From positions 434,001-498,000 of the forward strand of contig NZ_CP086615.1 in assembly GCF_020883455.1 (NCBI RefSeq): a stretch of 64,000 nt of DNA, in the 5' to 3' direction. The notes below the pieces were generated by a model. That model saw only the letters and a list, made by a program, of their open reading frames with translations. It was not told the DNA's origin and ran no database searches. Of this stretch, positions 1-64,000 are shown in pieces. Both the position numbers and the translations under genes were made by a program. Every line of letters starts with the position of its first letter. Position 1 is the first letter of the stretch. The stretch is from Spiribacter halobius (GTDB lineage Bacteria > Pseudomonadota > Gammaproteobacteria > Nitrococcales > Nitrococcaceae).

Positions 1-521
1 CTTTTGGAGGAGAGCGGCAACCAGGCCCGCGCGTGCGGCGGATACCAGTGCCCGCCCTGGTCGTCCCGCGGCAGCCGCGCACCCGGCAGGCGACACCAGG
101 GGAAGCGGCGGAAGCTGCGCACCTGGCCGGTGAGAATCGGGTAGCGGGCGAGCAGTGCCATGCCGTACTGGCCCGGGAACTCGCCGAAGCCGAGGGCATC
201 CCCGGGGCCGTCACAGCGGCCGTCGCGGTCCAGGTCGTAGCCCGACGGCACACCGGTGTTAACCGGCGCGCGGAAGCGGTAGGGGTAGTCGGCGCCCGCG
301 GGAGCGAGGTAACCGTCGATGAACTGCGCCAGCGCCGCTCCGTCGGGGTCGTCATCGACCTCGTTCAGCAGCAGGATGTCCGGGGCGACCGCGGCGACAA
401 TGGCCGCCACGGCTGCGGCCTGGGGGTCGCCCGTGGCAAGGTCGCGGCAGAGGGCGCCGGCAGCCGGGCGGTTGAGCGCCGTATTGTAGCTGGCGATGCG
501 GACCCGGGGCGGCGTGCTCAT
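1..521 (-). CDS. Endonuclease/exonuclease/phosphatase family protein (partial, C-terminus off window)
   Basis: The first 173 codons of a protein that continues beyond the left edge. It begins MSTPPRVRIASYNTALN, the usual first strand of the EEP (DNase I-like) fold, and carries LLLNEVDD around residues 51-57, where Glu54 fits the metal-binding Glu of that fold. YGMALLARYPI further on is also typical of the family. The substrate cannot be told: EEP proteins include nucleases, phosphodiesterases and sphingomyelinases. Start chosen at the ATG at 519-521, because an in-frame TGA lies 16 codons upstream; no strong Shine-Dalgarno sequence precedes it. No clear signal peptide in the visible part. Confidence 0.8.
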   Translation of the reverse strand, partial: MSTPPRVRIASYNTALNRPAAGALCRDLATGDPQAAAVAAIVAAVAPDILLLNEVDDDPDGAALAQFIDGYLAPAGADYPYRFRAPVNTGVPSGYDLDRDGRCDGPGDALGFGEFPGQYGMALLARYPILTGQVRSFRRFPWCRLPGARLPRDDQGGHWYPPHARAWLPLSSK

Positions 522-599
522 GGTGAGGTGCGCTGCGGCATTTACCAGAAGTGGTGGTTCTGGTAGAAATCAGGCCCTACATGTTGTGGAGGTAGCCGG

Positions 600-758
600 A
601 TGGACATCGCCTCGCCCTGCATCGGCGTCTGCCGGGTAGACAACGGCCGCTGCCGCGGCTGCGGGCGCACGCTCAGCGAAATCGCCCAGTGGACGCGCTA
701 CAGCGACGCCGAGCGCGCGGCGATCATGCGCCGCCTGGCCCGCCAGGCGGCCCGATGA
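600..758 (+). CDS. DUF1289 family small Cys-rich protein
   Basis: A 52-residue protein beginning MDIASPCIGVCRVDNGRCRG. Cys7, Cys11, Cys18 and Cys21 form the C-x3-C-x6-C-x2-C pattern of DUF1289, followed by GRTLSEIAQW, the typical second half. Probably binds a metal or Fe-S centre; no function is established. A GGAGG at 588-592 sits the right distance before the ATG. Its TGA overlaps the ATG of the next gene (ATGA), so the two Cys-rich proteins are almost certainly translated together. Confidence 0.85.
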   Translation: MDIASPCIGVCRVDNGRCRGCGRTLSEIAQWTRYSDAERAAIMRRLARQAAR

Positions 759-961
759 CGGCCCACGAGCCCAAGCTCTGCCCCCGATGCGGGCGGGACT
801 TCGAGTGCCGGCTCGGTTCCATCCATCGCTGCCAGTGCGTGGATGTCCCGCTGGACGACGAGCTCCGCGAGGCCATCGCCCGCCGCTATGACGACTGCCT
901 CTGCCGCGACTGCCTCCAGCAGCTGGCGCGCCGGCCGGAGGCCATCACCGGCTGCCGCTGA
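755..961 (+). CDS. Cysteine-rich CWC family protein
   Basis: A 68-residue protein starting MTAHEPKLCPRCGRDFECR. Cysteines at 9, 12, 18, 26, 28, 48, 50 and 53 match the layout of the Cys-rich CWC family (paired CPxC knuckle, CxC, then CLCxxC), suggesting zinc binding. Function unknown. The start codon overlaps the DUF1289 stop codon, and this overlap decides the start over an upstream in-frame ATG at 689 that would lie inside the neighbour. The adjacent convergent gene ends at 965, leaving only three bases between stops. Confidence 0.8.
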   Translation: MTAHEPKLCPRCGRDFECRLGSIHRCQCVDVPLDDELREAIARRYDDCLCRDCLQQLARRPEAITGCR

Positions 962-964
962 ACG

Positions 965-1264
965 TCAGGCGCGGCCGGCGTCGAAGTCCGTCGGGGCGTG
1001 GAAGTACTCGCTGCTGCGGGCGAAGTCCTCCACCAGCTGGTGGAGCGCCTCCATGCGCAGCTCCGCGGTGCAGAGTGAGGCGCAATCCTCGCAGTCCGGG
1101 TCACCGCAAGGCTGGCGGGCATAGAGCCAGTACTGCACCGCACCGGCCAGCAGCCCGTCGGCGATCTCCCAGACGTCCCCCTCAGGCTCGGCGTCGGCCA
1201 GGCGGTTGCCGAGCTCGACGGCCTCCCGCGAGGCGATATCGTAGCTTGCTTCCTCGTCGCTCAT
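965..1264 (-). CDS. Hypothetical protein with a Cys cluster
   Basis: A 99-residue acidic, soluble-looking protein (MSDEEASYDIASREAVELGN at its N-terminus) that I do not recognise. Four cysteines at 53, 58, 61 and 65 (C-x4-C-x2-C-x3-C) stand between a predicted helical half and a second helix, suggesting a small metal site. It converges on the CWC protein gene with only a few bases between them, so this locus holds three small Cys-rich proteins in a row. No membrane segment or signal sequence. Confidence 0.65.
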   Translation of the reverse strand: MSDEEASYDIASREAVELGNRLADAEPEGDVWEIADGLLAGAVQYWLYARQPCGDPDCEDCASLCTAELRMEALHQLVEDFARSSEYFHAPTDFDAGRA

Positions 1265-1420
1265 CGGCGGTCCTGTGCTGTGCACGCTGTTGCGGCGGCT
1301 GACGTGAATGGTACCAGTCCGCGGGCCTGGGCTGGCCGCGGGATGCGTCCCGGCGAGGTTTGTCGCTATCATCCCGGAATGCTGGGGCCGTGCCCCGGCG
1401 TTCCGGATTGAAGGTTTGCT

Positions 1421-2164
1421 GTGGAAAGCCTGTTCAGCACTGTCGAGCCGCCCGCCAGCGCCCGGCTCTCCGACGCCATAGCCGAGCAGATCGAGCGACA
1501 CGTGGTGGAAGGGCGGCTGCGCCCGGGAGACGCCTTGCCGGCGGAGCGCGAGCTCTCCCGGCAGATGGAGGTCTCGCGGCCCTCCCTGCGGGAGGCCCTG
1601 CTGAAGCTCGAGGCCAGGGGCATCCTCGCCGTGCGCCGGAATGCCGGCTATACCGTGGCCGAGGTCACGGCGCCCAGCCTGACCGACCCGCTGCTGCGCC
1701 TCATGGAGACGCAGCCCAAGGCGGTGGCGGACGTGCTCGAGCTGCGTCAGGGCCTGGAGACGCTCACCGCCGCCCTCGCCGCCATGCGCGCGAGCGACGA
1801 GGACCTGCAGGCCATCGAGCTCGCCGCCGAGCGCATGGAGGAGGCCCAGGAAGCCGGGGACGCCGGCACCGCCGCGGAGTGGGATGCGCGGCTGCACCTC
1901 GCGGTGGCGGAGGCGAGCCACAACGTGGCGCTGGTGCACGTCATGCGCGGGCTGTTCTCGGTGATGCGCGATCACGTGCGTCGCGCGCGGGAGGCCCTGC
2001 TGGTGCGCGAGGCCGCCGAGCATCTGCTGCGCGACCAGCATCGCGCCCTGGTGGACGCAGTGCGTGCGGGCGACCCGGAGGCCGCGGTGCGTGCCGCCGA
2101 GGTGCACCTGCGCTTCGTGCGTACCGGCGTGGGCCAGGGCGGCAGCGGACCCCCGTCCGGATGA
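1421..2164 (+). CDS. FadR/PdhR-type GntR family transcriptional regulator
   Basis: 247 residues, GTG start preceded by GAAGG. The N-terminal ~75 residues are a winged helix of the GntR class ([39 protein letters not shown], then the wing [16 protein letters not shown]). The remainder is all helical and fits the FCD ligand domain, with the D-x3-H pair in [14 protein letters not shown] and later histidines expected to bind a metal. PdhR and LldR regulate pyruvate or lactate use, but the ligand here cannot be read. apt follows 73 bases downstream and may be co-transcribed, with no obvious functional tie. Confidence 0.85.
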
Positions 2165-2237
2165 GACCGGACTGCGGTGCCGGCCGCGACGCATCGCCCC
2201 GACCCTGCGGGCGCCGAACCCAATGGAGACGAGCAGC

Positions 2238-2783
2238 ATGACCGACAGCATGGACCCGCAGGGCGCCATCGAGCAGGTAGGGCGCCTGATCCGGGACATC
2301 CCCGACTTCCCCAAGCCGGGCATCGTGTTCAAGGACATCACGCCGCTGCTGGGCGATGCCCGGGGCTTCCGTGCCAGCATCGACCTGTTCGCGGAGCGGC
2401 TCGGGGGCGAGCCGCTCGACTACGTGGTGGGGATCGAGTCCCGGGGGTTCATCTTCGGCGCGGCACTGGCCGATCGCATCGGCGCCGGCTTCATACCCGT
2501 GCGCAAGCCGGGCAAGCTGCCGGCGGAGGTGCACCGCTGCGAGTATCAGCTGGAGTACGGCACCGACGCCCTGGAGGTCCACCGCGACGCCTTCGGCGCC
2601 GGCGCCCGGGCGGTGATCATCGACGACCTCCTCGCCACCGGCGGCACCGCCCACGCCACCGGCCAGCTCATCCGCCGCCTCGGCGGCGAGCTGGTCGGCT
2701 ACCTCTTCCTCATCGAGCTCACCTTCCTCAACGGCCGCCGACGCCTGGACAACGCCCCGGTCACTTCCCTGATTCGCTACTGA
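2238..2783 (+). CDS. apt: Adenine phosphoribosyltransferase
   Basis: 181 residues. Converts adenine plus PRPP to AMP (purine salvage, cytoplasm). [18 protein letters not shown] (21-38) is the family N-terminal signature, [14 protein letters not shown] (65-78) lines the base pocket and [14 protein letters not shown] (125-138) is the PRPP-binding loop. Two ATGs are possible, 2223 and 2238; I chose 2238 because GGAGA at 2225-2229 is correctly spaced for it and the length then equals the usual ~180. A large CACAACG-type inverted repeat begins 24 bases after the stop. Confidence 0.95.
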
Positions 2784-2806
2784 TTTCGCTTGATTCTGGC
2801 GTTGGA

Positions 2807-3031
2807 TTAAACACAACGACACGACGGGCACAACGATTCACGACGCGAGAGAGACGGAGAAAGACTGGAACGCCAAGAGCGTGATGAGGTTTGCCTGCAA
2901 GACGCTCCAGCCGATCTCCGCGGCTTTCTACTTCGTTTCGGGAATTTTCGCTCGTAGCGGTTCTGCCGGGCTCTGCAAAGGAATATCTCTTCCGTTGTGA
3001 ATCGTTGTGCCCGTTGTGTCGTTGTGTTTAA
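2807..3031. repeat. Long inverted repeat, family A (CACAACG units), copy A1
   Basis: Left arm 2807-2845 and right arm 2993-3031 are complementary at 37 of 39 positions, separated by a 147-base loop with no gene. Each arm is itself a loose tandem of CACAACG-like heptamers. The element fills most of the gap between apt and the convergent panE-like gene, so it could act as a transcription barrier for both. Same family at 18916-19040 and 37504-37600. Confidence 0.9.
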
Positions 3032-3061
3032 ACCTCACGCCCGCAGCGGTTGCAGACCGCG

Positions 3062-3964
3062 CTACCGACCGACCGCCGCCAGCCCGCGCAAGGTGTCGTA
3101 GATGCGTTGGTGCTCGGGGGTGGCGATGCCGTGCCGGGCGCCGAGGGTGAGGATCGCGCCGGTGATGGCGTCGAGCTCGAGGCGGCGGCCGGCGCGGTAG
3201 TCCTGGAGCATGGAGGAGACGTTGTCCGCGGTGGCGCGGGCCACCGCCGCGGTGCGTGCGGCGGCGCCCTCGGCGAAGCGGTAGCCGGCGGCGGCGAGCA
3301 CCGCGTCCGCCTCGGCACCGAGGGACTCCAGGGCCGCCCGTGCCCCCGGGATCTCCAGAACCCCGCCGTTGCGGCAGTCGTGCAGCACGGTGAGCGGATT
3401 GAGCAGGGCGTTGACCCGCAGCTTGTCCACGAGCCAGCGGCGGATGTCCGGTACTGGCTCGCAGCCGAGCCCGGCGGGCCCGAGCCGCTGGCACCAGTCG
3501 ACGTCGTCACCCTGCAGGGGCCCGATGCGGGTGACGCCGATACCGGCATGCACCACTGTGCGGGCGTCCCGGCGCCAGGCGCCCTCCGTAGTGCAGCCCG
3601 CGCTCACCGGATGACCGGGGAGCGCGGCCGCCACCGCATCCTGGCTGCCCAGGCCGTTCTGCAGGGTCAGCACCGCCGCGCCGGGCGGCAGTGCTGGTGC
3701 CAGCTGCCGGATCGCCGGGGCGGCGTCGTGAGCCTTGGTGCAGAGGATGACATGGCTCAGATCCGGGGGTGGCGAGTCGATGCCGCTGGCGGGCAGGGAC
3801 AGCTCGCGACGCTCGCCGCCACGCTCCAGGCGGATGCGCTCCTCGGTTGGCCTATGGCCGGGGCGGCGCAGCAGGTGCACGGACTGGCCGGAGGCGGCGA
3901 GCGACGCCCCGAACAGCAGCCCCAGGCTGCCGGCGCCGAGGATCGCGATGCGCGGCGCGGCCAT
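3062..3964 (-). CDS. panE: 2-dehydropantoate 2-reductase (ApbA/PanE family)
   Basis: 300 residues. Expected to reduce ketopantoate to pantoate with NADPH on the way to pantothenate and CoA. The Rossmann motif GAGSLG is at 10-15, CTKAHD with Lys77 and LQNGLG with Asn103 match the cofactor/substrate residues, and the C-terminal helix DKLRVNALLNPLT (180-192) carries the catalytic Lys181 with Asn185 and Asn189. The family is broad, and ApbA/PanE paralogues acting on other 2-keto acids exist, so the substrate is inferred. The start codon overlaps by one base the stop of the upstream barrel-protein gene. Confidence 0.85.
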   Translation of the reverse strand: MAAPRIAILGAGSLGLLFGASLAASGQSVHLLRRPGHRPTEERIRLERGGERRELSLPASGIDSPPPDLSHVILCTKAHDAAPAIRQLAPALPPGAAVLTLQNGLGSQDAVAAALPGHPVSAGCTTEGAWRRDARTVVHAGIGVTRIGPLQGDDVDWCQRLGPAGLGCEPVPDIRRWLVDKLRVNALLNPLTVLHDCRNGGVLEIPGARAALESLGAEADAVLAAAGYRFAEGAAARTAAVARATADNVSSMLQDYRAGRRLELDAITGAILTLGARHGIATPEHQRIYDTLRGLAAVGR

Positions 3965-4530
3965 CAGAACCGCAGTCGCGCACCCACGGTGAGCAGCTCC
4001 TGCTCGTCGCCGAGCTCCAATTCGCCGCCCACCTGCACCCGGCGGCCGACGTCGACCCAGGTCTCGCCGTAGAGCCCGAGCTCCTCGTCGCTGTCGAGGT
4101 CGTAGTAGACGGCGCCGCCGCCGAGGGTAACCCCGGGCGAAATGGTGCCGAGCACGCCCCCGCGCAGGCCGAAGCCGTCATCGTCCCGCTCGCTGGCGCC
4201 GCGCTCCAGCTCGCGGTTCTCGTAGAACAACTCGCCGATGAGGTCGAAGTTGCGGCTGATGGGGCCATGCAGGCCGCCACCGAGGCGGAAGTCCTCGCGG
4301 TCGACCCCGGCATCCAGGTCCCAGGCCGCGTAGCGGCCGAGGAGATAGGCATTCGGGCCGATGCTGAACTTGCCGTCCAGCACCAGTCCCTCGCCGTCGC
4401 GGTCGCGCTCGTCGAGCTCGATCAGGCCGACGCCGAGGCCGACGTGATCATAGCTGGGCTCCGCGGCTGCCGTTCCGGCTGCCAGCGTTGCGGCGGCTGC
4501 CGCCGCGGCAAGCGTCATGGTCTGGCGCAT
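3964..4530 (-). CDS. YfaZ-like outer-membrane beta-barrel protein
   Basis: 188 residues with an Ala-rich signal peptide (cleavage after TAAA, about residue 23). The mature part alternates Gly-rich short strands and acidic turns (YDHVGLGVGLIEL, LGGGLHGPISRNFDLIGE, FGLRGGVLGTISPGV) and ends in a terminal Phe (VGARLRF), the C-terminal signature for BAM-dependent outer-membrane insertion. Similar to YfaZ-type small barrels; no substrate is known. Transcribed just upstream of the panE-like gene with a one-base overlap. Confidence 0.7.
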   Translation of the reverse strand: MRQTMTLAAAAAAATLAAGTAAAEPSYDHVGLGVGLIELDERDRDGEGLVLDGKFSIGPNAYLLGRYAAWDLDAGVDREDFRLGGGLHGPISRNFDLIGELFYENRELERGASERDDDGFGLRGGVLGTISPGVTLGGGAVYYDLDSDEELGLYGETWVDVGRRVQVGGELELGDEQELLTVGARLRF

Positions 4531-4756
4531 TTCAGGCTCTCCGTTGTCATGCGATCAAACGTGGCCGGCCCGCAGCCGGGAAACGTTCCACGGCGCAGGC
4601 TCCTGGGGGCCGCATGGCCCAGGCGCCCAGTGTCCACGCAATGCCCTGCCGCTGCAGCGGTGCCCGCGATTCGCCGCGTGCAGCGCCTCCTGCGTCGCTC
4701 AAAGACGACGGTCACGGCCTGGTGGGAGGGCCCGCCCGCAGCGGCGATGGGCTGCC

Positions 4757-5218
4757 TCAGCCGAGCTCGAGCGTGCCCGCCGGCGCGTGTCCCTGCCAGC
4801 GCGCCACCACCCGCCGCATCCAGCGTGTCGCCGGGTCCTCGGCCGTCAGCAGTGCCTGGGCGCCCTCGGCATCGACCCACCGCGCCGCGTCATGCTCCGG
4901 GGACAGGCGTGGCGGTACCGCCGCCGGGACGCGGCAGAGGTAGGTCACGCCCACCAGCTCGTGATCCGCGTCCGCCGGCCCGCGGTGAAAGTGGGCGGTC
5001 CCGAGCAGGGCCACCGGCTCGGCGGCCAGGCCCGTCTCCTCCCGCACCTCGCGGCGCAGGGCGTCCTCGAAGCCCTCGCCCTGCTCGAGGCGCCCGGTGA
5101 TGCACTCCCAGGCGCCGGGGGCATAGTCTCGATGGTGGGCGCGGCGCAGCAGCAGGACGCGCCCGTCCGGCGCCTCCAGCAGCGCCGCGATGCCGGCGAG
5201 AAAACGCCCGACGGTCAT
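4757..5218 (-). CDS. Nudix hydrolase
   Basis: 153 residues with a perfect Nudix box: Gly42-x5-Glu48-x7-Arg56-Glu57-Val-x-Glu60-Glu61-x-Gly63-Leu64, which binds Mg2+ and hydrolyses a nucleoside diphosphate linked to some group. RRAHHRDYAPGAWECITGRL before the box is common in NUDIX proteins acting on nucleotide substrates, but the substrate cannot be deduced. The start ATG overlaps the TGA of the upstream DUF4126 gene (ATGA), so the two are translationally coupled. Confidence 0.85.
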   Translation of the reverse strand: MTVGRFLAGIAALLEAPDGRVLLLRRAHHRDYAPGAWECITGRLEQGEGFEDALRREVREETGLAAEPVALLGTAHFHRGPADADHELVGVTYLCRVPAAVPPRLSPEHDAARWVDAEGAQALLTAEDPATRWMRRVVARWQGHAPAGTLELG

Positions 5219-5871
5219 GGTCGCTGGTCCGGCAGCCGGGCGGCGCTGTCGCCGGCAGGCGACGATCGGCCGCGGAAGAAGCCCGCGATACGCCGCCCCA
5301 CTGCCCGCAGGCCCCGAAGGATCCGCGGCAGCAGCCATACCAGCAGCGCGATGAAGGCCACCAGCAGGATCAGGAACAGCCAGGGGTGGTTGAGCGCGAG
5401 CCAGAGCCCGCCGATCACCGCCACGTCCTCCGAGATGGAGGCGGTCCAGTTCGAGAACGGCTCCGGCGAGGTGTTGATCAGCGCGCGCCCGCCGGCCTTG
5501 AGCGAGTGACTCCCCGCCGCCAGCCCGCCGCCCACCAGCGCCGCCGCGAGCTCGGCCGCCGGCGCCACGTCGCCCACCGCCGCCGCGGCCAGGAGGGCGC
5601 CGGCAGGCAGCCGCACCAGCGTGTGCAGCGCATCCCAGCCGGTATCCACCCCCGGCGTCTTGTCGGCCACGAACTCCACCATGTACATGAGCCCCGCTGC
5701 GGCAATGACCAGCGGATCCGCCAGCACCTCGAGGCCCGCCGGCAGCGAGGCATAGCCGAGCCGCTGCATGAGCCCGAGGGTGAGCATGGCGGCGTAAAGG
5801 TTGATGCCGCTCGCCCAGCCGACGCCCAGGGTGAGGGCGATTAGCCCGGTAACGGAGTCGAGCGTTTCCAT
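5215..5871 (-). CDS. DUF4126 family membrane protein
   Basis: 218 residues. The start METLDSVTGLIALTLGVGWA with SGINLYAAMLTLGLMQRLG matches DUF4126, an integral membrane family of unknown role. Hydrophobic segments are at about 8-30, 52-72, 84-110, 112-130 and a last one around 165-190 (HPWLFLILLVAFIALLVWLL), followed by a basic cytoplasmic tail. The ATG at 5869-5871 was chosen over an upstream ATG because the extra 37 residues are not family-like. Couples to the Nudix gene through an ATGA overlap. Confidence 0.8.
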   Translation of the reverse strand: METLDSVTGLIALTLGVGWASGINLYAAMLTLGLMQRLGYASLPAGLEVLADPLVIAAAGLMYMVEFVADKTPGVDTGWDALHTLVRLPAGALLAAAAVGDVAPAAELAAALVGGGLAAGSHSLKAGGRALINTSPEPFSNWTASISEDVAVIGGLWLALNHPWLFLILLVAFIALLVWLLPRILRGLRAVGRRIAGFFRGRSSPAGDSAARLPDQRP

Positions 5872-6111
5872 ATCGGCCTGCCTGCCCGTGGCGGAGTTTC
5901 GATCACCCGTCAGGGTACCGCGCGCGGCGCTGAACGGCAGCTGAACGCAAACGTGACAGCCGTCGCACGCCCGTCGTCGCATTCGCCGCTACGCGCCAGT
6001 ATTGCGAAATCGCGCGCACTTCGGGGAACCCTTGCCCTATAGCGTGCACCCTGCCACTGGGCCGCCAATCGAAGAATCACGCGGCCGGGGCTCAAACAGG
6101 GGGCCAGAATC

Positions 6112-7926
6112 ATGTTCGCGTTTCTCCGTACCCGTCGTATCTTCCAGTCGGTGCTGCCGCTGGCGGCCCTGATGGCCGGCCTGATGGCGATCCCCGCCCC
6201 GGCGGCCGCCGAGGACGCGCGCCTGCTGGTGCAGCCGCGTCCGGGGCTGTCCGAGGGTCGCCTGGGCAGTGTGCTGCGCGGGCTGGGCGCCGTGCGCACC
6301 GGCCGCATCGAGGCCATCGACGTGATCACGCTGCGCGTCCCGGAGCAGGCCCGGGAGCGGGTGCTCACCGCGCTGCAGCGCAATCCCCATATCAGCTTCG
6401 CGGAGCCGGACCGGCTCGTGCCGCCGGTGGCGACGAGCCCCAACGACCCCTACTATGACGACGCCTGGCACCTGCCGCAGATCCAGGCCCCCACCGCCTG
6501 GGACAGCAGCCGCGGCAGCGGCCGCGTGGTGGCGGTTCTCGACACCGGCGTGGACGCCGGCCACGCCGACCTCGGTGCCAACGTCCTGCCCGGCTACAAC
6601 AGCGTCTCCGGCAGCAGCGACAGCAGTGACGTCCACGGCCACGGCACCCTGGTGGCCGGCGTTGTGGCCGCCCTCGGCGACAACGGCGAGGGCGTGGCCT
6701 CGCTGGCGTGGCAGACCGGGATCCTGCCGGTCCGCATCACCGACCGCGACGACGGTTACGCCTACTTCAGCGACATTGCCAACGGCCTCACCTGGGCGGC
6801 GGACAATGGCGCCCATGTGGCCAACATCAGCTACAACGTCTCCGGCAGCTCGACCATCCAGAGCGCGGCCAAGTACATGATGGATCGCGGTGGCCTGGTG
6901 GTGGTGGCCGCCGGCAACGACGGCAGCGACCCCGGCTACTCGGACTCCCCCTATCTGATCGCGGTCTCGGCCACGAACAGCAGCGACAGCAAGACCAGCT
7001 GGTCCAACTACGGCTACTACATCGACGTCGCCGCTCCCGGTGCCGGCATTTGGACCACCAAGCGCGGCGGCGGCTACGGCTCGGCCTCCGGTACCTCTTT
7101 CGCGAGCCCGGTCACCGCGGGCGTCATCGCCCTCATGACGGCGGGCAACGAAGGCCTGGCCCCGGCGGACGTCGAGCGCCTGCTCGAGGCCTCCGCCGAT
7201 GATCTGGGGCTCGAGGGCGCGGACACCTACTACGGCCACGGCCGGGTTAACGCTGCCGAGGCGGTGAGTGCCGCGGCAAGTGTCAACGATTCGGACACCA
7301 CCGCACCGGCGGTCAGCCTCGTCTCACCGGCGGAAGGCGCGGAGGTCTCCGGGCTGGTGGCCGTGGACGTGGATGCCAGCGACAGCAGCGGCGTGAGCTA
7401 CGTGGAGCTGCAGGTCAACGGCGCCCCAGTGGCTACCGACGAGACCTCCCCCTGGGGCTTTTCCTGGGACAGCGAGACCGTCAGCGACGGCGACGCCCGC
7501 CTGAGCGTCAAGGCGGTTGACAGCGCCGGCAACAGCGCCACCGACGAGGTCGGCGTGCTGGTCGCCAACACCAGCGACGACGCCGGTGCGCCGACCGTCA
7601 CCATCACCAGCCCCGCCGACGGCGCCACCGTCTCCGGCCACGTGGACATCGCCGCCTACGCCGAGGACGACACCGGCGTCGAGATGCTAAGCATCCTGGT
7701 GGACGGCAAGCTCCTCTGCGCCGGCGGGAGCGCGACTCTCAACTGCCGCTGGAACAGCCGTAAGGCGGACGCGGGCAGCCATACCATCACCGCCGAGGCC
7801 GAGGACGCCGCAGGGAACACCGGCAGCGCGTCGGTGGGTGTGACCGTGGACGGCAAGGATGACGACAGTGATACGGGGGGCGGCAACGGAAACAACGGCA
7901 ATAATGGGAAGGGACCCAAGAAGTAG
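6112..7926 (+). CDS. Secreted subtilisin-family (S8) serine protease with Ig-like repeats
   Basis: 604 residues. A signal peptide (to about Ala33) is followed by an inhibitor-I9-like propeptide (about 34-105, RLLVQPRPG...ISFAEPDRLV) and the S8 catalytic domain with Asp144 (VVAVLDTGVDAGH), His177 (VHGHGTLVAG), oxyanion Asn269 (VAAGND) and Ser329 (SGTSFASP). Residues ~396-485 and ~490-585 are two Ig-like repeats, each with SPADGA/SPAEGA starts and VDSAGNSA/EDAAGNTG ends, and a Gly/Asn-rich tail ending in GKGPKK closes the protein. All catalytic residues are present. It probably works outside the cell in nutrient scavenging or processing of surface proteins. It converges on a PEP-CTERM gene. Confidence 0.92.
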   Translation: MFAFLRTRRIFQSVLPLAALMAGLMAIPAPAAAEDARLLVQPRPGLSEGRLGSVLRGLGAVRTGRIEAIDVITLRVPEQARERVLTALQRNPHISFAEPDRLVPPVATSPNDPYYDDAWHLPQIQAPTAWDSSRGSGRVVAVLDTGVDAGHADLGANVLPGYNSVSGSSDSSDVHGHGTLVAGVVAALGDNGEGVASLAWQTGILPVRITDRDDGYAYFSDIANGLTWAADNGAHVANISYNVSGSSTIQSAAKYMMDRGGLVVVAAGNDGSDPGYSDSPYLIAVSATNSSDSKTSWSNYGYYIDVAAPGAGIWTTKRGGGYGSASGTSFASPVTAGVIALMTAGNEGLAPADVERLLEASADDLGLEGADTYYGHGRVNAAEAVSAAASVNDSDTTAPAVSLVSPAEGAEVSGLVAVDVDASDSSGVSYVELQVNGAPVATDETSPWGFSWDSETVSDGDARLSVKAVDSAGNSATDEVGVLVANTSDDAGAPTVTITSPADGATVSGHVDIAAYAEDDTGVEMLSILVDGKLLCAGGSATLNCRWNSRKADAGSHTITAEAEDAAGNTGSASVGVTVDGKDDDSDTGGGNGNNGNNGKGPKK

Positions 7927-7931
7927 TTCAT

Positions 7932-7972
7932 GCCGCTCGTCCCGGATAAATCAAAAACGCGGGGCGAGCGGC
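7932..7972. terminator. Hairpin terminator between convergent genes
   Basis: A 13-base stem (7932-7944 pairing with 7960-7972, one G-U pair) closes a 15-base A-rich loop. It lies 6 bases after the subtilase stop and is followed by a T-rich stretch (CTTCTTCT). Fits a terminator for the protease and possibly for the convergent gene ending at 7991. Confidence 0.6.
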
Positions 7973-7990
7973 TAGCTTCTTCTCGGGCAA

Positions 7991-8743
7991 CTACTTAGAG
8001 AATCGACGCGCGCCAATGAACCCCGCGATGCCTGTGGCAAAGAGGATGAGACTACCCGGCGCGGGCACCCCCCCGGCAGGTGTATCGCCGCCCTCCCCAT
8101 AGAGGCCAGCCACTACACCACTGTCGTCGCCATCTTCACCGACGCTTTGGAAGCTTGCTGCGGCTTGGTAGCCGCCATTTCCTGCGCCGGATAACGGCGC
8201 ATTAAGGAACGTGTCTAAATCCCAAACGAACTGGTCGGTAGTGAGTGTAAAGACCAGTTTCAAGTCTCTTCCGAGGCGACTGCCCGAGTCGTCGCTTTCG
8301 TTGACCAACTCGAAGGTGCCAGCACCACCAGAGTTTCCATTGGCATCGTTCAGCGACCAACCCGAGTCGACATCCGATAGGCTTTCTACCAAGGCCATCG
8401 TCAAGTCGTTGGCTGTGAAGGACCCGGCGCCGCCGAATTCGTGAAGCGAGAAGAACAACTGGTCTATACGGGGAGGATTTCCGGTCCCACTTCCACCATC
8501 TGTTCCACTCCAAGAGTCACTCGACGCCGCGTTAAGAAGGGTCCACGTGGTTTGGCTGTCGGAGTCAATCGTGATTCCAAGTTGAGCGGCCAGTCCGAAT
8601 GTAGTGTCTACCTCGGCCATATCCACGAAGACATCGTAGTCACTCGCGGTAAGTGCTGCACTTGCTGAAGCGCAGAAGGCCAGGGACACGATCGCGAGCC
8701 CCATCGATGTCGCGTGCCGTCTGAGTACTGTTCCTGAAGGCAT
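7991..8743 (-). CDS. PEP-CTERM sorting domain protein
   Basis: 250 residues. An N-terminal signal sequence (GLAIVSLAFCASASAA) leads a Ser/Asp/Gly-rich body with no recognised enzyme motif. The C-terminus has a VPAPGS motif, a hydrophobic helix (LILFATGIAGFIGA) and a basic end RRFSK. This is the tripartite exosortase signal, so the protein should be cut by an exosortase (not in this window) and released or anchored at the cell surface. GAGGAAAA precedes the ATG at 8741-8743 at good spacing, which decides the start over an upstream ATG at 8794. Base composition is clearly lower in G+C than all neighbours, suggesting recent transfer. Confidence 0.85.
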   Translation of the reverse strand: MPSGTVLRRHATSMGLAIVSLAFCASASAALTASDYDVFVDMAEVDTTFGLAAQLGITIDSDSQTTWTLLNAASSDSWSGTDGGSGTGNPPRIDQLFFSLHEFGGAGSFTANDLTMALVESLSDVDSGWSLNDANGNSGGAGTFELVNESDDSGSRLGRDLKLVFTLTTDQFVWDLDTFLNAPLSGAGNGGYQAAASFQSVGEDGDDSGVVAGLYGEGGDTPAGGVPAPGSLILFATGIAGFIGARRFSK

Positions 8744-8897
8744 TGTTCTTTTCCTCACGGAGGACGTGATACAGTTCTGCAACTTAGGAAGCATGATTCA
8801 GGCCAACAAAAAACAAGCAAAAAATACAGCAAGTTAGCGCTATGCTAATGGCTTGCATGTAAAGAAGTCGGACACTTTAGTCAGACAGTCTCACCCC

Positions 8898-8919
8898 GCA
8901 GCAAACGTATGTTTGCTGC
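8898..8919. other. Perfect 9-4-9 inverted repeat
   Basis: GCAGCAAAC and GTTTGCTGC flank a GTAT loop. It lies in the AT-richer gap between the end of the ABC permease gene (minus strand, stop at 8938) and the start region of the PEP-CTERM gene. No T-run follows on the minus strand, so it is either a weak terminator or a protein-binding site. Confidence 0.5.
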
Positions 8920-8937
8920 TCTGGTGGGTGCTAGGAG

Positions 8938-9750
8938 TCAACGAATCAAACGCCGCCGAGCCAGCGCTGTCGCGATCCAGTAGGCGGAGACGGCGTAGCT
9001 GGCGATTACCAGCAGATGCAACATGGCGGCATCCGGGACGCCGCCCGTCATAAGCGGCCGTACCAGCAGCACCACGTGGGCCAGGGGCAGGAACATCGCC
9101 CCCGCGGAAACCGCGCCGGGCAGGCTCTCCAGGGGGAAGAACACGCCGGAGAGCAGCAGCATGGGCGTTAGCACCAGGGTGAAGTAGTAGAGGAAGAAGT
9201 CGTAGCTCTTCGAGATGGCGGTCACGATCATCGCGATGGCCGCGAAGCAGAGCCCCGCCAGCCCGATCACCGGGAGCACCAGCAGCGCCCGCAGATCCGC
9301 CACCAGGCCGAGGGACGCCGCCACGATCAGGATGGCGGTGGAGTTGATCAACGCCTTGGTCGCCGCCCAGACGATCTCCCCCAGCACGATGTCATCCACG
9401 TTCATGGGCGCGGCCAGCATCGCCGCCCAGGTCTGCTGCATGGTCAGCCGGGTATAGGCCGAGTACAGCGCCTCGAAGGTCGCGCCGGTCATGGCGCTGG
9501 AGCATATGATCCCCGAGCCGAGGAAGACCATGTAGGTCATCCCCTCGATCTCGCCCACCAGCTGCCCGAGCCCGTAGCCAAGCGCCAGCAGGTACAGCAC
9601 CGGCTCGCCGAAGTTGCCGAGCAGCGAGGGGATCATCAGCTTGCGCCATACCCGCAGGTTGCGCAGCCAAACGGCGAGAAAGCGCAGACTGAGCCAGGGC
9701 GGCTGGGTCAGGTAATGAATGAGCGTGGGCTCGGCTGGGGGATTCCGCAC
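8938..9750 (-). CDS. ABC-2 type transporter permease (NodJ-like)
   Basis: 270 residues with six hydrophobic segments and the ABC-2 layout: an N-terminal amphipathic stretch (RNLRVWRKLMIPSLLGNFGEP), then membrane segments, with the conserved SGVFFPLESLPGAV near residue 205. The NodJ subfamily pairs with a NodI-type ATPase to export lipids or polysaccharides. No ATPase gene is adjacent: upstream lies a 227-base gap and a Uma2 gene on the same strand. The partner must be elsewhere or was lost. Substrate unknown. Confidence 0.85.
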   Translation of the reverse strand: MRNPPAEPTLIHYLTQPPWLSLRFLAVWLRNLRVWRKLMIPSLLGNFGEPVLYLLALGYGLGQLVGEIEGMTYMVFLGSGIICSSAMTGATFEALYSAYTRLTMQQTWAAMLAAPMNVDDIVLGEIVWAATKALINSTAILIVAASLGLVADLRALLVLPVIGLAGLCFAAIAMIVTAISKSYDFFLYYFTLVLTPMLLLSGVFFPLESLPGAVSAGAMFLPLAHVVLLVRPLMTGGVPDAAMLHLLVIASYAVSAYWIATALARRRLIR

Positions 9751-9824
9751 GGGGTGCGACCTCTTCCTATGAGCAGTGGACGGGTTACGGTTCGGCTGCC
9801 GCGCGGATGTTGGCTGGCTCCGCC

Positions 9825-9859
9825 GTAGGTCGGGAAGCGCCGCAGGCGCTACCCGACAC
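9825..9859. repeat. Short GTAGGTCGG-type hairpin, family E relative
   Basis: Stem 9829-9841 pairs with 9845-9857 around a three-base GCA loop (one A-A mismatch). It begins with GTAGGTCGG like the elements at 16519, 30419 and 54955. It lies in the gap (9751-9977) between the Uma2 gene and the ABC permease; no gene is visible in that gap. Confidence 0.6.
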
Positions 9860-9977
9860 GCCGTCAGGCGAAATCCCCCACGGCCGCGCTGCGCGCGGCT
9901 GTCGGCGAGCGCTGCCGCGCTTGCCGAGCTACACCTGGCTCAGCCTCTGACTCTGAGCCCCGCGGGGCCGCCGAGGT

Positions 9978-10538
9978 TCAGGCCCAGAGGCTCTCCAGCC
10001 CGAAGGTGATCGCATCGAAGGGCGGCTGGCAGACCGGGTCGTCGTCCTTCAGCGCAGCGAGCATGAGCCAGCGGCCTTCGTCCTGTAGTGCGAAGACTTC
10101 GAGCGTACGGGCATCCGGGTCCACCAGCCAGAGGTGATGCACGCCCTCCCGGGCGTAGATCGGCATCTTGATGGCTCGGTCGGCGCGTGCCGTTGCCGGG
10201 GAGAGGATCTCGCAGACCCAGTCCGGCGCGAGCTCGAACCAGGCCGTGTCCGGCAGCGACGGCATGCGCTCGCGCCGCCAGCCGGCCAGATCCGGAACCA
10301 GGACATCCTCGCCCAGGTGAACCTCCGGCTCGTCGAGTATCCACCAGCCGCCCGGGCCGTCGATGCCGCCGTCAAAAGGCCCGCCGATGCGATAACCGAG
10401 CGCGGAATAGGCCCGCGCATGCCGCGGCGCGGGCCGCGGATGGGTGTGCAGGTCGCCGCCGAGGAGCTCGCCCACCAGATGGTCGGGAAGCGCGAGGATG
10501 TCCTCGTAGGTCGCCTGCCGGGGCGCTGGATCCGTCAT
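9978..10538 (-). CDS. Uma2 family (DUF820) restriction-endonuclease-like protein
   Basis: 186 residues of the PD-(D/E)XK-fold Uma2 family. Candidate catalytic residues: Asp83 in LVPDLAGW, Glu110 in VCEILSP and Lys124 in AIKMPIYAREGVHHLWLVD, a stretch that is the family hallmark. GGGAGG seven bases upstream fixes the ATG at 10536-10538 over an ATG nine codons earlier. The function of such solitary genes is unknown; many bacteria carry dispersed copies. It lies next to the RAYT transposase on the same strand, whose terminal repeat ends about 65 bases upstream. Confidence 0.85.
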   Translation of the reverse strand: MTDPAPRQATYEDILALPDHLVGELLGGDLHTHPRPAPRHARAYSALGYRIGGPFDGGIDGPGGWWILDEPEVHLGEDVLVPDLAGWRRERMPSLPDTAWFELAPDWVCEILSPATARADRAIKMPIYAREGVHHLWLVDPDARTLEVFALQDEGRWLMLAALKDDDPVCQPPFDAITFGLESLWA

Positions 10539-10598
10539 CGCACAGACCTCCCATGGAGACCTCATGCTACCGCCTGCCGCTCATCGCGCGCGACAGGG

Positions 10599-11555
10599 TC
10601 AGGGGTCAAGTCTTGACATGACAGTTTCCCGTTTTCGCTTCAGCGCCTCCGCTCCGAGCGCCTCACGCAGTCGCCGGATCGCCTGCGTGACTGCGGAGTA
10701 ATGCAGCCCGCCAAAGCGCTCGCCGATCTCCTGCAGGCTTGCACCGGCTTCCTGGCGGCATAGCCACATTGCGAAGGGCCGACTCCTGTGCGGTGGCCGT
10801 CCGCGGCGCGCGGTGAGGTCATCGATGCGTATGCCCGCATCATCCGCGACTGCCTGCAGCACCTCGTCCATGGTGCGCCAGCGTCGCCTCTCCGTAACCG
10901 GGACCTCGTCCGCCGGCCGCGCCAGCGCCAGCATGCGTTCCTTGAACTGGTCACTTCCCAGCACCGGCGGCCTGCGCGCGCTTGCGTAGAACTCGGCGAT
11001 CTCCTGCTCAACGCCCATGGCCACGAATCGCTGATAGCGCGCGGGTGTGTCATTCCGTCCCATCGCCGCCAGGATCTCGCTCGTGCTGATCCACGGCGCC
11101 GATGGCCTAGCGCCGATGTATTCGGGATAGCTGGACCAGCGCCAGCCCTCAAGCTCTGCAGTGAGGGGCGTCAGGCAGTCGATCGGGTTGCGATGGATGT
11201 ACCGCGAGACGGTAAGCAGGTAGGCGTCCGACTCCACCAAAATGGCCTTGTAGCGGCCACGGAACAGGGGGCCATCCGTACCCGCCACCCGGTTGTAACG
11301 CTGCGTATAGACCCCGTCGAGATGACGCATTGCCCGCCCGAGATTGGCGAAGGGCGTCCGCAGCAGCAGATGGTAGTGATTGGGCATTAGGCAGTAGGCA
11401 TGCACCTCGATACGGAATCGGTCCACCGTCTCGGCGAGGGTATCCAGGAAGCGCTGGTAGGCATCACCGTCGGGGAAAGTCACCCGCCGGCCGGCGCCGC
11501 GGTTCATGACGTGATACCAGGCGCCTTCGTACTCGATGCGGAGGGGGCGAGCCAT
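10599..11555 (-). CDS. REP-associated tyrosine transposase (RAYT) with DnaA-like C-terminal domain
   Basis: 318 residues. The N-terminal ~160 residues are a Y1 (IS200-like) transposase domain: start ARPLRIEYEGAWYHVMNRG, metal motif His60-Tyr-His62 (LMPNHYHLLL) and nucleophile Tyr119 in SRYIHRNP. Residues ~235-318 form a helix-turn-helix of the DnaA C-terminal type (SLQEIGERFGGLHYSAVTQA), found in one RAYT subgroup. Such proteins cleave single-stranded DNA at REP hairpins and are thought to spread REP sequences rather than themselves. The gene is bounded by 25-base inverted terminal repeats (10602-10626 and 11672-11696) and looks intact. Confidence 0.9.
   Translation of the reverse strand: MARPLRIEYEGAWYHVMNRGAGRRVTFPDGDAYQRFLDTLAETVDRFRIEVHAYCLMPNHYHLLLRTPFANLGRAMRHLDGVYTQRYNRVAGTDGPLFRGRYKAILVESDAYLLTVSRYIHRNPIDCLTPLTAELEGWRWSSYPEYIGARPSAPWISTSEILAAMGRNDTPARYQRFVAMGVEQEIAEFYASARRPPVLGSDQFKERMLALARPADEVPVTERRRWRTMDEVLQAVADDAGIRIDDLTARRGRPPHRSRPFAMWLCRQEAGASLQEIGERFGGLHYSAVTQAIRRLREALGAEALKRKRETVMSRLDP
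10602..10626. repeat. RAYT-associated terminal repeat, left copy
   Basis: 25 bases beginning GGGGTCAAGTCTTGACATGA, containing the near-palindrome TCAAGTCTTGA. It overlaps the last codons and stop of the transposase gene, so the C-terminal residues VMSRLDP are encoded by the repeat. Its exact inverted copies lie at 11672-11696, 12290-12314 and 12460-12484. Confidence 0.9.
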
Positions 11556-11705
11556 GGCACGGCATCCTGCCGAGATCTGCGACGCGATCCATGCGCCGGT
11601 GGTGGTGATAGTAGATCCGGGAGGACGCGATTGCGAGGGTGGGCTTTCGGTTATGGCTCGCAGAGGGGGTGAACTGTCATGTCAAGACTTGACCCCTTCG
11701 CCTCG
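11088..11705. repeat. Tandem duplication unit 1 (618 bp)
   Basis: First copy of an exact-looking 618-base direct repeat. It covers codons 1 to about 156 of the RAYT gene, its upstream region and the 25-base terminal repeat at 11672-11696. The second copy follows immediately at 11706-12323; reading the two I saw no difference, so the event is recent. Confidence 0.9.
11672..11696. repeat. RAYT-associated terminal repeat, second copy
   Basis: Starts AACTGTCATGTCAAGACTTG and is the exact reverse complement of 10602-10626. Together they flank the intact RAYT gene like inverted terminal repeats of a 1.1 kb unit. Confidence 0.9.
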
Positions 11706-12173
11706 GATCCACGGCGCCGATGGCCTAGCGCCGATGTATTCGGGATAGCTGGACCAGCGCCAGCCCTCAAGCTCTGCAGTGAGGGGCGTCAGGCAGTCGA
11801 TCGGGTTGCGATGGATGTACCGCGAGACGGTAAGCAGGTAGGCGTCCGACTCCACCAAAATGGCCTTGTAGCGGCCACGGAACAGGGGGCCATCCGTACC
11901 CGCCACCCGGTTGTAACGCTGCGTATAGACCCCGTCGAGATGACGCATTGCCCGCCCGAGATTGGCGAAGGGCGTCCGCAGCAGCAGATGGTAGTGATTG
12001 GGCATTAGGCAGTAGGCATGCACCTCGATACGGAATCGGTCCACCGTCTCGGCGAGGGTATCCAGGAAGCGCTGGTAGGCATCACCGTCGGGGAAAGTCA
12101 CCCGCCGGCCGGCGCCGCGGTTCATGACGTGATACCAGGCGCCTTCGTACTCGATGCGGAGGGGGCGAGCCAT
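11682..12173 (-). pseudogene. Truncated RAYT transposase (5' fragment from the tandem duplication)
   Basis: Encodes the first ~156 residues of the RAYT at 10599-11555, identical in sequence, then seven unrelated residues read from the repeat junction (RGEGVKS) before a stop. It keeps His60-x-His62 and Tyr119, so the whole Y1 catalytic core is present, but the DnaA-like C-terminal domain is missing. It could still make a small nuclease domain; whether it is expressed is unknown. Confidence 0.85.
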
Positions 12174-12323
12174 GGCACGGCATCCTGCCGAGATCTGCGA
12201 CGCGATCCATGCGCCGGTGGTGGTGATAGTAGATCCGGGAGGACGCGATTGCGAGGGTGGGCTTTCGGTTATGGCTCGCAGAGGGGGTGAACTGTCATGT
12301 CAAGACTTGACCCCTTCGCCTCG
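11706..12323. repeat. Tandem duplication unit 2 (618 bp)
   Basis: Second copy of 11088-11705, offset exactly 618 bases. The join CTCG|GATCC at 11705/11706 shows no target-site duplication, so slippage or unequal crossing-over is more likely than insertion. Confidence 0.9.
12290..12314. repeat. RAYT-associated terminal repeat, third copy
   Basis: Identical to 11672-11696, carried along by the 618-base duplication. Confidence 0.9.
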
Positions 12324-12459
12324 ATGCGAAGGGGACGAGCCATGGGACGGCATCCTGCCGAGGTCTGCGACGCGATCCCTGCGCCGGTGGCGGTGATGGT
12401 AGATCCGGGAGAGCGTAATTGCGAGGGCGGGATCGCGGTTATGGTTTGCGGAGGTGGCG
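12324..12459. repeat. Diverged remnant of the RAYT upstream region
   Basis: About 136 bases resembling the segment from the RAYT start codon to its upstream terminal repeat (11536-11671), with roughly one difference in seven bases by eye. It ends in a fourth, undiverged terminal repeat at 12460-12484. An older, internally deleted copy of the same element; no gene remains. Confidence 0.75.
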
Positions 12460-12484
12460 AACTGTCATGTCAAGACTTGACCCC
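12460..12484. repeat. RAYT-associated terminal repeat, fourth copy
   Basis: Same 25 bases as at 11672 and 12290 although the DNA to its left is diverged. The repeat is therefore more conserved than its surroundings. It is followed by GCCCTTCG and a short tandem of CCACGAAGAAAG (12502-12526). Confidence 0.85.
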
Positions 12485-12526
12485 TTCGCCCTTCGCTGCG
12501 TCCACGAAGAAAGCCCCACGAAGAAA

Positions 12527-12555
12527 GCCGCAGGATACGAACTGTATCCTGCGGC
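12527..12555 (-). terminator. Rho-independent terminator of pilA
   Basis: A perfect 12-base stem (12527-12538 with 12544-12555) with a 5-base loop, followed on the minus strand by TTTCTTC. It lies 25 bases beyond the pilA stop codon. Confidence 0.85.
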
Positions 12556-12579
12556 CTGCTGGCATAGCCTTTTCAGTTA

Positions 12580-13002
12580 TCAGTTAGCACACCCGCCGGG
12601 GAGGTGATTCGCCTCCATACCGTTAGCGGCGGCACACACCCAGCCCTGCTGCGGATCGTTGTTAACTGGAGCAATCGTCATATCACCCGCCAGCGATGAC
12701 GTCGCGCCGTCCCACGTGACGGTGATCGTTCCATTGGCGTAAGCAACGCCGCTGATGTACTGAGCAGTCGCGATATCGTTCAGGTTAGTGTTCAGATCAC
12801 CTGCAGCGGCCGGAATTGTGTCGGTCAGTGCGAACTGCTCCGAGATATCTGCGCGTAGACCGGCCGTCGCGCTCAGCCCTTCAGAAGCCTGTGCACGTGC
12901 GGTGTAATCTTGATAAGCCGGAATCGCAATCGCCGCAAGAATACCGATGATCGCCACCACGATCATCAGCTCGATAAGGGTAAAGCCCTGCTGCTTCTTC
13001 AT
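12580..13002 (-). CDS. pilA: Type IV major pilin
   Basis: 140 residues. MKKQQG precedes the prepilin peptidase site; the mature protein starts with [20 protein letters not shown], including the conserved Glu5 and the long hydrophobic assembly helix. Two cysteines near the end ([16 protein letters not shown]) delimit the disulfide D-loop. The ATG at 13000-13002 has GAGGAG eight bases upstream. It forms the pilus fibre for twitching, adhesion and DNA uptake. A sigma-54 promoter at 13115-13130 and the neighbouring pilR/pilS genes indicate PilR control. Confidence 0.95.
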
Positions 13003-13114
13003 GACGTTGACTCCTCTTTGAGTCGGTTCCTGTAAGACCTGCTCGTCGCAGTGCCCGGCGGGCCAAGCGCCACCCCCTCTGGGTTGTTCGGCGTTGGTCC
13101 TCGGTGATCCTGTT

Positions 13115-13130
13115 TGCAGGAGGTGTGCCA
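13115..13130 (-). promoter_or_regulatory. Sigma-54 promoter of pilA
   Basis: On the minus strand TGGCACACCTCCTGCA has GG and GC separated by exactly ten bases, the invariant -24/-12 spacing for RpoN. It lies about 112 bases before the pilA start. The rest of the gap to pilR (13131-13409) should hold the PilR sites; I see no gene there, only half of a family D repeat near 13352-13386. Confidence 0.8.
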
Positions 13131-13351
13131 ACGGGTGGAGTTTGGGGTCATTTGGGGCGTTACTGCTGCTGGAACAGCCGGTTAGCGAAGTTGGCGTTAT
13201 GTGGCATGCTGCCATTTTTGGTGACGTTTTGGGCGTTTGGCTGACGTGCTTGGGCAGGTAGGTGGGGCCGGGTGACGTGGAGGGGCAGGTTTTTGGGTGG
13301 TCGGGGAGTTCGCGGCGGGGGCGCCGGTGCTACGGCCAGCGCCCGGTCTTC

Positions 13352-13386
13352 GGGGGATCGCGGTCGGAGACCGAGCCCACGGGAGT
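13352..13386. repeat. Half-copy of repeat family D (TCGCGGTCGGAG)
   Basis: ATCGCGGTCGGAGACCGAG followed by CCCACGGGAGTG matches the right arms of the elements at 26944-27045 and 38641-38766. No left arm is nearby, so this is a solo arm between pilR and the pilA control region. Confidence 0.55.
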
Positions 13387-13409
13387 GAGCCCTTGCGGAT
13401 TGGGCCGGG

Positions 13410-14744
13410 CTACTCCATGTTCAGCTTCTTCAGGCGGTATCTGAGAGCGCGGAAGCTGATGCCGAGGAGCTGGGCGGCGGCGGTCTTGTTGTATCTCGTC
13501 TTCTCCAGGGCGCGTTCGATGAGGTCGCGCTCGATGCCCTCGAGATACCCTTCGAGCTCAAAGTCGTCGTCCGGCTCGGCGGTGGGGGGCTCCGGGAGCT
13601 CGACGCCGGTGGTCTCGGGGAGCTGGAGGTCCTCGGGCTGGATCTCGTCGCCCTCGCAGAGGGTGAGGGCGCGCTCGAGGATGTTTTCGAGCTCGCGGAC
13701 GTTGCCCGGAAACGGGTAGCGCTTGAGCTGATCGAGGGCGGTCTCGCCGAGGCGGGGGCGCTGGCCGCCGTCCGCCAGGCGCTCGAGGACGTGGTCGACG
13801 AGCATGGGGATGTCGTCGGGGCGCTCGCGCAGGCTGGGGGCGCGGAGCTGGATGACGTTGATGCGGTAGAAGAGGTCGCGGCGGAAGTCGCCGGACTCCA
13901 CCAGCTCGGCGAGGTCCTTGTGGGTGGCAGAGAGGATACGCACGTCCACCTGCTGCTCGCGGCTCGCGCCCACCGGGCGCACGGCCTTCTCCTGGATGGC
14001 GCGCAGGAGCTTCACCTGCATGTGCTGGGGCAGGTCGGCCACCTCGTCGAGGAACAGCGTGCCGCCGTCGGCGGCCTGGAAGAGGCCCTGCTTGTCGCTG
14101 GTGGCGCCGGTGAAGCTGCCCTTCTTGTGGCCGAAGAACTCGCTCTCCATGAGCTCGCTGGGGATGGCGCCGCAGTTCACCGGCACGAAGGGCTGGTCCC
14201 GCCGCGGGCCCTTGTCGTGGATGAGCCGGGCGATGAGCTCCTTGCCGGTGCCGGACTCGCCGCAGATGTAGACCGGCGCCTGGCTGCGGGCGAGCTTGAC
14301 GATGGTGGCGCGGATGCGGCGCATGGTAGCCGACTCGCCGAGCAGGGTGTCCCGCGAGCGGCGGTCCACCGGCTCCTCGGAGAGCCGGAAGGCGTGCTCC
14401 ACCAGCCGCCGCAGGATCTGCAGGTCCACCGGCTTGCTGACGAAGTCGAAGGCGCCGGCCTTGAGTGCCTGAATGGCGGTGTCGACGCTGCCGTAGGCGG
14501 TGATCATGGCCACCGGGAGCTGCGGGTGGTGCTTCTGGATGTGGCGCACCAGATCCAGCCCGTCGCCGTCCGGCAGGCGCATGTCCGTCAGGCACAGGCC
14601 GAAGCGCTCGCGCTCCAGCAGCCCGTAGGCAGACTCCAGGTTGGCGGCGCTGCGTGCCTCGATGTCCATGCGGGCGAGCGTGAGCTCGGCGAGCTCGCGG
14701 ATATCGGCCTCGTCGTCGACGATCAGGGCCAGGGGTCGGCTCAT
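13410..14744 (-). CDS. pilR: Sigma-54-dependent response regulator PilR
   Basis: 444 residues. The receiver domain (1-120) has Asp10, Asp11, the phospho-acceptor Asp54 and Lys104. The AAA+ domain has Walker A GESGTGKE at 162-169, the sigma-54 contact loop GSFTGA at 209-214 and Walker B TLFLDEVADL around 229-238. A Fis-type helix-turn-helix ends the protein (NKTAAAQLLGISFRALRYRL). It activates pilA transcription with RpoN when phosphorylated by PilS. Its ATG overlaps the pilS stop by four bases. All activator residues are intact. Confidence 0.95.
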   Translation of the reverse strand: MSRPLALIVDDEADIRELAELTLARMDIEARSAANLESAYGLLERERFGLCLTDMRLPDGDGLDLVRHIQKHHPQLPVAMITAYGSVDTAIQALKAGAFDFVSKPVDLQILRRLVEHAFRLSEEPVDRRSRDTLLGESATMRRIRATIVKLARSQAPVYICGESGTGKELIARLIHDKGPRRDQPFVPVNCGAIPSELMESEFFGHKKGSFTGATSDKQGLFQAADGGTLFLDEVADLPQHMQVKLLRAIQEKAVRPVGASREQQVDVRILSATHKDLAELVESGDFRRDLFYRINVIQLRAPSLRERPDDIPMLVDHVLERLADGGQRPRLGETALDQLKRYPFPGNVRELENILERALTLCEGDEIQPEDLQLPETTGVELPEPPTAEPDDDFELEGYLEGIERDLIERALEKTRYNKTAAAQLLGISFRALRYRLKKLNME

Positions 14745-15769
14745 TCGGCGTCTCCTCTGCCGTGGGCGGCGGCGAGGTGCAGCCGGAAGCAGGCGCCCTC
14801 GCGCTCCGTGTCCAGGGTAACCGTGGCCTGGTTGGCCTCGCAGAGCTCGCGCACCAGATACAGCCCGAGCCCGGTGCCGGTGGCCGAGGTGGTGGCGAAG
14901 GGCTCGAAAAGCCGGTCGCGGATTTCCTCGGGGATACCGGGGCCGTTGTCCTGGATCTCCAGCCAGGGGCGGCCGTCGCTGCCGGTCCCGCAGGCGAGGC
15001 GCACCGTGGGTGGGCCGTTAGCCCCGGCGTGGTCCACCGCGTTGCGCATGAGGTTGTCGATGATCTGGCGCAGGTGGTCCGGGTCGAACAGGCCCCGGGC
15101 CGGATCCACCTCCAGCGCCAGATGCAGCTCCGTCAGCCCCGGCGGCAGCGACTCCCGCCACTCCTCGGCGAAGGCCTGCAGCCAGTCGTCCAGGGCCAGC
15201 GGTCGGCGGCTGGCCGGGGCGCGGCGGGAGAGCTGGAGGACGTTCTCGATGGTCTGGTTCAGCCGCCGTCCCTGCTTGCCGATGATGCCCACCAGCCGCT
15301 GCTCGCCGCGCTGGAGGTAGTCCGCCTCGCCGAGGAGCTGCGACGCCTGGAGCATGGCGCCCAGCGGGTTGCGGATCTCGTGGGCGATGCTGGCGGTGAG
15401 CCGGCCGAGGGAGGCGAGCTTGGCCTGCTGCACCTGGGCGCGCATCTCCGAGAGGTTCTCGAGGAAGATCAGCGTGCCGTTGCGCCCGCCGCGGCCGATG
15501 GGCTGGAAGCGGGGCAGGAACTCGGCGCCGTCGCCGGCCAGCGGCCCGGAGTTGCTGTCCCAGTGCGCCCGCCACTGCTCGTAGGCGGCCTCCAGCGCGG
15601 GTGAGAGCTCGCCCAGCGCCTGGCCGTCGCCGCCTGGCAGATGGCCCAGGAGCTGGCGCGCGGCGCGGTTGATGAGCCGTACACGGCCGGTGGGGTCAAG
15701 GGCGATGATACCCGTGTCCATCCGCTGCACGATGTGGGCATTGAGCGCCTCCAGGTTGGCGACGTCCAC
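14741..15769 (-). CDS. pilS: PilS sensor kinase, catalytic part (downstream of an in-frame amber codon)
   Basis: Reading 342 residues from a GTG at 15767-15769: a PAS-like segment (IVQRMDTGIIALDPTGRVRL, about 13-110), the HisKA motif ASIAHEIRNPLG with the phospho-acceptor at residue 130 of this fragment, and an HATPase domain with N box (NLMRNAVDHA), DNGPGIP and TGTGLGL. This half belongs with the membrane half at 15797-16396: both are in the same frame, and the only break is TAG at 15797-15799. The GTG has no convincing ribosome-binding site, so this part may be made only by read-through or weak re-initiation. Confidence 0.85.
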   Translation of the reverse strand: MDVANLEALNAHIVQRMDTGIIALDPTGRVRLINRAARQLLGHLPGGDGQALGELSPALEAAYEQWRAHWDSNSGPLAGDGAEFLPRFQPIGRGGRNGTLIFLENLSEMRAQVQQAKLASLGRLTASIAHEIRNPLGAMLQASQLLGEADYLQRGEQRLVGIIGKQGRRLNQTIENVLQLSRRAPASRRPLALDDWLQAFAEEWRESLPPGLTELHLALEVDPARGLFDPDHLRQIIDNLMRNAVDHAGANGPPTVRLACGTGSDGRPWLEIQDNGPGIPEEIRDRLFEPFATTSATGTGLGLYLVRELCEANQATVTLDTEREGACFRLHLAAAHGRGDAE

Positions 15770-15796
15770 ACCCCGGGCCTCGGCCAGCGCCTCGCT

Positions 15797-15799
15797 CTA
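15797..15799 (-). other. In-frame TAG codon splitting pilS
   Basis: The minus strand reads CGG TAG AGC GAG GCG CTG GCC GAG, giving LLARRAR-stop-SEALAEARGVDVANLE. Translation continues in frame on both sides. A single G-to-T change from GAG (Glu) would explain it. Sequencing error, a real nonsense mutation or amber read-through are all possible. Confidence 0.9.
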
Positions 15800-16396
15800 C
15801 CGCGCGCGGCGGGCCAGCAGGGAGCCGCCGATGGCGGTGGCGAAGATCGCGAGCCCCACCACGGCGGCCTGGGTATAGCCGCCGCTGCTGGCGATGCCCT
15901 CGGCGTGGGAGAGCCCCTGCTGGCCGAACAGCGCCAGCGTGGCGACCGCCGCGAAGTAGGCCGCGAGCCGCACGCCCACCAGCAGGCTGGCGCCAGCCAC
16001 CGCCACCAGCATGAACATGCCGAGGCCGCTGAAGAGCTCGCCGCCGGCGTGGATGAGGGCGGCGAGGCAGAGGGCGTCCACCAGCACCTGGCCGTGCACC
16101 TGCCAGAGGAACGGCGGCCGGCGGGCGAAGGCCAGCGTGGTGGCCGCCGCGCCCAGCAGCAGATAGAGCGTGGCCGCCTGCAGGAACAGCGCCGGGTCGG
16201 CGATGGGGAAGAGCCGCTGCCCCTGATCGATGACGAAGCCGCCCACCAGCAGCATGGCCACCACCAGCCGGTAGCCGCAGAGGATGCGCAGCGGCTTCCA
16301 GGTGCGGTCGTCGGCGGCGGGCGTGTGGCGCTCCGCGGTCTCGGCGGCGAGCATGCTGGCGGTGACTCCGCTGGTGCTGTCCGGGTTGATGTCCAT
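15797..16396 (-). CDS. pilS: PilS N-terminal membrane sensor part (truncated by amber codon)
   Basis: 199 residues, MDINPDSTSGVTASMLAAET at the N-terminus, then six hydrophobic segments between about 38 and 190, typical of the PilS membrane sensor that detects unassembled PilA. It ends ...GGSLLARRAR at TAG, exactly where the linker to the PAS/kinase region should continue. GGGGGAGA precedes the ATG at 16394-16396. As it stands this would be a membrane domain without a kinase. Confidence 0.85.
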   Translation of the reverse strand: MDINPDSTSGVTASMLAAETAERHTPAADDRTWKPLRILCGYRLVVAMLLVGGFVIDQGQRLFPIADPALFLQAATLYLLLGAAATTLAFARRPPFLWQVHGQVLVDALCLAALIHAGGELFSGLGMFMLVAVAGASLLVGVRLAAYFAAVATLALFGQQGLSHAEGIASSGGYTQAAVVGLAIFATAIGGSLLARRAR

Positions 16397-16518
16397 TCTG
16401 CCCGGTCTCCCCCGGTTGCCGTGAGGCCTCTGTGCCCGATGCTGCCTTTGCGAGGCGCGCCCTAGCGCCGAATCCCCCCGGTCCGCGCCTACCCCAGTAA
16501 CGTGGCTGACCAGCCCGG

Positions 16519-16637
16519 GTAGGTCGTGCGCGGCGGCGCCGCGTGCGACGTCCCGGGCCGGCGCTGGCGCACTCGGGCGCATCCGGTATGGCCGGCCGCG
16601 CGGGACGTCGCACGCGGCGCCGCCGCGCACGACCTAC
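16519..16637. repeat. Perfect 37-bp inverted repeat, family E, copy E1
   Basis: 16519-16555 is the exact reverse complement of 16601-16637, around a 45-base loop. The arm itself has an internal palindrome (GCGGCGGCGCCGC). The gap 16397-16804 between divergent pilS and sucC holds this element and no gene. It lies between two promoter regions, so it may insulate them. Confidence 0.92.
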
Positions 16638-16804
16638 GGCGGGCTCCTGTTGTAACGTGGCCAACGCGCTGATTCCGCGACGGGGTCGGCACATCAGTCT
16701 TCCCGGCAGCGCCCGCGCCGGGCAAGGGCGCCGGTCGGGCGCTTTTGAACCGCCAGGGCGTTTGGTGGAGAATGCCGTGTCTTTTTCAGGGAGGCAGGGC
16801 GCCC

Positions 16805-17974
16805 ATGAATCTTCACGAGTTCCAGGCGAAGCACATCTTCAGCCAGTACGGCATCCCGATCCCCAAGGGCTACGTCGCCCGCTCCCCGGCCGAGGCCAGG
16901 GCCGCGGCGGAGAAGCTCGGCGGCAAGGTCTGGGTGGTCAAGGCCCAGGTTCACGCGGGGGGCCGCGGCAAGGCCGGCGGGGTGAAGCTTGCAAAGACCC
17001 TCGACGAGGTGGCCGAGTACACAGAGGGCATGCTCGGCGAGCGCCTCGTCACTCACCAGACCGACGAGCACGGCCTGCCCATCAACTCGGTGATGATCGA
17101 GGAGGGGCTCGACATCGCCCGGGAGATCTACCTCGGCGCCCTGGTGGACCGCGGCAGCAAGCGGGTGGTGTTCATGGGGTCCGCCGCCGGCGGTATGGAC
17201 ATCGAGGAGGTGGCCGCCACCGAGCCGGAGAAGATCATCACCGTGCGGGTGAACCCGGTGGCCGGTCTGCAGCCCTACCAGTGCCGGCAGATGGGCTTCG
17301 CCCTCGGGCTCTCGCCCGCGCAGATCAAGCAGCTCACCCAGATCATGTCCGGGCTCTACCGCTGCTTCACCGAGCGCGATCTGAGCCTCATCGAGATCAA
17401 CCCGCTGATCGTCACCGGCGACGACGAGCTGCTGGCGCTGGATGCCAAGATCAACGTCGACGACAACGCCATCGAGGTGAACCGCCAGGCGGAGATCGCC
17501 GAGATGCGCGACGTCACCCAGGAGGACGAGACGGAGGTTCAGGCCGCCGAGCACGGCCTGAACTACATCACCCTGGACGGCAACATCGGCTGCATGGTCA
17601 ACGGGGCCGGCCTCGCCATGGCCACCATGGACGTGATCAAGCTCCACGGCGGGGAGCCCGCCAACTTCCTCGACGTCGGCGGCGGCACCAACAAGGAGCG
17701 CGTCACCGAGGCGTTCAAGATCATCTCGGCGAGCCCCGACGTGCAGGGCATTCTGGTGAACATCTTCGGCGGCATCGTCCGCTGCGACATGATCGCCGAG
17801 GGCATCATTGCGGCGGTGAAGGAGGTCGGGGTGCAGGCCCCGGTGGTCGTGCGCCTGGAGGGCACCAACGTCGAGCAGGGCAAGAAGCTGCTCGCCGAGA
17901 GCGGCCTGGACATCATCCCGGCGGACGATCTCACCGACGGCGCGAAGAAGGTCGTGGCCGCCGTTGGCGCCTGA
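16805..17974 (+). CDS. sucC: Succinyl-CoA synthetase beta subunit
   Basis: 389 residues, the normal length (about 388). Forms succinate, CoA and NTP from succinyl-CoA in the TCA cycle with SucD. Starts [20 protein letters not shown]; the ATP-grasp domain has [16 protein letters not shown] at about 46-61 and [10 protein letters not shown] near 198, and the C-terminal CoA-ligase domain has [22 protein letters not shown] precedes the ATG at 16805; an upstream in-frame ATG at 16745 lacks family similarity. Co-transcribed with sucD, 35 bases downstream. Confidence 0.97.
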
Positions 17975-18009
17975 CCGCGAACCCGGACAGACAACGAGGA
18001 ATCCGCACC

Positions 18010-18882
18010 ATGAGCATTCTGGTGGACAAGCACACCAAGGTCATCGTCCAGGGCTTCACCGGCAAGCAGGGCACCTTCCACGCCGAGCAGTGCATCGCCT
18101 ACGGCACCAACGTCGTCGGCGGCACGACACCAGGCCGAGGCGGCGAGACGCATCTGGATCGTCCGGTGTTCAACACCGTGCGTGACGCGGTGGACCAGAC
18201 CGGCGCCGACGCCTCCATGATCTACGTCCCGGCCGCCTTTGCCGCGGACGCGATCCTCGAGGCCGCCGAAGCGGGCATCAAGGTCATCGCCTGCATCACC
18301 GAGGGCATCCCGGTGCTGGACATGCTGAAGGTCAAGGCCGCGCTCGACTTCTACGACGCCACCCTCATCGGCCCCAACTGCCCCGGCATCATCACCCCCA
18401 ACGAGTGCAAGATCGGCATCATGCCGGGCCACATCCACAAGGCCGGCTCCATCGGCATCGTCTCCCGCTCGGGCACCCTCACCTACGAGGCGGTGAAGCA
18501 GACCACCGACATCGGCCTCGGTCAGAGCACCTGTGTCGGCATCGGCGGCGACCCGATCCAGGGCATGAGCTTCATCGACGTCCTCGAGCGCTTCGAGGCC
18601 GACCGCCAGACCAAGGGCATGGTGATGGTGGGCGAGATCGGCGGTACCGCCGAGGAGGAGGCCGCGGAGTTCATCCAGTCCAACGTGCGCAAGCCCGTGG
18701 TGGCGTACATCGCCGGCGTCACCGCACCCCCCGGCAAGCGCATGGGCCACGCCGGCGCCATCATCAGCGGCGGCAAGGGCACGGCCAGGGACAAGTTCGG
18801 CGCCCTGGAGAAGGCCGGCGTGGCCACCGTCCGCTCCCCGGCCGAAATCGGCGAGCGCGTGAGCGAGTTCTTCACGGGCTGA
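18010..18882 (+). CDS. sucD: Succinyl-CoA synthetase alpha subunit
   Basis: 290 residues, full length. [13 protein letters not shown] binds CoA and His247 in [14 protein letters not shown] is the phosphohistidine. The nucleotide and CoA folds are complete. Follows sucC, as usual. In many Gammaproteobacteria these genes lie beside sucAB; here they stand between the pil regulators and nadE. A family A inverted repeat follows 33 bases after the stop. Confidence 0.97.
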
Positions 18883-18915
18883 GTCCTGCGCCGTGCCTGT
18901 TTTAGGGCCTGCTTG

Positions 18916-19040
18916 AAACACAACGACACCACGAGCACAACGGATCACAACGATTAGAGAAAGGCTGGATGGGGCAATTTCGTGCTCTATCCATTCCTTC
19001 TACCGTTGTGATTCGTTGTGACCGTGGTGTCGTGGTGTTT
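18916..19040. repeat. Long inverted repeat, family A, copy A2
   Basis: Left arm 18916-18952 (AAACACAACGACACCACGAG...) pairs with right arm 19004-19040 with only a few mismatches; loop 51 bases. Same CACAACG/CACCACG unit structure as at 2807 and 37504. Lies between sucD and nadE, both on the plus strand, so it probably ends or attenuates sucCD transcripts. Confidence 0.9.
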
Positions 19041-19155
19041 GATCCCGGCGCTGGAACGGAGTCGATCGGCGCCGGAGCGGAACCAACCGCATTCCCGGGC
19101 GGCGCCGGGTTCGGTAGCATCGGGTGCTCTTCCACGGCGCTGACGGGGCGGCCCG

Positions 19156-21385
<2,230 letters not shown>

Positions 21386-21396
21386 GCCCGGGCGCC

Positions 21397-22302
21397 TCAG
21401 ACCCCCGGTCCAGGCCCTGGTATCGGGCTCGGGCCGCCCGGCCCCGGCGGGCGCGGTGCCGGCGGTGCCGGCTGCGGCTGGTCCTGACCGGGCAGCGGTA
21501 CCGACTCCCCATCGTCGGACTCCGGCGGATCCGGCAGCTCCGGGATCCCGTCCCTCGCCGGAGCCTCGAAGCGCCCGCTGGTGGGCAGGTCGAGCTGGCG
21601 CACCCGGGCGACGCTGGCGGCGAGGTCCTGCAGCTCGAGGGCGCGGTAGGCGGTCTCGAGGACGTCCAGGGCGCCGGGTATGGCCACAGTCCGCGGGTAG
21701 TTGTCCAGCACGTGGATCGAGCGCCGGGCGGCGGCGACCCACGCCTGGCGGGCGGCGTAGAATTCCGCCACCGAGAGCTCGTAGCTCGCGAGCTGATCGA
21801 AGATTACCGCCATGCGCGCCTCGGCGTCGCTGCGGTAGTCGCTGTCCGGGAAGCGTTCCACCAGGGTCCGCAGGGCCTGATAGGCGCGCTCCAGGGGCAC
21901 CGGGTCACGGGCGCTGCGCTCGATCCCGAACCAGCGCGTGAGCGTATCCTGCCCGGCCTCCTGCTGGGCGACGCCCTCCATGTACCAGCTGTAGGGCACT
22001 GCCGGATGGCGCGGGTTGATGCGCCGGAAGCGCTCCGCGGCGGCCACGGCGGACTCGGTTTCGCCGGCGCGGTAGTAGACGTAGATGATGTCGAGCTGCG
22101 CCTGGGTGGCGTAGGCGCCGAACGGGTACTGCGCCTGCAGCGCCTCGAGCTCCTGGGTGGCGGTGGTCCAGTCGCCGCGCTCGATGGCCGCGGTGGCGGA
22201 CTCGTACAGCTCGGCGGCGGCGGCGTCGTCGTCCACCGGCTCGTTGGACGCGCATCCGGCGAGGAGCAGAGCCAGCGCGAGAGTAGCAAGGAGGCGCAGC
22301 AT
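21397..22302 (-). CDS. bamD: Outer membrane protein assembly factor BamD
   Basis: 301 residues. Lipoprotein signal with lipobox LLAGC (Cys17), then TPR-like helical repeats (LYESATAAIERGDWTTATQE, YATQAQLDIIYVYYRAGE, DSDYRSDAEARMAVIFDQLA), the layout of BamD in the BAM complex at the inner face of the outer membrane. The C-terminal ~55 residues form a Pro-rich tail (PPAPRPPGPGGPSP) longer than in E. coli BamD; it may reach the peptidoglycan or partners. Divergent from rluD, as in many Gammaproteobacteria. Confidence 0.93.
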   Translation of the reverse strand: MLRLLATLALALLLAGCASNEPVDDDAAAAELYESATAAIERGDWTTATQELEALQAQYPFGAYATQAQLDIIYVYYRAGETESAVAAAERFRRINPRHPAVPYSWYMEGVAQQEAGQDTLTRWFGIERSARDPVPLERAYQALRTLVERFPDSDYRSDAEARMAVIFDQLASYELSVAEFYAARQAWVAAARRSIHVLDNYPRTVAIPGALDVLETAYRALELQDLAASVARVRQLDLPTSGRFEAPARDGIPELPDPPESDDGESVPLPGQDQPQPAPPAPRPPGPGGPSPIPGPGPGV

Positions 22303-22372
22303 GCAGCGGTCCGTGGCGTGTGCAGTGAAGCCGACAGTCTAGAGAAAAGTGTGGTCCTGTGAAGGGGCGACG

Positions 22373-23323
22373 ATGAGCCGAGAAGAAACCATCCAACGCG
22401 CGGCGGTGATCCCGGAGGCGGCCGCCGGCCAGCGCCTGGACCGGGCGCTGGCGGAGCTCTTCCCGGAGTTCTCCCGCAGCCGCCTGCAGCGCTGGCTGCG
22501 CGAGGGGGCGCTGCGCGTGGACGGAGCGACACCGCGGCCGCGGGCGGCGGTGCAGGGTGGCGAGCAGGTCGTGCTGGAGGCGGTGCTGGAGGCCGAGGGT
22601 CCGGCAGAGGCGGAGGCCATTCCGCTCACCGTGGTGCACGAGGACGACAGCCTGCTGGTGATCGACAAGCCGGCGGGCCTGGTGGTGCATCCGGGGGCGG
22701 GCAACCGCGAGGGCACACTGCAGAACGCCCTGCTGCACCACGACCCGGCACTGGCCGCCGTGCCCCGTGCCGGCATCGTCCATCGGCTCGACCGCGAGAC
22801 CTCGGGGCTCATGGTCGTGGCCCGCACGCTGCCGGCCCACACCGACCTCGTCGCCCAGCTCCAGGCGCGCAGCGTGGGCCGGGAGTATCTGGCCCTGGTG
22901 GCGGGCACCTTCACCGCCGGGGGCCACGTCGAGGCCGCCATCGGCCGCCATCCGCGGGACCGCCTGCGCATGGCGGTGCGGGAGGACGGCAAGCCGGCGG
23001 TCACCCACTATCGCATCGAGCGGCGCTTTCCGGCGCATACGCTGCTGCGCTGCCGCCTCGAGACCGGCCGCACCCACCAGATCCGCGTGCATATGGCCCA
23101 CATCCGTCATCCCATCGTGGGTGACCCGCTCTATGGCGGGCGGCTGCGCCTGCCCCCCGGCGCCGACAAGACGGTGACCGACGCCCTGCGCGGCTTCCGC
23201 CGCCAGGCCCTGCACGCCGAGCGGCTCACCCTCCGCCATCCGGCCACCGGTGAGACGCTGAGCTGGACCTCCCCGCTGCCGGCGGACTTCGACAGCCTGC
23301 TCCGGGTGCTGGCGGACCGGTAG
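22373..23323 (+). CDS. rluD: 23S rRNA pseudouridine synthase RluD
   Basis: 316 residues. S4-like RNA-binding domain at about 18-70 ([20 protein letters not shown]), then the RluA-type catalytic domain with HRLDRETSG, catalytic Asp140, and [12 protein letters not shown]. RluD makes pseudouridines 1911, 1915 and 1917 in helix 69 of 23S rRNA; the bamD-rluD-pgeF-clpB context supports RluD over RluC. ATG at 22373 has AAGGGG upstream. Confidence 0.93.
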
Positions 23324-23332
23324 GCTGCGGTC

Positions 23333-24073
23333 ATGAGCGTCAGACATCTGTTACTTCCCGACTGGCCTCGGCCTCCGGGGGTGTGCGCCCTGGCGACCAC
23401 CCGGGCTGGTGGTGTCAGCAAGCCCCCGTTCGACACCCTGAACCTGGGCACCCGTGCCGGCGACGACCCGTCGGCCGTCGCCGCCAATCGCGGGCGCCTC
23501 CGGCATCTGGCGGCTCTACCCGCCGTACCGTCCTGGCTCGCCCAGGTTCACGGGCGTCGTGTGGTGCACGCCGACGAGGTGATGCCGGATGTCACCGAGG
23601 CGGACGCGGTGTGGAGCGACCGGCCGGGGGCCGTGTGCGCCGTGCTGGTGGCGGACTGCCTGCCTGTCCTGCTCGCCGACCGTGACGGCCGTTGCGTCGC
23701 CGCCGCCCATGCCGGCTGGCGCGGCCTCGCCGGTGGGGTGCTGGAGGCGACGGTGGCGGCGCTCCCGGTTGGCCCGGGCGCCCTCGTCGCGTGGCTCGGC
23801 CCGTGTATCGGGCCCGACGCCTTTGAGGTCGGCGTCGAGGTGCGGGAGGCCTTCCTGGACGGTGATAGCGGGGCCACCGGGTGCTTCCGGCCGTCTCCGG
23901 CCGGGCGCTGGCTGGCGGACCTGGGCGGCCTTGCCCGCCGCCGCCTCGCCGGCGCGGGGGTGGCCGCCATCCACGGCGGTGGCCTTTGCACCTACAGCGA
24001 CCCCGCACGCTTCTTCTCCTACCGCCGCGACGGCCGCACCGGACGCATGGCGGCACTGGTCTGGATGCAGTAA
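23333..24073 (+). CDS. pgeF: Peptidoglycan editing factor PgeF / purine nucleoside phosphorylase (YfiH family)
   Basis: 246 residues of the YfiH family: LAQVHGRRVV, VADCLPVLLAD and AAAHAGWRGLAGG carry the His/Cys/His zinc site (in AQVHG, ADC and AHAGWRG). Members are reported as purine nucleoside phosphorylases/adenosine deaminases and as editing factors that prevent misincorporation of serine into peptidoglycan. Starts 9 bases after rluD and is surely in its operon. Confidence 0.92.
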   Translation: MSVRHLLLPDWPRPPGVCALATTRAGGVSKPPFDTLNLGTRAGDDPSAVAANRGRLRHLAALPAVPSWLAQVHGRRVVHADEVMPDVTEADAVWSDRPGAVCAVLVADCLPVLLADRDGRCVAAAHAGWRGLAGGVLEATVAALPVGPGALVAWLGPCIGPDAFEVGVEVREAFLDGDSGATGCFRPSPAGRWLADLGGLARRRLAGAGVAAIHGGGLCTYSDPARFFSYRRDGRTGRMAALVWMQ

Positions 24074-24249
24074 TCGGGGCCAGCGCGTTCCGGTGGGGGT
24101 CGGCAGCGGGTTCACGGCATGGGATGTCGCACACGGCTACGCCCTGGACGACACGTGGAACACCTTCGCGTATGACCGCGATCGCGGGCGCGGCCGCGCT
24201 TTCGGCCCTCTCCCATTGACCCTGGTCAAGTCTTTTCCACAGCCCACCA

Positions 24250-24278
24250 TTGGAAAGCCCGGGGCAGCCCCTCATCTA
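24250..24278 (+). promoter_or_regulatory. Candidate heat-shock (sigma-32) promoter of clpB
   Basis: TTGGAA at 24250-24255 and CCTCATCTA at 24270-24278, 14 bases apart, resemble the RpoH elements CTTGAA and CCCCATNTA (one mismatch in the -10). It lies 43 bases before the clpB start. A short palindrome TTGACCCTGGTCAA at 24216-24229 is just upstream. The rest of 24074-24321 shows nothing recognisable. Confidence 0.4.
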
Positions 24279-24321
24279 GGGAGGCATAGTCGCAACGCAA
24301 GATTTTCGAGGTTTTCTCCCC

Positions 24322-26919
24322 ATGCGGATGGACAAGCTCACGACGAAATTCCAGCAGGCGCTGGCCGAGGCGCAGTCGGTGGCGGTGGGCCGGGATCACC
24401 AGTTCATCGAGCCCGAGCACCTGATGACCGCCATGCTCGACCAGGAGGGGGGCGGCGTGCGCCACCTGCTGCAGCAGGCCGGCGTCAACGTCAACTACCT
24501 GCGCTCGCAGCTCGGCAATGCGCTGGACCGCCTGCCCACGGTCTCGGGCACGGGCGGCGAGGTGCACATCTCCAACGAGCTCGGGCGCCTGCTCAATCTC
24601 ACCGACAAGCTCGCCCAGAAGCGCAAGGATCAGTACGTCTCGAGCGAGCTGTTCCTGCTCGCGGCGGTGCAGGATGGCAAGTCCCGCCTCGGCGAGGTGC
24701 TGACCAAGTCGGGGGCCAACGCGAGTGCCCTGGAGCAGGCCATTGACGAGGCCCGCGGCGGCGAGAGCGTGGACGACCCGAACGCCGAGGACCAGCGCCA
24801 GGCGCTGGAGAAGTACACCATCGACCTCACCGAGCGCGCCGAGCAGGGCAAGCTCGATCCGGTGATCGGCCGCGACGAGGAGATCCGGCGCACCGTGCAG
24901 GTGCTCCAGCGCCGCACCAAGAACAACCCGGTGCTGATCGGTGAGCCCGGCGTCGGCAAGACGGCCATCGTCGAGGGCCTTGCCCAGCGCATCGTCAACG
25001 GCGAGGTGCCGGAGGCGCTGAAGAACAAGCGTGTGCTGGCGCTGGACATGGGCGCGCTGGTGGCCGGCGCGAAGTACCGCGGTGACTTCGAGGAGCGCAT
25101 GAAGGCGATCCTCAAGGATCTCGCCAAGCAGGAGGGGGAGATCATCCTCTTCATCGACGAGATCCACACCATTGTCGGCGCCGGCAGGGCCGAGGGCTCC
25201 ATGGACGCCGGCAACATGCTCAAGCCCGCCCTCGCCCGGGGCGAGCTGCATTGCATCGGCGCCACCACGCTCGATGAGTACCGCAAGAACATCGAGAAGG
25301 ACGCCGCTCTCGAGCGGCGCTTCCAGAAGGTGCTGGTGGACGAGCCGAGCGTGGAGGACACGGTGGCCATCCTGCGCGGCCTGAAGGAGCGCTACGAGGT
25401 CCACCACGGCGTGGAGATCACCGACCCGGCCATCGTCGGGGCGGCGACGCTCTCGCATCGTTACATCACCGACCGCAAGCTGCCGGACAAGGCCATCGAC
25501 CTCATCGACGAGGCGGCGAGCCGCATCCGCATCGAGATCGACTCCAAGCCCGAGGAGATGGACCGGCTGGAGCGGCGGCTCATCCAGCTCAAGATCGAGC
25601 GCGAGGCGCTCAACAAGGAGACCGACGAGGCCTCGAAGAAGCGGCTCGCCTCGCTGGAGGAGGAGATCGCCGAGATCGAGCGCGAGTACAACGAGCTCGA
25701 GGAGATCTGGAACTCCGAGAAGGCGGCGGTGGAGGGCACCCAGCACATCAAGGAGGCGCTGGAGCAGGCCCGTCAGGAGCTCGAGACGGCCCGCCGCGCC
25801 GGCGACCTCGGGCGGATGTCCGAGCTGCAGTACGGGCGCATCCCCGAGCTCGAGCGCCAGCTCGACATGGCCGCCCAGGCCGAGATGCAGGAGATGCGGC
25901 TGCTGCGGAACAGCGTCACCGAGGAGGAGATCGCCGAGGTGGTGTCCAAGTGGACGGGGATCCCCGTCTCGAAGATGCTCGAGGGCGAGCGCGACAAGCT
26001 CCTGCGCATGGAGGAGGCGCTGCGCGAGCGCGTGGTGGGCCAGGACGAGGCAGTGGCCGCGGTTTCCAACGCCATCCGCCGCTCCCGCGCGGGGCTCGCC
26101 GACCCGAACCGGCCGAACGGCTCGTTCCTCTTCCTCGGGCCGACGGGTGTCGGCAAGACGGAGCTCTGCAAGGCGCTGGCCGGCTTCCTGTTCGACACCG
26201 AGGAGGCGATGATCCGCATCGACATGTCGGAGTTCATGGAGAAGCACTCCGTCGCGCGGCTCATCGGCGCGCCGCCGGGCTATGTCGGCTATGAGGAGGG
26301 CGGCTATCTCACCGAGCACGTGCGCCGCAAGCCCTACTCGGTGATCCTGCTCGACGAGGTGGAGAAGGCCCATGCGGATGTGTTCAACATCCTGCTGCAG
26401 GTGCTGGACGACGGCCGGCTCACGGACAGCCACGGGCGTACCGTGGACTTCCGCAACACGGTCATCGTCATGACCTCCAACCTCGGCTCGCACCTGATCC
26501 AGGAGCAGGGCAGCGAGGAGGACTACGACGAGATGAAGCGGACGGTGATGGGTGTGGTCTCCCAGCACTTCCGCCCGGAGTTCCTCAACCGGATCGACGA
26601 CGTGGTGGTCTTCCACGCCCTTGGTCGCGAGCACATCCGCCGGATCACCGGCATTCAGGTGCGCTACCTCAGCGAGCGCCTGCGTGACCGGGATATGGAC
26701 CTGGAGCTCAGCGAAGCAGCGCTGGACCTCATCGGCGAGGCGGGCTTCGACCCGATCTACGGCGCCCGGCCGCTGAAGCGGGTGCTCCAGCAGCGGGTGG
26801 AGAACGCCCTCGCCCAGCGCATCCTGCAGGGCGACTTCGGACCCGGCGACCATATCCGGGTGGACGTCGAGAACGGCGAGCTCACCTTCGAGCGGGTGGC
26901 CGAGGCCGAGGTGGCCTGA
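24322..26919 (+). CDS. clpB: ATP-dependent disaggregase ClpB
   Basis: 865 residues, full length. Clp N-domain (1-145), first AAA+ module with GEPGVGKTA, the coiled-coil middle domain (about 410-525, [18 protein letters not shown] and neighbours), second AAA+ with GPTGVGKTE, and the D2-small domain at the end. With DnaK it resolubilises aggregated proteins. Starts [19 protein letters not shown], the standard N-terminus. The candidate RpoH promoter upstream fits heat-shock induction. A family D inverted repeat follows at 26944. Confidence 0.97.
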
Positions 26920-26943
26920 CGCTGCCCTGGCGGAGGCTGCCCC

Positions 26944-27045
26944 GTGGGAGCGGCCTCCGACCGCGAAACGCCGCGCAGCGGCATACCGGACCGGGCTCTG
27001 CACGCTCCCGCGGTCGGAGGTCGCTTCGGTCGGGGGCGCTCCCGC
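26944..27045. repeat. Inverted repeat, family D, copy D1
   Basis: GTGGGAGCGGCCTCCGACCG at the left and the matching CGCGGTCGGAGG (27009-27020) and CGCTCCCGC (27037-27045) at the right. It fills the gap between clpB and the convergent transporter gene, so a terminator role for either is plausible. Confidence 0.75.
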
Positions 27046-27054
27046 GGCGCCTGC

Positions 27055-27981
27055 TCAGGCCCGCTCCAGCAGGCTCAGCACCACCGGCAGGGTTACCGCC
27101 GCGGCGGCGGTCTGCAGCGTAAGGATGCTGGCGACCAGGCGGTGATCGCCGCCCATCTGCCGCGCCAGGATGTAGGCCGAGGGCGCGGTGGGCAGGGCCG
27201 CGATGAGCACCAGCGCCCGGGTCTCGAGGGTGTCCAGGGCGAACAGCCCGGCCGCGAGCCAGGCCACTGCCGGCATGAGGGCGAGCTTGAGCACGGTGGT
27301 CTGCACCAGGGTGCCGGCATCCCGCCAGACGCGGCTAAGCCGCAGCCCCGCCCCGACGGTCATCAGCCCGAGCGGCACCGCCGCCGAACCGGCGATGTCG
27401 AGCAGCGAGGCGAGGTGCGTGTTGAGGCCGATACCGGTGAGGTTGAGCGCGAGTCCGGCGAGGCAGGCGAGGATCAGCGGGTTGCGGGCAAGCCCCCGGG
27501 CCAGTGCCCCGGCGTCCGTCGCGCCGCCCGCGTAGATCGTCAGCATCAGCACCGAGCCGACGTTCACCAGCGGTATGAGCAGGGCCAGCACCAGCGCCGC
27601 CGGCGCCATCACCGGCTCGCCGTAGAGGGCCAGCGCGATGGCGATGCCCAGATAGGTGTTGAAGCGCACCGCGCCCTGGTACACGGAGGTGAGGCCCGGG
27701 CCGTCCACCCGCAGCAACGGCCGCAACGCGAACAGGGCGGCGCTCATGGCCAGAATCGTCAGTGTCGTCGCCGCCACCATCCCTGGCAGCTGGCTTGCGG
27801 CTACGTCCGCCGTGGCGAGCCCCTCCACCAGCAGCGCCGGGAACAGTACGTAGTAGATCAGCCGCTCGAGCCGCGACCAGAAGTCGCCACCGGGGAAGTC
27901 CAGGCGCTGCAGCACCGCGCCCGCCACGATAAGGGCGAACAGCGGCAGCAGTGCGGCAAGGATGGGGCCGAGATTGCTCAC
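27055..27981 (-). CDS. AEC family transporter (auxin efflux carrier-type)
   Basis: 308 residues with ten hydrophobic segments arranged 5+5, as in the AEC family (MdcF/YfdV-like). Conserved features seen are FPALLVEGLA after the first helices, QGAVRFNTYLGIAIA in the middle and LPTAPSAYILARQMGGD near the end. Bacterial members move malonate, malate or other small acids; the substrate here is unknown. A stand-alone gene convergent with clpB. Confidence 0.88.
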   Translation of the reverse strand: MSNLGPILAALLPLFALIVAGAVLQRLDFPGGDFWSRLERLIYYVLFPALLVEGLATADVAASQLPGMVAATTLTILAMSAALFALRPLLRVDGPGLTSVYQGAVRFNTYLGIAIALALYGEPVMAPAALVLALLIPLVNVGSVLMLTIYAGGATDAGALARGLARNPLILACLAGLALNLTGIGLNTHLASLLDIAGSAAVPLGLMTVGAGLRLSRVWRDAGTLVQTTVLKLALMPAVAWLAAGLFALDTLETRALVLIAALPTAPSAYILARQMGGDHRLVASILTLQTAAAAVTLPVVLSLLERA

Positions 27982-28052
27982 GGGTGGTCGCTGTGGTCGT
28001 GGTGTCGGAGGCCGCCACCCCGGCGCCGCCAGGGCGGCGGCGCCGGGGTGGG

Positions 28053-28637
28053 TCAGTCGTGGCTGATGCGCGTGCCGAGAACGGCCAGGAACTGCGCGAG
28101 CCAGGCGGGATGGGCCGGCCAGGCCGGTGCGGTGACGAGATGGCCGTCGGTGACCGCATCGTTCACCTCGATCTCCGCGTACTCGCCGCCGGCGAGCCGC
28201 ACCTCCGGGGCGCAGGCCGGGTAGGCGGAGACGCGTCGGCCCTTGATGGTCTGGGCCGCGGCCAGTATCTGGGCGCCATGACAGATCACGGCCATGGGCT
28301 TACCGGCGCTGTCGAACTGGCGGACCAGGTCGAGCACGCGCTCGTCGAGCCGCAGGTATTCCGGTGCGCGGCCGCCAGGCAGAACCAGCGCATCGTACTG
28401 CGACGCCTCGACCGTGGCGAAGCTCGCGTTGAGCTGGAAGTTGTGGCCGGGCTTCTCGGTGTACGTCTGATCGCCCTCGAAGTCGTGAATGGCCGTGCGC
28501 ACGCCCTCGCCGGCATGGCGGTCGGGACAGACGGCGTGCACCGTATGGCCCACCGCCTGCAGCGCCTGAAAGGGCACCATGATCTCGTAGTCCTCGCCGA
28601 AGTCGCCGACAATCATCAGGATCCGCTTTCCGCTCAT
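28053..28637 (-). CDS. DJ-1/PfpI family protein
   Basis: 194 residues. Glu15 (FGEDYE) and nucleophile-elbow Cys119-His120 in [10 protein letters not shown] define the family. Members include deglycases, chaperones and proteases, often stress related; the activity cannot be told. The length is slightly above PfpI (166) with insertions before the elbow. AAGGAGG lies nine bases upstream of the ATG. Divergent from the acyl-CoA dehydrogenase gene. Confidence 0.88.
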
Positions 28638-28769
28638 GGGGTCGTCCTCCTTGGTGGCGCGACGCCGAGCACTGTACCGCGGGCGATGGCTCAGCGGGCA
28701 GCCTCGCTTGACGTTTGGCGCCCGCGGCGGTGTGCTAGCTGAAAACGCCTCGCCGCTGCGGAGGCCGCC

Positions 28770-30422
28770 ATGACGCACCGCCAGCCCCGAACCGAGCTTG
28801 GGACGCATCGCGTGGAGAATCAGCCCCCGGAGGTCGGCGACCAGGATCTCTGGGGCGACGACCCGGGGCTGCGGCGCGTGGTCGACCGCGAGGGGCCCGA
28901 CTGGGTCGGTCGTTTTCTCGCCGAGCTGGGCGCGGACCTCGGCCGCGAGATCTGGTTCGAGCAGGGCGTGCTCGCCAACCGCTGCCCGCCGGAGCTGGTG
29001 TCCTTCGACCGGCACGGTCGCCGGCTCGACGAGGTGCGCTACCACCCGTCCTACCATGCGTTGATGACCCGCGCCATCGAGGGCGAGGTGCATCGCATTG
29101 CCTGGACGCGGCAGGGGGAGGGCGGCCATCTCGCCCACGTCGCCGGGCTCTATCAGCTCACTCAGCCGGAACAGGGCGTCTGCTGCCCGGTCACGATGAC
29201 CCACGCCGCCATCCCCGCCCTGCGCCGGGCACCCGGGGTGGCGGGCATCTGGGAGCCGCGGGTGCTGTCGGCGCGCTACGACCCGCGCTGCCTGCCCGCG
29301 GAGGAAAAGCACGGCGTCACCGTCGGCATGGCCATGACCGAGAAGCAGGGGGGCTCGGACGTGCGGGCGAATGCCACCCGGGCCGTGGCCGACGGCGAGC
29401 ACTGGCGGCTCACCGGGCACAAGTGGTTCTGCTCGGCGCCGATGTCGGACGCCTTCCTTACCCTGGCACAGGCGCCGGGCGGCCTGACCTGCTTCCTCGT
29501 GCCGCGCTGGCAGCCCGACGGCACGCGTAATCCGTTCCTCATCCAGCGGCTCAAGGACAAGTGCGGCAACCGCGCCAACGCCTCCGCGGAGATCGAGTAC
29601 CGGGATACCTGGGCCGAGGCCATCGGCGGCGAAGGCGAGGGCGTGCGCACCATCATCGAGATGGTGCAGCAGACCCGGCTCGACGCCGCGGTGGCACCGG
29701 TGGGCATGCTGCGCCAGGCGCTGGTGCAGGCACTGCACCACTGCCGCCATCGCCGGGCCTTCGGCGCGCCGCTGCTGGAGCAGCCACTGATGCGGCTCGT
29801 GCTCGCGGACCTCGCCCTCGAGCTGGAGGGCGGGCTGGCCATGGTGCTGCGCGTTGCGGGGGCCTATGACCGCGCCGGGGACGACGAGCAGGCGCGGCTG
29901 TTCACGCGGCTGGCCACCGCGGTGGCCAAGTACTGGACCAACAAGCGAGCGCCCCAGGCCATTGCCGAGGCCATGGAGTGCCTCGGCGGCGGGGGATACG
30001 TGGAGGAGTCGATTCTGCCCCGGCTCTATCGCGAGGCGCCGCTGAACGGCATCTGGGAGGGCTCGGGCAACGTCATCTGCCTGGACGTTCTGCGCGCCAT
30101 GCAGCGCACGCCGGAGACCGTGCCGGCCTTTCTCGCCGAGGTGGAGGCTGGCCGCGGCGGCCATCGCCATCTGGATGCCGCGCTGGATCGCCTGCGCACG
30201 GCGCTGACCGATGATAGCGAGCCGCAGCGGCGCGCCCGGCGCATCACCGAGCTGATGGCGCTTACCCTGCAGGCGAGCCTGCTGGTGCAGCACGCGCCGG
30301 CAGCGGTGGCGGACGCCTTCTGTGCAAGCCGCCTGGGCGGCGAGGCGGGCCTCGCCTTCGGCACCCTGGCCCCGGAGACGGACACCGCGACCATCCTCGA
30401 GCGCGCCGGGGTGAGCCCGTAG
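28770..30422 (+). CDS. Acyl-CoA dehydrogenase, AidB-like
   Basis: 550 residues, the long AidB type rather than the ~380-residue short-chain enzymes. [18 protein letters not shown] is the FAD/substrate signature, [18 protein letters not shown] and [19 protein letters not shown] follow, and [19 protein letters not shown] holds the position of the catalytic Glu. AidB proteins respond to alkylation, but homologues outside the Ada regulon may simply oxidise branched acyl-CoAs; the convergent mmsA (valine pathway) hints at the latter. The TAG stop is embedded in repeat E2. Confidence 0.88.
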
Positions 30423-30571
30423 GTCGTGCGCGGCGGCAGCCGCGTGCGACGTGCCGAGTGTCAGTCGCAGACGCGAGTCGACGGTGGTGCCCGGCCGCTC
30501 CACGCCAGCTGCCGCCGGGGCTGGCGTGTCTTCCTCGGGCGTCGCACGCGGCTGCGCCGCGCACGACCTAC
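30419..30571. repeat. Inverted repeat, family E, copy E2
   Basis: Left arm from 30419 (GTAGGTCGTGCGCGGCGGCA) pairs with the right arm ending at 30571 over about 33 bases with few mismatches; the loop is about 85 bases. Its first bases contain the stop codon of the acyl-CoA dehydrogenase gene, so the element has replaced or joined exactly the end of that gene. Confidence 0.88.
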
Positions 30572-30631
30572 GGGTTCCGGGGGCTGCCGCGCCACCGTGC
30601 CCATGGCAGGCGCCCGATCAGCCCCCCCGCC

Positions 30632-30657
30632 CTTTGAACCTCGAACTCCGAACTTTC
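30632..30657. repeat. Solo arm of repeat family C (TTTGAACT-type)
   Basis: TTTGAACCTCGAACTCCGAA is a degenerate run of the unit seen at 38817-38845. No complementary arm lies nearby. It stands just before the shared terminator. Confidence 0.5.
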
Positions 30658-30663
30658 CCACTA

Positions 30664-30696
30664 CGAAAAGGGCCCGCCAGGAGCGGGCCCTTTTCG
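30664..30696. terminator. Bidirectional rho-independent terminator
   Basis: A 14-base perfect stem (30664-30677 with 30683-30696) with a 5-base loop and A4/T4 runs at its base on both strands. It serves mmsA, whose stop codon is immediately adjacent at 30697, and can also stop the opposite acyl-CoA dehydrogenase transcript. Confidence 0.9.
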
Positions 30697-32241
<1,545 letters not shown>

Positions 32242-32405
32242 GGCGCTCTCCTCCAATGCGTATTCAGGGGCGCGCACCGGCTGGAAGACCCGGGCGCCTT
32301 GCCACCCCCCAGGGTACAACACTGCTCCAGCGACGGCGCGGTCCGGCAACAGGCGGCGACCAGCGGGGGTGTCGCCACCGCCGCGAATCCCCTGCAGCCG
32401 GTCCC

Positions 32406-32873
32406 TCAGTTCGGGGTATCGTCGGCTTCCGGCGGCCCCATCGCGGTTGCCGGCTGCACGGTTACCTCCACGGTGACCTCACCCGCGCGCTCGAAGCGCA
32501 GCGTCAGCGGGAAGCGCTCGCCGGCCTGCAGCGGCTCCTGCAGGCCCATCAGCATTACATGTCGCCCGCCGGGCTCGAAGCGCACGGCGCCCTCGGCCGG
32601 CACCTGCACCCTTGGCGTGTGCGCCATGCGTGCCTGCCCGCTGCTGGTGTCGGAGCGGTGCAGTTCCGCCCGCGGCACGCGCGGCGTCTCCACACCCAGC
32701 AGGGTGTCGGCCCGGGGGGCGGGGTTCACGATCTCGAAATACACCGCACCGTTCTCGATCATGGGCGGCGTGGCGCGCGCCCAGACGCCGCGGATCTCCG
32801 GGCCGGGGTCGGCCACGGCCAGCGGCGCGAGCAGACAGAGCAGCAGGGCTGGCAGGGCGCGGCGTGATAGCAC
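32406..32873 (-). CDS. Periplasmic copper chaperone PCu(A)C
   Basis: 155 residues with a signal peptide (cleaved after about Ala21). The copper motif is exact: His72-x10-Met83-x21-His105-x-Met107, with an extra Met109. PCuAC carries Cu(I) to the CuA site of cytochrome oxidase together with Sco. No sco or cox oxidase gene is adjacent; it stands divergent from coxG and the CO-dehydrogenase-type cluster, which may be chance. The Pro/Thr/Asp-rich tail ADDTPN adds nothing known. Confidence 0.92.
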
Positions 32874-33022
32874 GGGAGCCTCCTTGAAGATTGCGGCTTA
32901 TGCCAGTCTATCCGACCGGCAGGCGGCCGCCGATGGCGTTGCTGCAGCGCAAGAGTGCGTCCGGCAGGCAGTCGTTCTATAACGGGTGCACCAGCCGACG
33001 CGGAACAGGGAGGTCGCCCCCG

Positions 33023-33601
33023 ATGGAGATGACGAGTGCCCGCCACCTGCCCATCGAGCGCGACACCGTCTGGGATGCCCTGAACGACCCCGCGGTGCTG
33101 CAGGCCTGCATACCCGGCTGCGAGGCCATGGAGCGGCTCGAGGCGGACGTCTACGAGACCGCCGTGACCACCAGGGTAGGCCCCGTCAAGGCCCGCTTCC
33201 GCGGCCATATCCGCATCACCGACGCCGAGCCCCCGGAGCGCTACACCCTGAGCTTCGAGGGCCAGGGTGGCGCCGGCTTCGCCAAGGGCTCCGCGGACGT
33301 CGAGCTGGAAGCCGACGGCGACGGCGGCTGCCACATCCGCTATGTCGCCCGGGCCAAGGTCGGCGGCAAGCTGGCCCAGGTGGGCTCCCGCCTGCTGGAT
33401 GGCACCGCGCGCAAGCTCTCCGACCAGTTCTTTGACAGCTTCACGCGCCATCTGGGCGGAGAGCCGGTGCCGGCCGGCGAGGAAGCGGCCAGCGATGGCA
33501 ACGACGCTCCCGCCGCAGCCGAAAGCGGCGGTGACGACGCGGCGGCGGGCGCATCCGGCAGTGGCCATGGCTGGAAATTCTGGAAGCGCGGCGAGTCCTG
33601 A
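33023..33601 (+). CDS. coxG: Carbon monoxide dehydrogenase subunit G (CoxG, SRPBCC domain)
   Basis: 192 residues. Residues ~1-145 are the CoxG/SRPBCC fold (ARHLPIERDTVWDALNDPAV, CIPGCEAME, FRGHIRITDAEPPERYTL, GSRLLDGTARKLSDQFF). A low-complexity Ala/Gly/Asp linker leads to a C-terminal WKFWKR, a likely membrane-touching patch. CoxG helps anchor CO dehydrogenase to the membrane or deliver electrons to quinone in carboxydotrophs. GGGAGG lies 9 bases before ATG 33023. It heads the cluster, 155 bases before coxS. Confidence 0.88.
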   Translation: MEMTSARHLPIERDTVWDALNDPAVLQACIPGCEAMERLEADVYETAVTTRVGPVKARFRGHIRITDAEPPERYTLSFEGQGGAGFAKGSADVELEADGDGGCHIRYVARAKVGGKLAQVGSRLLDGTARKLSDQFFDSFTRHLGGEPVPAGEEAASDGNDAPAAAESGGDDAAAGASGSGHGWKFWKRGES

Positions 33602-33648
33602 GGATGCCCCCGGGTTGCCCTCGCCAGCTGTATCCGGGGGTTGCGGGC

Positions 33649-33688
33649 CCTGGATCGGATGAATAGGTGAGATAGGCGGGCTAGCAGG
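33649..33688. repeat. Partial copy of repeat family G
   Basis: GGATCGGATGAATAGGTGAG then ATAGGCGGGCTAG resembles the right arm at 56862-56888 (AATCGGTGAGATATGCGGGC). Lies between coxG and coxS. No complementary arm is visible here. Confidence 0.45.
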
Positions 33689-33756
33689 ATTGCCCGGTAG
33701 GCCGAACACGAGCCCCGCGCCAGCGCCGCGGGGCCGAGTCAGAGGAGGAGAGCCGC

Positions 33757-34224
33757 ATGAACGTATCGCTCACGGTCAACGGCCGCCCGGCCAGTGCCGA
33801 GGTGGATCCGCGCACCACCCTGGTGGAGCTCCTGCGCGGCCCGCTCGGGCTCACCGGCACCCATGTAGGCTGTGACACCGGCCAGTGCGGCGCCTGCACC
33901 GTGCACCTGGACGGCCGTGCGGTGAAGGCCTGCAGCGTACTCGCCGGGCAGGCCGAAGGCACCGAGGTCACCACCATCGAAGGGCTCGCCCCCGACGGCG
34001 AGCTGCATCCCATGCAGGCCGCCTTCCGCGAATGCCACGGCCTGCAGTGTGGCTTCTGCACCCCGGGCATGGTCATGGCCGCCGTCGACCTGGTGCAGCG
34101 CCACCCCAACCCCGATGAGCACACGGTGCGCGAGCAGCTGGAAGGCAACTACTGCCGCTGCACGGGCTACCACAACATCGTGCGCGCGGTGCAGAGCGCC
34201 GCCGCCGAGATGGGAGGCAGCTGA
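33757..34224 (+). CDS. coxS: CO dehydrogenase-type small subunit, [2Fe-2S] (CoxS)
   Basis: 155 residues. Plant-type cluster ligands Cys39, Cys44, Cys47 and Cys59 ([20 protein letters not shown]) and the second cluster ligands Cys98, Cys101, Cys133 and Cys135 ([21 protein letters not shown]). It passes electrons from the molybdenum centre in CoxL to FAD in CoxM. A strong GGAGGAGAG precedes the ATG. The TGA is followed by coxL after one base. The order S-L-M is that of form II clusters. Confidence 0.93.
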
Positions 34225-34225
34225 C

Positions 34226-36607
34226 ATGAGCGAGACCGGCATCGGCAAGGCCATCGAGCGCCGCGAGGACGAGCGCTTCCTGCGCGGCCAGGGCCGCTAC
34301 ACCGACGATCTGCACTTCCCGGGCGAGGTGGCCGCCTGCTTCGTGCGCTCGCCCCACGCCCATGCCCGCATCCGCGGGATCGACGCCGAGGAGGCGCGGC
34401 GCGCGCCCGGCGTGATCGCCGTCTATACCGGCGCGGATCTCGCCGCCGACGGTGTCGGCGGCATTCCCTGCGGCTGGCTCATCACCGGCAGCGACGGCAG
34501 CCCGATGCACGAGCCGCCGCATTACCCGCTGGCCCGGGACACGGTGCGCTACGTCGGCGACCACGTGGCCGTCGTCATCGCCGAGAGCTTCTGGCAGGCC
34601 AAGGACGCCGCGGAGCTGGTGGAAGTGGACTACGAGATGCTGGAAGCGGTGACCGCCACCGCCGACGCCCTCGACCCGGGCGCGCCTAAAGTCCACGAGG
34701 ACCTGCCGGACAACCGCTGCTACACCTGGGCCCTCGGCGACGCCGATGCCACCGACGCGGCGTTCCGCCAGGCGAGCCACGTGAGCCGCGTGGATATCGT
34801 CAACAACCGCCTCATCCCCAACGCCATCGAGCCGCGGGCGGTGATCGCCACCCACTCCCCGGGGGAGGACCGCTACACTCTCTACACCTCGAGCCAGAAT
34901 CCGCACCTCATCCGCATGGTGATGTGTGCTTTCGTGCTCGCCATCCCCGAGCACAAGCTCCGGGTGGTGGCCCCGGACGTGGGCGGCGGCTTCGGCTCCA
35001 AGATCTACCACTACGCCGAGGAGGCGGTGCTCACCTGGGCCTCGAAAAAGGTGGGCCGGCCGATTCGCTGGACCGCCGAGCGCTCCGAGTCCTTCCTCTC
35101 GGATGCCCACGGCCGCGACCACGTCACCACCGCCGAGATGGCCATGGACGAGCAGGGCCACTTCCTCGGCCTGCGGGTGAAGACCACGGCGAACCTCGGG
35201 GCCTACCTGTCGCTGTTCGCGTCCTGCGTGCCCACCATCCTCTACGCCACGCTGCTGGCCGGGCAGTACCGCACGCCGCAGATCCACTGCGAGGTGACGG
35301 CCGTGTTCACCCATACCGCCCCAGTGGACGCGTACCGCGGCGCCGGCCGCCCGGAGGCGACCTATGTGCTGGAGCGCCTGGTCACCCAGGCGGCCTGGGA
35401 CATGGGCCTGACCCAGGACGAGATCCGCCGGCGCAACTTCATCCCGAAGGACGCCTTCCCCTACCAGACGCCTGTGGCCCTGACCTACGACGTGGGCGAC
35501 TACGAGGCGACTCTGGAGCGGGCCATGGAGTTGGCGGACGTCGCCGGCTTCGAGCAGCGGCGGCAGGAGTCCGAGCGGCGGGGCCGCCGGCGGGGGCTTG
35601 GCTACAGCACCTACATCGAGGCCTGCGGACTCGCGCCGTCGCGCATCGCCGGCGCTCTCGGCGCCCGCGCCGGGCTCTACGAGTCCGGGCAGATCCGGCT
35701 GCATCCGACCGGCAAGGTGACCGTATTCACCGGCTCCCACAGCCACGGCCAGGGCCATGAGACCACCTTCGCCCAGATCGTCTCCGAGCGGCTCGGCCTG
35801 CCCATCGAGGACGTGGAGGTGGTGCACGGCGACACCGACCGGGTGCCCTTCGGCATGGGCACCTACGGCTCGCGCTCGCTGGCCGTGGGCGGTTCGGCGC
35901 TGATGCGGGCGCTGGACAAGATCATCGCCAAGTCGAAGAAGATCGCCGCGCACATGCTCGAGGCCAGCGAGGATGACGTCGAGTACGACAATGGCGTCTT
36001 CCGCATCGCCGGTACCGACCGGCAGCTCGCCATGGCGGAGGTCGCCTTCTCGGCCTACGTGCCCCACAACTACCCGCTGGAGGAGGTGGAGCCCGGGCTC
36101 GACGAGACCGCCTTCTACGACCCGAGCAACTTCACCTATCCGGCGGGCAGCCACATCTGCGAGGTGGAGGTGGACCCGGACACCGGGCGGGTGGAGATCG
36201 TGAGCTTCACCGCGGTGGACGACTTCGGCAACGTCATCAACCCGATGATCGTGGAGGGCCAGGTCCACGGCGGGCTCGCCCAGGGCATCGGCCAGGCGCT
36301 GCTGGAGGGCTGCGTCTACGATCCGGACAGCGGCCAGCTCGTCACCGGCACGTACATGGATTACACGATGCCCCGGGCCGATGATCTGCCGAGCTTCCGG
36401 GTGGACATGCACGGCACGCCCTGCACCCACAACCCGCTGGGGGTGAAGGGCTGCGGCGAGGCCGGCGCCATCGGCGCCCCGCCGGCGGTAATCAACGCCG
36501 TCCTGGATGCCCTGCGCCCCCTGGGTGTGGAGCACCTGGACATGCCTGCCACCCCGCACCGGGTCTGGCAGGCCATCCAGGCGGCTCGCGGCCGGGCCGC
36601 GGCGTAA
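34226..36607 (+). CDS. coxL: Molybdenum hydroxylase large subunit, form II CoxL type
   Basis: 793 residues. The catalytic subunit binding the Mo-cytosine-dinucleotide cofactor: [13 protein letters not shown] at the N-terminus, [35 protein letters not shown], and the C-terminal [17 protein letters not shown] with the catalytic Glu. The active-site loop at 369-375 reads AYRGAGR, the form II motif, and not AYXCSFR with the Cu-binding Cys of true (form I) CO dehydrogenase. CO oxidation is therefore possible but unproven; another aromatic or carbonyl substrate may be natural. Confidence 0.92.
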
Positions 36608-36656
36608 TCCCCAGGGCACCGGCGTGGCCGGTGCCCGCTGAACAGGAGGCCCAACC

Positions 36657-37451
36657 ATGTATGCCTTCGACTTCCATCGCCCGAAGAGCCTGGACGAGGC
36701 GCTGAACCTGCTCGGCCAGGGCGAGGACGCCACGCCGCTGGCCGGTGGCCAGACCCTGCTGCAGAGCCTGCGCCAGCGGCTCGCGATGCCCTCGGATCTG
36801 GTGGATCTCGGCGCCATCCCCGAGCTGCACGGCGTGCGCCGTGAGGGCCAGAGCCTGGTGATCGGCGCCACCACCCGCCACGCCGAGGTCGCGGCCGACC
36901 CCACGGTGCGCGATGCGATCCCTGCGCTGGCGGAGCTCGCCAGCGGCATCGGCGACGCCCAGGTACGCAACATGGGCACCCTCGGCGGCTCCGTGGCCAA
37001 CAGCGACCCCGCCGCGGACTATCCGGCGGGCGTGCTCGGCCTCGGCGCCACGGTGGTGACCACCAGGCGCGAGATCGCCGCCGATGACTTCTTCGTGGAT
37101 CTCTTTGAGACGGCGCTGGAGCCCGGCGAGCTGATCCGCGAGATCCGTTTCCCGATCCCGAAGCGCGCGGGCTACGCCAAATTCCCGCAGCCGGCGTCGC
37201 GCTACGCCCTGGTGGGTGTGATGGTGGCGGAGACCGGCGATGGCGTGCGCGTCGCCGTCACGGGTGCTGGCCCCTGCGCCTTCCGGGTCCCGCCCATGGA
37301 GCAGGCGCTGGCCAGCGACTTCCGCGCCGATGCCCTGGACGGCATCACCATCGACCCCGACGGCCTCAACGAGGACATCCACGGCACCGCCGCCTACCGC
37401 GCCAACCTCATCGGCGTCATGGCCAAGCGCGCGGTAGCCGCGGCTTCCTAG
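36657..37451 (+). CDS. coxM: CO dehydrogenase-type medium subunit, FAD-binding (CoxM)
   Basis: 264 residues. FAD motifs PLAGGQTLLQSLRQ (27-40) and NMGTLGGSVANSDPAAD (about 104-120) are conserved, followed by the CO_deh_flav C-terminal domain. Takes electrons from CoxS and passes them to the respiratory chain. Last of the coxSLM operon, 49 bases after coxL with AGGAGG before the ATG. A family A repeat follows 52 bases after the stop, before coxD. Confidence 0.92.
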   Translation: MYAFDFHRPKSLDEALNLLGQGEDATPLAGGQTLLQSLRQRLAMPSDLVDLGAIPELHGVRREGQSLVIGATTRHAEVAADPTVRDAIPALAELASGIGDAQVRNMGTLGGSVANSDPAADYPAGVLGLGATVVTTRREIAADDFFVDLFETALEPGELIREIRFPIPKRAGYAKFPQPASRYALVGVMVAETGDGVRVAVTGAGPCAFRVPPMEQALASDFRADALDGITIDPDGLNEDIHGTAAYRANLIGVMAKRAVAAAS

Positions 37452-37503
37452 CTTGGGGTAAGCAGCTGGTTCGGGCTGTCGTGCGGGTTCGCGGCCGCTT
37501 GTT

Positions 37504-37600
37504 CAACACAACGACACCACGAACACAACGGGGCACAACGTCAATCAATTTAATCTCTTACGTTGTGCTTCCGTTGTGCCCGTTGTGTCGTTGTGTTTAA
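37504..37600. repeat. Long inverted repeat, family A, copy A3
   Basis: Left arm about 37504-37541 and right arm 37560-37600, nearly complementary, with an AT-rich loop of about 18 bases (CAATCAATTTAATCTCTT). It separates coxSLM from coxDE on the same strand, a position where it could attenuate read-through from the structural to the maturation genes. Confidence 0.9.
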
Positions 37601-37636
37601 TGACGGGCCCCGAGAGGAACGGAAAAGACAGGAGAG

Positions 37637-38536
37637 ATGATCGAAACCGTCGATGACGTGCAGGCGCTGCTGGAGGCGGGGGATTACGTTGCCGAGCGGC
37701 GGCTGGCGACGGTCGTGTTCCTTGCGCTGCGGCTGGAGCGGCCGCTGTTCCTGGAGGGCGAGGCCGGCGTCGGCAAGACCGAGGTGGCCGCGGTGCTGGC
37801 GCGCCAGCTCGGGCGGCGGCTGGTGCGGCTGCAGTGCTACGAGGGCCTGGACGTCGCCTCGGCGCTCTATGAGTGGGACTACCCCCGGCAGATGATGGAG
37901 ATCCGCCTCGCAGAGGCGGCGGGGCAGCCGGATCGCGAGCACCTCGCGGCGGACGTGTTCGACGAGCGGTTCCTGATTCGTCGGCCGTTGCTGCAGGCGC
38001 TCACCGAGGACCCGGCCGGTCCGCCGGTGCTGCTCATCGACGAGCTCGACCGCACCGATGCCCCCTTCGAGGCCTTTCTGCTCGAGGTGCTTTCGGACTT
38101 CCAGGTGAGCATCCCGGAGCTTGGCACCATTCGCGCCGAGCGTCCGCCCATCGTGGTGATCACATCCAACCGCACCCGCGAGATCCATGACGCCGTCAAG
38201 CGCCGGTGCCTCTACCACTGGGTGGACTACCCGGATCTGCACCGGGAGCTCGCCATCGTCCATCGCCGCGTCCCGCAGCTGATGGACCGTCTGGGCCGGC
38301 AGGTGGTCGCCTTCGTCCAGGCCCTGCGCGAGCGCGACCTCTACAAGGTCCCCGGCGTCGCCGAGACCATCGACTGGTCCCGCGCCCTCACCGCCCTGGA
38401 CACCCTCAGCCTCGACCCGGACATCGTCCGCGACACCCTCGGCGCCGTGCTCAAATACCAGGAGGACCTGGAGCGCATGGACCTGCAGGAGATCGAGGCG
38501 CTGATCGCGCGGGTCAATGCGGAGCTGGGGCCCTGA
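37637..38536 (+). CDS. coxD: MoxR-type AAA+ ATPase (CoxD-like)
   Basis: 299 residues. Walker A GEAGVGKT (41-48) and Walker B VLLIDELD (131-138), sensor TSNRTREIHDAVKRRC with the arginine-rich end typical of MoxR. In carboxydotrophs CoxD with the VWA protein CoxE matures the active site of CoxL. The coxE partner follows after a 335-base gap filled by repeats. Its presence with a form II enzyme suggests that the pair has a wider role than copper insertion. Confidence 0.9.
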   Translation: MIETVDDVQALLEAGDYVAERRLATVVFLALRLERPLFLEGEAGVGKTEVAAVLARQLGRRLVRLQCYEGLDVASALYEWDYPRQMMEIRLAEAAGQPDREHLAADVFDERFLIRRPLLQALTEDPAGPPVLLIDELDRTDAPFEAFLLEVLSDFQVSIPELGTIRAERPPIVVITSNRTREIHDAVKRRCLYHWVDYPDLHRELAIVHRRVPQLMDRLGRQVVAFVQALRERDLYKVPGVAETIDWSRALTALDTLSLDPDIVRDTLGAVLKYQEDLERMDLQEIEALIARVNAELGP

Positions 38537-38546
38537 CGGGGCCTCC

Positions 38547-38845
38547 AGTTCAAAGTTCAAAGTTCAAAGTTCAAAGTTCAAAGTGAGGATTGGCCTCCGA
38601 GGCGGTTTCCGGGGAGGCATGTGCTTCCAGTGGCAGGGGGCTCCGACCGCGAAACGCCGCGGAGCGGCGTAGGGGTGACCGGCGTCGCTGGCACGGGCGA
38701 TCATTATCCATGGCAGGGAGGAGTAGCGTCTCTGTTACCGCGCTGCGCGCGGTATCGCGGTCGGAGACCGCTTCCACGGGGACGCTGTCGCGGGGTACCG
38801 ACGGTCGTGCGACTCCTTTGAACTTTGAACTTGGAACTTGGAACT
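38547..38845. repeat. Giant palindrome of tandem TTCAAAG units, family C, copy C1
   Basis: Left arm 38547-38584 is five uninterrupted AGTTCAA/TTCAAAG heptamers. The right arm 38817-38845 (TTTGAACTTTGAACTTGGAA...) is complementary with some drift. A full family D element is nested inside. The coxD-coxE gap (38537-38871) holds only these repeats. Confidence 0.88.
38641..38766. repeat. Inverted repeat, family D, copy D2 (nested in C1)
   Basis: CTCCGACCGCGA at 38641-38652 pairs exactly with TCGCGGTCGGAG at 38755-38766. GAAACGCCGCGGAGCGGCGT next to the left arm forms a second small hairpin, as in the element at 26944. One repeat has inserted into or grown within another. Confidence 0.8.
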
Positions 38846-38871
38846 CGGCAGGCGAAACGCCGCAGACGACG

Positions 38872-40113
38872 ATGCACCACCGACCCCGAACCGAAGCCGC
38901 CAACACCGAAGCGCCCCCCACCGGCCGCCTGCCGGAGAACATCCTCCACTTCGGCCGCCTGCTGCGGGCGGCGGGGATGCGGGTGGGCCCGGATCGGGTG
39001 CTGATGGCGTTGAGCGCGGCGGATGCCGTGGGGCTGGAGCGGCGGGAGGACCTGCGGGCGGCGCTGGGGGCGGTATTCGTCAGCCGGCGGGAGGATCTGG
39101 CCCTGTTCGACGAAGCCTTCGGCCTGTTCTGGCGCGACCCGCGGCTGCTGCAGCGGGTACTGGGTGCGTTGCTGGAGCAGGCCTCCGGCGGACGGGCGCC
39201 GCCGGAGCGGCAGCCGCCGCGGCGCCTGGCCGAGGCGCTGGCGGGGCGTGCGGCGCGCGACCCGGAGGCCGCGGGCGAGCAGCTCGAGATCGGCGCCAAC
39301 CTCACCTGGTCCGACGAGGAGCGGCTGCAGCATCGCGATTTCGCCGGGATGGGCAGTGAGGAGCTCGCCGCGGCACAGCGGCTGATGAGCCGCCTGCGCA
39401 TCGACCTCGCGCCCCTGCCGGGGCGCCGCGCCCGCGTCGCGCTGCGTGGCGCCCGTGTGGACCCGCGAGCGAGCCTGCGCGCCGCGGTACGCGCCGGGGA
39501 CACGCTGCCGCTGCGCTATCGCGAGCCGCAGCCGCGGCCGCCGACGCTGGTGCTGCTGTTCGATATCTCCGGCTCCATGGGTGGCTATGCGCGCATCCTG
39601 CTGCAGTTCGCCCACCTGCTCACCGCGCGCCGGCCCCAGGTGCACACGCTGCTCTTCGGCACCCGGCTCACCGACGTCACCCGCGCCCTGCGCCGGCGCG
39701 ACCCCGACGCCGCGCTCGCCGCCTGCGGCGAGCGGGCCCGGGACTGGTCCGGCGGGACGCGCATCGGCGAGGCGCTGGCAGCCTTCAACCGGCGCTGGGC
39801 GCGACGGCTGCTGGGCAACGGGGCGGTGGTGCTGCTGGTAAGCGACGGCCTCGACCGCGAAGGTGGCGCCGGCATCGCCACCGAGGCGGCGCGGCTGCGG
39901 CGCATGAGCCGGCGCTTCATCTGGCTCAATCCGCTGCTGCGCTGGGAGGGCTTCGAGCCGCGAGCGGCGGGCATGCGCGCGCTGCTGCCCCACGTCGACG
40001 AGCTGCGCCCGATCCACAATCTCCACAGCCTGGAGCAGCTAGCGGCCGTGCTCTCCGGGCGTCCGGCAGCGGGGGAGCGCCATGATCTGCGCGCTGCTGC
40101 TGGCCGGCGGTAG
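38872..40113 (+). CDS. coxE: VWA-domain protein (CoxE-like)
   Basis: 413 residues. N-terminal helical region (LPENILHFGRLLRAAGMRVG, typical of CoxE) and a C-terminal von Willebrand A domain with the MIDAS motif Asp231-Ile-Ser-Gly-Ser235 (LLFDISGSM) and later Asp in LLVSDGLDR. Partner of the CoxD ATPase in maturing the hydroxylase. Start at ATG 38872 is chosen because everything upstream in this frame is repeat sequence; there is no good ribosome-binding site, so the start is moderately sure. The end overlaps mocA by 32 bases. Confidence 0.85.
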   Translation: MHHRPRTEAANTEAPPTGRLPENILHFGRLLRAAGMRVGPDRVLMALSAADAVGLERREDLRAALGAVFVSRREDLALFDEAFGLFWRDPRLLQRVLGALLEQASGGRAPPERQPPRRLAEALAGRAARDPEAAGEQLEIGANLTWSDEERLQHRDFAGMGSEELAAAQRLMSRLRIDLAPLPGRRARVALRGARVDPRASLRAAVRAGDTLPLRYREPQPRPPTLVLLFDISGSMGGYARILLQFAHLLTARRPQVHTLLFGTRLTDVTRALRRRDPDAALAACGERARDWSGGTRIGEALAAFNRRWARRLLGNGAVVLLVSDGLDREGGAGIATEAARLRRMSRRFIWLNPLLRWEGFEPRAAGMRALLPHVDELRPIHNLHSLEQLAAVLSGRPAAGERHDLRAAAGRR

Positions 40114-40678
40114 AGGCGAGCGTTTCGGCGGCGACAAGCTCGCCGCGACCCTGGCGGACGGTACGCCGGTTGCTCTGGCGGCGTCGCGGCCGCTGCTTGC
40201 CGGTTGCGACCGGGTATTGGCCGTGCTGCGCCCGGGCCGCGAGGCCCTGGGCGAGCGCCTGCAGGCCGAGGGCTGCGAGCTGCTGGTGAGCCCGTGCACT
40301 CGGCAGGGCATGGGCGCGAGCCTCGCCGCGGGGGTGGCTGCCACGCCGGAGGCCGGAGCCTGGCTGGTGGCGCTGGCGGACATGCCCCTGGTCGCCCCGG
40401 CGACGGTGGCGGAGCTCGCCGCGCGCCTGCGTGCCGGAGCCGGTATCGTAATGCCGGAATACGATGGCCGGCGCGGCCACCCGGTCGGCTTCGCCGCCCG
40501 CTTCGGCCCGGCGCTGCGGGCGCTGGCAGGCGATACCGGGGCCCGCCGCGTGGTGCGTGCCCATCCCGGCTGCGTGGTCACCGTCCCGGTGGCGGACCCG
40601 GGCATACTGCGGGACGTGGACACGCCGGCAGACCTGGCGGCAATGAACGAGGGAGGAGACACGCGGGATGACGGATGA
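40082..40678 (+). CDS. mocA: Molybdenum cofactor cytidylyltransferase-like (MocA)
   Basis: 198 residues. LLAGGRGERFGGDK (6-19) is the nucleotide-binding signature of the MobA/MocA family, and ALADMPLVAP the catalytic Asp motif. It should attach CMP to molybdopterin to make MCD, the cofactor form of CoxL enzymes, which fits its place in the cluster. Overlaps coxE by 32 bases and the next gene by 11, hence tight translational coupling. Confidence 0.9.
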   Translation: MICALLLAGGRGERFGGDKLAATLADGTPVALAASRPLLAGCDRVLAVLRPGREALGERLQAEGCELLVSPCTRQGMGASLAAGVAATPEAGAWLVALADMPLVAPATVAELAARLRAGAGIVMPEYDGRRGHPVGFAARFGPALRALAGDTGARRVVRAHPGCVVTVPVADPGILRDVDTPADLAAMNEGGDTRDDG

Positions 40679-41462
40679 TCTGCTGGACCTGCAGGTGCGC
40701 CTGCGCGACGAGCGAACCCCCCACGCGCTGGCCACGGTGATCGGGACCGAGGGCTCGGCCTCGGCCAAGGTGGGGGCGAAGGCCATCATCGACGCCGACG
40801 GGCGGCTCATCGCCGGCTGGGTGGGCGGCGGCTGCGCGGAATCCTCCACCTGCCGGGCGGCGCTGGAGTCCATGAGCAGCGGCGAGCCCCAGGTGCTCGA
40901 GATCGACCTCACCGACGAGCTGCTCGGGGCCGGCATGCCCTGTGGCGGCACCATGCGCATCTATGTCGAGCCCGCGCTGCCGCGCCCGGTGCTCTGGATC
41001 CTTGGCCACGGCCGGGTCGCCGAGTGCCTGTGCGTGATGGGGGACATGCTCGGCCTCGATGTGGTCATCGACGACCCAGGCGCTCGCCGCGAGGACTACC
41101 CCGCCGCCCGCCGGCTGCTCACCGACGACCTCGACTACTCCGCGCTGAAGCCCCGGGCCGAGGACTTCGTCGTTGTCGCCACCCAGCACAAGGGCGACCA
41201 CCAGTCCATCGCCCGGGCGCTGGAGACGGACGTCGGCTACATCGCCCTCATCGCGAGCCGCAAGCGGGCCACCATCGTGTTCGATCAGCTGCGCGAGCTC
41301 GGCGTCGCCGAGGGATCGCTCCAGCGCGTGCGCTCGCCGGCGGGGCTGAATCTGGGCGGCAAGAGCCCTGAGGAGATCGCGCTGAGCCTCATGGCGGAGA
41401 TCGTCGCCGTGCGCCGCGGCGCCGATGCCGCTCCGCTGGCCGAGCCCGCGGGTCGGGCGTGA
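40668..41462 (+). CDS. coxF: XdhC/CoxF family maturation protein
   Basis: 264 residues. The XdhC_CoxI N-terminal part (HALATVIGTEGSASAKVGAK, GWVGGGCAES) and a Rossmann C-terminal domain (LWILGHGRVAECLCVM, VVATQHKGDH, YIALIASRKRA, GLNLGGKSPEEIALSLMAEI) are complete. XdhC proteins bind Moco and help its sulfuration before insertion. Overlaps mocA at its start; its TGA overlaps the next GTG (GTGA). Confidence 0.9.
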   Translation: MTDDLLDLQVRLRDERTPHALATVIGTEGSASAKVGAKAIIDADGRLIAGWVGGGCAESSTCRAALESMSSGEPQVLEIDLTDELLGAGMPCGGTMRIYVEPALPRPVLWILGHGRVAECLCVMGDMLGLDVVIDDPGARREDYPAARRLLTDDLDYSALKPRAEDFVVVATQHKGDHQSIARALETDVGYIALIASRKRATIVFDQLRELGVAEGSLQRVRSPAGLNLGGKSPEEIALSLMAEIVAVRRGADAAPLAEPAGRA

Positions 41463-41881
41463 GCGTTCAGGACGCCTACCGGGGCCGGCTGCGGGAGCAC
41501 TTCACCCGCCCCCGCAACCAGGGCGATCTCGCCGGCTGCAGCACCAGCGCCCGGCTGAACAACCCGCTCTGCGGCGACGAGATCGAGGTAGGCGTCTGGC
41601 GCGAGGGGCCGGCCCTGGCCAGCGTCCGCTTCCGGGCCCGGGCCTGCGCCATCTGCGTGGCCTCGGCGTCGCTGATGACGGAGCAGGTGGCGGGTGGCCC
41701 GGAGGCGGCTGCCCTGGCTCTGGCGGGGCAGGTCCGCGCGTGGATCGAGTCCGGCGGCGAGCCGCCGGCGGACCTCCCGGAGCCGCTGGTGGCGCTGGCC
41801 GTGACCCGGGATCTGCCCAACCGCGAGCGGTGCGTCACTCTGCCCTGGGAGGCTCTGGAGCAGGCACTGGAGGGTTGCTGA
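41459..41881 (+). CDS. SufU/IscU-like iron-sulfur scaffold protein
   Basis: 140 residues, GTG start overlapping the coxF stop. Conserved scaffold residues are Cys38 and Asp40 (NPLCGDEIEV), Cys66 (CAICVASASLM) and Cys125 (RERCVTLPWEAL), matching the three cysteines and the Asp of SufU/IscU. NifU-like proteins assemble [2Fe-2S] clusters or, for SufU, accept sulfur from a desulfurase. Being the last gene of the cox operon, without other isc/suf genes, it may serve CoxS clusters or move sulfur for Moco. Confidence 0.85.
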   Translation: MSVQDAYRGRLREHFTRPRNQGDLAGCSTSARLNNPLCGDEIEVGVWREGPALASVRFRARACAICVASASLMTEQVAGGPEAAALALAGQVRAWIESGGEPPADLPEPLVALAVTRDLPNRERCVTLPWEALEQALEGC

Positions 41882-41995
41882 CAGCCTCTCCGAGTCCCGG
41901 ATTCGGAAAACTCGTCAGCCGTGTGTGCTCACCGCCGCGGCGATGTCGCTGGCGGCATTGCGCTGCCAGTCCGGTAGTGTTTGGGGTGGACTCGG

Positions 41996-42014
41996 ATATG
42001 CCAGTCTGGTATAT
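41996..42014. promoter_or_regulatory. Palindromic operator over the padR promoter
   Basis: ATATGCCAG-T-CTGGTATAT, nine-base arms with one mismatch around a single base, 31 bases before the padR start. The right arm overlaps a likely -10 (TATATA, 42010-42015) with a candidate -35 TGGACT 17 bases upstream. A good candidate for PadR autoregulation. Confidence 0.6.
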
Positions 42015-42044
42015 AACGCGCTGCCATACCGCCAGAGTGCATCC

Positions 42045-42590
42045 ATGGATACCCGCACCCTCTGTCTCGGCATCCTCGGCGACGGGGACGCGACCGGTTA
42101 CGAAATCAAGAAATTCGTCGAGGAGCGATTCGGCCACTTCCTGGAAGTGAGCCAGAGCGCGATCTACCCGGCGCTCGGCGAGCTGCACCGGGAGGGGCTC
42201 GTGTCCTGCCGGGAAGTGCGCCAGGAGGGGCGGCCAGACAAGAAGGTCTACCGGCTGACGGAGGCGGGGCGCGAGGCCCTGCTGGCCGGGCTCGAGCGCT
42301 CGCCGGGCCGCCATCGGGTGCGCTCGGAGTTCATCGCCCTGCTGCTGTTCGCCCGCTGGCTGCCGCCCGAGCGGGTGAGTCGGCTGCTGGATGAGCGGGA
42401 GGCGGATTTCGCGCGCATCCTCGGCTACCTGCGCCAGTGCGCCGATGAGGCCAGGGGGCCGGGCGAGCGCTTCGTGGGCGGCCTCGGCGAGGCGATGGTG
42501 GGCGCGGGGCTCGCCTACATCCGCGAGCACCGTGCGGCGCTGGAGCAGGGCCTCGACCCCGGCGACGAAGAGCGCGAGGCCGCGCCGTGA
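42045..42590 (+). CDS. PadR family transcriptional regulator
   Basis: 181 residues. Winged-helix PadR domain (MDTRTLCLGILGDGDATGYE, SQSAIYPALGELHREGLVSC, VYRLTEAGREALL) and a C-terminal helical dimerisation domain. PadR proteins are ligand-responsive repressors that often control efflux pumps. Here the gene overlaps the RND adaptor by four bases, so regulator and pump form one operon under the palindrome at 41996-42014. ATG 42045 gives the family N-terminus; upstream in-frame codons do not. Confidence 0.9.
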   Translation: MDTRTLCLGILGDGDATGYEIKKFVEERFGHFLEVSQSAIYPALGELHREGLVSCREVRQEGRPDKKVYRLTEAGREALLAGLERSPGRHRVRSEFIALLLFARWLPPERVSRLLDEREADFARILGYLRQCADEARGPGERFVGGLGEAMVGAGLAYIREHRAALEQGLDPGDEEREAAP

Positions 42591-43705
42591 ACAGCAAGTC
42601 CTACCTCATCGCGGCGGCCATCGCCCTGGTGCTGGTGGTGTGGATGCTCTCCGGCCAGATCGCGGGGGACACCGGTCCGGCCACGCCGGCCAGCGAGGCC
42701 GAGGCGCCGGTGGCGGTGCAGGTGCGGGAGATGGCCGCAGAGCGCGTGGAGCGCGAGCTGGAGAACCAGGGCGACACCGTCGCCGACCAGGATGTGGAGC
42801 TGCGCGCCCAGACCGCCGGCCGGGTGGCCGAGGTGCTGGTGGCGCGTGGCGAGCGGGTGGCCGCCGGTGACCCGATTCTGCGGCTCGCCATGGAAGACCG
42901 GGCGGCCCGCCGGGCGGAGGCCGAGGCCCGCGTGGCCCAGCGCGAGGCCGACTACGAGGCGGCCCAGCGCCTGGGCGACGACGGCTTCCAGGCGCAGACC
43001 GCGGTGCGTGAGGCCCGCGCTGCGCTGGAGGCGGCGCGGGCGGCGCTGGCTGCCATCGAGGAGGAGATTCGGCATACCACCGTGCGCGCGCCGTTCGACG
43101 GCGTGCTCGAGGAGCGCCCGGTGGAGGTAGGTGACTTCGTCGCCGTCGGCGATCCGGTGGCCCGGGTGGTGAATGCCGACCCCCTGCTTGCGGTGATCAA
43201 CGTCGCCCAGCAGGACATCGGCCGGGTCCGCCTCGGCGCGGAGGCGGTGGTCGAGCTCGCCACCGGTGACCGACTGGAGGGTGTCGTCAGCTATATCTCC
43301 GGTGCCGCCCAGAGCGGCACCCGCACTTTCCGCGTGGAGGTCGAGGCGCCCAACCCCGATGGCCTGCCTGCCGGTGTGAGCGCCACGGTGCGCATCCCGC
43401 TGGAGTCGGTGCAGGCGCACTTCGTCACCCCGGCGGTGCTGGCCCTGGAGGAGTCCGGACAGCTCGGGGTGAAGACCGTGAACGAGGCCGGAGAGGTGGT
43501 CTTTCACCCGGTGAACATCGTGCGCGCCGAGCGCGAGGGCGTCTGGGTGACCGGCCTGCCCGAGCGCGCCCGGGTGATCACCGTCGGCCAGGGCTTCGTG
43601 CGGGCGGGGGAGCCGGTGCGTGCGGTGGCCGAGGCGGAGCTGCCGGATGATCGCACTCTGCCCGAGCCCGAGGCGCCGCCCGCCGCCCTCGGCGACGGTG
43701 ACTGA
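42587..43705 (+). CDS. RND efflux periplasmic adaptor subunit
   Basis: 372 residues, GTG start. N-terminal membrane anchor (SYLIAAAIALVLVVWML), lipoyl-type halves (DVELRAQTAGRVAEVLVARG and TTVRAPFDGVLEERPVEVGD) flanking an alpha-hairpin (43-codon helical stretch AEARVAQREADYEAAQRLGD), then beta-barrel and membrane-proximal domains. It links an inner-membrane RND pump to an outer-membrane channel. No TolC-like gene is in the operon. Substrate unknown. Confidence 0.92.
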   Translation: MNSKSYLIAAAIALVLVVWMLSGQIAGDTGPATPASEAEAPVAVQVREMAAERVERELENQGDTVADQDVELRAQTAGRVAEVLVARGERVAAGDPILRLAMEDRAARRAEAEARVAQREADYEAAQRLGDDGFQAQTAVREARAALEAARAALAAIEEEIRHTTVRAPFDGVLEERPVEVGDFVAVGDPVARVVNADPLLAVINVAQQDIGRVRLGAEAVVELATGDRLEGVVSYISGAAQSGTRTFRVEVEAPNPDGLPAGVSATVRIPLESVQAHFVTPAVLALEESGQLGVKTVNEAGEVVFHPVNIVRAEREGVWVTGLPERARVITVGQGFVRAGEPVRAVAEAELPDDRTLPEPEAPPAALGDGD

Positions 43706-43715
43706 GGCTGCTGCC

Positions 43716-46700
43716 ATGGAGCGACTGATCGCCGCCGCCTTCGACCGTAGCCGCACGGTTACCCTGACCCTGCTGGTGATCGTCGCGCTGGGGCTGGTCG
43801 CCTACCAGAACATCCCCAAGGAGGCGGAGCCCGACGTCAATATCCCGATCATCTACGTCTCCATGGCCTACGAGGGCATCTCTCCCGAGGACGCCGAGCG
43901 TCTGCTGGTGCGGCCGATGGAGAAGGAGCTGCAGTCCATCGAGGGCCTGGACGAGCTCAAGGGCACCGCCACCGAGGGCTTCGCCTCGGTGCTGCTGGAG
44001 TTCGACGCCGGCTTCGACCCGGACCAGGCGCTGGACGATGTGCGCGAGCGGGTGGACATCGCCAAGGCCGAGCTGCCCGGCGGTGCGGAGGAGCCTCGGG
44101 TCAACGAGGTCAATGTGGCGCTGTTCCCGGTGCTCACCGTGGCGCTCTCCGGTCCTCTGCCCGAGCGCACGATGCTGCAGGTGGCCCGCGAGCTGCAGGA
44201 TCGCATCGAGGCCCTGCCCGGGGTGCTCGAGGCGGATATCGGCGGCGACCGCGAGGAGCTCCTCGAGGTGGCCGTGGACGACCGGGTGATGCAGACCTAC
44301 GGCGTGGTCTACGAGGAGCTGTTCAGCCTGGTCAGCGCCAACAACCAGCTGATTGCCGCGGGCGCCCTGGATACCGGCGCCGGCCGGCTGTCGGTGAAGG
44401 TGCCCGGCGTGATCGAGGATCTGGACGACGTCCTCTCGCTGCCGGTGAAGGTGGAGGAGGACCGGGTCGTCACCTTCGAGGACGTGGCCCACGTGCGGCG
44501 CACCTTCAAGGACGCGGACGAGTTCGCCCGGGTCAACGGCCAGCCTGCGATCACCCTGGAGATCTCCAAGCGCGTCGGCGCCAATATCATCGAGGTCACC
44601 GAGGCCGCCCGCGCGGTGGTGGACGAGGCGCGGGCCGAGTGGCCAGCGGCGCTGGAAGTCACCTACCTGCAGGACCGCTCGCAGGACATCCGCACCATGC
44701 TGCGGGACCTGCAGAACAACGTCCTCACCGCCGTGGTGCTGGTGATGATCGTCGTGGTGGCCGCTATCGGCTGGCGTCCGGCACTGCTGGTGGGGCTGGC
44801 CATACCGGGCTCCTTCCTGGCGGGCATCCTGGTGATCCAGGCACTTGGCTACACCATGAACATCGTGGTGCTGTTCAGCCTCATCCTCGTGGTGGGGATG
44901 CTCGTGGACGCCGCCATCGTCGTGGTGGAGCTCGCCGAACGGCGCCTGGCCGAGGGCTGGCCGGCTGGCCGGGCCTACGCCTACGGCGCCACCCGCATGG
45001 CCTGGCCGATCATCGGCGCCACCGTGACCACCCTCGCGGTGTTTCTGCCGCTGCTCTTCTGGGGCGGCATCGTCGGCGAGTTCATGAAGTACCTGCCGAT
45101 CACCGTGCTCATCACGCTCACCGCCTCCCTCGCCATGGCACTGGTGTTCATCCCCGTGCTCGGCGGCCTGCTGGCCCGGCGCGAGCGCATCGGCGACGCG
45201 CAGCTCGACGGCGTGCTGGCGGCCGAGAGCGGCGAGTTCCATCGTCTCGGGCGCTTCAGCCGCGCCTACGTGGGGCTGCTGCAGCAGGCGCTGCGCATGC
45301 CCGGCAGCGTGTTCGCGGGCATCCTGCTGCTGATCGTCGCCACCTACATCGCCTACGGCAGCCTCGGCCGCGGCGTCGAGTTCTTCCCGTCCGTGGAACC
45401 CGACTTCGCCCGGGTGCAGGTGCAGGCGCGGGGGGATCTCTCCATCCGCGAGAAGGATCAGCTGGTGCGGGCGGTGGAGTCGCGCCTGCGGGGGTTCGAG
45501 GAAGTCGACTACGTCTACGCGCGCACCTTTGCCGATGCCGAGCGCCTGGGCGGCCAGGAGCTTGCGCGGGATGCCATCGGCGTGCTGCAGCTCGAGTTCA
45601 TCGACTGGTCAAGGCGCCGGCCCGCGGCGGCGATTATCGAGGACATCCGTGCCGCGGCGGCGGACATCCCGGGCGTGCGCATCCAGGTGGCCGAGCAGCA
45701 GCAGGGCCCGGGGCAGGCCAAGCCGGTGGAAATCCAGGTCTCCGGCCGGCCGGAGCGCCTCGCCGAGGGGGTCGAGGCCGTGCGGCGGCGCATGGAGGCC
45801 ATCGGCGGCTTCAGCGACGTCGAGGACGACCGTCCGCTACCCGGCATCGAGTGGAGCCTGCGCGTGGACCGGGAGCGCGCTGCCCGCTATGGCGCCGACG
45901 TCCAGCTGGTGGGCAACGCGGTGCAGCTGGTCACCAACGGCGTGCTCATCGCTGACTACCGCCCGGACGATGCCGACGACGAGGTGGACATCCGCGTGCG
46001 CTTCCCGCTGGAGGACCGCAGCCTGGATACCCTGGGCCAGCTGCGGGTGCCGACCCGCTTCGGCCAGGTGCCGGTGAGCAATTTCGTGGACTTCGTGCCG
46101 GCGCCCAAGACCGGGACGCTGGAGCGCGTCAACGGTGAGCGGGTGCTTACCGTGAGCGCCGACGTCGCCGAGGGCGAGCTGGTGGACGAGCGGGTGGACG
46201 CCCTGCGCGCGGCACTGGCCGAGAATCCGCTGCCGGAGGGCCTCGAGACCACCTTCCGCGGCGAGGACGAGGATCAGCGCGAGGCCCAGGCCTTCCTGAG
46301 CCGCGCGTTCGTGATCGCCATCCTGCTCATGGCGATCATCCTGGTGACCCAGTTCAACAGCCTCTACCAGGCCCTCCTGGTGCTCTCGGCCATCGTCTTC
46401 TCCACCGCCGGCGTGCTGCTCGGGCTGATGGTGACCCAGCGCCCCTTCGGCATCGTCATGGGCGGCGTGGGCATGATCGCGCTGGCCGGCATCGTGGTGA
46501 ACAACAACATCGTCCTCATCGACACCTACAACGCCCTGCGCCGCGAGGGCCTGGCCGCCCGCGAGGCCATCCTGCGCACCGGCGCCCAGCGCCTGCGCCC
46601 GGTTCTGCTCACCTCGGCCACCACCGTGCTCGGCCTGATGCCCATGGTGCTCAAGCTCAACGTCGACATCATCGGCCGGGAGATCCAGTACAACGCCCCC

Positions 46701-46859
46701 TCGACCCAGTGGTGGGCCCAGCTCTCCGCCACCATCGCCGGGGGCCTGACCTTCGCGACGATCCTCACGCTGCTGCTGACGCCGTGTCTGTTGATGCTCG
46801 GGGACAACGTGGGGGCGCAGTGGCGGCGGTGGCGGCACGCCACTGACGCCACGGGGTGA
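43716..46859 (+). CDS. RND efflux transporter inner-membrane permease
   Basis: 1047 residues with twelve membrane helices in two halves and two large periplasmic loops, as in AcrB-type pumps. N-terminus MERLIAAAFDRSRTVTLTLL with PKEAEPDVNIPIIYVSMAYEG. In TM4 the proton-relay motif reads GMLVDAAIVVVE, so one of the two Asp residues of AcrB (D407-D408) is Ala. That single-Asp pattern occurs in other RND subfamilies. Starts 10 bases after the adaptor. Exports drugs, solvents or metabolites, not predictable here. Confidence 0.93.
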   Translation: MERLIAAAFDRSRTVTLTLLVIVALGLVAYQNIPKEAEPDVNIPIIYVSMAYEGISPEDAERLLVRPMEKELQSIEGLDELKGTATEGFASVLLEFDAGFDPDQALDDVRERVDIAKAELPGGAEEPRVNEVNVALFPVLTVALSGPLPERTMLQVARELQDRIEALPGVLEADIGGDREELLEVAVDDRVMQTYGVVYEELFSLVSANNQLIAAGALDTGAGRLSVKVPGVIEDLDDVLSLPVKVEEDRVVTFEDVAHVRRTFKDADEFARVNGQPAITLEISKRVGANIIEVTEAARAVVDEARAEWPAALEVTYLQDRSQDIRTMLRDLQNNVLTAVVLVMIVVVAAIGWRPALLVGLAIPGSFLAGILVIQALGYTMNIVVLFSLILVVGMLVDAAIVVVELAERRLAEGWPAGRAYAYGATRMAWPIIGATVTTLAVFLPLLFWGGIVGEFMKYLPITVLITLTASLAMALVFIPVLGGLLARRERIGDAQLDGVLAAESGEFHRLGRFSRAYVGLLQQALRMPGSVFAGILLLIVATYIAYGSLGRGVEFFPSVEPDFARVQVQARGDLSIREKDQLVRAVESRLRGFEEVDYVYARTFADAERLGGQELARDAIGVLQLEFIDWSRRRPAAAIIEDIRAAAADIPGVRIQVAEQQQGPGQAKPVEIQVSGRPERLAEGVEAVRRRMEAIGGFSDVEDDRPLPGIEWSLRVDRERAARYGADVQLVGNAVQLVTNGVLIADYRPDDADDEVDIRVRFPLEDRSLDTLGQLRVPTRFGQVPVSNFVDFVPAPKTGTLERVNGERVLTVSADVAEGELVDERVDALRAALAENPLPEGLETTFRGEDEDQREAQAFLSRAFVIAILLMAIILVTQFNSLYQALLVLSAIVFSTAGVLLGLMVTQRPFGIVMGGVGMIALAGIVVNNNIVLIDTYNALRREGLAAREAILRTGAQRLRPVLLTSATTVLGLMPMVLKLNVDIIGREIQYNAPSTQWWAQLSATIAGGLTFATILTLLLTPCLLMLGDNVGAQWRRWRHATDATG

Positions 46860-46869
46860 GCAGGCGGAT

Positions 46870-47036
46870 TGCAAGCATCGAGGTGCAAGTTGCAAGTAAC
46901 AAGTTGCAAGTAACAAGTTGCAGAGAAAAGCAGACAGCCGCTGCTATCTGCGGCGAAGCCTTGGTTTCCCGTCTCGCCGCCTCCCATACTCTTCGCCACT
47001 TGCCACTTGCCACTTGCCACTTGCAGCTTGCAGCTC
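46870..47036. repeat. Giant palindrome of tandem TTGCAAGT units, family C-like, copy C2
   Basis: Left arm about 46870-46925 is a run of GCAAGTTGCAAGTAACAAGT units; the right arm 46992-47036 is CTTGCCACTTGCCACTTGCC and so on, complementary with drift. It fills the gap between the RND gene and the convergent dehalogenase. Same design as 38547 but another unit sequence. Confidence 0.85.
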
Positions 47037-47059
47037 GAACCTTAAGCCGCAGGCGGCGC

Positions 47060-47731
47060 CTACACCTCGACCTCCAGAATCGCCTCCGCCACCTCGCCCA
47101 GGTCGCGCCCGACGATCTCTGGCTCCGGAAACAGCCGATCCAGGATCTGGCCCGGACGGGCGACGAAGGCCGTGCCGCAGCCGGCGCTCATGGCACCGGC
47201 GAGGTCCCAGCCGTGGGCAGCGACCATGAGCATGCCGGTGGTGGGGACCTGGAGGCGCTGGGCGGCGTGGCGGTAGACCGCGAGCGCGGGCTTCAGGGCG
47301 CGGGCGCCGTCCACCGAGATGCGGTGGGCGAACAGCGGCGACAGGCCGGCGTGGGCGAGCTGGGCCTCCATCACCTCGTCCGGCGAGTTGGTCAGCGCCG
47401 CCAGGGTGAGTCCCGCCTCGCGCAGCCGGCGCAGCGCCGCCGGCACCTCCGGATGCGGCGGCAGCCGCCGCATGCCCTCGGCGATGGCGCGCCGACTGCC
47501 CTGGGAGAGGCTGACGCCATGGCGCTCCGCCACCATGGACAGCGCCGCCGCGCCGACCTCGGAGAAGTTCCGGTAGAGCCCGGAGAGGGTTACCGTCATG
47601 GCGCTTTGCAGGACCTGGGTGAACCACTCCCGGCGTACCGCCGCGCTGCCGAAGGCGGCCTCGAACTCGGCGTCCAGGGCGCTCAGGTCGAGCAGGGTCT
47701 CGTTGACGTCGAATACGACGACGCGCGGCAT
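47060..47731 (-). CDS. Haloacid dehalogenase type II (HAD family)
   Basis: 224 residues. Nucleophile Asp8 (VVVFDVNETLLD), LAALTNSPDE (motif II), the Lys in ALKPALAVY and MVAAHGWDLAGAMSAG (motif IV) match L-2-haloacid dehalogenases. It would hydrolyse 2-haloacids to hydroxyacids, though many annotated members have other substrates. The ATG at 47729-47731 has GGAGGAGG upstream. Divergent from the GST gene. Confidence 0.88.
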   Translation of the reverse strand: MPRVVVFDVNETLLDLSALDAEFEAAFGSAAVRREWFTQVLQSAMTVTLSGLYRNFSEVGAAALSMVAERHGVSLSQGSRRAIAEGMRRLPPHPEVPAALRRLREAGLTLAALTNSPDEVMEAQLAHAGLSPLFAHRISVDGARALKPALAVYRHAAQRLQVPTTGMLMVAAHGWDLAGAMSAGCGTAFVARPGQILDRLFPEPEIVGRDLGEVAEAILEVEV

Positions 47732-47870
47732 GATTCCTCCTCCGGCGGCGCGGCTGCGATCGAGAACGCGCATCATCCTGAACCGCCGCCGGCCCCTTGT
47801 CACCCATGGCGGCGATCGGTCTCCTTGCGCGCTATGCTTGGCGCACGCCAACAATGGGGACAGTGCCTCG

Positions 47871-48476
47871 ATGAAACTCTTCGCTTCGGCCACCTCGCCC
47901 TTCGGCCGCCTGGTACGGGTGGTTCTGCACGAGAAGCAGATCGCAGGCCGGGTCGCCCTGGAGATGGTCGATCCCTGGTCGACGCCCGCCTCGCTGGCGT
48001 CCGTGAATCCGGTCTCCCGGGTGCCGACGCTCGTCGCAGACGACGGCACGGCGCTCACGGAGAGCACCCTGATCGCTCTCTACCTGGAGCGCCGCTACCC
48101 CGAGCCGCGGCTCGTGCCGCGGGACCGGGTGGAGTCGGTGCACGCCCGCCTCGGCCTGGTCCACGGCTGTCTGGATGCGGCGGTGGGCGTGGTCTCGCTG
48201 CGTCGCTTCGCCCCCGAGGCCGGGGCGATGATCGAGCGCCGCCTGCAGGCCGTGCGCCGGGTGGTCGCACCGCTGACCGCGGCCGTGCAGGGCGTGGACG
48301 GCGAGCAGCCGGACCTCGGTGATCTGGCGGTGGCCGTAGCCCTGGAGTATCTCGATTTCCGCTTCGCCGGCGAGGTGGACTGGCGAGGCAGCAGCGGCGC
48401 CGCCGAGCGCTGGCTGGAGGTCATCGCGGCGCGCCCGTCTCTCGCGGAGACGCGGCCGCCGCAGCCCAGCTCATAA
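47871..48476 (+). CDS. Glutathione S-transferase family protein
   Basis: 201 residues. N-terminal thioredoxin-like domain (MKLFASATSPFGRLVRVVLH, with Ser/Pro at the GSH site, NPVSRVPTLVADDGTALTES with the cis-Pro and the GSH-binding Glu-Ser) and a helical C-terminal domain. Substrate unknown. The nearby dehalogenase may be coincidental or part of detoxification. Start ATG 47871 fits the family length. Confidence 0.88.
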   Translation: MKLFASATSPFGRLVRVVLHEKQIAGRVALEMVDPWSTPASLASVNPVSRVPTLVADDGTALTESTLIALYLERRYPEPRLVPRDRVESVHARLGLVHGCLDAAVGVVSLRRFAPEAGAMIERRLQAVRRVVAPLTAAVQGVDGEQPDLGDLAVAVALEYLDFRFAGEVDWRGSSGAAERWLEVIAARPSLAETRPPQPSS

Positions 48477-48545
48477 CTCACCATCATCGAGGATGGCGTC
48501 GCCACTGGTCCGCGAGGCATCGAGCGCTTCTCGCTCCGTTGCCAG

Positions 48546-48655
48546 GCCCGGGGAGTGGTGGAAGCGAGCGGGACACGCCGTAAATACTTCCCTGTAGGCT
48601 CGAAGGCGACATCCCTGTCGCCTACGGTCCCGCTCGCTCCCACCACTCCCCGGGC
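48546..48655. repeat. Hairpin element, family F, copy F3
   Basis: Arms 48546-48574 and 48627-48655 pair over 29 bases with one mismatch (GCCCGGGGAGTGGTGG...AGCGAGCGGGAC). The core carries GACACGCCGTAAATACTTCC and CTGTAGGCTCGAAGG, closely like the other F copies. The gap 48477-48919 holds this and the partial copy at 48722-48860, no gene. Confidence 0.88.
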
Positions 48656-48721
48656 TTCATGCGCCAGCGGCGGATCCGCGACGGAACCGGCGCGCGCCTG
48701 GCTGTGCCATTCGCGGCATAC

Positions 48722-48860
48722 AACTTCCTGGTTACGTATTTGACTCAGCTACGCTTTCATTTAGCCCGTCGCGGAAGACGCCACCGACGTCTGCGGTGCG
48801 GAACGGGGTGGGAGCCCCCAGGGATGGATTCACGGCGTATCCCGTCCGCACCCGCCAGTC
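48722..48860. repeat. Composite repeat, partial family F (F5)
   Basis: TTGACTCAGC at 48738 and CCCGTCGCGGAAGACGCCAC near 48766 recur, diverged, at 55012-55065. Then GTGGGAGCCCCCAGGGATGG and ATTCACGGCGTATCCCG resemble the inverted form of the F core. A decayed or rearranged copy. Confidence 0.6.
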
Positions 48861-48919
48861 AGCGCGCTGGGCACGGATTCTCGGAGCTGACGGCGTCGCG
48901 GGTCCCGGCCGGATACCGC

Positions 48920-49501
48920 CTACGGCGGCGGAACGCGGGCCACCACCTCCAGGTCTCCGCCGGCTCCGATGCGGACCACCACACCCTCGCCGGAGGCCGG
49001 GTAGACGCCAGTGAGGGCGGTGACGTTGACCTGATGGGTCACCAGCACCGCCGAGGTCCAGTCGTGGCGCTCGGCCAGGAACGCCCGGGTGCGTCGGGTC
49101 TGTTCCGGGCCGCGCTCGCGGTTGCGGAAGAACGAATCCAGTGACGGCAGCGCCTGCGGCTCGCCCAGGCCGAGCAGGCGCGCGGTGTCGCGGCAGCGGC
49201 ACCAGCGGCTGGTGTAGACCGGGAGGTCGTCAAGGCCGTTGGCGCGCAGGCGCTCACCCATGGCGCGGGCCTGCTCGCGGCCGGCGGCCGAGAGGTTGCG
49301 CTGGGTGCTGCAGTCGCCGAGGGTGAAGTCGGGCGGGTCCCCGGTGCCGGGGGCGATCGCGTGGCGGAATACGATCGCATGCCCGCCTTCGGCGATGGCC
49401 TGCCAGGGCACACTCGTCGCTGCGACCGCCGGCATGGCGGCGAGCAGCAGGGCAAGCAGCGTCCGCCGCAGTCGGCCTGCCCTCCGAGCGATGCGCATCA
49501 C
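48920..49501 (-). CDS. Secreted histidine phosphatase superfamily protein
   Basis: 193 residues. A twin-arginine-free, basic signal peptide (RRTLLALLLAAMPAVAATS) precedes the phosphatase core with Arg46-His47 (IVFRHAIAPG), RCRDTARLLG and the second His in VLVTHQVNVTALTG. Likely a periplasmic phosphatase; the phosphate substrate is unknown. The start overlaps the stop of the upstream YihY gene (ATGA), so both are co-translated. Confidence 0.85.
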   Translation of the reverse strand: MMRIARRAGRLRRTLLALLLAAMPAVAATSVPWQAIAEGGHAIVFRHAIAPGTGDPPDFTLGDCSTQRNLSAAGREQARAMGERLRANGLDDLPVYTSRWCRCRDTARLLGLGEPQALPSLDSFFRNRERGPEQTRRTRAFLAERHDWTSAVLVTHQVNVTALTGVYPASGEGVVVRIGAGGDLEVVARVPPP

Positions 49502-50883
49502 GCCCCCTGGCTTGCCCGCGAGCGCGCCTCAGTGACTTCCCTCACCGGTGCGCCCGGACCGCGTTCCGTGAGGTCCCGCACCGTGAGCCCCGCCAGCGGC
49601 TCGGCGGCGGCGGTCTCCCGGCGGCCCAGGAGACTGTCCAGCGCCGGGGGCAGGGCGAGGCTCGCAAGATCCAGCCCGGCGCGTTCGCCGTGACGACGGA
49701 CGGCGGCTAGAACCTCCACGGCGGGCGTCTCCTCGGGCGGGGTCCCCGGCAGATAGCCCGAGGGCTCGCCCTCCTGCTCCAGCGCGCGGAGCAGCCCAGC
49801 CTCACGCAGGGCGTCCACCACCGGCTGCAGCGCATCGGCGGGCATGTGCAGGCGTGCGGCCAGGGCCTCGTCGTCGGGTGGGGTCTCGCGTGCGTAGTGG
49901 GCCTGGGCAACGCAGCTCATCACGCCGAGGGCGGCGCGCTCGCGCAGGCGTGGGCTCAGCTCCGGGGCGTCGCCAAGGAGCAGCAGCCGGCGGGGATGCT
50001 GATGGTAGTAGGCGATGCTGGAGCCGATGAGCAGGATCAGCCAGCTCAGGTAGAGCCAGATCATGAACACGATGAGGGTGGCGAAGGCGGAGTAGATCGC
50101 CGTGTAGTTGGCCGAGCCCGCGATCACCGAGGCGAACACCAGGCCGCTGCTCTGCCAGAGCACGCCGGCCACCAGCGCCCCGACCAGCGCCGAGAGAGGG
50201 CGCACCCGCGTGTTCGGCACGAACAGGTAGACGAAGGTGAAGGCCGCGATCACCAGCACGTAGGGCACGAGTCGCGTGGCGAGGTTGATGAGCGCGCCCA
50301 GGGGGGCAACGGTGCCGAGGCTGCGCACGAAATCGGAGCCGAGCACCGAGGCGGTGATGCCGAGGGCGGCGAAGATCAGCACCGGGCCCACCAGCAGGAC
50401 GCTCAGATAGTCGCTGAAGCGCTGCGCGAAGCCGCGCGGGCGCTGCACGCGCCAGGTCTCGTTGAAGGCCCGCTCCACCTTCTGCAGCAGGGCGATCACG
50501 GTGTAGAGCAGGAGCAGCAGGCCGAGGGCGCCGAGTACCCCGACCTGGATGTTCTCGACGAAGTCGATCACCCGGGTGGTGATCTCCTCGCCGCGGCTGC
50601 CGAGCGGGGCGAGGAAGCCGGCCAGGGCCGGCTCGATCTGATTGTGAACGCCGAAGGCCTTGAGGACGGAGAAGCTCACCGCCAGCAGCGGCACCATCGA
50701 CAGCAGCGTGGTGTAGACCAGGCTCATGGCGCGCAGGGTCAGGTGGCCGCGGGCAACGTCGCGGCTCACGGCGTAGGCGAGACGCAGGCAGAAGAGCAGG
50801 CCACGCCGCCAGCGCGGCTGCTGGCGCGAATCCACCTCCAGCACATGGCTGCGGAACCAGTCGTCCAGCGTTTCCAGTCGCAT
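49498..50883 (-). CDS. YihY/virulence factor BrkB family membrane protein
   Basis: 461 residues. The N-terminal ~290 residues contain six membrane helices in the YihY pattern (SLVYTTLLSMVPLLAVSFSV, FNETWRVQRPRGFAQRFSDY, FMIWLYLSWLILLIGSSIAY). The C-terminal ~150 residues are soluble, with a winged-helix-like stretch (LAARLHMPADALQPVVDALR). Once called ribonuclease BN in error; the actual role is unknown. Followed by the histidine phosphatase gene. Confidence 0.9.
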   Translation of the reverse strand: MRLETLDDWFRSHVLEVDSRQQPRWRRGLLFCLRLAYAVSRDVARGHLTLRAMSLVYTTLLSMVPLLAVSFSVLKAFGVHNQIEPALAGFLAPLGSRGEEITTRVIDFVENIQVGVLGALGLLLLLYTVIALLQKVERAFNETWRVQRPRGFAQRFSDYLSVLLVGPVLIFAALGITASVLGSDFVRSLGTVAPLGALINLATRLVPYVLVIAAFTFVYLFVPNTRVRPLSALVGALVAGVLWQSSGLVFASVIAGSANYTAIYSAFATLIVFMIWLYLSWLILLIGSSIAYYHQHPRRLLLLGDAPELSPRLRERAALGVMSCVAQAHYARETPPDDEALAARLHMPADALQPVVDALREAGLLRALEQEGEPSGYLPGTPPEETPAVEVLAAVRRHGERAGLDLASLALPPALDSLLGRRETAAAEPLAGLTVRDLTERGPGAPVREVTEARSRASQGA

Positions 50884-51076
50884 GGCCGCATTCTGGCACA
50901 GTCGGCCGGGGTCGGCGCGGCGCTCCGTTCGTCGGCTGTAGACGGGTTCGCATTACCGACTCCGGTCCGTGCGCTAGCATCGGCGTCCGGGGGTGACCGG
51001 AGGGAATCGTTCAGCGCTTCCCTGGACGTTGCACATCGCCGCAAGAACCGGCGCAGGCCATTCGGGAGACCTCAGC

Positions 51077-51766
51077 ATGTTCGATATCAGCAAGCGTGGC
51101 AGCGGCCGCCAGGAAGGCGGCGTCGATGACGAGCTCGAGCAGGACCGGCTCGGCAACCCGCCCCGTGCCGGCGGCGCCAGCCCCGGCACCAGCGCGCCGG
51201 GTTCCACCGCCCGCGTGCGCGAGGCAGCCATTATCGGCCCGTCCATCCATATCGAGGGCGACCTCCGTGGCGAGGAGGATCTGGTCATCGAGGGCACTGT
51301 CTCCGGCAGCATCCACCTGCGCGACAACGGTCTGACCGTCGGCAGCAACGGCAAGGTCAGGGCCGAGGTGCATGCCAAGAGCATCGTCGTGGACGGCACG
51401 CTGGAGGGGGACCTGTACGGCTCCGAGCGGGTGGCCATCCGCAAGTCGGGCCAGGTGCGCGGCAACATCGTCTCGCCTCGGGTGAGCCTCGAGGACGGGG
51501 GCCGCTTCAAGGGCACCATCGAGATGGACCAGCAGGTGGTCGACAAGGCCTTCGGCAACACCGGCCGTGCCGCTGCAAGCGGCTCGGGCGGCGGCGCGGC
51601 CGCGGCCGGCAGCGAGGCCGGCGGTGGCAAGGAGAAGGAGACGGCCGCCAGGGAGACCGGCAGCGCCCAGGCCAGCAGTGGCGAGGCTGCCGCCGGCAGT
51701 GGCCAGAGCGGCAGCGGCAAGCCGGCCTCGGACTCCTCGGCCAGCGCGGCCGGTGGCAAGCGCTGA
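51077..51766 (+). CDS. Bactofilin family cytoskeletal protein
   Basis: 229 residues. The central region about 48-150 is a bactofilin beta-helix (IGPSIHIEGDLRGEEDLVIE, VRAEVHAKSIVVDGTLEGDL, GNIVSPRVSLEDGGRFKGTI), with a flexible N-terminus and a long Gly/Ser/Ala-rich tail. Bactofilins polymerise without nucleotide at the membrane and organise cell-wall enzymes. The tail of ~75 residues is longer than usual and low in complexity. ATG 51077 fits; no partner peptidase is adjacent. Confidence 0.9.
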   Translation: MFDISKRGSGRQEGGVDDELEQDRLGNPPRAGGASPGTSAPGSTARVREAAIIGPSIHIEGDLRGEEDLVIEGTVSGSIHLRDNGLTVGSNGKVRAEVHAKSIVVDGTLEGDLYGSERVAIRKSGQVRGNIVSPRVSLEDGGRFKGTIEMDQQVVDKAFGNTGRAAASGSGGGAAAAGSEAGGGKEKETAARETGSAQASSGEAAAGSGQSGSGKPASDSSASAAGGKR

Positions 51767-51874
51767 GAAGCTGGCGGCTGGGGTCGTCGTCCTGTCCTGA
51801 CGGCGGACATGGGTCCACAATGCGTCGGGAGCGGGGACGCCGCGGCGCCACGGGCGACCCCACCGCCTTGCCCG

Positions 51875-51984
51875 GTGCGGGCCGGTGTGGGAACGCCCGG
51901 GACACGCCGTGAATACCTCCCTGTAGGCTCGTAGGCGAGATCCCTCTCGCCTACGGTCCCGGGCGCTCCCACCCCGGCTCGCAC
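51875..51984. repeat. Hairpin element, family F, copy F1
   Basis: Arms 51875-51903 and 51956-51984 pair at 26 of 29 bases; the core reads GACACGCCGTGAATACCTCC, CTGTAGGCTCGTAGGCGAGA, then TCTCGCCTACGGTC. The inner GTAGGCGAGA/TCTCGCCTAC forms a second stem. Gap 51767-52080 holds only this. Confidence 0.9.
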
Positions 51985-52080
51985 TGGTGGCCTCCGTGGC
52001 CGCTTCCGCGAGGCCTCCGGCGGCAGGCGCCTCGGACTCAGGCACGTCATCGGGCATCCGCTGCGCACAGAGGAGCCAAC

Positions 52081-52710
52081 TTGGCACGCGCCCCGCGACA
52101 CGATCCCGGCGCGCCGGTTTCAGCCCCGGAACCCGAGATTCTCGGCAGCGGCCTGCTCGCCGAGGCGACGGCACCGCTCGCCCGCGGAGAACCGTGCTCG
52201 GTGCTGGATCTGGGGCCGGCGCGGCCGGGTAATCTGGCGTTCTTCAACGACTTCCGCTGCCGGCTCGGCGTCGCCGACGCGCTCGGTGAGCTCGCGGGCA
52301 TGGCCGCCAGCCTCGCGCCGGGCGACCCGGAGGTTCCGGCCCGTCTGCAGGCCATCCTGCCGCCGATACCGCCGCGGCCCTGGCAGCTGGTGCTGCTCTG
52401 GGACGTGCTCGACTACCTGCCCACGGCCATGCTGGAGCGGCTGGGTGAGGCCCTGGCCCCGGCAATGGCGCCCGGGGCGCTGCTGCACGGCTTCGTCAGC
52501 ACCGGTAGTGCGCCACTGCCGGATCCGCCTGCGGTCTACGACATCGAGTCCGTGGAGCGCCTGCGCCGGCACCACCAGGGGGGCGAGCGGGCGCCCGCGC
52601 GGCATACGCCGTGGCACATCCAGCGCCACCTGGCCGGCGTGGCCATCGAACGCTCGCGTCTGCACCGGGATGGCCGCCAGGAGCATCTGCTGCGCTGGCC
52701 CGGCAGCTGA
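52081..52710 (+). CDS. Hypothetical protein with methyltransferase-like features
   Basis: 209 residues, not recognised by name. SVLDLGPARPGNLAFFNDF resembles the glycine-rich SAM loop of class I methyltransferases and WQLVLLWDVLDYLPTAMLER resembles their motif IV region, but the loop lacks the usual GxGxG. The start is taken as TTG at 52081 with GAGGAG upstream (AGAGGAGCCAACTTG). It follows the bactofilin gene on the same strand after a family F repeat. Could be a degenerate methyltransferase or a structural relative. Confidence 0.65.
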   Translation: MARAPRHDPGAPVSAPEPEILGSGLLAEATAPLARGEPCSVLDLGPARPGNLAFFNDFRCRLGVADALGELAGMAASLAPGDPEVPARLQAILPPIPPRPWQLVLLWDVLDYLPTAMLERLGEALAPAMAPGALLHGFVSTGSAPLPDPPAVYDIESVERLRRHHQGGERAPARHTPWHIQRHLAGVAIERSRLHRDGRQEHLLRWPGS

Positions 52711-52793
52711 CCGGACGCCAAGCGACACGGCGAGACGGGGAACCCCACGGACGCGTTCGCGCTCCAAGCGGCGTCTTCGCGTAGGGATCAGTC

Positions 52794-53813
52794 ATGGATT
52801 CGGTAACCCAGGCCGCCCTCGGCAGTGCCGTTGGCGGTGCCGTGCTCGGTCGCCGTCTTGGCTGGCGGGCGTTCGCCTGGGGGGCGGGCCTTGGCACGCT
52901 GCCTGATCTTGACGTCTTGCTGAGCTACGGCGGCCCGGTGGCGGATTTCGTCTTCCATCGCGGCGCCTCCCATGCGATTGCCGTGCACACCCTGGCCGCG
53001 CCCCTGCTGGGCGCAGTCGCCTGGCGCCTGCACCGGGCGCGCGGCGTGGGGCTCGCGCAATGGGTTCTGGCGGTATGGCTGGTGCTGGTCACCCATGCGC
53101 TGCTGGATGCCGTGACCATCTACGGCACACGGCTGCTGCTGCCCTTCGCCGACGAGGCGGTCGGGCTTGGCAGCCTGTTCATCATCGATCCGCTCTACAC
53201 CCTGCCGTTGCTGGTGGGTATCGCCGCGGCGCTCGCCGGGCGGGTCGGGCTGCGGGCACGGCGCTGGAATCTGACGGGGCTCGCGCTGAGCACGCTCTAC
53301 GTGGGCTGGAGCATCGTCGCCCAGCAGCATGTGCTGAACGTGGCCGAGGCCGCCCTTGCCGAGCGCGGCATCGAGCCCGAGCACGTGCTGGTGACGCCGG
53401 CGCCGTTCAGCACGGTGCTCTGGCGCATCGTGGCCATGACCGCGCCAGGGGATGACTACTACGAGGGTTACTACACCGTCGGCAGTGGTCGGGAACCCCA
53501 CCTGACGCGCTTCCCGAGCCGCCCGGAGCTGCTCCGGCCGCTGGCCGCCACGCCCGCGGTTCGGCGGCTGCGGGCCTTTACCGATGGGTACTATGCCGTC
53601 GGCCTGCAGGGCGACAGCGTGGTCATCACCGACCTGCGGATGGGGGCCGCGCCGGCCTATGCCTTCGCCTTCGCGGTGGGGCAGCGCGAGGACGGCACGA
53701 TAGTGCCCATGCCGGATGTGGCCGCAACCGCGCCCCGCCCGCCACTCGACCGCATCCTCGGCGAGATGCTCGCCTGCGCCCGGGGGCGGCCGGTCGCGCT
53801 CATCGCCTGCTAG
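52794..53813 (+). CDS. Inner-membrane metal-dependent hydrolase (DUF457/YdjM-like)
   Basis: 339 residues. MDSVTQAALGSAVGGAVLG, GTLPDLDVLL, FHRGASHAI and THALLDAVTIYGTRL are the conserved Asp/His motifs of the LexA-regulated, membrane-bound DUF457 hydrolase family; four to five membrane helices lie in the first 190 residues, followed by a soluble domain of about 140 residues. Substrate unknown. Starts 83 bases after the preceding gene on the same strand. Confidence 0.85.
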   Translation: MDSVTQAALGSAVGGAVLGRRLGWRAFAWGAGLGTLPDLDVLLSYGGPVADFVFHRGASHAIAVHTLAAPLLGAVAWRLHRARGVGLAQWVLAVWLVLVTHALLDAVTIYGTRLLLPFADEAVGLGSLFIIDPLYTLPLLVGIAAALAGRVGLRARRWNLTGLALSTLYVGWSIVAQQHVLNVAEAALAERGIEPEHVLVTPAPFSTVLWRIVAMTAPGDDYYEGYYTVGSGREPHLTRFPSRPELLRPLAATPAVRRLRAFTDGYYAVGLQGDSVVITDLRMGAAPAYAFAFAVGQREDGTIVPMPDVAATAPRPPLDRILGEMLACARGRPVALIAC

Positions 53814-53920
53814 CCCGCCTATCTGAGGCCTGCGGGGTTGCCGGCAAAGGGCCGACCGCTCCCGCCCGGCCCCGCCGGTCGGTTATCGTGTGAGGCTGGC
53901 ATTTTCCCGTGGGGGCGATC

Positions 53921-54613
53921 ATGACCGGGCGGCGCGAGGCGTATGTCGCCGGCATGCAGGCGGTGGCGCCGATGCTGCCGGGGGTGGTGCCGTTCGGCAT
54001 GACGGCGGGCGTGGCCGGTCTGGACGCCGGGCTCGGCGGTGAGCTTGCCTTCGCCATGTCGGTGCTGATCTTCGCCGGCGCCTCGCAGATCGCCACCGCA
54101 CAGCTGCTCGGCGCCGATGCCGCTCCCGCGCTGGTGGTGCTCACGGCGCTGCTGATCAATCTGCGTATGGTGATGTACAGCGCCTCGCTCGCCGGGCACT
54201 TCGCGCCGCTGCCCCTGCGCTGGCGGGTGCCCATGGCCTACCTGCTGACCGACCAGGCCTATGCGCTGAGCATTCAGCGCATTCTGCGCCGCCATCCCGG
54301 TCCGCAGGAGCACTGGTTCTACCTGGGGGCGGGGCTCACCCTCTGGATCACCTGGCTCTGCGCTACCGGCGCCGGCATCGCGGCGGGCTCGGCGGTGCCG
54401 CCGGCCTGGGAGCTCGGCTTCATCGTGCCCCTGATCTTTCTCAGCCTGCTGGTGCCGGCCATCGCCAGCCGCCCGGCGCTGGTGGCGGCGGTTACTGCCG
54501 GGCTGCTGTCGGTGCTTGGACGCGGACGGCCCGCCGGGCTTGGCCTCACGCTGGCAGCGCTGGCCGGGATTGCGGCGGGCGTGGTGACGGAACGGATGAC
54601 GCGCCGTGGTTGA
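53921..54613 (+). CDS. azlC: AzlC family branched-chain amino acid exporter subunit
   Basis: 230 residues, seven to eight membrane helices. MQAVAPMLPGVVPFGMTAGV, FAGASQIATAQLLGADA and LINLRMVMYSASLAGHF are the AzlC signatures. With AzlD it exports branched-chain amino acids. Start at ATG 53921 is preferred over GTG 53909 because GGGGG sits 5 bases before it. Overlaps azlD by 8 bases. Confidence 0.9.
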   Translation: MTGRREAYVAGMQAVAPMLPGVVPFGMTAGVAGLDAGLGGELAFAMSVLIFAGASQIATAQLLGADAAPALVVLTALLINLRMVMYSASLAGHFAPLPLRWRVPMAYLLTDQAYALSIQRILRRHPGPQEHWFYLGAGLTLWITWLCATGAGIAAGSAVPPAWELGFIVPLIFLSLLVPAIASRPALVAAVTAGLLSVLGRGRPAGLGLTLAALAGIAAGVVTERMTRRG

Positions 54614-54923
54614 GGCGGCGTGGATCGTGGTGGCGCTGATCGGCGCCGGCACGCTGCTGGAGCGGGCGTCGTTCCTGGTCTTCGGTGGCCGCCTGCAACT
54701 GCCGGATGTCGTCCAGCAGGGCCTGCGCTACGTGCCGGCCGCGGTGCTCTCGGCCCTGGTGCTCCCCGGCCTCGTCCAGCCCGGCAGCGACGGGCTCCCC
54801 GACGCTGCCCGCCTGGCCGCCGGCGTCGTGGCCGCCCTGGTGGCCTGGCGGACTCACGGGGCGCTGCTGACGCTTGTCGCCGGAATGGCGACGCTCTGGC
54901 TGCTGCGCTGGTTGGGCCTGTGA
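54606..54923 (+). CDS. azlD: AzlD family branched-chain amino acid exporter subunit
   Basis: 105 residues, GTG start inside the end of azlC. Three to four membrane helices: WIVVALIGAGTLLERASFLV, YVPAAVLSALVLPGLV (the conserved core) and TLVAGMATLWLLRWLGL. Works with AzlC. No Lrp-type regulator is adjacent; the LysR gene at 55711 is separated by a 63-residue gene on the other strand. Confidence 0.9.
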   Translation: MVEAAWIVVALIGAGTLLERASFLVFGGRLQLPDVVQQGLRYVPAAVLSALVLPGLVQPGSDGLPDAARLAAGVVAALVAWRTHGALLTLVAGMATLWLLRWLGL

Positions 54924-54954
54924 CCGGGCATCCCCCCGATCCGCACCGGTCCGG

Positions 54955-54993
54955 GTAGGTCGGCATCCGCCGCAGGCGGACGCCGACATCTAC
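54955..54993. repeat. Short hairpin, family E relative
   Basis: GTAGGTCGGCATCCGCC pairs with GGCGGACGCCGACATCTAC around a GCA loop, with mismatches. Lies 31 bases after azlD and may end that operon. Confidence 0.7.
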
Positions 54994-55065
54994 CGCGGAT
55001 TGAGTAACTGACTCGGCCACTACGACAGGCTTCCCGTCGCGGAAGCTGCCACCAACGTCTGCAGA

Positions 55066-55171
55066 GCGGGGCGAGGTGCGAGCGCCCGGGACCGTAGGAG
55101 AGAGGGACCTCGCCTACGAGCCCCCAGGGACGGGTTCACGGCGTGTCCCGGGCGCTCCCGCCTCGCCCCGC
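55066..55171. repeat. Hairpin element, family F, copy F4 (opposite orientation)
   Basis: Arms 55066-55092 and 55145-55171 (GCGGGGCGAGG...AGCGCCCGGGAC and its complement) pair at all but two or three of 27 bases. The core is the reverse complement of F1: GACCGTAGGAGAGAGGGACC and CACGGCGTGTC. The surrounding gap 54924-55401 holds this, a flanking degenerate repeat (55012-55065 and 55227-55250, TGACTCGG and TGAGTCACG ends) and no gene. Confidence 0.85.
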
Positions 55172-55273
55172 GTCGGCACGGCCGACGCTATCGCCGCGGC
55201 GTCGCGGCTAAAGGCCCGGAGGCATCGCTGAGTCACGTATGCAATCAGGAAACAGAATGCTGGCGCCGGGTCG

Positions 55274-55304
55274 CTTTGAACTTTGAACCTTGGACTTTGA
55301 ACTC
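55274..55304. repeat. Solo arm of repeat family C
   Basis: CTTTGAACTTTGAACCTTGG then ACTTTGAACTC, about four units of the family C heptamer. No opposite arm within several hundred bases. Confidence 0.7.
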
Positions 55305-55349
55305 GTCGACGAACTCATCTACCCGCGCCTTTTCCGTCCAGGAAATAAA

Positions 55350-55382
55350 AACGCCCCGCCGGCATGGCACCGGCAGGGCGTT
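55350..55382 (-). terminator. Rho-independent terminator of the 63-residue protein gene
   Basis: A 13-base stem with one mismatch (55350-55362 with 55370-55382) and a 7-base loop, followed on the minus strand by TTTTTATTT. It lies 20 bases after the stop codon at 55402. Confidence 0.88.
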
Positions 55383-55401
55383 CGGGAGTAGGGCCCGGCG
55401 G

Positions 55402-55593
55402 TCAGTGGCTGCCGGCGAGGCGGCCCTGCGGTGCCGTGCCGAGGGCGCGCAGGCGGCGGCGGGCAGCCGCCAGCAGGCGGCGGGCGGCCTGCGCAATGTA
55501 TTCGTCGCGAAGCCGATGGGCGCGGGCAGTCAGCGCGTCGACCTGCTCCGGAGTAAGCTGCTGCGTGTTCGCGATCGTCGTGCGCTCGTTCAT
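55402..55593 (-). CDS. Small hypothetical protein (helical, basic)
   Basis: 63 residues, MNERTTIANTQQLTPEQVDA then an amphipathic, Arg/Ala-rich helix (ALTARAHRLRDEYIAQAARR). Resembles the short RSP_7527-type proteins of unknown function, with an LRxEYI-like core. GGAGG lies seven bases before the ATG and a strong terminator follows, so it is a real, independently transcribed gene. The basic helix could bind RNA, DNA or membrane. Confidence 0.7.
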   Translation of the reverse strand: MNERTTIANTQQLTPEQVDALTARAHRLRDEYIAQAARRLLAAARRRLRALGTAPQGRLAGSH

Positions 55594-55710
55594 GGTGTGG
55601 CCTCCATTGCTTGCCGGTTGGCGATTGGTGGTCATGCTACGGCCGTGGCAGGCTGGGATAATCCGGGGAAAGGGCATACCGCCTTTGCTTTTCAGTCACA
55701 GGTGAGGCCG

Positions 55711-56670
55711 ATGGATCGAGCAGCGGAGATGCACATGTTCGTGCGGGCGGTGGACAAAGGGAGCTTCTCCGCCGCCGCGCGCGATCTCGACCTCACCCCT
55801 TCCGCGGTGAGCAAGCAGATCCGGCGGCTGGAGGATCGCCTCGGCGTGCGGCTGTTCAACCGCACCACGCGCCGGGTGAGCCTTACCGAGGCCGGGCATG
55901 CCTATTACGAGCGCTGCGCGCGCATCCTCCAGGAGATCGAGGAGGCCGAGGAGGCGGTTACCGCCCTCAACGAGAATCCCCGCGGCACGCTGCGGGTGGC
56001 GGCCACGGTCGCCTTCGGCCGGGTGGAGGTGCTGCCGCGGATCAACGAGTTCCTCGAGCGCTATCCCGAGCTCAACGTGGAGTTCGAGCTAACCGACCGC
56101 CATGTGGATCTGATCGAGGAGGGTATCGACGTCGCCATTCAGTGGCGCGAGCAGATGGAGGACCCGTCCCTGATCGCCCGCCGGCTGTGCGTGAACCGGC
56201 GCATCATCTGCGCGGCGCCCTCGTATATCGAGCGCCACGGCAAGCCCGCCAGCCCCGAGGAACTTCTCGAGCACAACTGCCTCACTCTCTACGAGGTCTC
56301 CCAGTTCAACGACTGGGCCTTCGAGGATGCCGAGCACGGCTATCGGGTGCTGCATGTGGGTGGCAACTTCCGCGCGAACACCGCTGATGCCCTGTACGAG
56401 GCGGCGCTCTCGGGCGCCGGCCTGGCGCGCCTGTCCACCTGGCTGGTGATGCCCGCGATTCGCGCCGGGCGGCTGGTGCCGGTGCTGCCGCAGTACCCCC
56501 ACGAGAGCTCGGCCTATTTCGTCCTCTACCCGCACCGGCGGCACCTGTCACGCAAGGTGCGGGCGTTCGTGGACTTTCTGGTGGAGGTGTTCACGCCGAT
56601 TCCGCCCTGGGAGCGGGAGGGCATCGAGTTCTCCGAGGCGGAGTGGGAGGAGCGCATCCGCCAGGGCTGA
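55711..56670 (+). CDS. LysR family transcriptional regulator
   Basis: 319 residues. N-terminal winged helix (MFVRAVDKGSFSAAARDLDL, TPSAVSKQIRRLEDRLGVRL, FNRTTRRVSLTEAGHAYYER) and a periplasmic-binding-like effector domain from about 90. Belongs to the CrgA-like subgroup by its layout. Ligand and targets unknown. AGGTGAGG precedes ATG 55711. No divergent metabolic gene is next to it, only the 63-residue protein gene at 55402-55593, a possible target. Confidence 0.9.
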   Translation: MDRAAEMHMFVRAVDKGSFSAAARDLDLTPSAVSKQIRRLEDRLGVRLFNRTTRRVSLTEAGHAYYERCARILQEIEEAEEAVTALNENPRGTLRVAATVAFGRVEVLPRINEFLERYPELNVEFELTDRHVDLIEEGIDVAIQWREQMEDPSLIARRLCVNRRIICAAPSYIERHGKPASPEELLEHNCLTLYEVSQFNDWAFEDAEHGYRVLHVGGNFRANTADALYEAALSGAGLARLSTWLVMPAIRAGRLVPVLPQYPHESSAYFVLYPHRRHLSRKVRAFVDFLVEVFTPIPPWEREGIEFSEAEWEERIRQG

Positions 56671-56704
56671 CGAGGAAAGCCTCATGCGCGGATTTCCGGC
56701 GGTT

Positions 56705-56888
56705 CTAGCCCGCATATCTCGCCGATTCGCGGCTGCGGGCGCGGATCTGGCGGGCAGTCCGGCGTTGCGCTCGGTCCGGGTGCTCGACGTACTGTCGAGT
56801 ACGCCTGCGCGCCCGAACTCTCCCGCGCCTTGTCCTGCCCGCCATCTCCACGCCCTCGCGTCGCGAATCGGTGAGATATGCGGGCTAG
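56705..56888. repeat. Long near-perfect inverted repeat, family G
   Basis: CTAGCCCGCATATCTCGCCG (56705-56731) pairs with 56862-56888 at 26 of 27 bases. The inner part continues to pair in patches (GGGCGCGGATCTGGCGGGCAG with CTGCCCGCC...CGCCC). Its right end coincides with the probable start codon of the following lipoprotein gene. Confidence 0.88.
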
Positions 56889-57376
56889 TGGTGATCGCGG
56901 TGGTGCTGGCGGGCTGCGCCGGGGTCCCGCGGGGGCCCGACTACGCCCGCGTGCCCCTGGACAGCGAGCTGCGACTGGCGGATGAGCACGTCGCCGACGC
57001 CAACGGTTTCCTCTACTTCCAGGGAGGCAGGCGGGTGTCCGCGCCCAACCGCTTCGCGGCGCCCTGGTGCCGGCTGCGCAGCGGCGTGGGGCCGGTGCCG
57101 AGGCAGTGGCGCGTTACCGGCTTCGACGTACTGGCCTGGGACAGCGGTGGTGTCGCCCCCGGTCCCGGGTTCGTGGGCCGTGAGAACGACAGCGTCGAGC
57201 TGGTGGACTACCGCAGCCTGATGGACCTGCGGACGGCGGACGGGCGCAGCGGTCGGCTGCGCTGCGTGGTCCGCGCCGTCGCCGGCGGCCCGCAGCGTTA
57301 TCTCACGCCCGAGCAGATCCGCACGATCCTGGAACCGGCGGCGGAGCTGGCTAGCCCGGCGGCGCGGGACCGTTGA
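56888..57376 (+). CDS. Putative lipoprotein of unknown function
   Basis: 162 residues from a GTG at 56888 (or 161 from the next GTG): a short hydrophobic run and lipobox VLAGC, then GPDYARVPLDSELRLADEHV and a body I do not recognise, with two cysteines (APWCRLRSGV and RLRCVVRAVA) that could pair. In-frame codons run back to 56684 but that stretch is repeat G and gives an 80-residue leader unsuited to a lipoprotein. The last 26 bases overlap the convergent tspO-like gene. Start uncertain. Confidence 0.55.
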   Translation: MVIAVVLAGCAGVPRGPDYARVPLDSELRLADEHVADANGFLYFQGGRRVSAPNRFAAPWCRLRSGVGPVPRQWRVTGFDVLAWDSGGVAPGPGFVGRENDSVELVDYRSLMDLRTADGRSGRLRCVVRAVAGGPQRYLTPEQIRTILEPAAELASPAARDR

Positions 57377-57863
57377 GCAACAGGATGGTGGCGTTCAGGT
57401 AGACCGCGAAGCTGACCCAGACCAGGTAGGGCGCGAGCAGCCAGCAGGCGGTCGCGCTCACGCGGTGGAAACGGAACATGGTCAGCGCCACCAGCACCCA
57501 TAGGGCGGCCAGATCCACCAGCGCCAGATCCACGCGGTGCCAGTGGAAGAACAGGATGGACCAAAGGCCGTTGGCGCCGAGCTGAGCGATGAAGGGCAGC
57601 AATGCGGGCAGGCCGGCCACCAGGCCGGTGCGGCGCCAGACCAGCCACGCCGAGACGGTCATCAGCGCATAGAGGAGTGTCCACGCCACCGGGAACAGGA
57701 GATCCGGCGGCGTGAACGGCGGCTTCTCCAAGCCGGCGTACCAGGCGTCGGAGGGGGTGAGCACACCGCCCATGGCGGCCAGCGTCACCAGCGCCAGCCA
57801 GCCGGCGAACCCCAGCAGCGCCCGCCGGCGTCCGCCGGTCTCCTGCAGCAGGTCTCCGGCCAC
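57351..57863 (-). CDS. tspO: TspO/MBR family protein
   Basis: 170 residues, five membrane helices. WYAGLEKPPFTPPDLLFPVA is the family signature, with WTLLYALMTVSAWLVW and the conserved NGLWSILFFHWHR, and WVSFAVYLNATILLLN at the end. TspO binds porphyrins and tunes tetrapyrrole or stress responses, for example in phototrophs. Start set at GTG 57861-57863, five bases downstream of the glyoxalase stop; no ATG suits. Operon with gloA. Confidence 0.85.
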   Translation of the reverse strand: MAGDLLQETGGRRRALLGFAGWLALVTLAAMGGVLTPSDAWYAGLEKPPFTPPDLLFPVAWTLLYALMTVSAWLVWRRTGLVAGLPALLPFIAQLGANGLWSILFFHWHRVDLALVDLAALWVLVALTMFRFHRVSATACWLLAPYLVWVSFAVYLNATILLLNGPAPPG

Positions 57864-57867
57864 GGGC

Positions 57868-58308
57868 CTACCAGGTCCCGGTGTTGGGCATGGAAGCCCA
57901 GGGCTCCTGCGGCGCGAGCGCCTCGCCCTTCTGCAGCAGCTCCACGGAGATCCCGTCCGGCGAGCGGACGAAGGCCATATGCCCATCCCGCGGTGGGCGG
58001 TTGATGGTTACGCCGCCGTCCTGCAGACGCTGGCAGAGGGCGTAGATGTCATCCACGCGAAAGGCGAGATGGCCGAAGTTGCGGCCGCCGCTGTAGGTCT
58101 CCGGGTCCCAGTTGTAGGTGAGCTCGAGCATTGGCGACTTCTCGGCCCGGGCACGCTCCACGTCCTCGTCGGCGGCGAGGAAGATCAGCGTGAAGCGGCC
58201 CTGCTCGCTGTCGCGGCGGCTCATTTCGCGCATGCCGAGCAGCTCGCAGTAGAAGTGCAGCGAGGCATCGATGTCGCTGATGCGGACCATGGTGTGCAGG
58301 TATTGCAT
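57868..58308 (-). CDS. gloA: Lactoylglutathione lyase (glyoxalase I)
   Basis: 146 residues. Metal ligands His5, Glu62, His80 and Glu123 (MQYLHTMVRI, LELTYNW, NFGHLAFRVDD, ISVELLQ) fit the GloA pattern His-Glu-His-Glu. Converts the hemithioacetal of methylglyoxal and glutathione to S-lactoylglutathione. The bacterial, shorter, nickel-dependent type. TGGAGAC precedes the ATG at 58306-58308; an upstream in-frame ATG at 58344 is less likely. Confidence 0.92.
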   Translation of the reverse strand: MQYLHTMVRISDIDASLHFYCELLGMREMSRRDSEQGRFTLIFLAADEDVERARAEKSPMLELTYNWDPETYSGGRNFGHLAFRVDDIYALCQRLQDGGVTINRPPRDGHMAFVRSPDGISVELLQKGEALAPQEPWASMPNTGTW

Positions 58309-58345
58309 GGACTGTCTCCAGGCGGCGACGGGTTGGAGGGGCACT

Positions 58346-58963
58346 CTACCAGCGCCCGCGCCGGGGATCAGCGAGCTGCTGGTGCAGCCAGCCGTCGAGC
58401 TCGGCGGCGAGATCGGCCAGGGCTCGGTTGGCGGCGGCGGCCGCGGCCGCGGGTCCGGCGGCCTCCGCCGCGGCCGTGGCCTCGACCCGGCGCTGCGCGA
58501 TCAACTCGCCCTCCCGGTCCAGCAGCCGGATGCGCAGGCCGATGCGGGCCTCGCCGGCGCCGCCGCCGCCGCGGTAGTCCTGCTCCAGGCGCAGCAGCTC
58601 CAGCTCCAGGCGGTAGTCCGCCACCGGCGGCGGGGCACCCGTGAGCACCGCGCGAAACCGTCCGGTGCGTTCCAGGGCCTCGCCCAGGCGCTCGGTAACC
58701 AGCTCGCCAGGGGCGCTCACCCAGCGGGCAGTGGCGAAATAGCGCAGGGCCAGCGCGTCGCCTTCACGATAGGCCATGAGCGGCTGCTCGTAGCCGGCCG
58801 CGACGCCCGTAAGGCGCACGCGCAGGACCTCGTCGCCAGTGCCCGCCGCCGGCAGCGCGGGGACCTCCAGGGTGTAGAGGGCGGGCGCCGGCGCGTTCTG
58901 CAGCAGCGGCGTGCAGCCGACGAGGAGCGCAGTCAGGGCGAGGGCGGCGAGTCGCCGGCTCAT
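58346..58963 (-). CDS. ABC-type transport auxiliary lipoprotein (PqiC-like)
   Basis: 205 residues. Lipobox LLVGC (Cys17), then the ABC_trans_aux fold (PALYTLEVPALPAAG, YFATARWVSAPGELVTERLG, RLELELLRLEQDYRGGG). Such outer-membrane lipoproteins receive lipids from MCE proteins. Last gene of the operon; start overlaps the MlaD stop by four bases. The C-terminal Ala-rich segment (AAAEAAGPAAAAAAANRALA) is an unusual low-complexity helix. Confidence 0.88.
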   Translation of the reverse strand: MSRRLAALALTALLVGCTPLLQNAPAPALYTLEVPALPAAGTGDEVLRVRLTGVAAGYEQPLMAYREGDALALRYFATARWVSAPGELVTERLGEALERTGRFRAVLTGAPPPVADYRLELELLRLEQDYRGGGGAGEARIGLRIRLLDREGELIAQRRVEATAAAEAAGPAAAAAAANRALADLAAELDGWLHQQLADPRRGRW

Positions 58964-59898
58964 CGTGCGCGCTCCTCGCCGGGCCCCGGCGGCCGCGGGG
59001 CGGGCCCGTACAGCAGCTGTGAGGGGTCGTCCTCCAGGCGGGCGGCCAGGCGGCGCAGGCGCTCGGCGGTGCGCTCCAGGGTCTGGAGCAGGTCCTCGGC
59101 GATGGGCAGCGTGCGGTCCCCGAGACGTGCCAGATCGCGGCTGCCCTGGTCGCCCAGATTGCTGAGGGAATCCCCGGCCTGGCCGATCCGCTCGGCCATG
59201 CGTTCCAGCCCCGTGAGCGTCGCCTCGACCGAGTCGAGCGTCTCCGGTACCCGTGCGGCGGCGACGGCGCCGCTCCCAAAGGCCTCCTCCGCAGCGGCAA
59301 GGGCCTCGCGCAGGGCGGCCCGGTCCCGCTCAAGGCCCTCGGCGAGGGCGGCGAAGCTGGTCAGCAGACGGTTGAGGGCGGCGGCGTTCTCCGGGGAAAG
59401 CACCGTGTCCAGGCGTGCCGCAATGGTGTCGAGGCTGCTCATGCCCTCGCGCACGAGGGTGTCCAGCTGGCCGAGCAGCGAGCGCTGGTAGGGGATCTCG
59501 GGGTAGCGAGCCCCGGGCTCCGGCCGCAGCGGTGATGCCTCCGGCTCGCCTCCGGAGAGCTCGAGATAAGCGCCGCCCGTTAGCCCGCGGCTCTGCAGGG
59601 TGGCGGTGGTGCCCTCGCGCACCGGGGCGTCTGGATCCACCGCCAGCAGTAGCCGGATCTCGTTGCGGCGCTCGCGGGCGATGCTGATCTCCGCAATCCG
59701 GCCCACCTCGACACCGCGGTAGGTCACCTGGGCATCCCGGTGCAGGCCGCTGGCGGACTCGGTGAGGTAGACCACGTAGTAGCGGCTGTCCGAACCCGTG
59801 CCGAGGCCGCCGGCGAGCCAGATGCCGGCGAGCGGCACTGCGACGCCGAGCAGCAGGACGAACAGGCCCACCAGGCTGTAGCTCACTCGGGCTTGCAT
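58960..59898 (-). CDS. mlaD: MCE-domain (MlaD family) lipid transport protein
   Basis: 312 residues: N-terminal membrane helix (SLVGLFVLLLGVAVPLAGIW), MCE domain at about 38-115 (YYVVYLTESASGLHRDAQVT, YRGVEVGRIAEI, LTGGAYLELSG), then a long helical region. It forms a periplasmic ring or tunnel for phospholipids between the inner membrane ABC transporter and the outer-membrane lipoprotein. Longer than E. coli MlaD (183). Overlaps the ATPase gene by 16 bases. Confidence 0.9.
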   Translation of the reverse strand: MQARVSYSLVGLFVLLLGVAVPLAGIWLAGGLGTGSDSRYYVVYLTESASGLHRDAQVTYRGVEVGRIAEISIARERRNEIRLLLAVDPDAPVREGTTATLQSRGLTGGAYLELSGGEPEASPLRPEPGARYPEIPYQRSLLGQLDTLVREGMSSLDTIAARLDTVLSPENAAALNRLLTSFAALAEGLERDRAALREALAAAEEAFGSGAVAAARVPETLDSVEATLTGLERMAERIGQAGDSLSNLGDQGSRDLARLGDRTLPIAEDLLQTLERTAERLRRLAARLEDDPSQLLYGPAPRPPGPGEERAR

Positions 59899-60704
59899 GA
59901 GCGCTCCCTGGCCCGCTGCATCCGCGGGCCTTCGAAATAGCGGCGCACGGCGGGGATCGGCGAGGCGGCCAGGCGGGCGGGCTCCCCGATGTCCAGGACC
60001 CGACCGTCGCCCAGGAAGGCGATGCGGTCGGCGATCTCCCAGAGCGAGTCCGCGTCGTGGGTCACCACCACCACCGTCAGCCCCAGCAGCTCGCGCAGGC
60101 GCAGGATCAGCCGGTCGAAGGCCGCGGCGCCGAGCGGGTCGAGCCCGGCGGTGGGCTCGTCCAGGAACAGCAGCTCCGGGTCCAGCGCCAGTGCCCGGGC
60201 CAGCGCCGCGCGCTTGGTCATGCCGCCGGAGAGCTCGGCCGGATACAGCGCCGCCGCCTCCGCCGGCAGTCCGGCCAGGGCGATCTTGAGCCGCGCCGCC
60301 CGGGCCACCAGCGTCGGTGGCAGCCGCGTATGCTCGCGCAGCACGAAGCCGACATTTTCCGCCACGGTGAGCCCGGTGAACAGGGCGCCGTGCTGGAACA
60401 TCACCCCCAGGCGGCGCCGCAGGGCCCGTTCCGCGCTGCGGCCGAGCCCCCGGGTCGCCTCGCCGAACAGACGGACTTCCCCGGCCGTCGGAGCCAGCAG
60501 CAGGCTCATGGCGCGCAGCAGCACCGTCTTGCCCGAGCCGCTGGCGCCGGCGGTGGCCAGCAGCTCCCCGTGACGGACGTCCAGATCCAGCCCGCGATGG
60601 ACCCGCGTCGAGCCGAGCCGGGTCTCCAGCCCGCGCACCGCGACGATGGGCGAGCCGCGGGGGCTAGAGCCCGATCTGCTGGTAGGCAATGGAGAAGATG
60701 GCAT
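59883..60704 (-). CDS. mlaF: ABC transporter ATPase (MlaF-like)
   Basis: 273 residues. Walker A GASGSGKTVL, Q-loop VMFQHGALF, signature LSGGMTKRAALARALALDP, Walker B LLFLDEPTAGLDP and the switch His in VVVTHD. The sequence LSGGMxKRAALARA is typical of MlaF. Start at ATG 60704 lies within mlaE (overlap 41 bases); TTG at 60689 or GTG at 60638 are also possible. Powers lipid transfer through MlaE/MlaD. Confidence 0.88.
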   Translation of the reverse strand: MPSSPLPTSRSGSSPRGSPIVAVRGLETRLGSTRVHRGLDLDVRHGELLATAGASGSGKTVLLRAMSLLLAPTAGEVRLFGEATRGLGRSAERALRRRLGVMFQHGALFTGLTVAENVGFVLREHTRLPPTLVARAARLKIALAGLPAEAAALYPAELSGGMTKRAALARALALDPELLFLDEPTAGLDPLGAAAFDRLILRLRELLGLTVVVVTHDADSLWEIADRIAFLGDGRVLDIGEPARLAASPIPAVRRYFEGPRMQRARERSCKPE

Positions 60705-61794
60705 CGGCCACGATCACCAGAAAGATGGATTGCACCACGGCCTGCGTGGTCGCAGCGCCTACGGATTCCGCGCTGCCGCTGACGCTCATGCCCTGATGGC
60801 AGCCCACCAGGGTAATGAGCACGGCGAACACCGGCGCCTTGGCGAGGCCGGCCCAGTACATGCCCGCAGGCACGGCGTCCGGCAGCCGCTCGAGAAACGT
60901 CACCACGCTGATGCCGTGAAAACGCTCGGCCACCAGCATGCCGCCGAGCACCCCCGCTCCGCCGCTCCAGAGCGCGAGCAGGGGCAGGCTCACCACCAGC
61001 GCCAGCAGCTTGGGCAGGATCAGCATCTCCGTGGGTGTGATGCCGAGGCTGCGCAGGGCGTCCAGCTCCTCGGTCAGGCGCATGGTGCCGATCTGTGCCG
61101 CATAGGCCGAGCCGGTGCGCCCCGCCACGATGATGGCAGCGAGCAGCGGTCCGAGCTCCCGCGCCATGGTGATGCCGATGAGATCCACGAGATAGATGCT
61201 GGCACCGTAGGCGGCCAGGGTCGTCCCGCCCTGATAGGCCATGACGATGCCCATGAGGAAGGCGAGCAGGCCGGTAATGGGCAGCGCGGTCACCCCGGCC
61301 CGCTCGATCTCGTGGACCACCTGCCGCCAGCGCACGCGCCCGGGCCGGGCGAGCCGCCCCGCGCTCTCCACGCTGACGTCGCCGACGAAATCCAGGAAGC
61401 GCATGCCCTCGCCGGCAGCCTTCACCGTCCGGCGGCCGAGCGCCTCCAGGCCCCGCGGCCGTCGCGGCGGGCGCGCCGGCGGGCGGTCATGTTCGGCGAC
61501 GATGCCGAGCAGCGCCTCGTGGGCTGGATGCGCCCCAGCCAGCGCGGCGCCGCCCAGCCGCTCGCGCACGCTGGCGAGCAGCAGCGCGCCGGCGCTGTCC
61601 AGCCGGCTGACCGCAGAGAGGTCGAGCCGCCAGCCGCCCGACCGCGGCTCCGCAGGCGGCAGGCGCCGCGCCACCGCGCCCAGCGCCGGCGCCGTCCAGG
61701 GCCCCCTGGCCCGGGCGACGCGGGCCTCCCGGTCGAGCTCCAGCTGCGGTATCTGCGGATTGGTGGCGATGGCGCGGGTCTCCGCGGGGATCAC
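60664..61794 (-). CDS. mlaE: MlaE-type permease fused to an N-terminal STAS-like domain
   Basis: 376 residues from GTG 61794. Residues ~12-100 look like a STAS domain (PQLELDREARVARARGPWTA, WRLDLSAVSRLDSAGALLLA), which in E. coli is the separate MlaB protein. The rest is the MlaE permease (FLMGIVMAYQGGTTLAAYGA, MARELGPLLAAIIVAGRTGS, ALRSLGITPTEMLILPKLLA). The frame is open to an ATG at 61926, but that part is repeat F2, so I start at GTG 61794, with poor ribosome-binding site. Start uncertain. No mlaC in the operon. Confidence 0.82.
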   Translation of the reverse strand: MIPAETRAIATNPQIPQLELDREARVARARGPWTAPALGAVARRLPPAEPRSGGWRLDLSAVSRLDSAGALLLASVRERLGGAALAGAHPAHEALLGIVAEHDRPPARPPRRPRGLEALGRRTVKAAGEGMRFLDFVGDVSVESAGRLARPGRVRWRQVVHEIERAGVTALPITGLLAFLMGIVMAYQGGTTLAAYGASIYLVDLIGITMARELGPLLAAIIVAGRTGSAYAAQIGTMRLTEELDALRSLGITPTEMLILPKLLALVVSLPLLALWSGGAGVLGGMLVAERFHGISVVTFLERLPDAVPAGMYWAGLAKAPVFAVLITLVGCHQGMSVSGSAESVGAATTQAVVQSIFLVIVADAIFSIAYQQIGL

Positions 61795-61862
61795 CTCGGG
61801 AGGATAACCCCCGAGCGCCAATGTGTCCGCGAGCTTGGTGGTGACTCGTTGTACGGTGCCGG

Positions 61863-61972
61863 GTGCGATGAGCGGTGGGAGCGCCCGGGACACGCTGTGA
61901 ATACCTCCCTGTAGGCTCGTAGGCAAGATCCCTCTCGCCTACGGTCCCGGGCGCTCCCACCGCTCATCGCAC
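61863..61972. repeat. Hairpin element, family F, copy F2
   Basis: Arms 61863-61891 and 61944-61972 are perfectly complementary over 29 bases (GTGCGATGAGCGGTGGGAGC...GGGAC). The core is almost identical to F1. It lies upstream of mlaE; the remaining gap to glpK (61973-62157) shows nothing recognisable. Confidence 0.92.
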
Positions 61973-62157
61973 GGCTGCCCGTGGTGGCTGATCCGCGACA
62001 CACGTGATCGCTCCCGTTGGCTGCTGGCACGCTGCCAGACGAAATGCGTCTTGCTCCTGCGCATGTGGGGCCCGGAGCGCCGCGCCGAGGGCGTGATCCA
62101 ACAGTCCCGCACCAGGCATGGCCGCCAAGCTCGGCCAACGCGCCGCGGATGTAGGCT

Positions 62158-63654
62158 CTAATCGCCGGCCCCGCTCAGAGTCCGGCGCACCGCGTCGTGC
62201 CAGCCGGCAATGATGTCGCTGCGGTCGGTGTCGGCGAGCGCCGGCCGGAAACGCTGGTCCAGCTTCCAGTGGCTGCCGAGGGCATCCAGTGACGGCCAGA
62301 GGCCATGCTGCAGGCCGGCCAGATAGGCGGCGCCGAGGGCGGTGGTCTCGATGACCTGCGGGCGTTCCACCGCGATGCCGGTGAGGTCGGCGAGCCGCTG
62401 CAGCAGCCAGTCGTTCGCCACCATGCCGCCGTCCACGCGCAGCGTCTCCAGATCGCCGCCGGCGTCGGCGGCCATCGCCGCCACCAGATCCCCGGTCTGC
62501 AGGCAGACCGAGTCCAGCGCCGCACGCACCAGCTCGGCGACACCGGTATCCCGGGTGAGCCCGAACAGCGCCCCGCGGGCGTCCGGGTCCCACCAGGGGG
62601 CGCCCAGTCCGGTGAAGGCGGGGACCAGATACAGCCGGTCCTCGCGGGCGCGGCGGGCCAGAATCTCGCTCTCGGCGGCGCTGGCGATGACGCCGAGGCC
62701 GTCGCGCAGCCACTGCACGGCTGCACCGGCGACGAAGATCGAGCCCTCGAGGGCGTAGGTGGGGCGGCCGTGCAGCCGGTAGGCGAGGGTGGTGAGCAGG
62801 CGGTTGTCCGAGAGCACGGCGCGCTCGCCGGTGTTCATGAGCGCGAAGCAGCCGGTGCCGTAGGTGCTCTTGATCATGCCCGGGGCGAAGCAGCTCTGGC
62901 CGACCACGGCGGCGTGCTGATCCCCCGCGACGCCCTGGATGGGCAGGCTCACGCCAAGGACATCCGGATCGGTCTCGCCGAAGTCCGCGGCGCTGTCGAG
63001 CACCTCCGGGAGCAGGCCCGCCGGGACCTCGAACAGCGCGAGCAGGTCGTCGTCCCAGTCCTGGCGGTGGATGTCGAAGAGCAGCGTACGGCAGGCGTTG
63101 GTGGCGTCGGTGGCGTGCCTGCGGCCGCCGGTGAAGCGCCAGATCAGCCAGCTGTCCACGGTGCCGAAGGCGAGTTCCCCGGCATCCGCCCGCTCCCGGG
63201 CGCCTTCCACGTGATCCAGGATCCAGGCCACCTTGCTCGCCGAGAAGTAGGGGTCGAGCAGCAGGCCCGTGCGCGCGCGCACGGTGGGCTCATGACCGCC
63301 ATCGCGCAGCGCGCTGCAGGTCTCGGCAGTGCGCCGGTCCTGCCAGACGATGGCGTTGTGCACCGGCTCGCCCGTGCGCCGGTCCCAGACCACGGTGGTC
63401 TCGCGCTGATTGGTGATGCCGAGGCTGAGCACCCGGGCGCCGGCGTCGCTGGCATCCGCCAGGGCCTTTCGGCAAACGTCCACGGTGGAGCGCCAGAGGT
63501 CCTCCGGGTCATGCTCCACCCAGCCGCTGTGGGGGTAGTGCTGACGGAACTCCTGCTGGGCGCTGGCGACGATGTGCCCATCGACATCGAACACGATGGC
63601 GCGGGAGCTTGTCGTGCCCTGGTCGACGGCGAGTATGCAGGCATGCTCCGCCAT
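62158..63654 (-). CDS. glpK: Glycerol kinase
   Basis: 498 residues, the usual length (about 500). [20 protein letters not shown] is the first phosphate loop; [20 protein letters not shown] binds glycerol, and [17 protein letters not shown] and [20 protein letters not shown] complete the ATP site. Phosphorylates glycerol to sn-glycerol-3-phosphate. GGAGGAG precedes the ATG at 63652-63654. Divergent from a DeoR-type regulator gene, as in many glp loci. Confidence 0.95.
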
Positions 63655-63744
63655 GGCTCTCCTCCTCGGGGCGCGCGGCGTGCGCCGCCGCGGTTGTCGT
63701 TTGCCGCCATGATCGAGTGCGGTCCGCAAATGTCAAGCCCGCAA

Positions 63745-63765
63745 TTTTCGGAAGCGAACGTTCGC
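63745..63765. promoter_or_regulatory. Candidate GlpR operator between glpK and the DeoR-type gene
   Basis: TTTTCGGAAGCGAACGTTCG includes TTTTCG-N4-CGAA, the kind of half-site spacing of GlpR operators, and a perfect palindrome GCGAACGTTCGC (63754-63765). It lies in the 156-base divergent gap. Confidence 0.45.
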
Positions 63766-63810
63766 CGCTGCTAGACTGCGCTCGAAGATGTTGCCCGGAG
63801 GAGACCCTCG

Positions 63811-64000
63811 ATGCCGCCTGCACTGTCCGCGGTCAGCCTCAACCGGCGCCAGCAGGAGATGCTCGGCCTGGTTCGCCAGCAGGGATTCGTGTCCGTCGAG
63901 GCCCTGGCGCAGCACTTCGCCGTCACCGCCCAGACCATCCGCCGCGACATCAACGCCCTCTGCCGGCATGGCCTGCTGCGTCGCTACCACGGCGGCGCGG
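63811..64000 (+). CDS. glpR: DeoR family transcriptional regulator, probably GlpR (partial)
   Basis: The first 63 codons of a gene that leaves the window. The DeoR-type helix-turn-helix is complete: [61 protein letters not shown] lies ten bases before ATG 63811. The context (divergent from glpK with a palindrome between) suggests GlpR, the glycerol-3-phosphate responsive repressor; the sugar-phosphate domain is not visible to confirm it. Confidence 0.82.

Follow-up and report, generated by a model that had tools for sequence, protein, structure and literature searches.

Relatives of a TIRYT element in Spiribacter halobius have terminal inverted ends that are unusually prone to exact tandem duplication across the boundary of the element, and the S. 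halobius element itself has had its upstream end duplicated three times, with units of 7 nt, 170 bp and 618 bp. The locus lies in a stretch of 64,000 nucleotides (positions 434,001 to 498,000 of contig NZ_CP086615.1, referred to here as the window), in a genome that is a single contig of 4,172,350 bp. With a probability of about 0.5, we consider the locus to be a TIRYT element whose end duplications would have arisen by abortive nicking by its Y1 enzyme, inward extension and rejoining, a chemistry inferred from the pattern of breakpoints. No description of a rule of end-spanning duplication was found in the literature searched, mostly without full texts, and to that extent the rule appears to be new.

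Two Y1 open reading frames are found in the window, both on the minus strand (10599-11555, 318 aa, and 11682-12173, 163 aa). The longer is the TIRYT gene, encoding a Y1 HUH nuclease domain and a C-terminal helix-turn-helix (HTH) resembling domain IV of DnaA, and its last codons overlap the left inverted end (10601-10626, plus strand). This end is an exact inverted match to the right ends on the minus strand, of which the first copy (11672-11697) closes the intact element. The first-pass annotation had described exact inverted repeats of 25 bases; they are exact and inverted, and their length is 26 bp. A unit of 618 bp (11088-11705, minus strand), comprising part of the gene with the region upstream of it, the right end and a further 9 nt past its terminal CCCC, is directly abutted by a second copy (11706-12323, minus strand) at 100% identity, just as the earlier annotation had it: an exact head-to-tail duplication. 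With the second copy come another right end (12290-12315, minus strand) and the 163-aa reading frame, created by the duplication, which holds the whole Y1 domain without the DnaA-like tail. Further out lies an older 170-bp end duplication (12321-12490, minus strand) with a third right end of the same sequence as the others (12460-12485, minus strand), which is itself spanned by a 7-nt tandem duplication (12481-12495, no strand assigned, bounds read from the sequence). Exact 22-mers of the end occur four times in the window against none expected from 100 shuffles.

The third stretch, at a spacing of 170 bp, had been taken for a decayed copy about 85% similar to the others, with an undiverged end. 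It is 88% identical, with 20 mismatches in 170 bp and none in the 26-bp end, so that the unchanged end stands while the similarity needed correction. By simple arithmetic, 26 intact bases beside 20 changes in 144 would occur by chance in about 2% of cases, which is suggestive only. The stretch reads as an older 170-bp duplication of the end and not as a full element that has decayed; over the seven codons that it shares, both differences are synonymous, which is too few to conclude from. The proposal that the array grew stepwise is upheld, one end having been duplicated in an older event of 170 bp, a recent one of 618 bp and one of 7 nt. In the DNA separating the TIRYT locus from a pilin-like gene there is a hairpin, directly next to which 14 bp are perfectly duplicated in tandem (12502-12529).

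The Pfam Y1_Tnp domain is found at residues 12-123 of both reading frames (PF01797, 45.6 bits against a cut-off of 23) and Bac_DnaA_C at residues 230-295 of the 318-aa frame only (PF08299, 45.6 bits against 31.5), which, with the 26-bp ends, supports the earlier view that inverted repeats enclose the gene of a Y1 protein related to RAYTs and extended by a DnaA-like domain. An HYH motif at residues 60-62 and Y119, the putative catalytic tyrosine, are present in both products, and in 81 aligned proteins their conservation is 0.99, 1.00 and 0.99 for HYH and 1.00 for Y119. With these residues kept, the truncated second frame would indeed encode a complete Y1 domain, as had been claimed. The DnaA-like tail matches the solved structure of DnaA (1j1v, E 6.6e-7). 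In the alignment LHYSAV stands in place of RDHTTV, which we take to be the residues of DnaA that read the DnaA box, and recognition of DnaA boxes by the tail is therefore unlikely.

By its sequence the locus appears to fit a TIRYT element (“TIRtron”) of the TnpAY1 subclass 2.1 kind, not a classical RAYT/REP locus. In the available parts of Di Nocera et al. (2013, PMC3733652), TIRYT genes sit in TIRtrons, with repeats that occur as singles, dimers and groups, and the available text of Quentin et al. (2018, PMC6006769) describes a TnpAY1 subclass 2.1 with Bac_DnaA_C-type tails that is probably the same as TIRYT; in the literature searched, the term TIRYT is found only in these two papers. The S. 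halobius locus combines a Y1 HUH domain carrying the HUH motif and the putative catalytic tyrosine, a C-terminal HTH of the Bac_DnaA_C type, and terminal inverted repeats unrelated to GTAG REPs (exact ends of 26 bp, no GTAG). As in what is accessible of those accounts, the gene lies between GGGG-type inverted repeats that are also found singly and as dimers elsewhere in the genome. It differs in its terminal motif, GGGGTCAA, which matches the published GGGGWSAS at seven of eight positions, GGGGWSAS being given in the part of PMC3733652 available as a majority consensus of the TIRYT repeat and not as universal. Neither same-orientation partial copies of one end nor end-spanning duplications were found in the available portions of the TIRYT/TIRtron accounts.

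The first-pass annotation had likened the ends to those of REPs and BIMEs, and this assignment was not sustained. The ends, AGGGGTCAAGTCTTGACATGACAGTT, lack a GTAG-type tetranucleotide, and the protein reaches 48.1 bits with the NCBIfam REP-transposase model (NF047646), whose cut-off is 80. REP repeat families of RAYTs usually exceed 100 copies; here no abundant cognate family was found, the 22-mer of the end having 10 matches at three or fewer mismatches in 4.17 Mb, four of them at the locus. The three right ends share one orientation instead of alternating, as BIME ends would, and each duplication reaches a few nucleotides past the end. BIME- or REPIN-like head-to-head dimers of the end are present in the genome, outside the locus. 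The earlier reading had been staked on the end occurring elsewhere in the genome, and it does so in only a handful of places: two pairs (contig positions 1522283-1522346 and 556482-556543), singles at 1284142 and 2322161, and a further degenerate pair at 1339721, about five places in total. Both of the first two pairs are perfect head-to-head palindromes longer than the end itself, and that at 556482-556543 has the same T-to-C change in both arms. The end family is small and dimeric, and thus REPIN-like rather than an abundant REP.

Compared with the RAYT/REPtrons of E. coli and Pseudomonas and their REPINs or BIMEs, the locus shares a low-copy Y1 gene between inverted repeats and the dispersal of its end in the shape of head-to-head dimers, and differs in the extra DnaA-like domain, the absence of a GTAG tag, the few copies and the sub-threshold score with the REP-transposase model. 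Tandem reiteration that includes flanking segments of variable length is described for REP clusters in the available part of PMC3733652, and may be related to the end-spanning duplications reported here. The IS200/IS605 family shares the Y1_Tnp domain; the element here differs from it in having inverted, identical ends and in lacking other full copies in the genome, and its protein scores 13.7 bits with the IS200 transposase model (cut-off 55). A multicopy insertion sequence was likewise rejected, as the full element occurs once in the genome, accompanied only by the local duplicate and a remnant of 38 positions with a stop.

Relatives of the protein were taken as the best 80 matches from a scan of genome contigs, at 34-58% identity and from many phyla. 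Among these best 80 listed, 57 have a usable GGTCA-type terminal inverted pair and 23 do not. One member of the pair commonly precedes the start codon by ~20-35 nt and the other is near the stop, and the element spans ~0.9-1.15 kb in most relatives with such a pair. The two closest relatives among the matches listed (58% and 56% identity, both from Desulfobacterota-type organisms) have 24 and 23 bp of end sequence identical to that of the window, indicating a stronger constraint on the end than on the protein. The GTCAA/TTGAC arms within the ends are nearly invariant, and the next pair does not covary, as judged by eye only. A lone end with one mismatch is followed ~70 nt on by a degenerate end of the same orientation in L034:1143-1245, and in L076:1310-1600 right ends of the same orientation are arrayed with short mosaic spacers beside the relative's element.

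Dimers were searched for in 35 genomes bearing relatives (drawn from 36 of the best 80 loci listed; L117 was left out). The pattern GGGGTCARRTC-N20..50-GAYYTGACCCC is found in 11 of the 35, with up to 40 occurrences per genome, and the reversed control pattern in none of the 35; protein matches at E 1e-25 number one to eight per genome in the same set. Vibrio halioticoli has 18 dimers and one protein match, and its exact dimer type is present in two of 118 genomes of its genus, itself included. Past the common end, its dimers (for example L154, L193, L196 and L199) have place-specific yet perfectly palindromic centres, with arms of up to 32 nt, as if palindromes had been corrected or captured. 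Genome G066, which carries L073, has 40 head-to-head dimers, belonging to several end families with a common GGGGTCAGGTCT, many of them perfect palindromes and some repeated without change at many places. As dimers at separate sites in this genome agree even in the loop, the dimer has evidently been copied as a whole.

The propensity for duplication was assessed by counting exact tandem duplications with a unit of 7-60 nt that include the element boundary. In the first set, drawn from the best 80 relatives listed, such duplications are present at 24 of 112 ends, an excess that was noticed in this set before it was counted there, compared with nine of 2080 random outer-flank positions and none of 2240 positions inside the elements (the control positions, 20 per flank, are not independent). 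Fresh data come from the second set and from the dimers only. The second set was drawn from further matches in the first-set genomes and from the family and order of the host; of its 65 loci, 27 were dropped (five because the first set contained them, 22 for want of a pair of score 14) and 14 more, lacking GGTCA, were left out, giving 24 loci with 47 ends. Four of these 47 ends carry an end-spanning duplication, against four of 900 random flank positions and none of 940 inside. The ends of 38 dimers carry nine in 76, a count that has no matched control. None was found at the 30 ends of 15 annotated insertion sequences of E. coli K-12, and the pooled ends of the relatives (28/159) differ from these with p = 0.009. 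The feet of ordinary hairpins at the same loci and in the window yielded one match in 208, that one being the hairpin at 12502-12529 of the window. Flanks shuffled by dinucleotide gave a mean of 0.2 per 112. Joining flanks to the ends of other elements gave a mean of 16.7 per 112, which is no null, since the flanks themselves contain the partial copies and one end resembles another. Larger copies running from flank into element have units of up to ~80 nt in the relatives, and reach hundreds of base pairs (618 bp) only in the window.

The two breakpoints of these duplications behave differently. In the window, the outer breakpoint is 4-5 nt (7-nt unit), 5-6 nt (170-bp unit) and 9 nt (618-bp unit) past the terminal CCCC, and the inner breakpoint lies ~2-3, 164 and 609 nt inside, respectively. 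Across 22 two-copy events (the three-copy cases L071_R and L078_R were left out), the outer breakpoint has a median of 5 nt outside GGGG (interquartile range 4.1-6.4, mostly 3-9 nt); with the larger units of the window included, the inner one ranges from 2 nt up to 609 nt. When compared with units placed at random across the boundary, the 22 events together give p = 0.05 for the mean, which is weakly below random, and p = 0.0009 for the spread; for units of at least 12 nt, the window set aside, the mean outer breakpoint is 6.8 against 10.8 expected (p = 0.017), again with a narrower spread (p = 0.004). The outer breakpoint is a cluster and not one position, covering 3-13 nt in the first set and falling at 5-6, 7-8, 8 and 9-16 nt in the four second-set events. 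No common dinucleotide was seen there by eye. Overlap at the junction averages 0.64 nt in the 22 events, compared with ~0.67 by chance as calculated arithmetically, and there is no excess microhomology.

In the available part of PMC8266576, TnpAREP enzymes are described as joining strands and as leaving a 3'-OH together with a 5' end linked to the tyrosine. On the reading that we favour, the Y1 enzyme would nick one strand a few nucleotides outside GGGG, on the strand read from the flank into the element; synthesis from the freed 3'-OH would proceed into the element for a distance k that varies, and the 3' end so made would then be joined to the 5' end held by the tyrosine, leaving a tandem copy of [-5..+k]. 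Such a sequence of steps predicts an anchored outer breakpoint, a free inner breakpoint and no microhomology. At the upstream end of the window element it would have taken place at least three times, with units of 7 nt, of 170 bp (old) and of 618 bp (recent), the last also giving rise to the Y1-only reading frame. Being the functional substrate, the ends would be kept from changing. The odds of this mechanism are lowered slightly by the outer breakpoint being a cluster rather than a point, and by the small size of the second set (4/47). In the literature searched, no description of nick-extend-rejoin chemistry was found for IS200/IS605 elements or RAYTs.

The main rival is that the ends are merely fragile, and that slippage or template switching during replication at palindromic ends duplicates them without any transposase. 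This has in its favour the inverted GTCAA/TTGAC arms within the ends and the long perfect palindromes formed by the dimers, and the sole ordinary hairpin foot with a duplication belongs to a terminator-like hairpin adjoining the TIRYT locus itself (12502-12529). Replication slippage usually makes use of microhomology, whereas the junction overlap here is at the level of chance, the feet of other hairpins show only 1/208, and it is the side outside the end that is anchored while the side inside is free. The hairpin-foot control and the absent microhomology thus weaken this explanation, which we regard as unlikely.

Alternatively, elements or end fragments with a preference for their own ends might have inserted successively beside an existing end, so that nested ends mimic duplications. 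The symmetric nested ends of L073, the partial copies or copies with internal deletions that stand separately in the vicinity of elements in L057, L060, L061, L103 and L123, and the 12% difference of the third remnant in the window are consistent with this; nested insertion leaves unexplained, however, both the exact tandem repeat of flank nucleotides between partial and full end and the abutting 618-bp copy with zero divergence, and we find it quite improbable. Among the internally deleted copies, those in L103:79-388 and L123:96-420 are MITE-like and lie near the full element, that of L103 having both ends 97-98% identical to it. The 618-bp repeat, taken singly, might be an ordinary spontaneous tandem duplication, or an artefact of assembly, with no relation to the ends of the element: it is exact, it is known from assembled sequence, and its outer breakpoint at 9 nt is off the centre of the cluster. 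Either seems very unlikely, given that the window shows three such events at a single end and that other ends in the first set, the second set and the dimers have the pattern too.

Other carriers, empty sites and target duplications were also sought. Within the order, the exact 18-nt end is found in one of 54 genomes, which is that of S. halobius, and protein matches at E 1e-30 in six of the 54, its own included. Five plasmid records have relatives, all below 60% identity, and of six stretches of virus contigs that matched a pattern none encodes a relative. Between V. halioticoli (G087) and a congener (G154) the presence of dimers differs, and at two dimers the intergenic DNA could not be aligned, giving no clean empty site. 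Two dimer copies flank an insert in the congener (L202:2523-3482), where V. halioticoli has one dimer (L200:18753-18800); the insert has a reading frame that is presumably integrase-like, judging from its motif, and the dimer sits between an A-run and a T-run, like a terminator stem. The longest direct flank matches of 55 elements are 0 nt in 31, 3 nt in 11, 4 nt in 11 and 5 nt in two, compared with 33.2, 14.6, 5.2 and 1.5 expected from shuffled partners; beyond the excess of 4-nt matches, no target-site duplication of fixed size was found in these 55, and no match is longer than 5 nt. A 239-bp direct repeat (96%) of the 3' end of a gene lies on both sides of the element in L077 (2708-2946 and 3996-4234), like a very long target duplication. 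In L112, an identical direct repeat of 73 bp with a terminator-like hairpin (2859-2931 and 4429-4501) has one copy just outside the left end and the other ~440 bp past the right end.

More tentatively, an abortive reaction of rolling-circle type at inverted ends may be general to the TIRYT family, with the tandem copy from -5 to +k as its signature, and could give rise to end arrays and to Y1-only derivative genes; palindromic dimers might also stem from it, by way of fold-back synthesis. The duplications bear on the unsettled question of how RAYT-like enzymes present in single copy amplify the sequences of their ends. If the duplications are the scar of nicking, extension and rejoining, genome sequence alone would be enough to predict strand, position of the cut and polarity for this enzyme class, and a straightforward test in vitro would come within reach; the origin of the partial end copies and Y1-only derivative genes beside TIRYT elements would also be explained. 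Even if slippage is the cause, TIRYT ends would be an unusually active hot spot of duplication.
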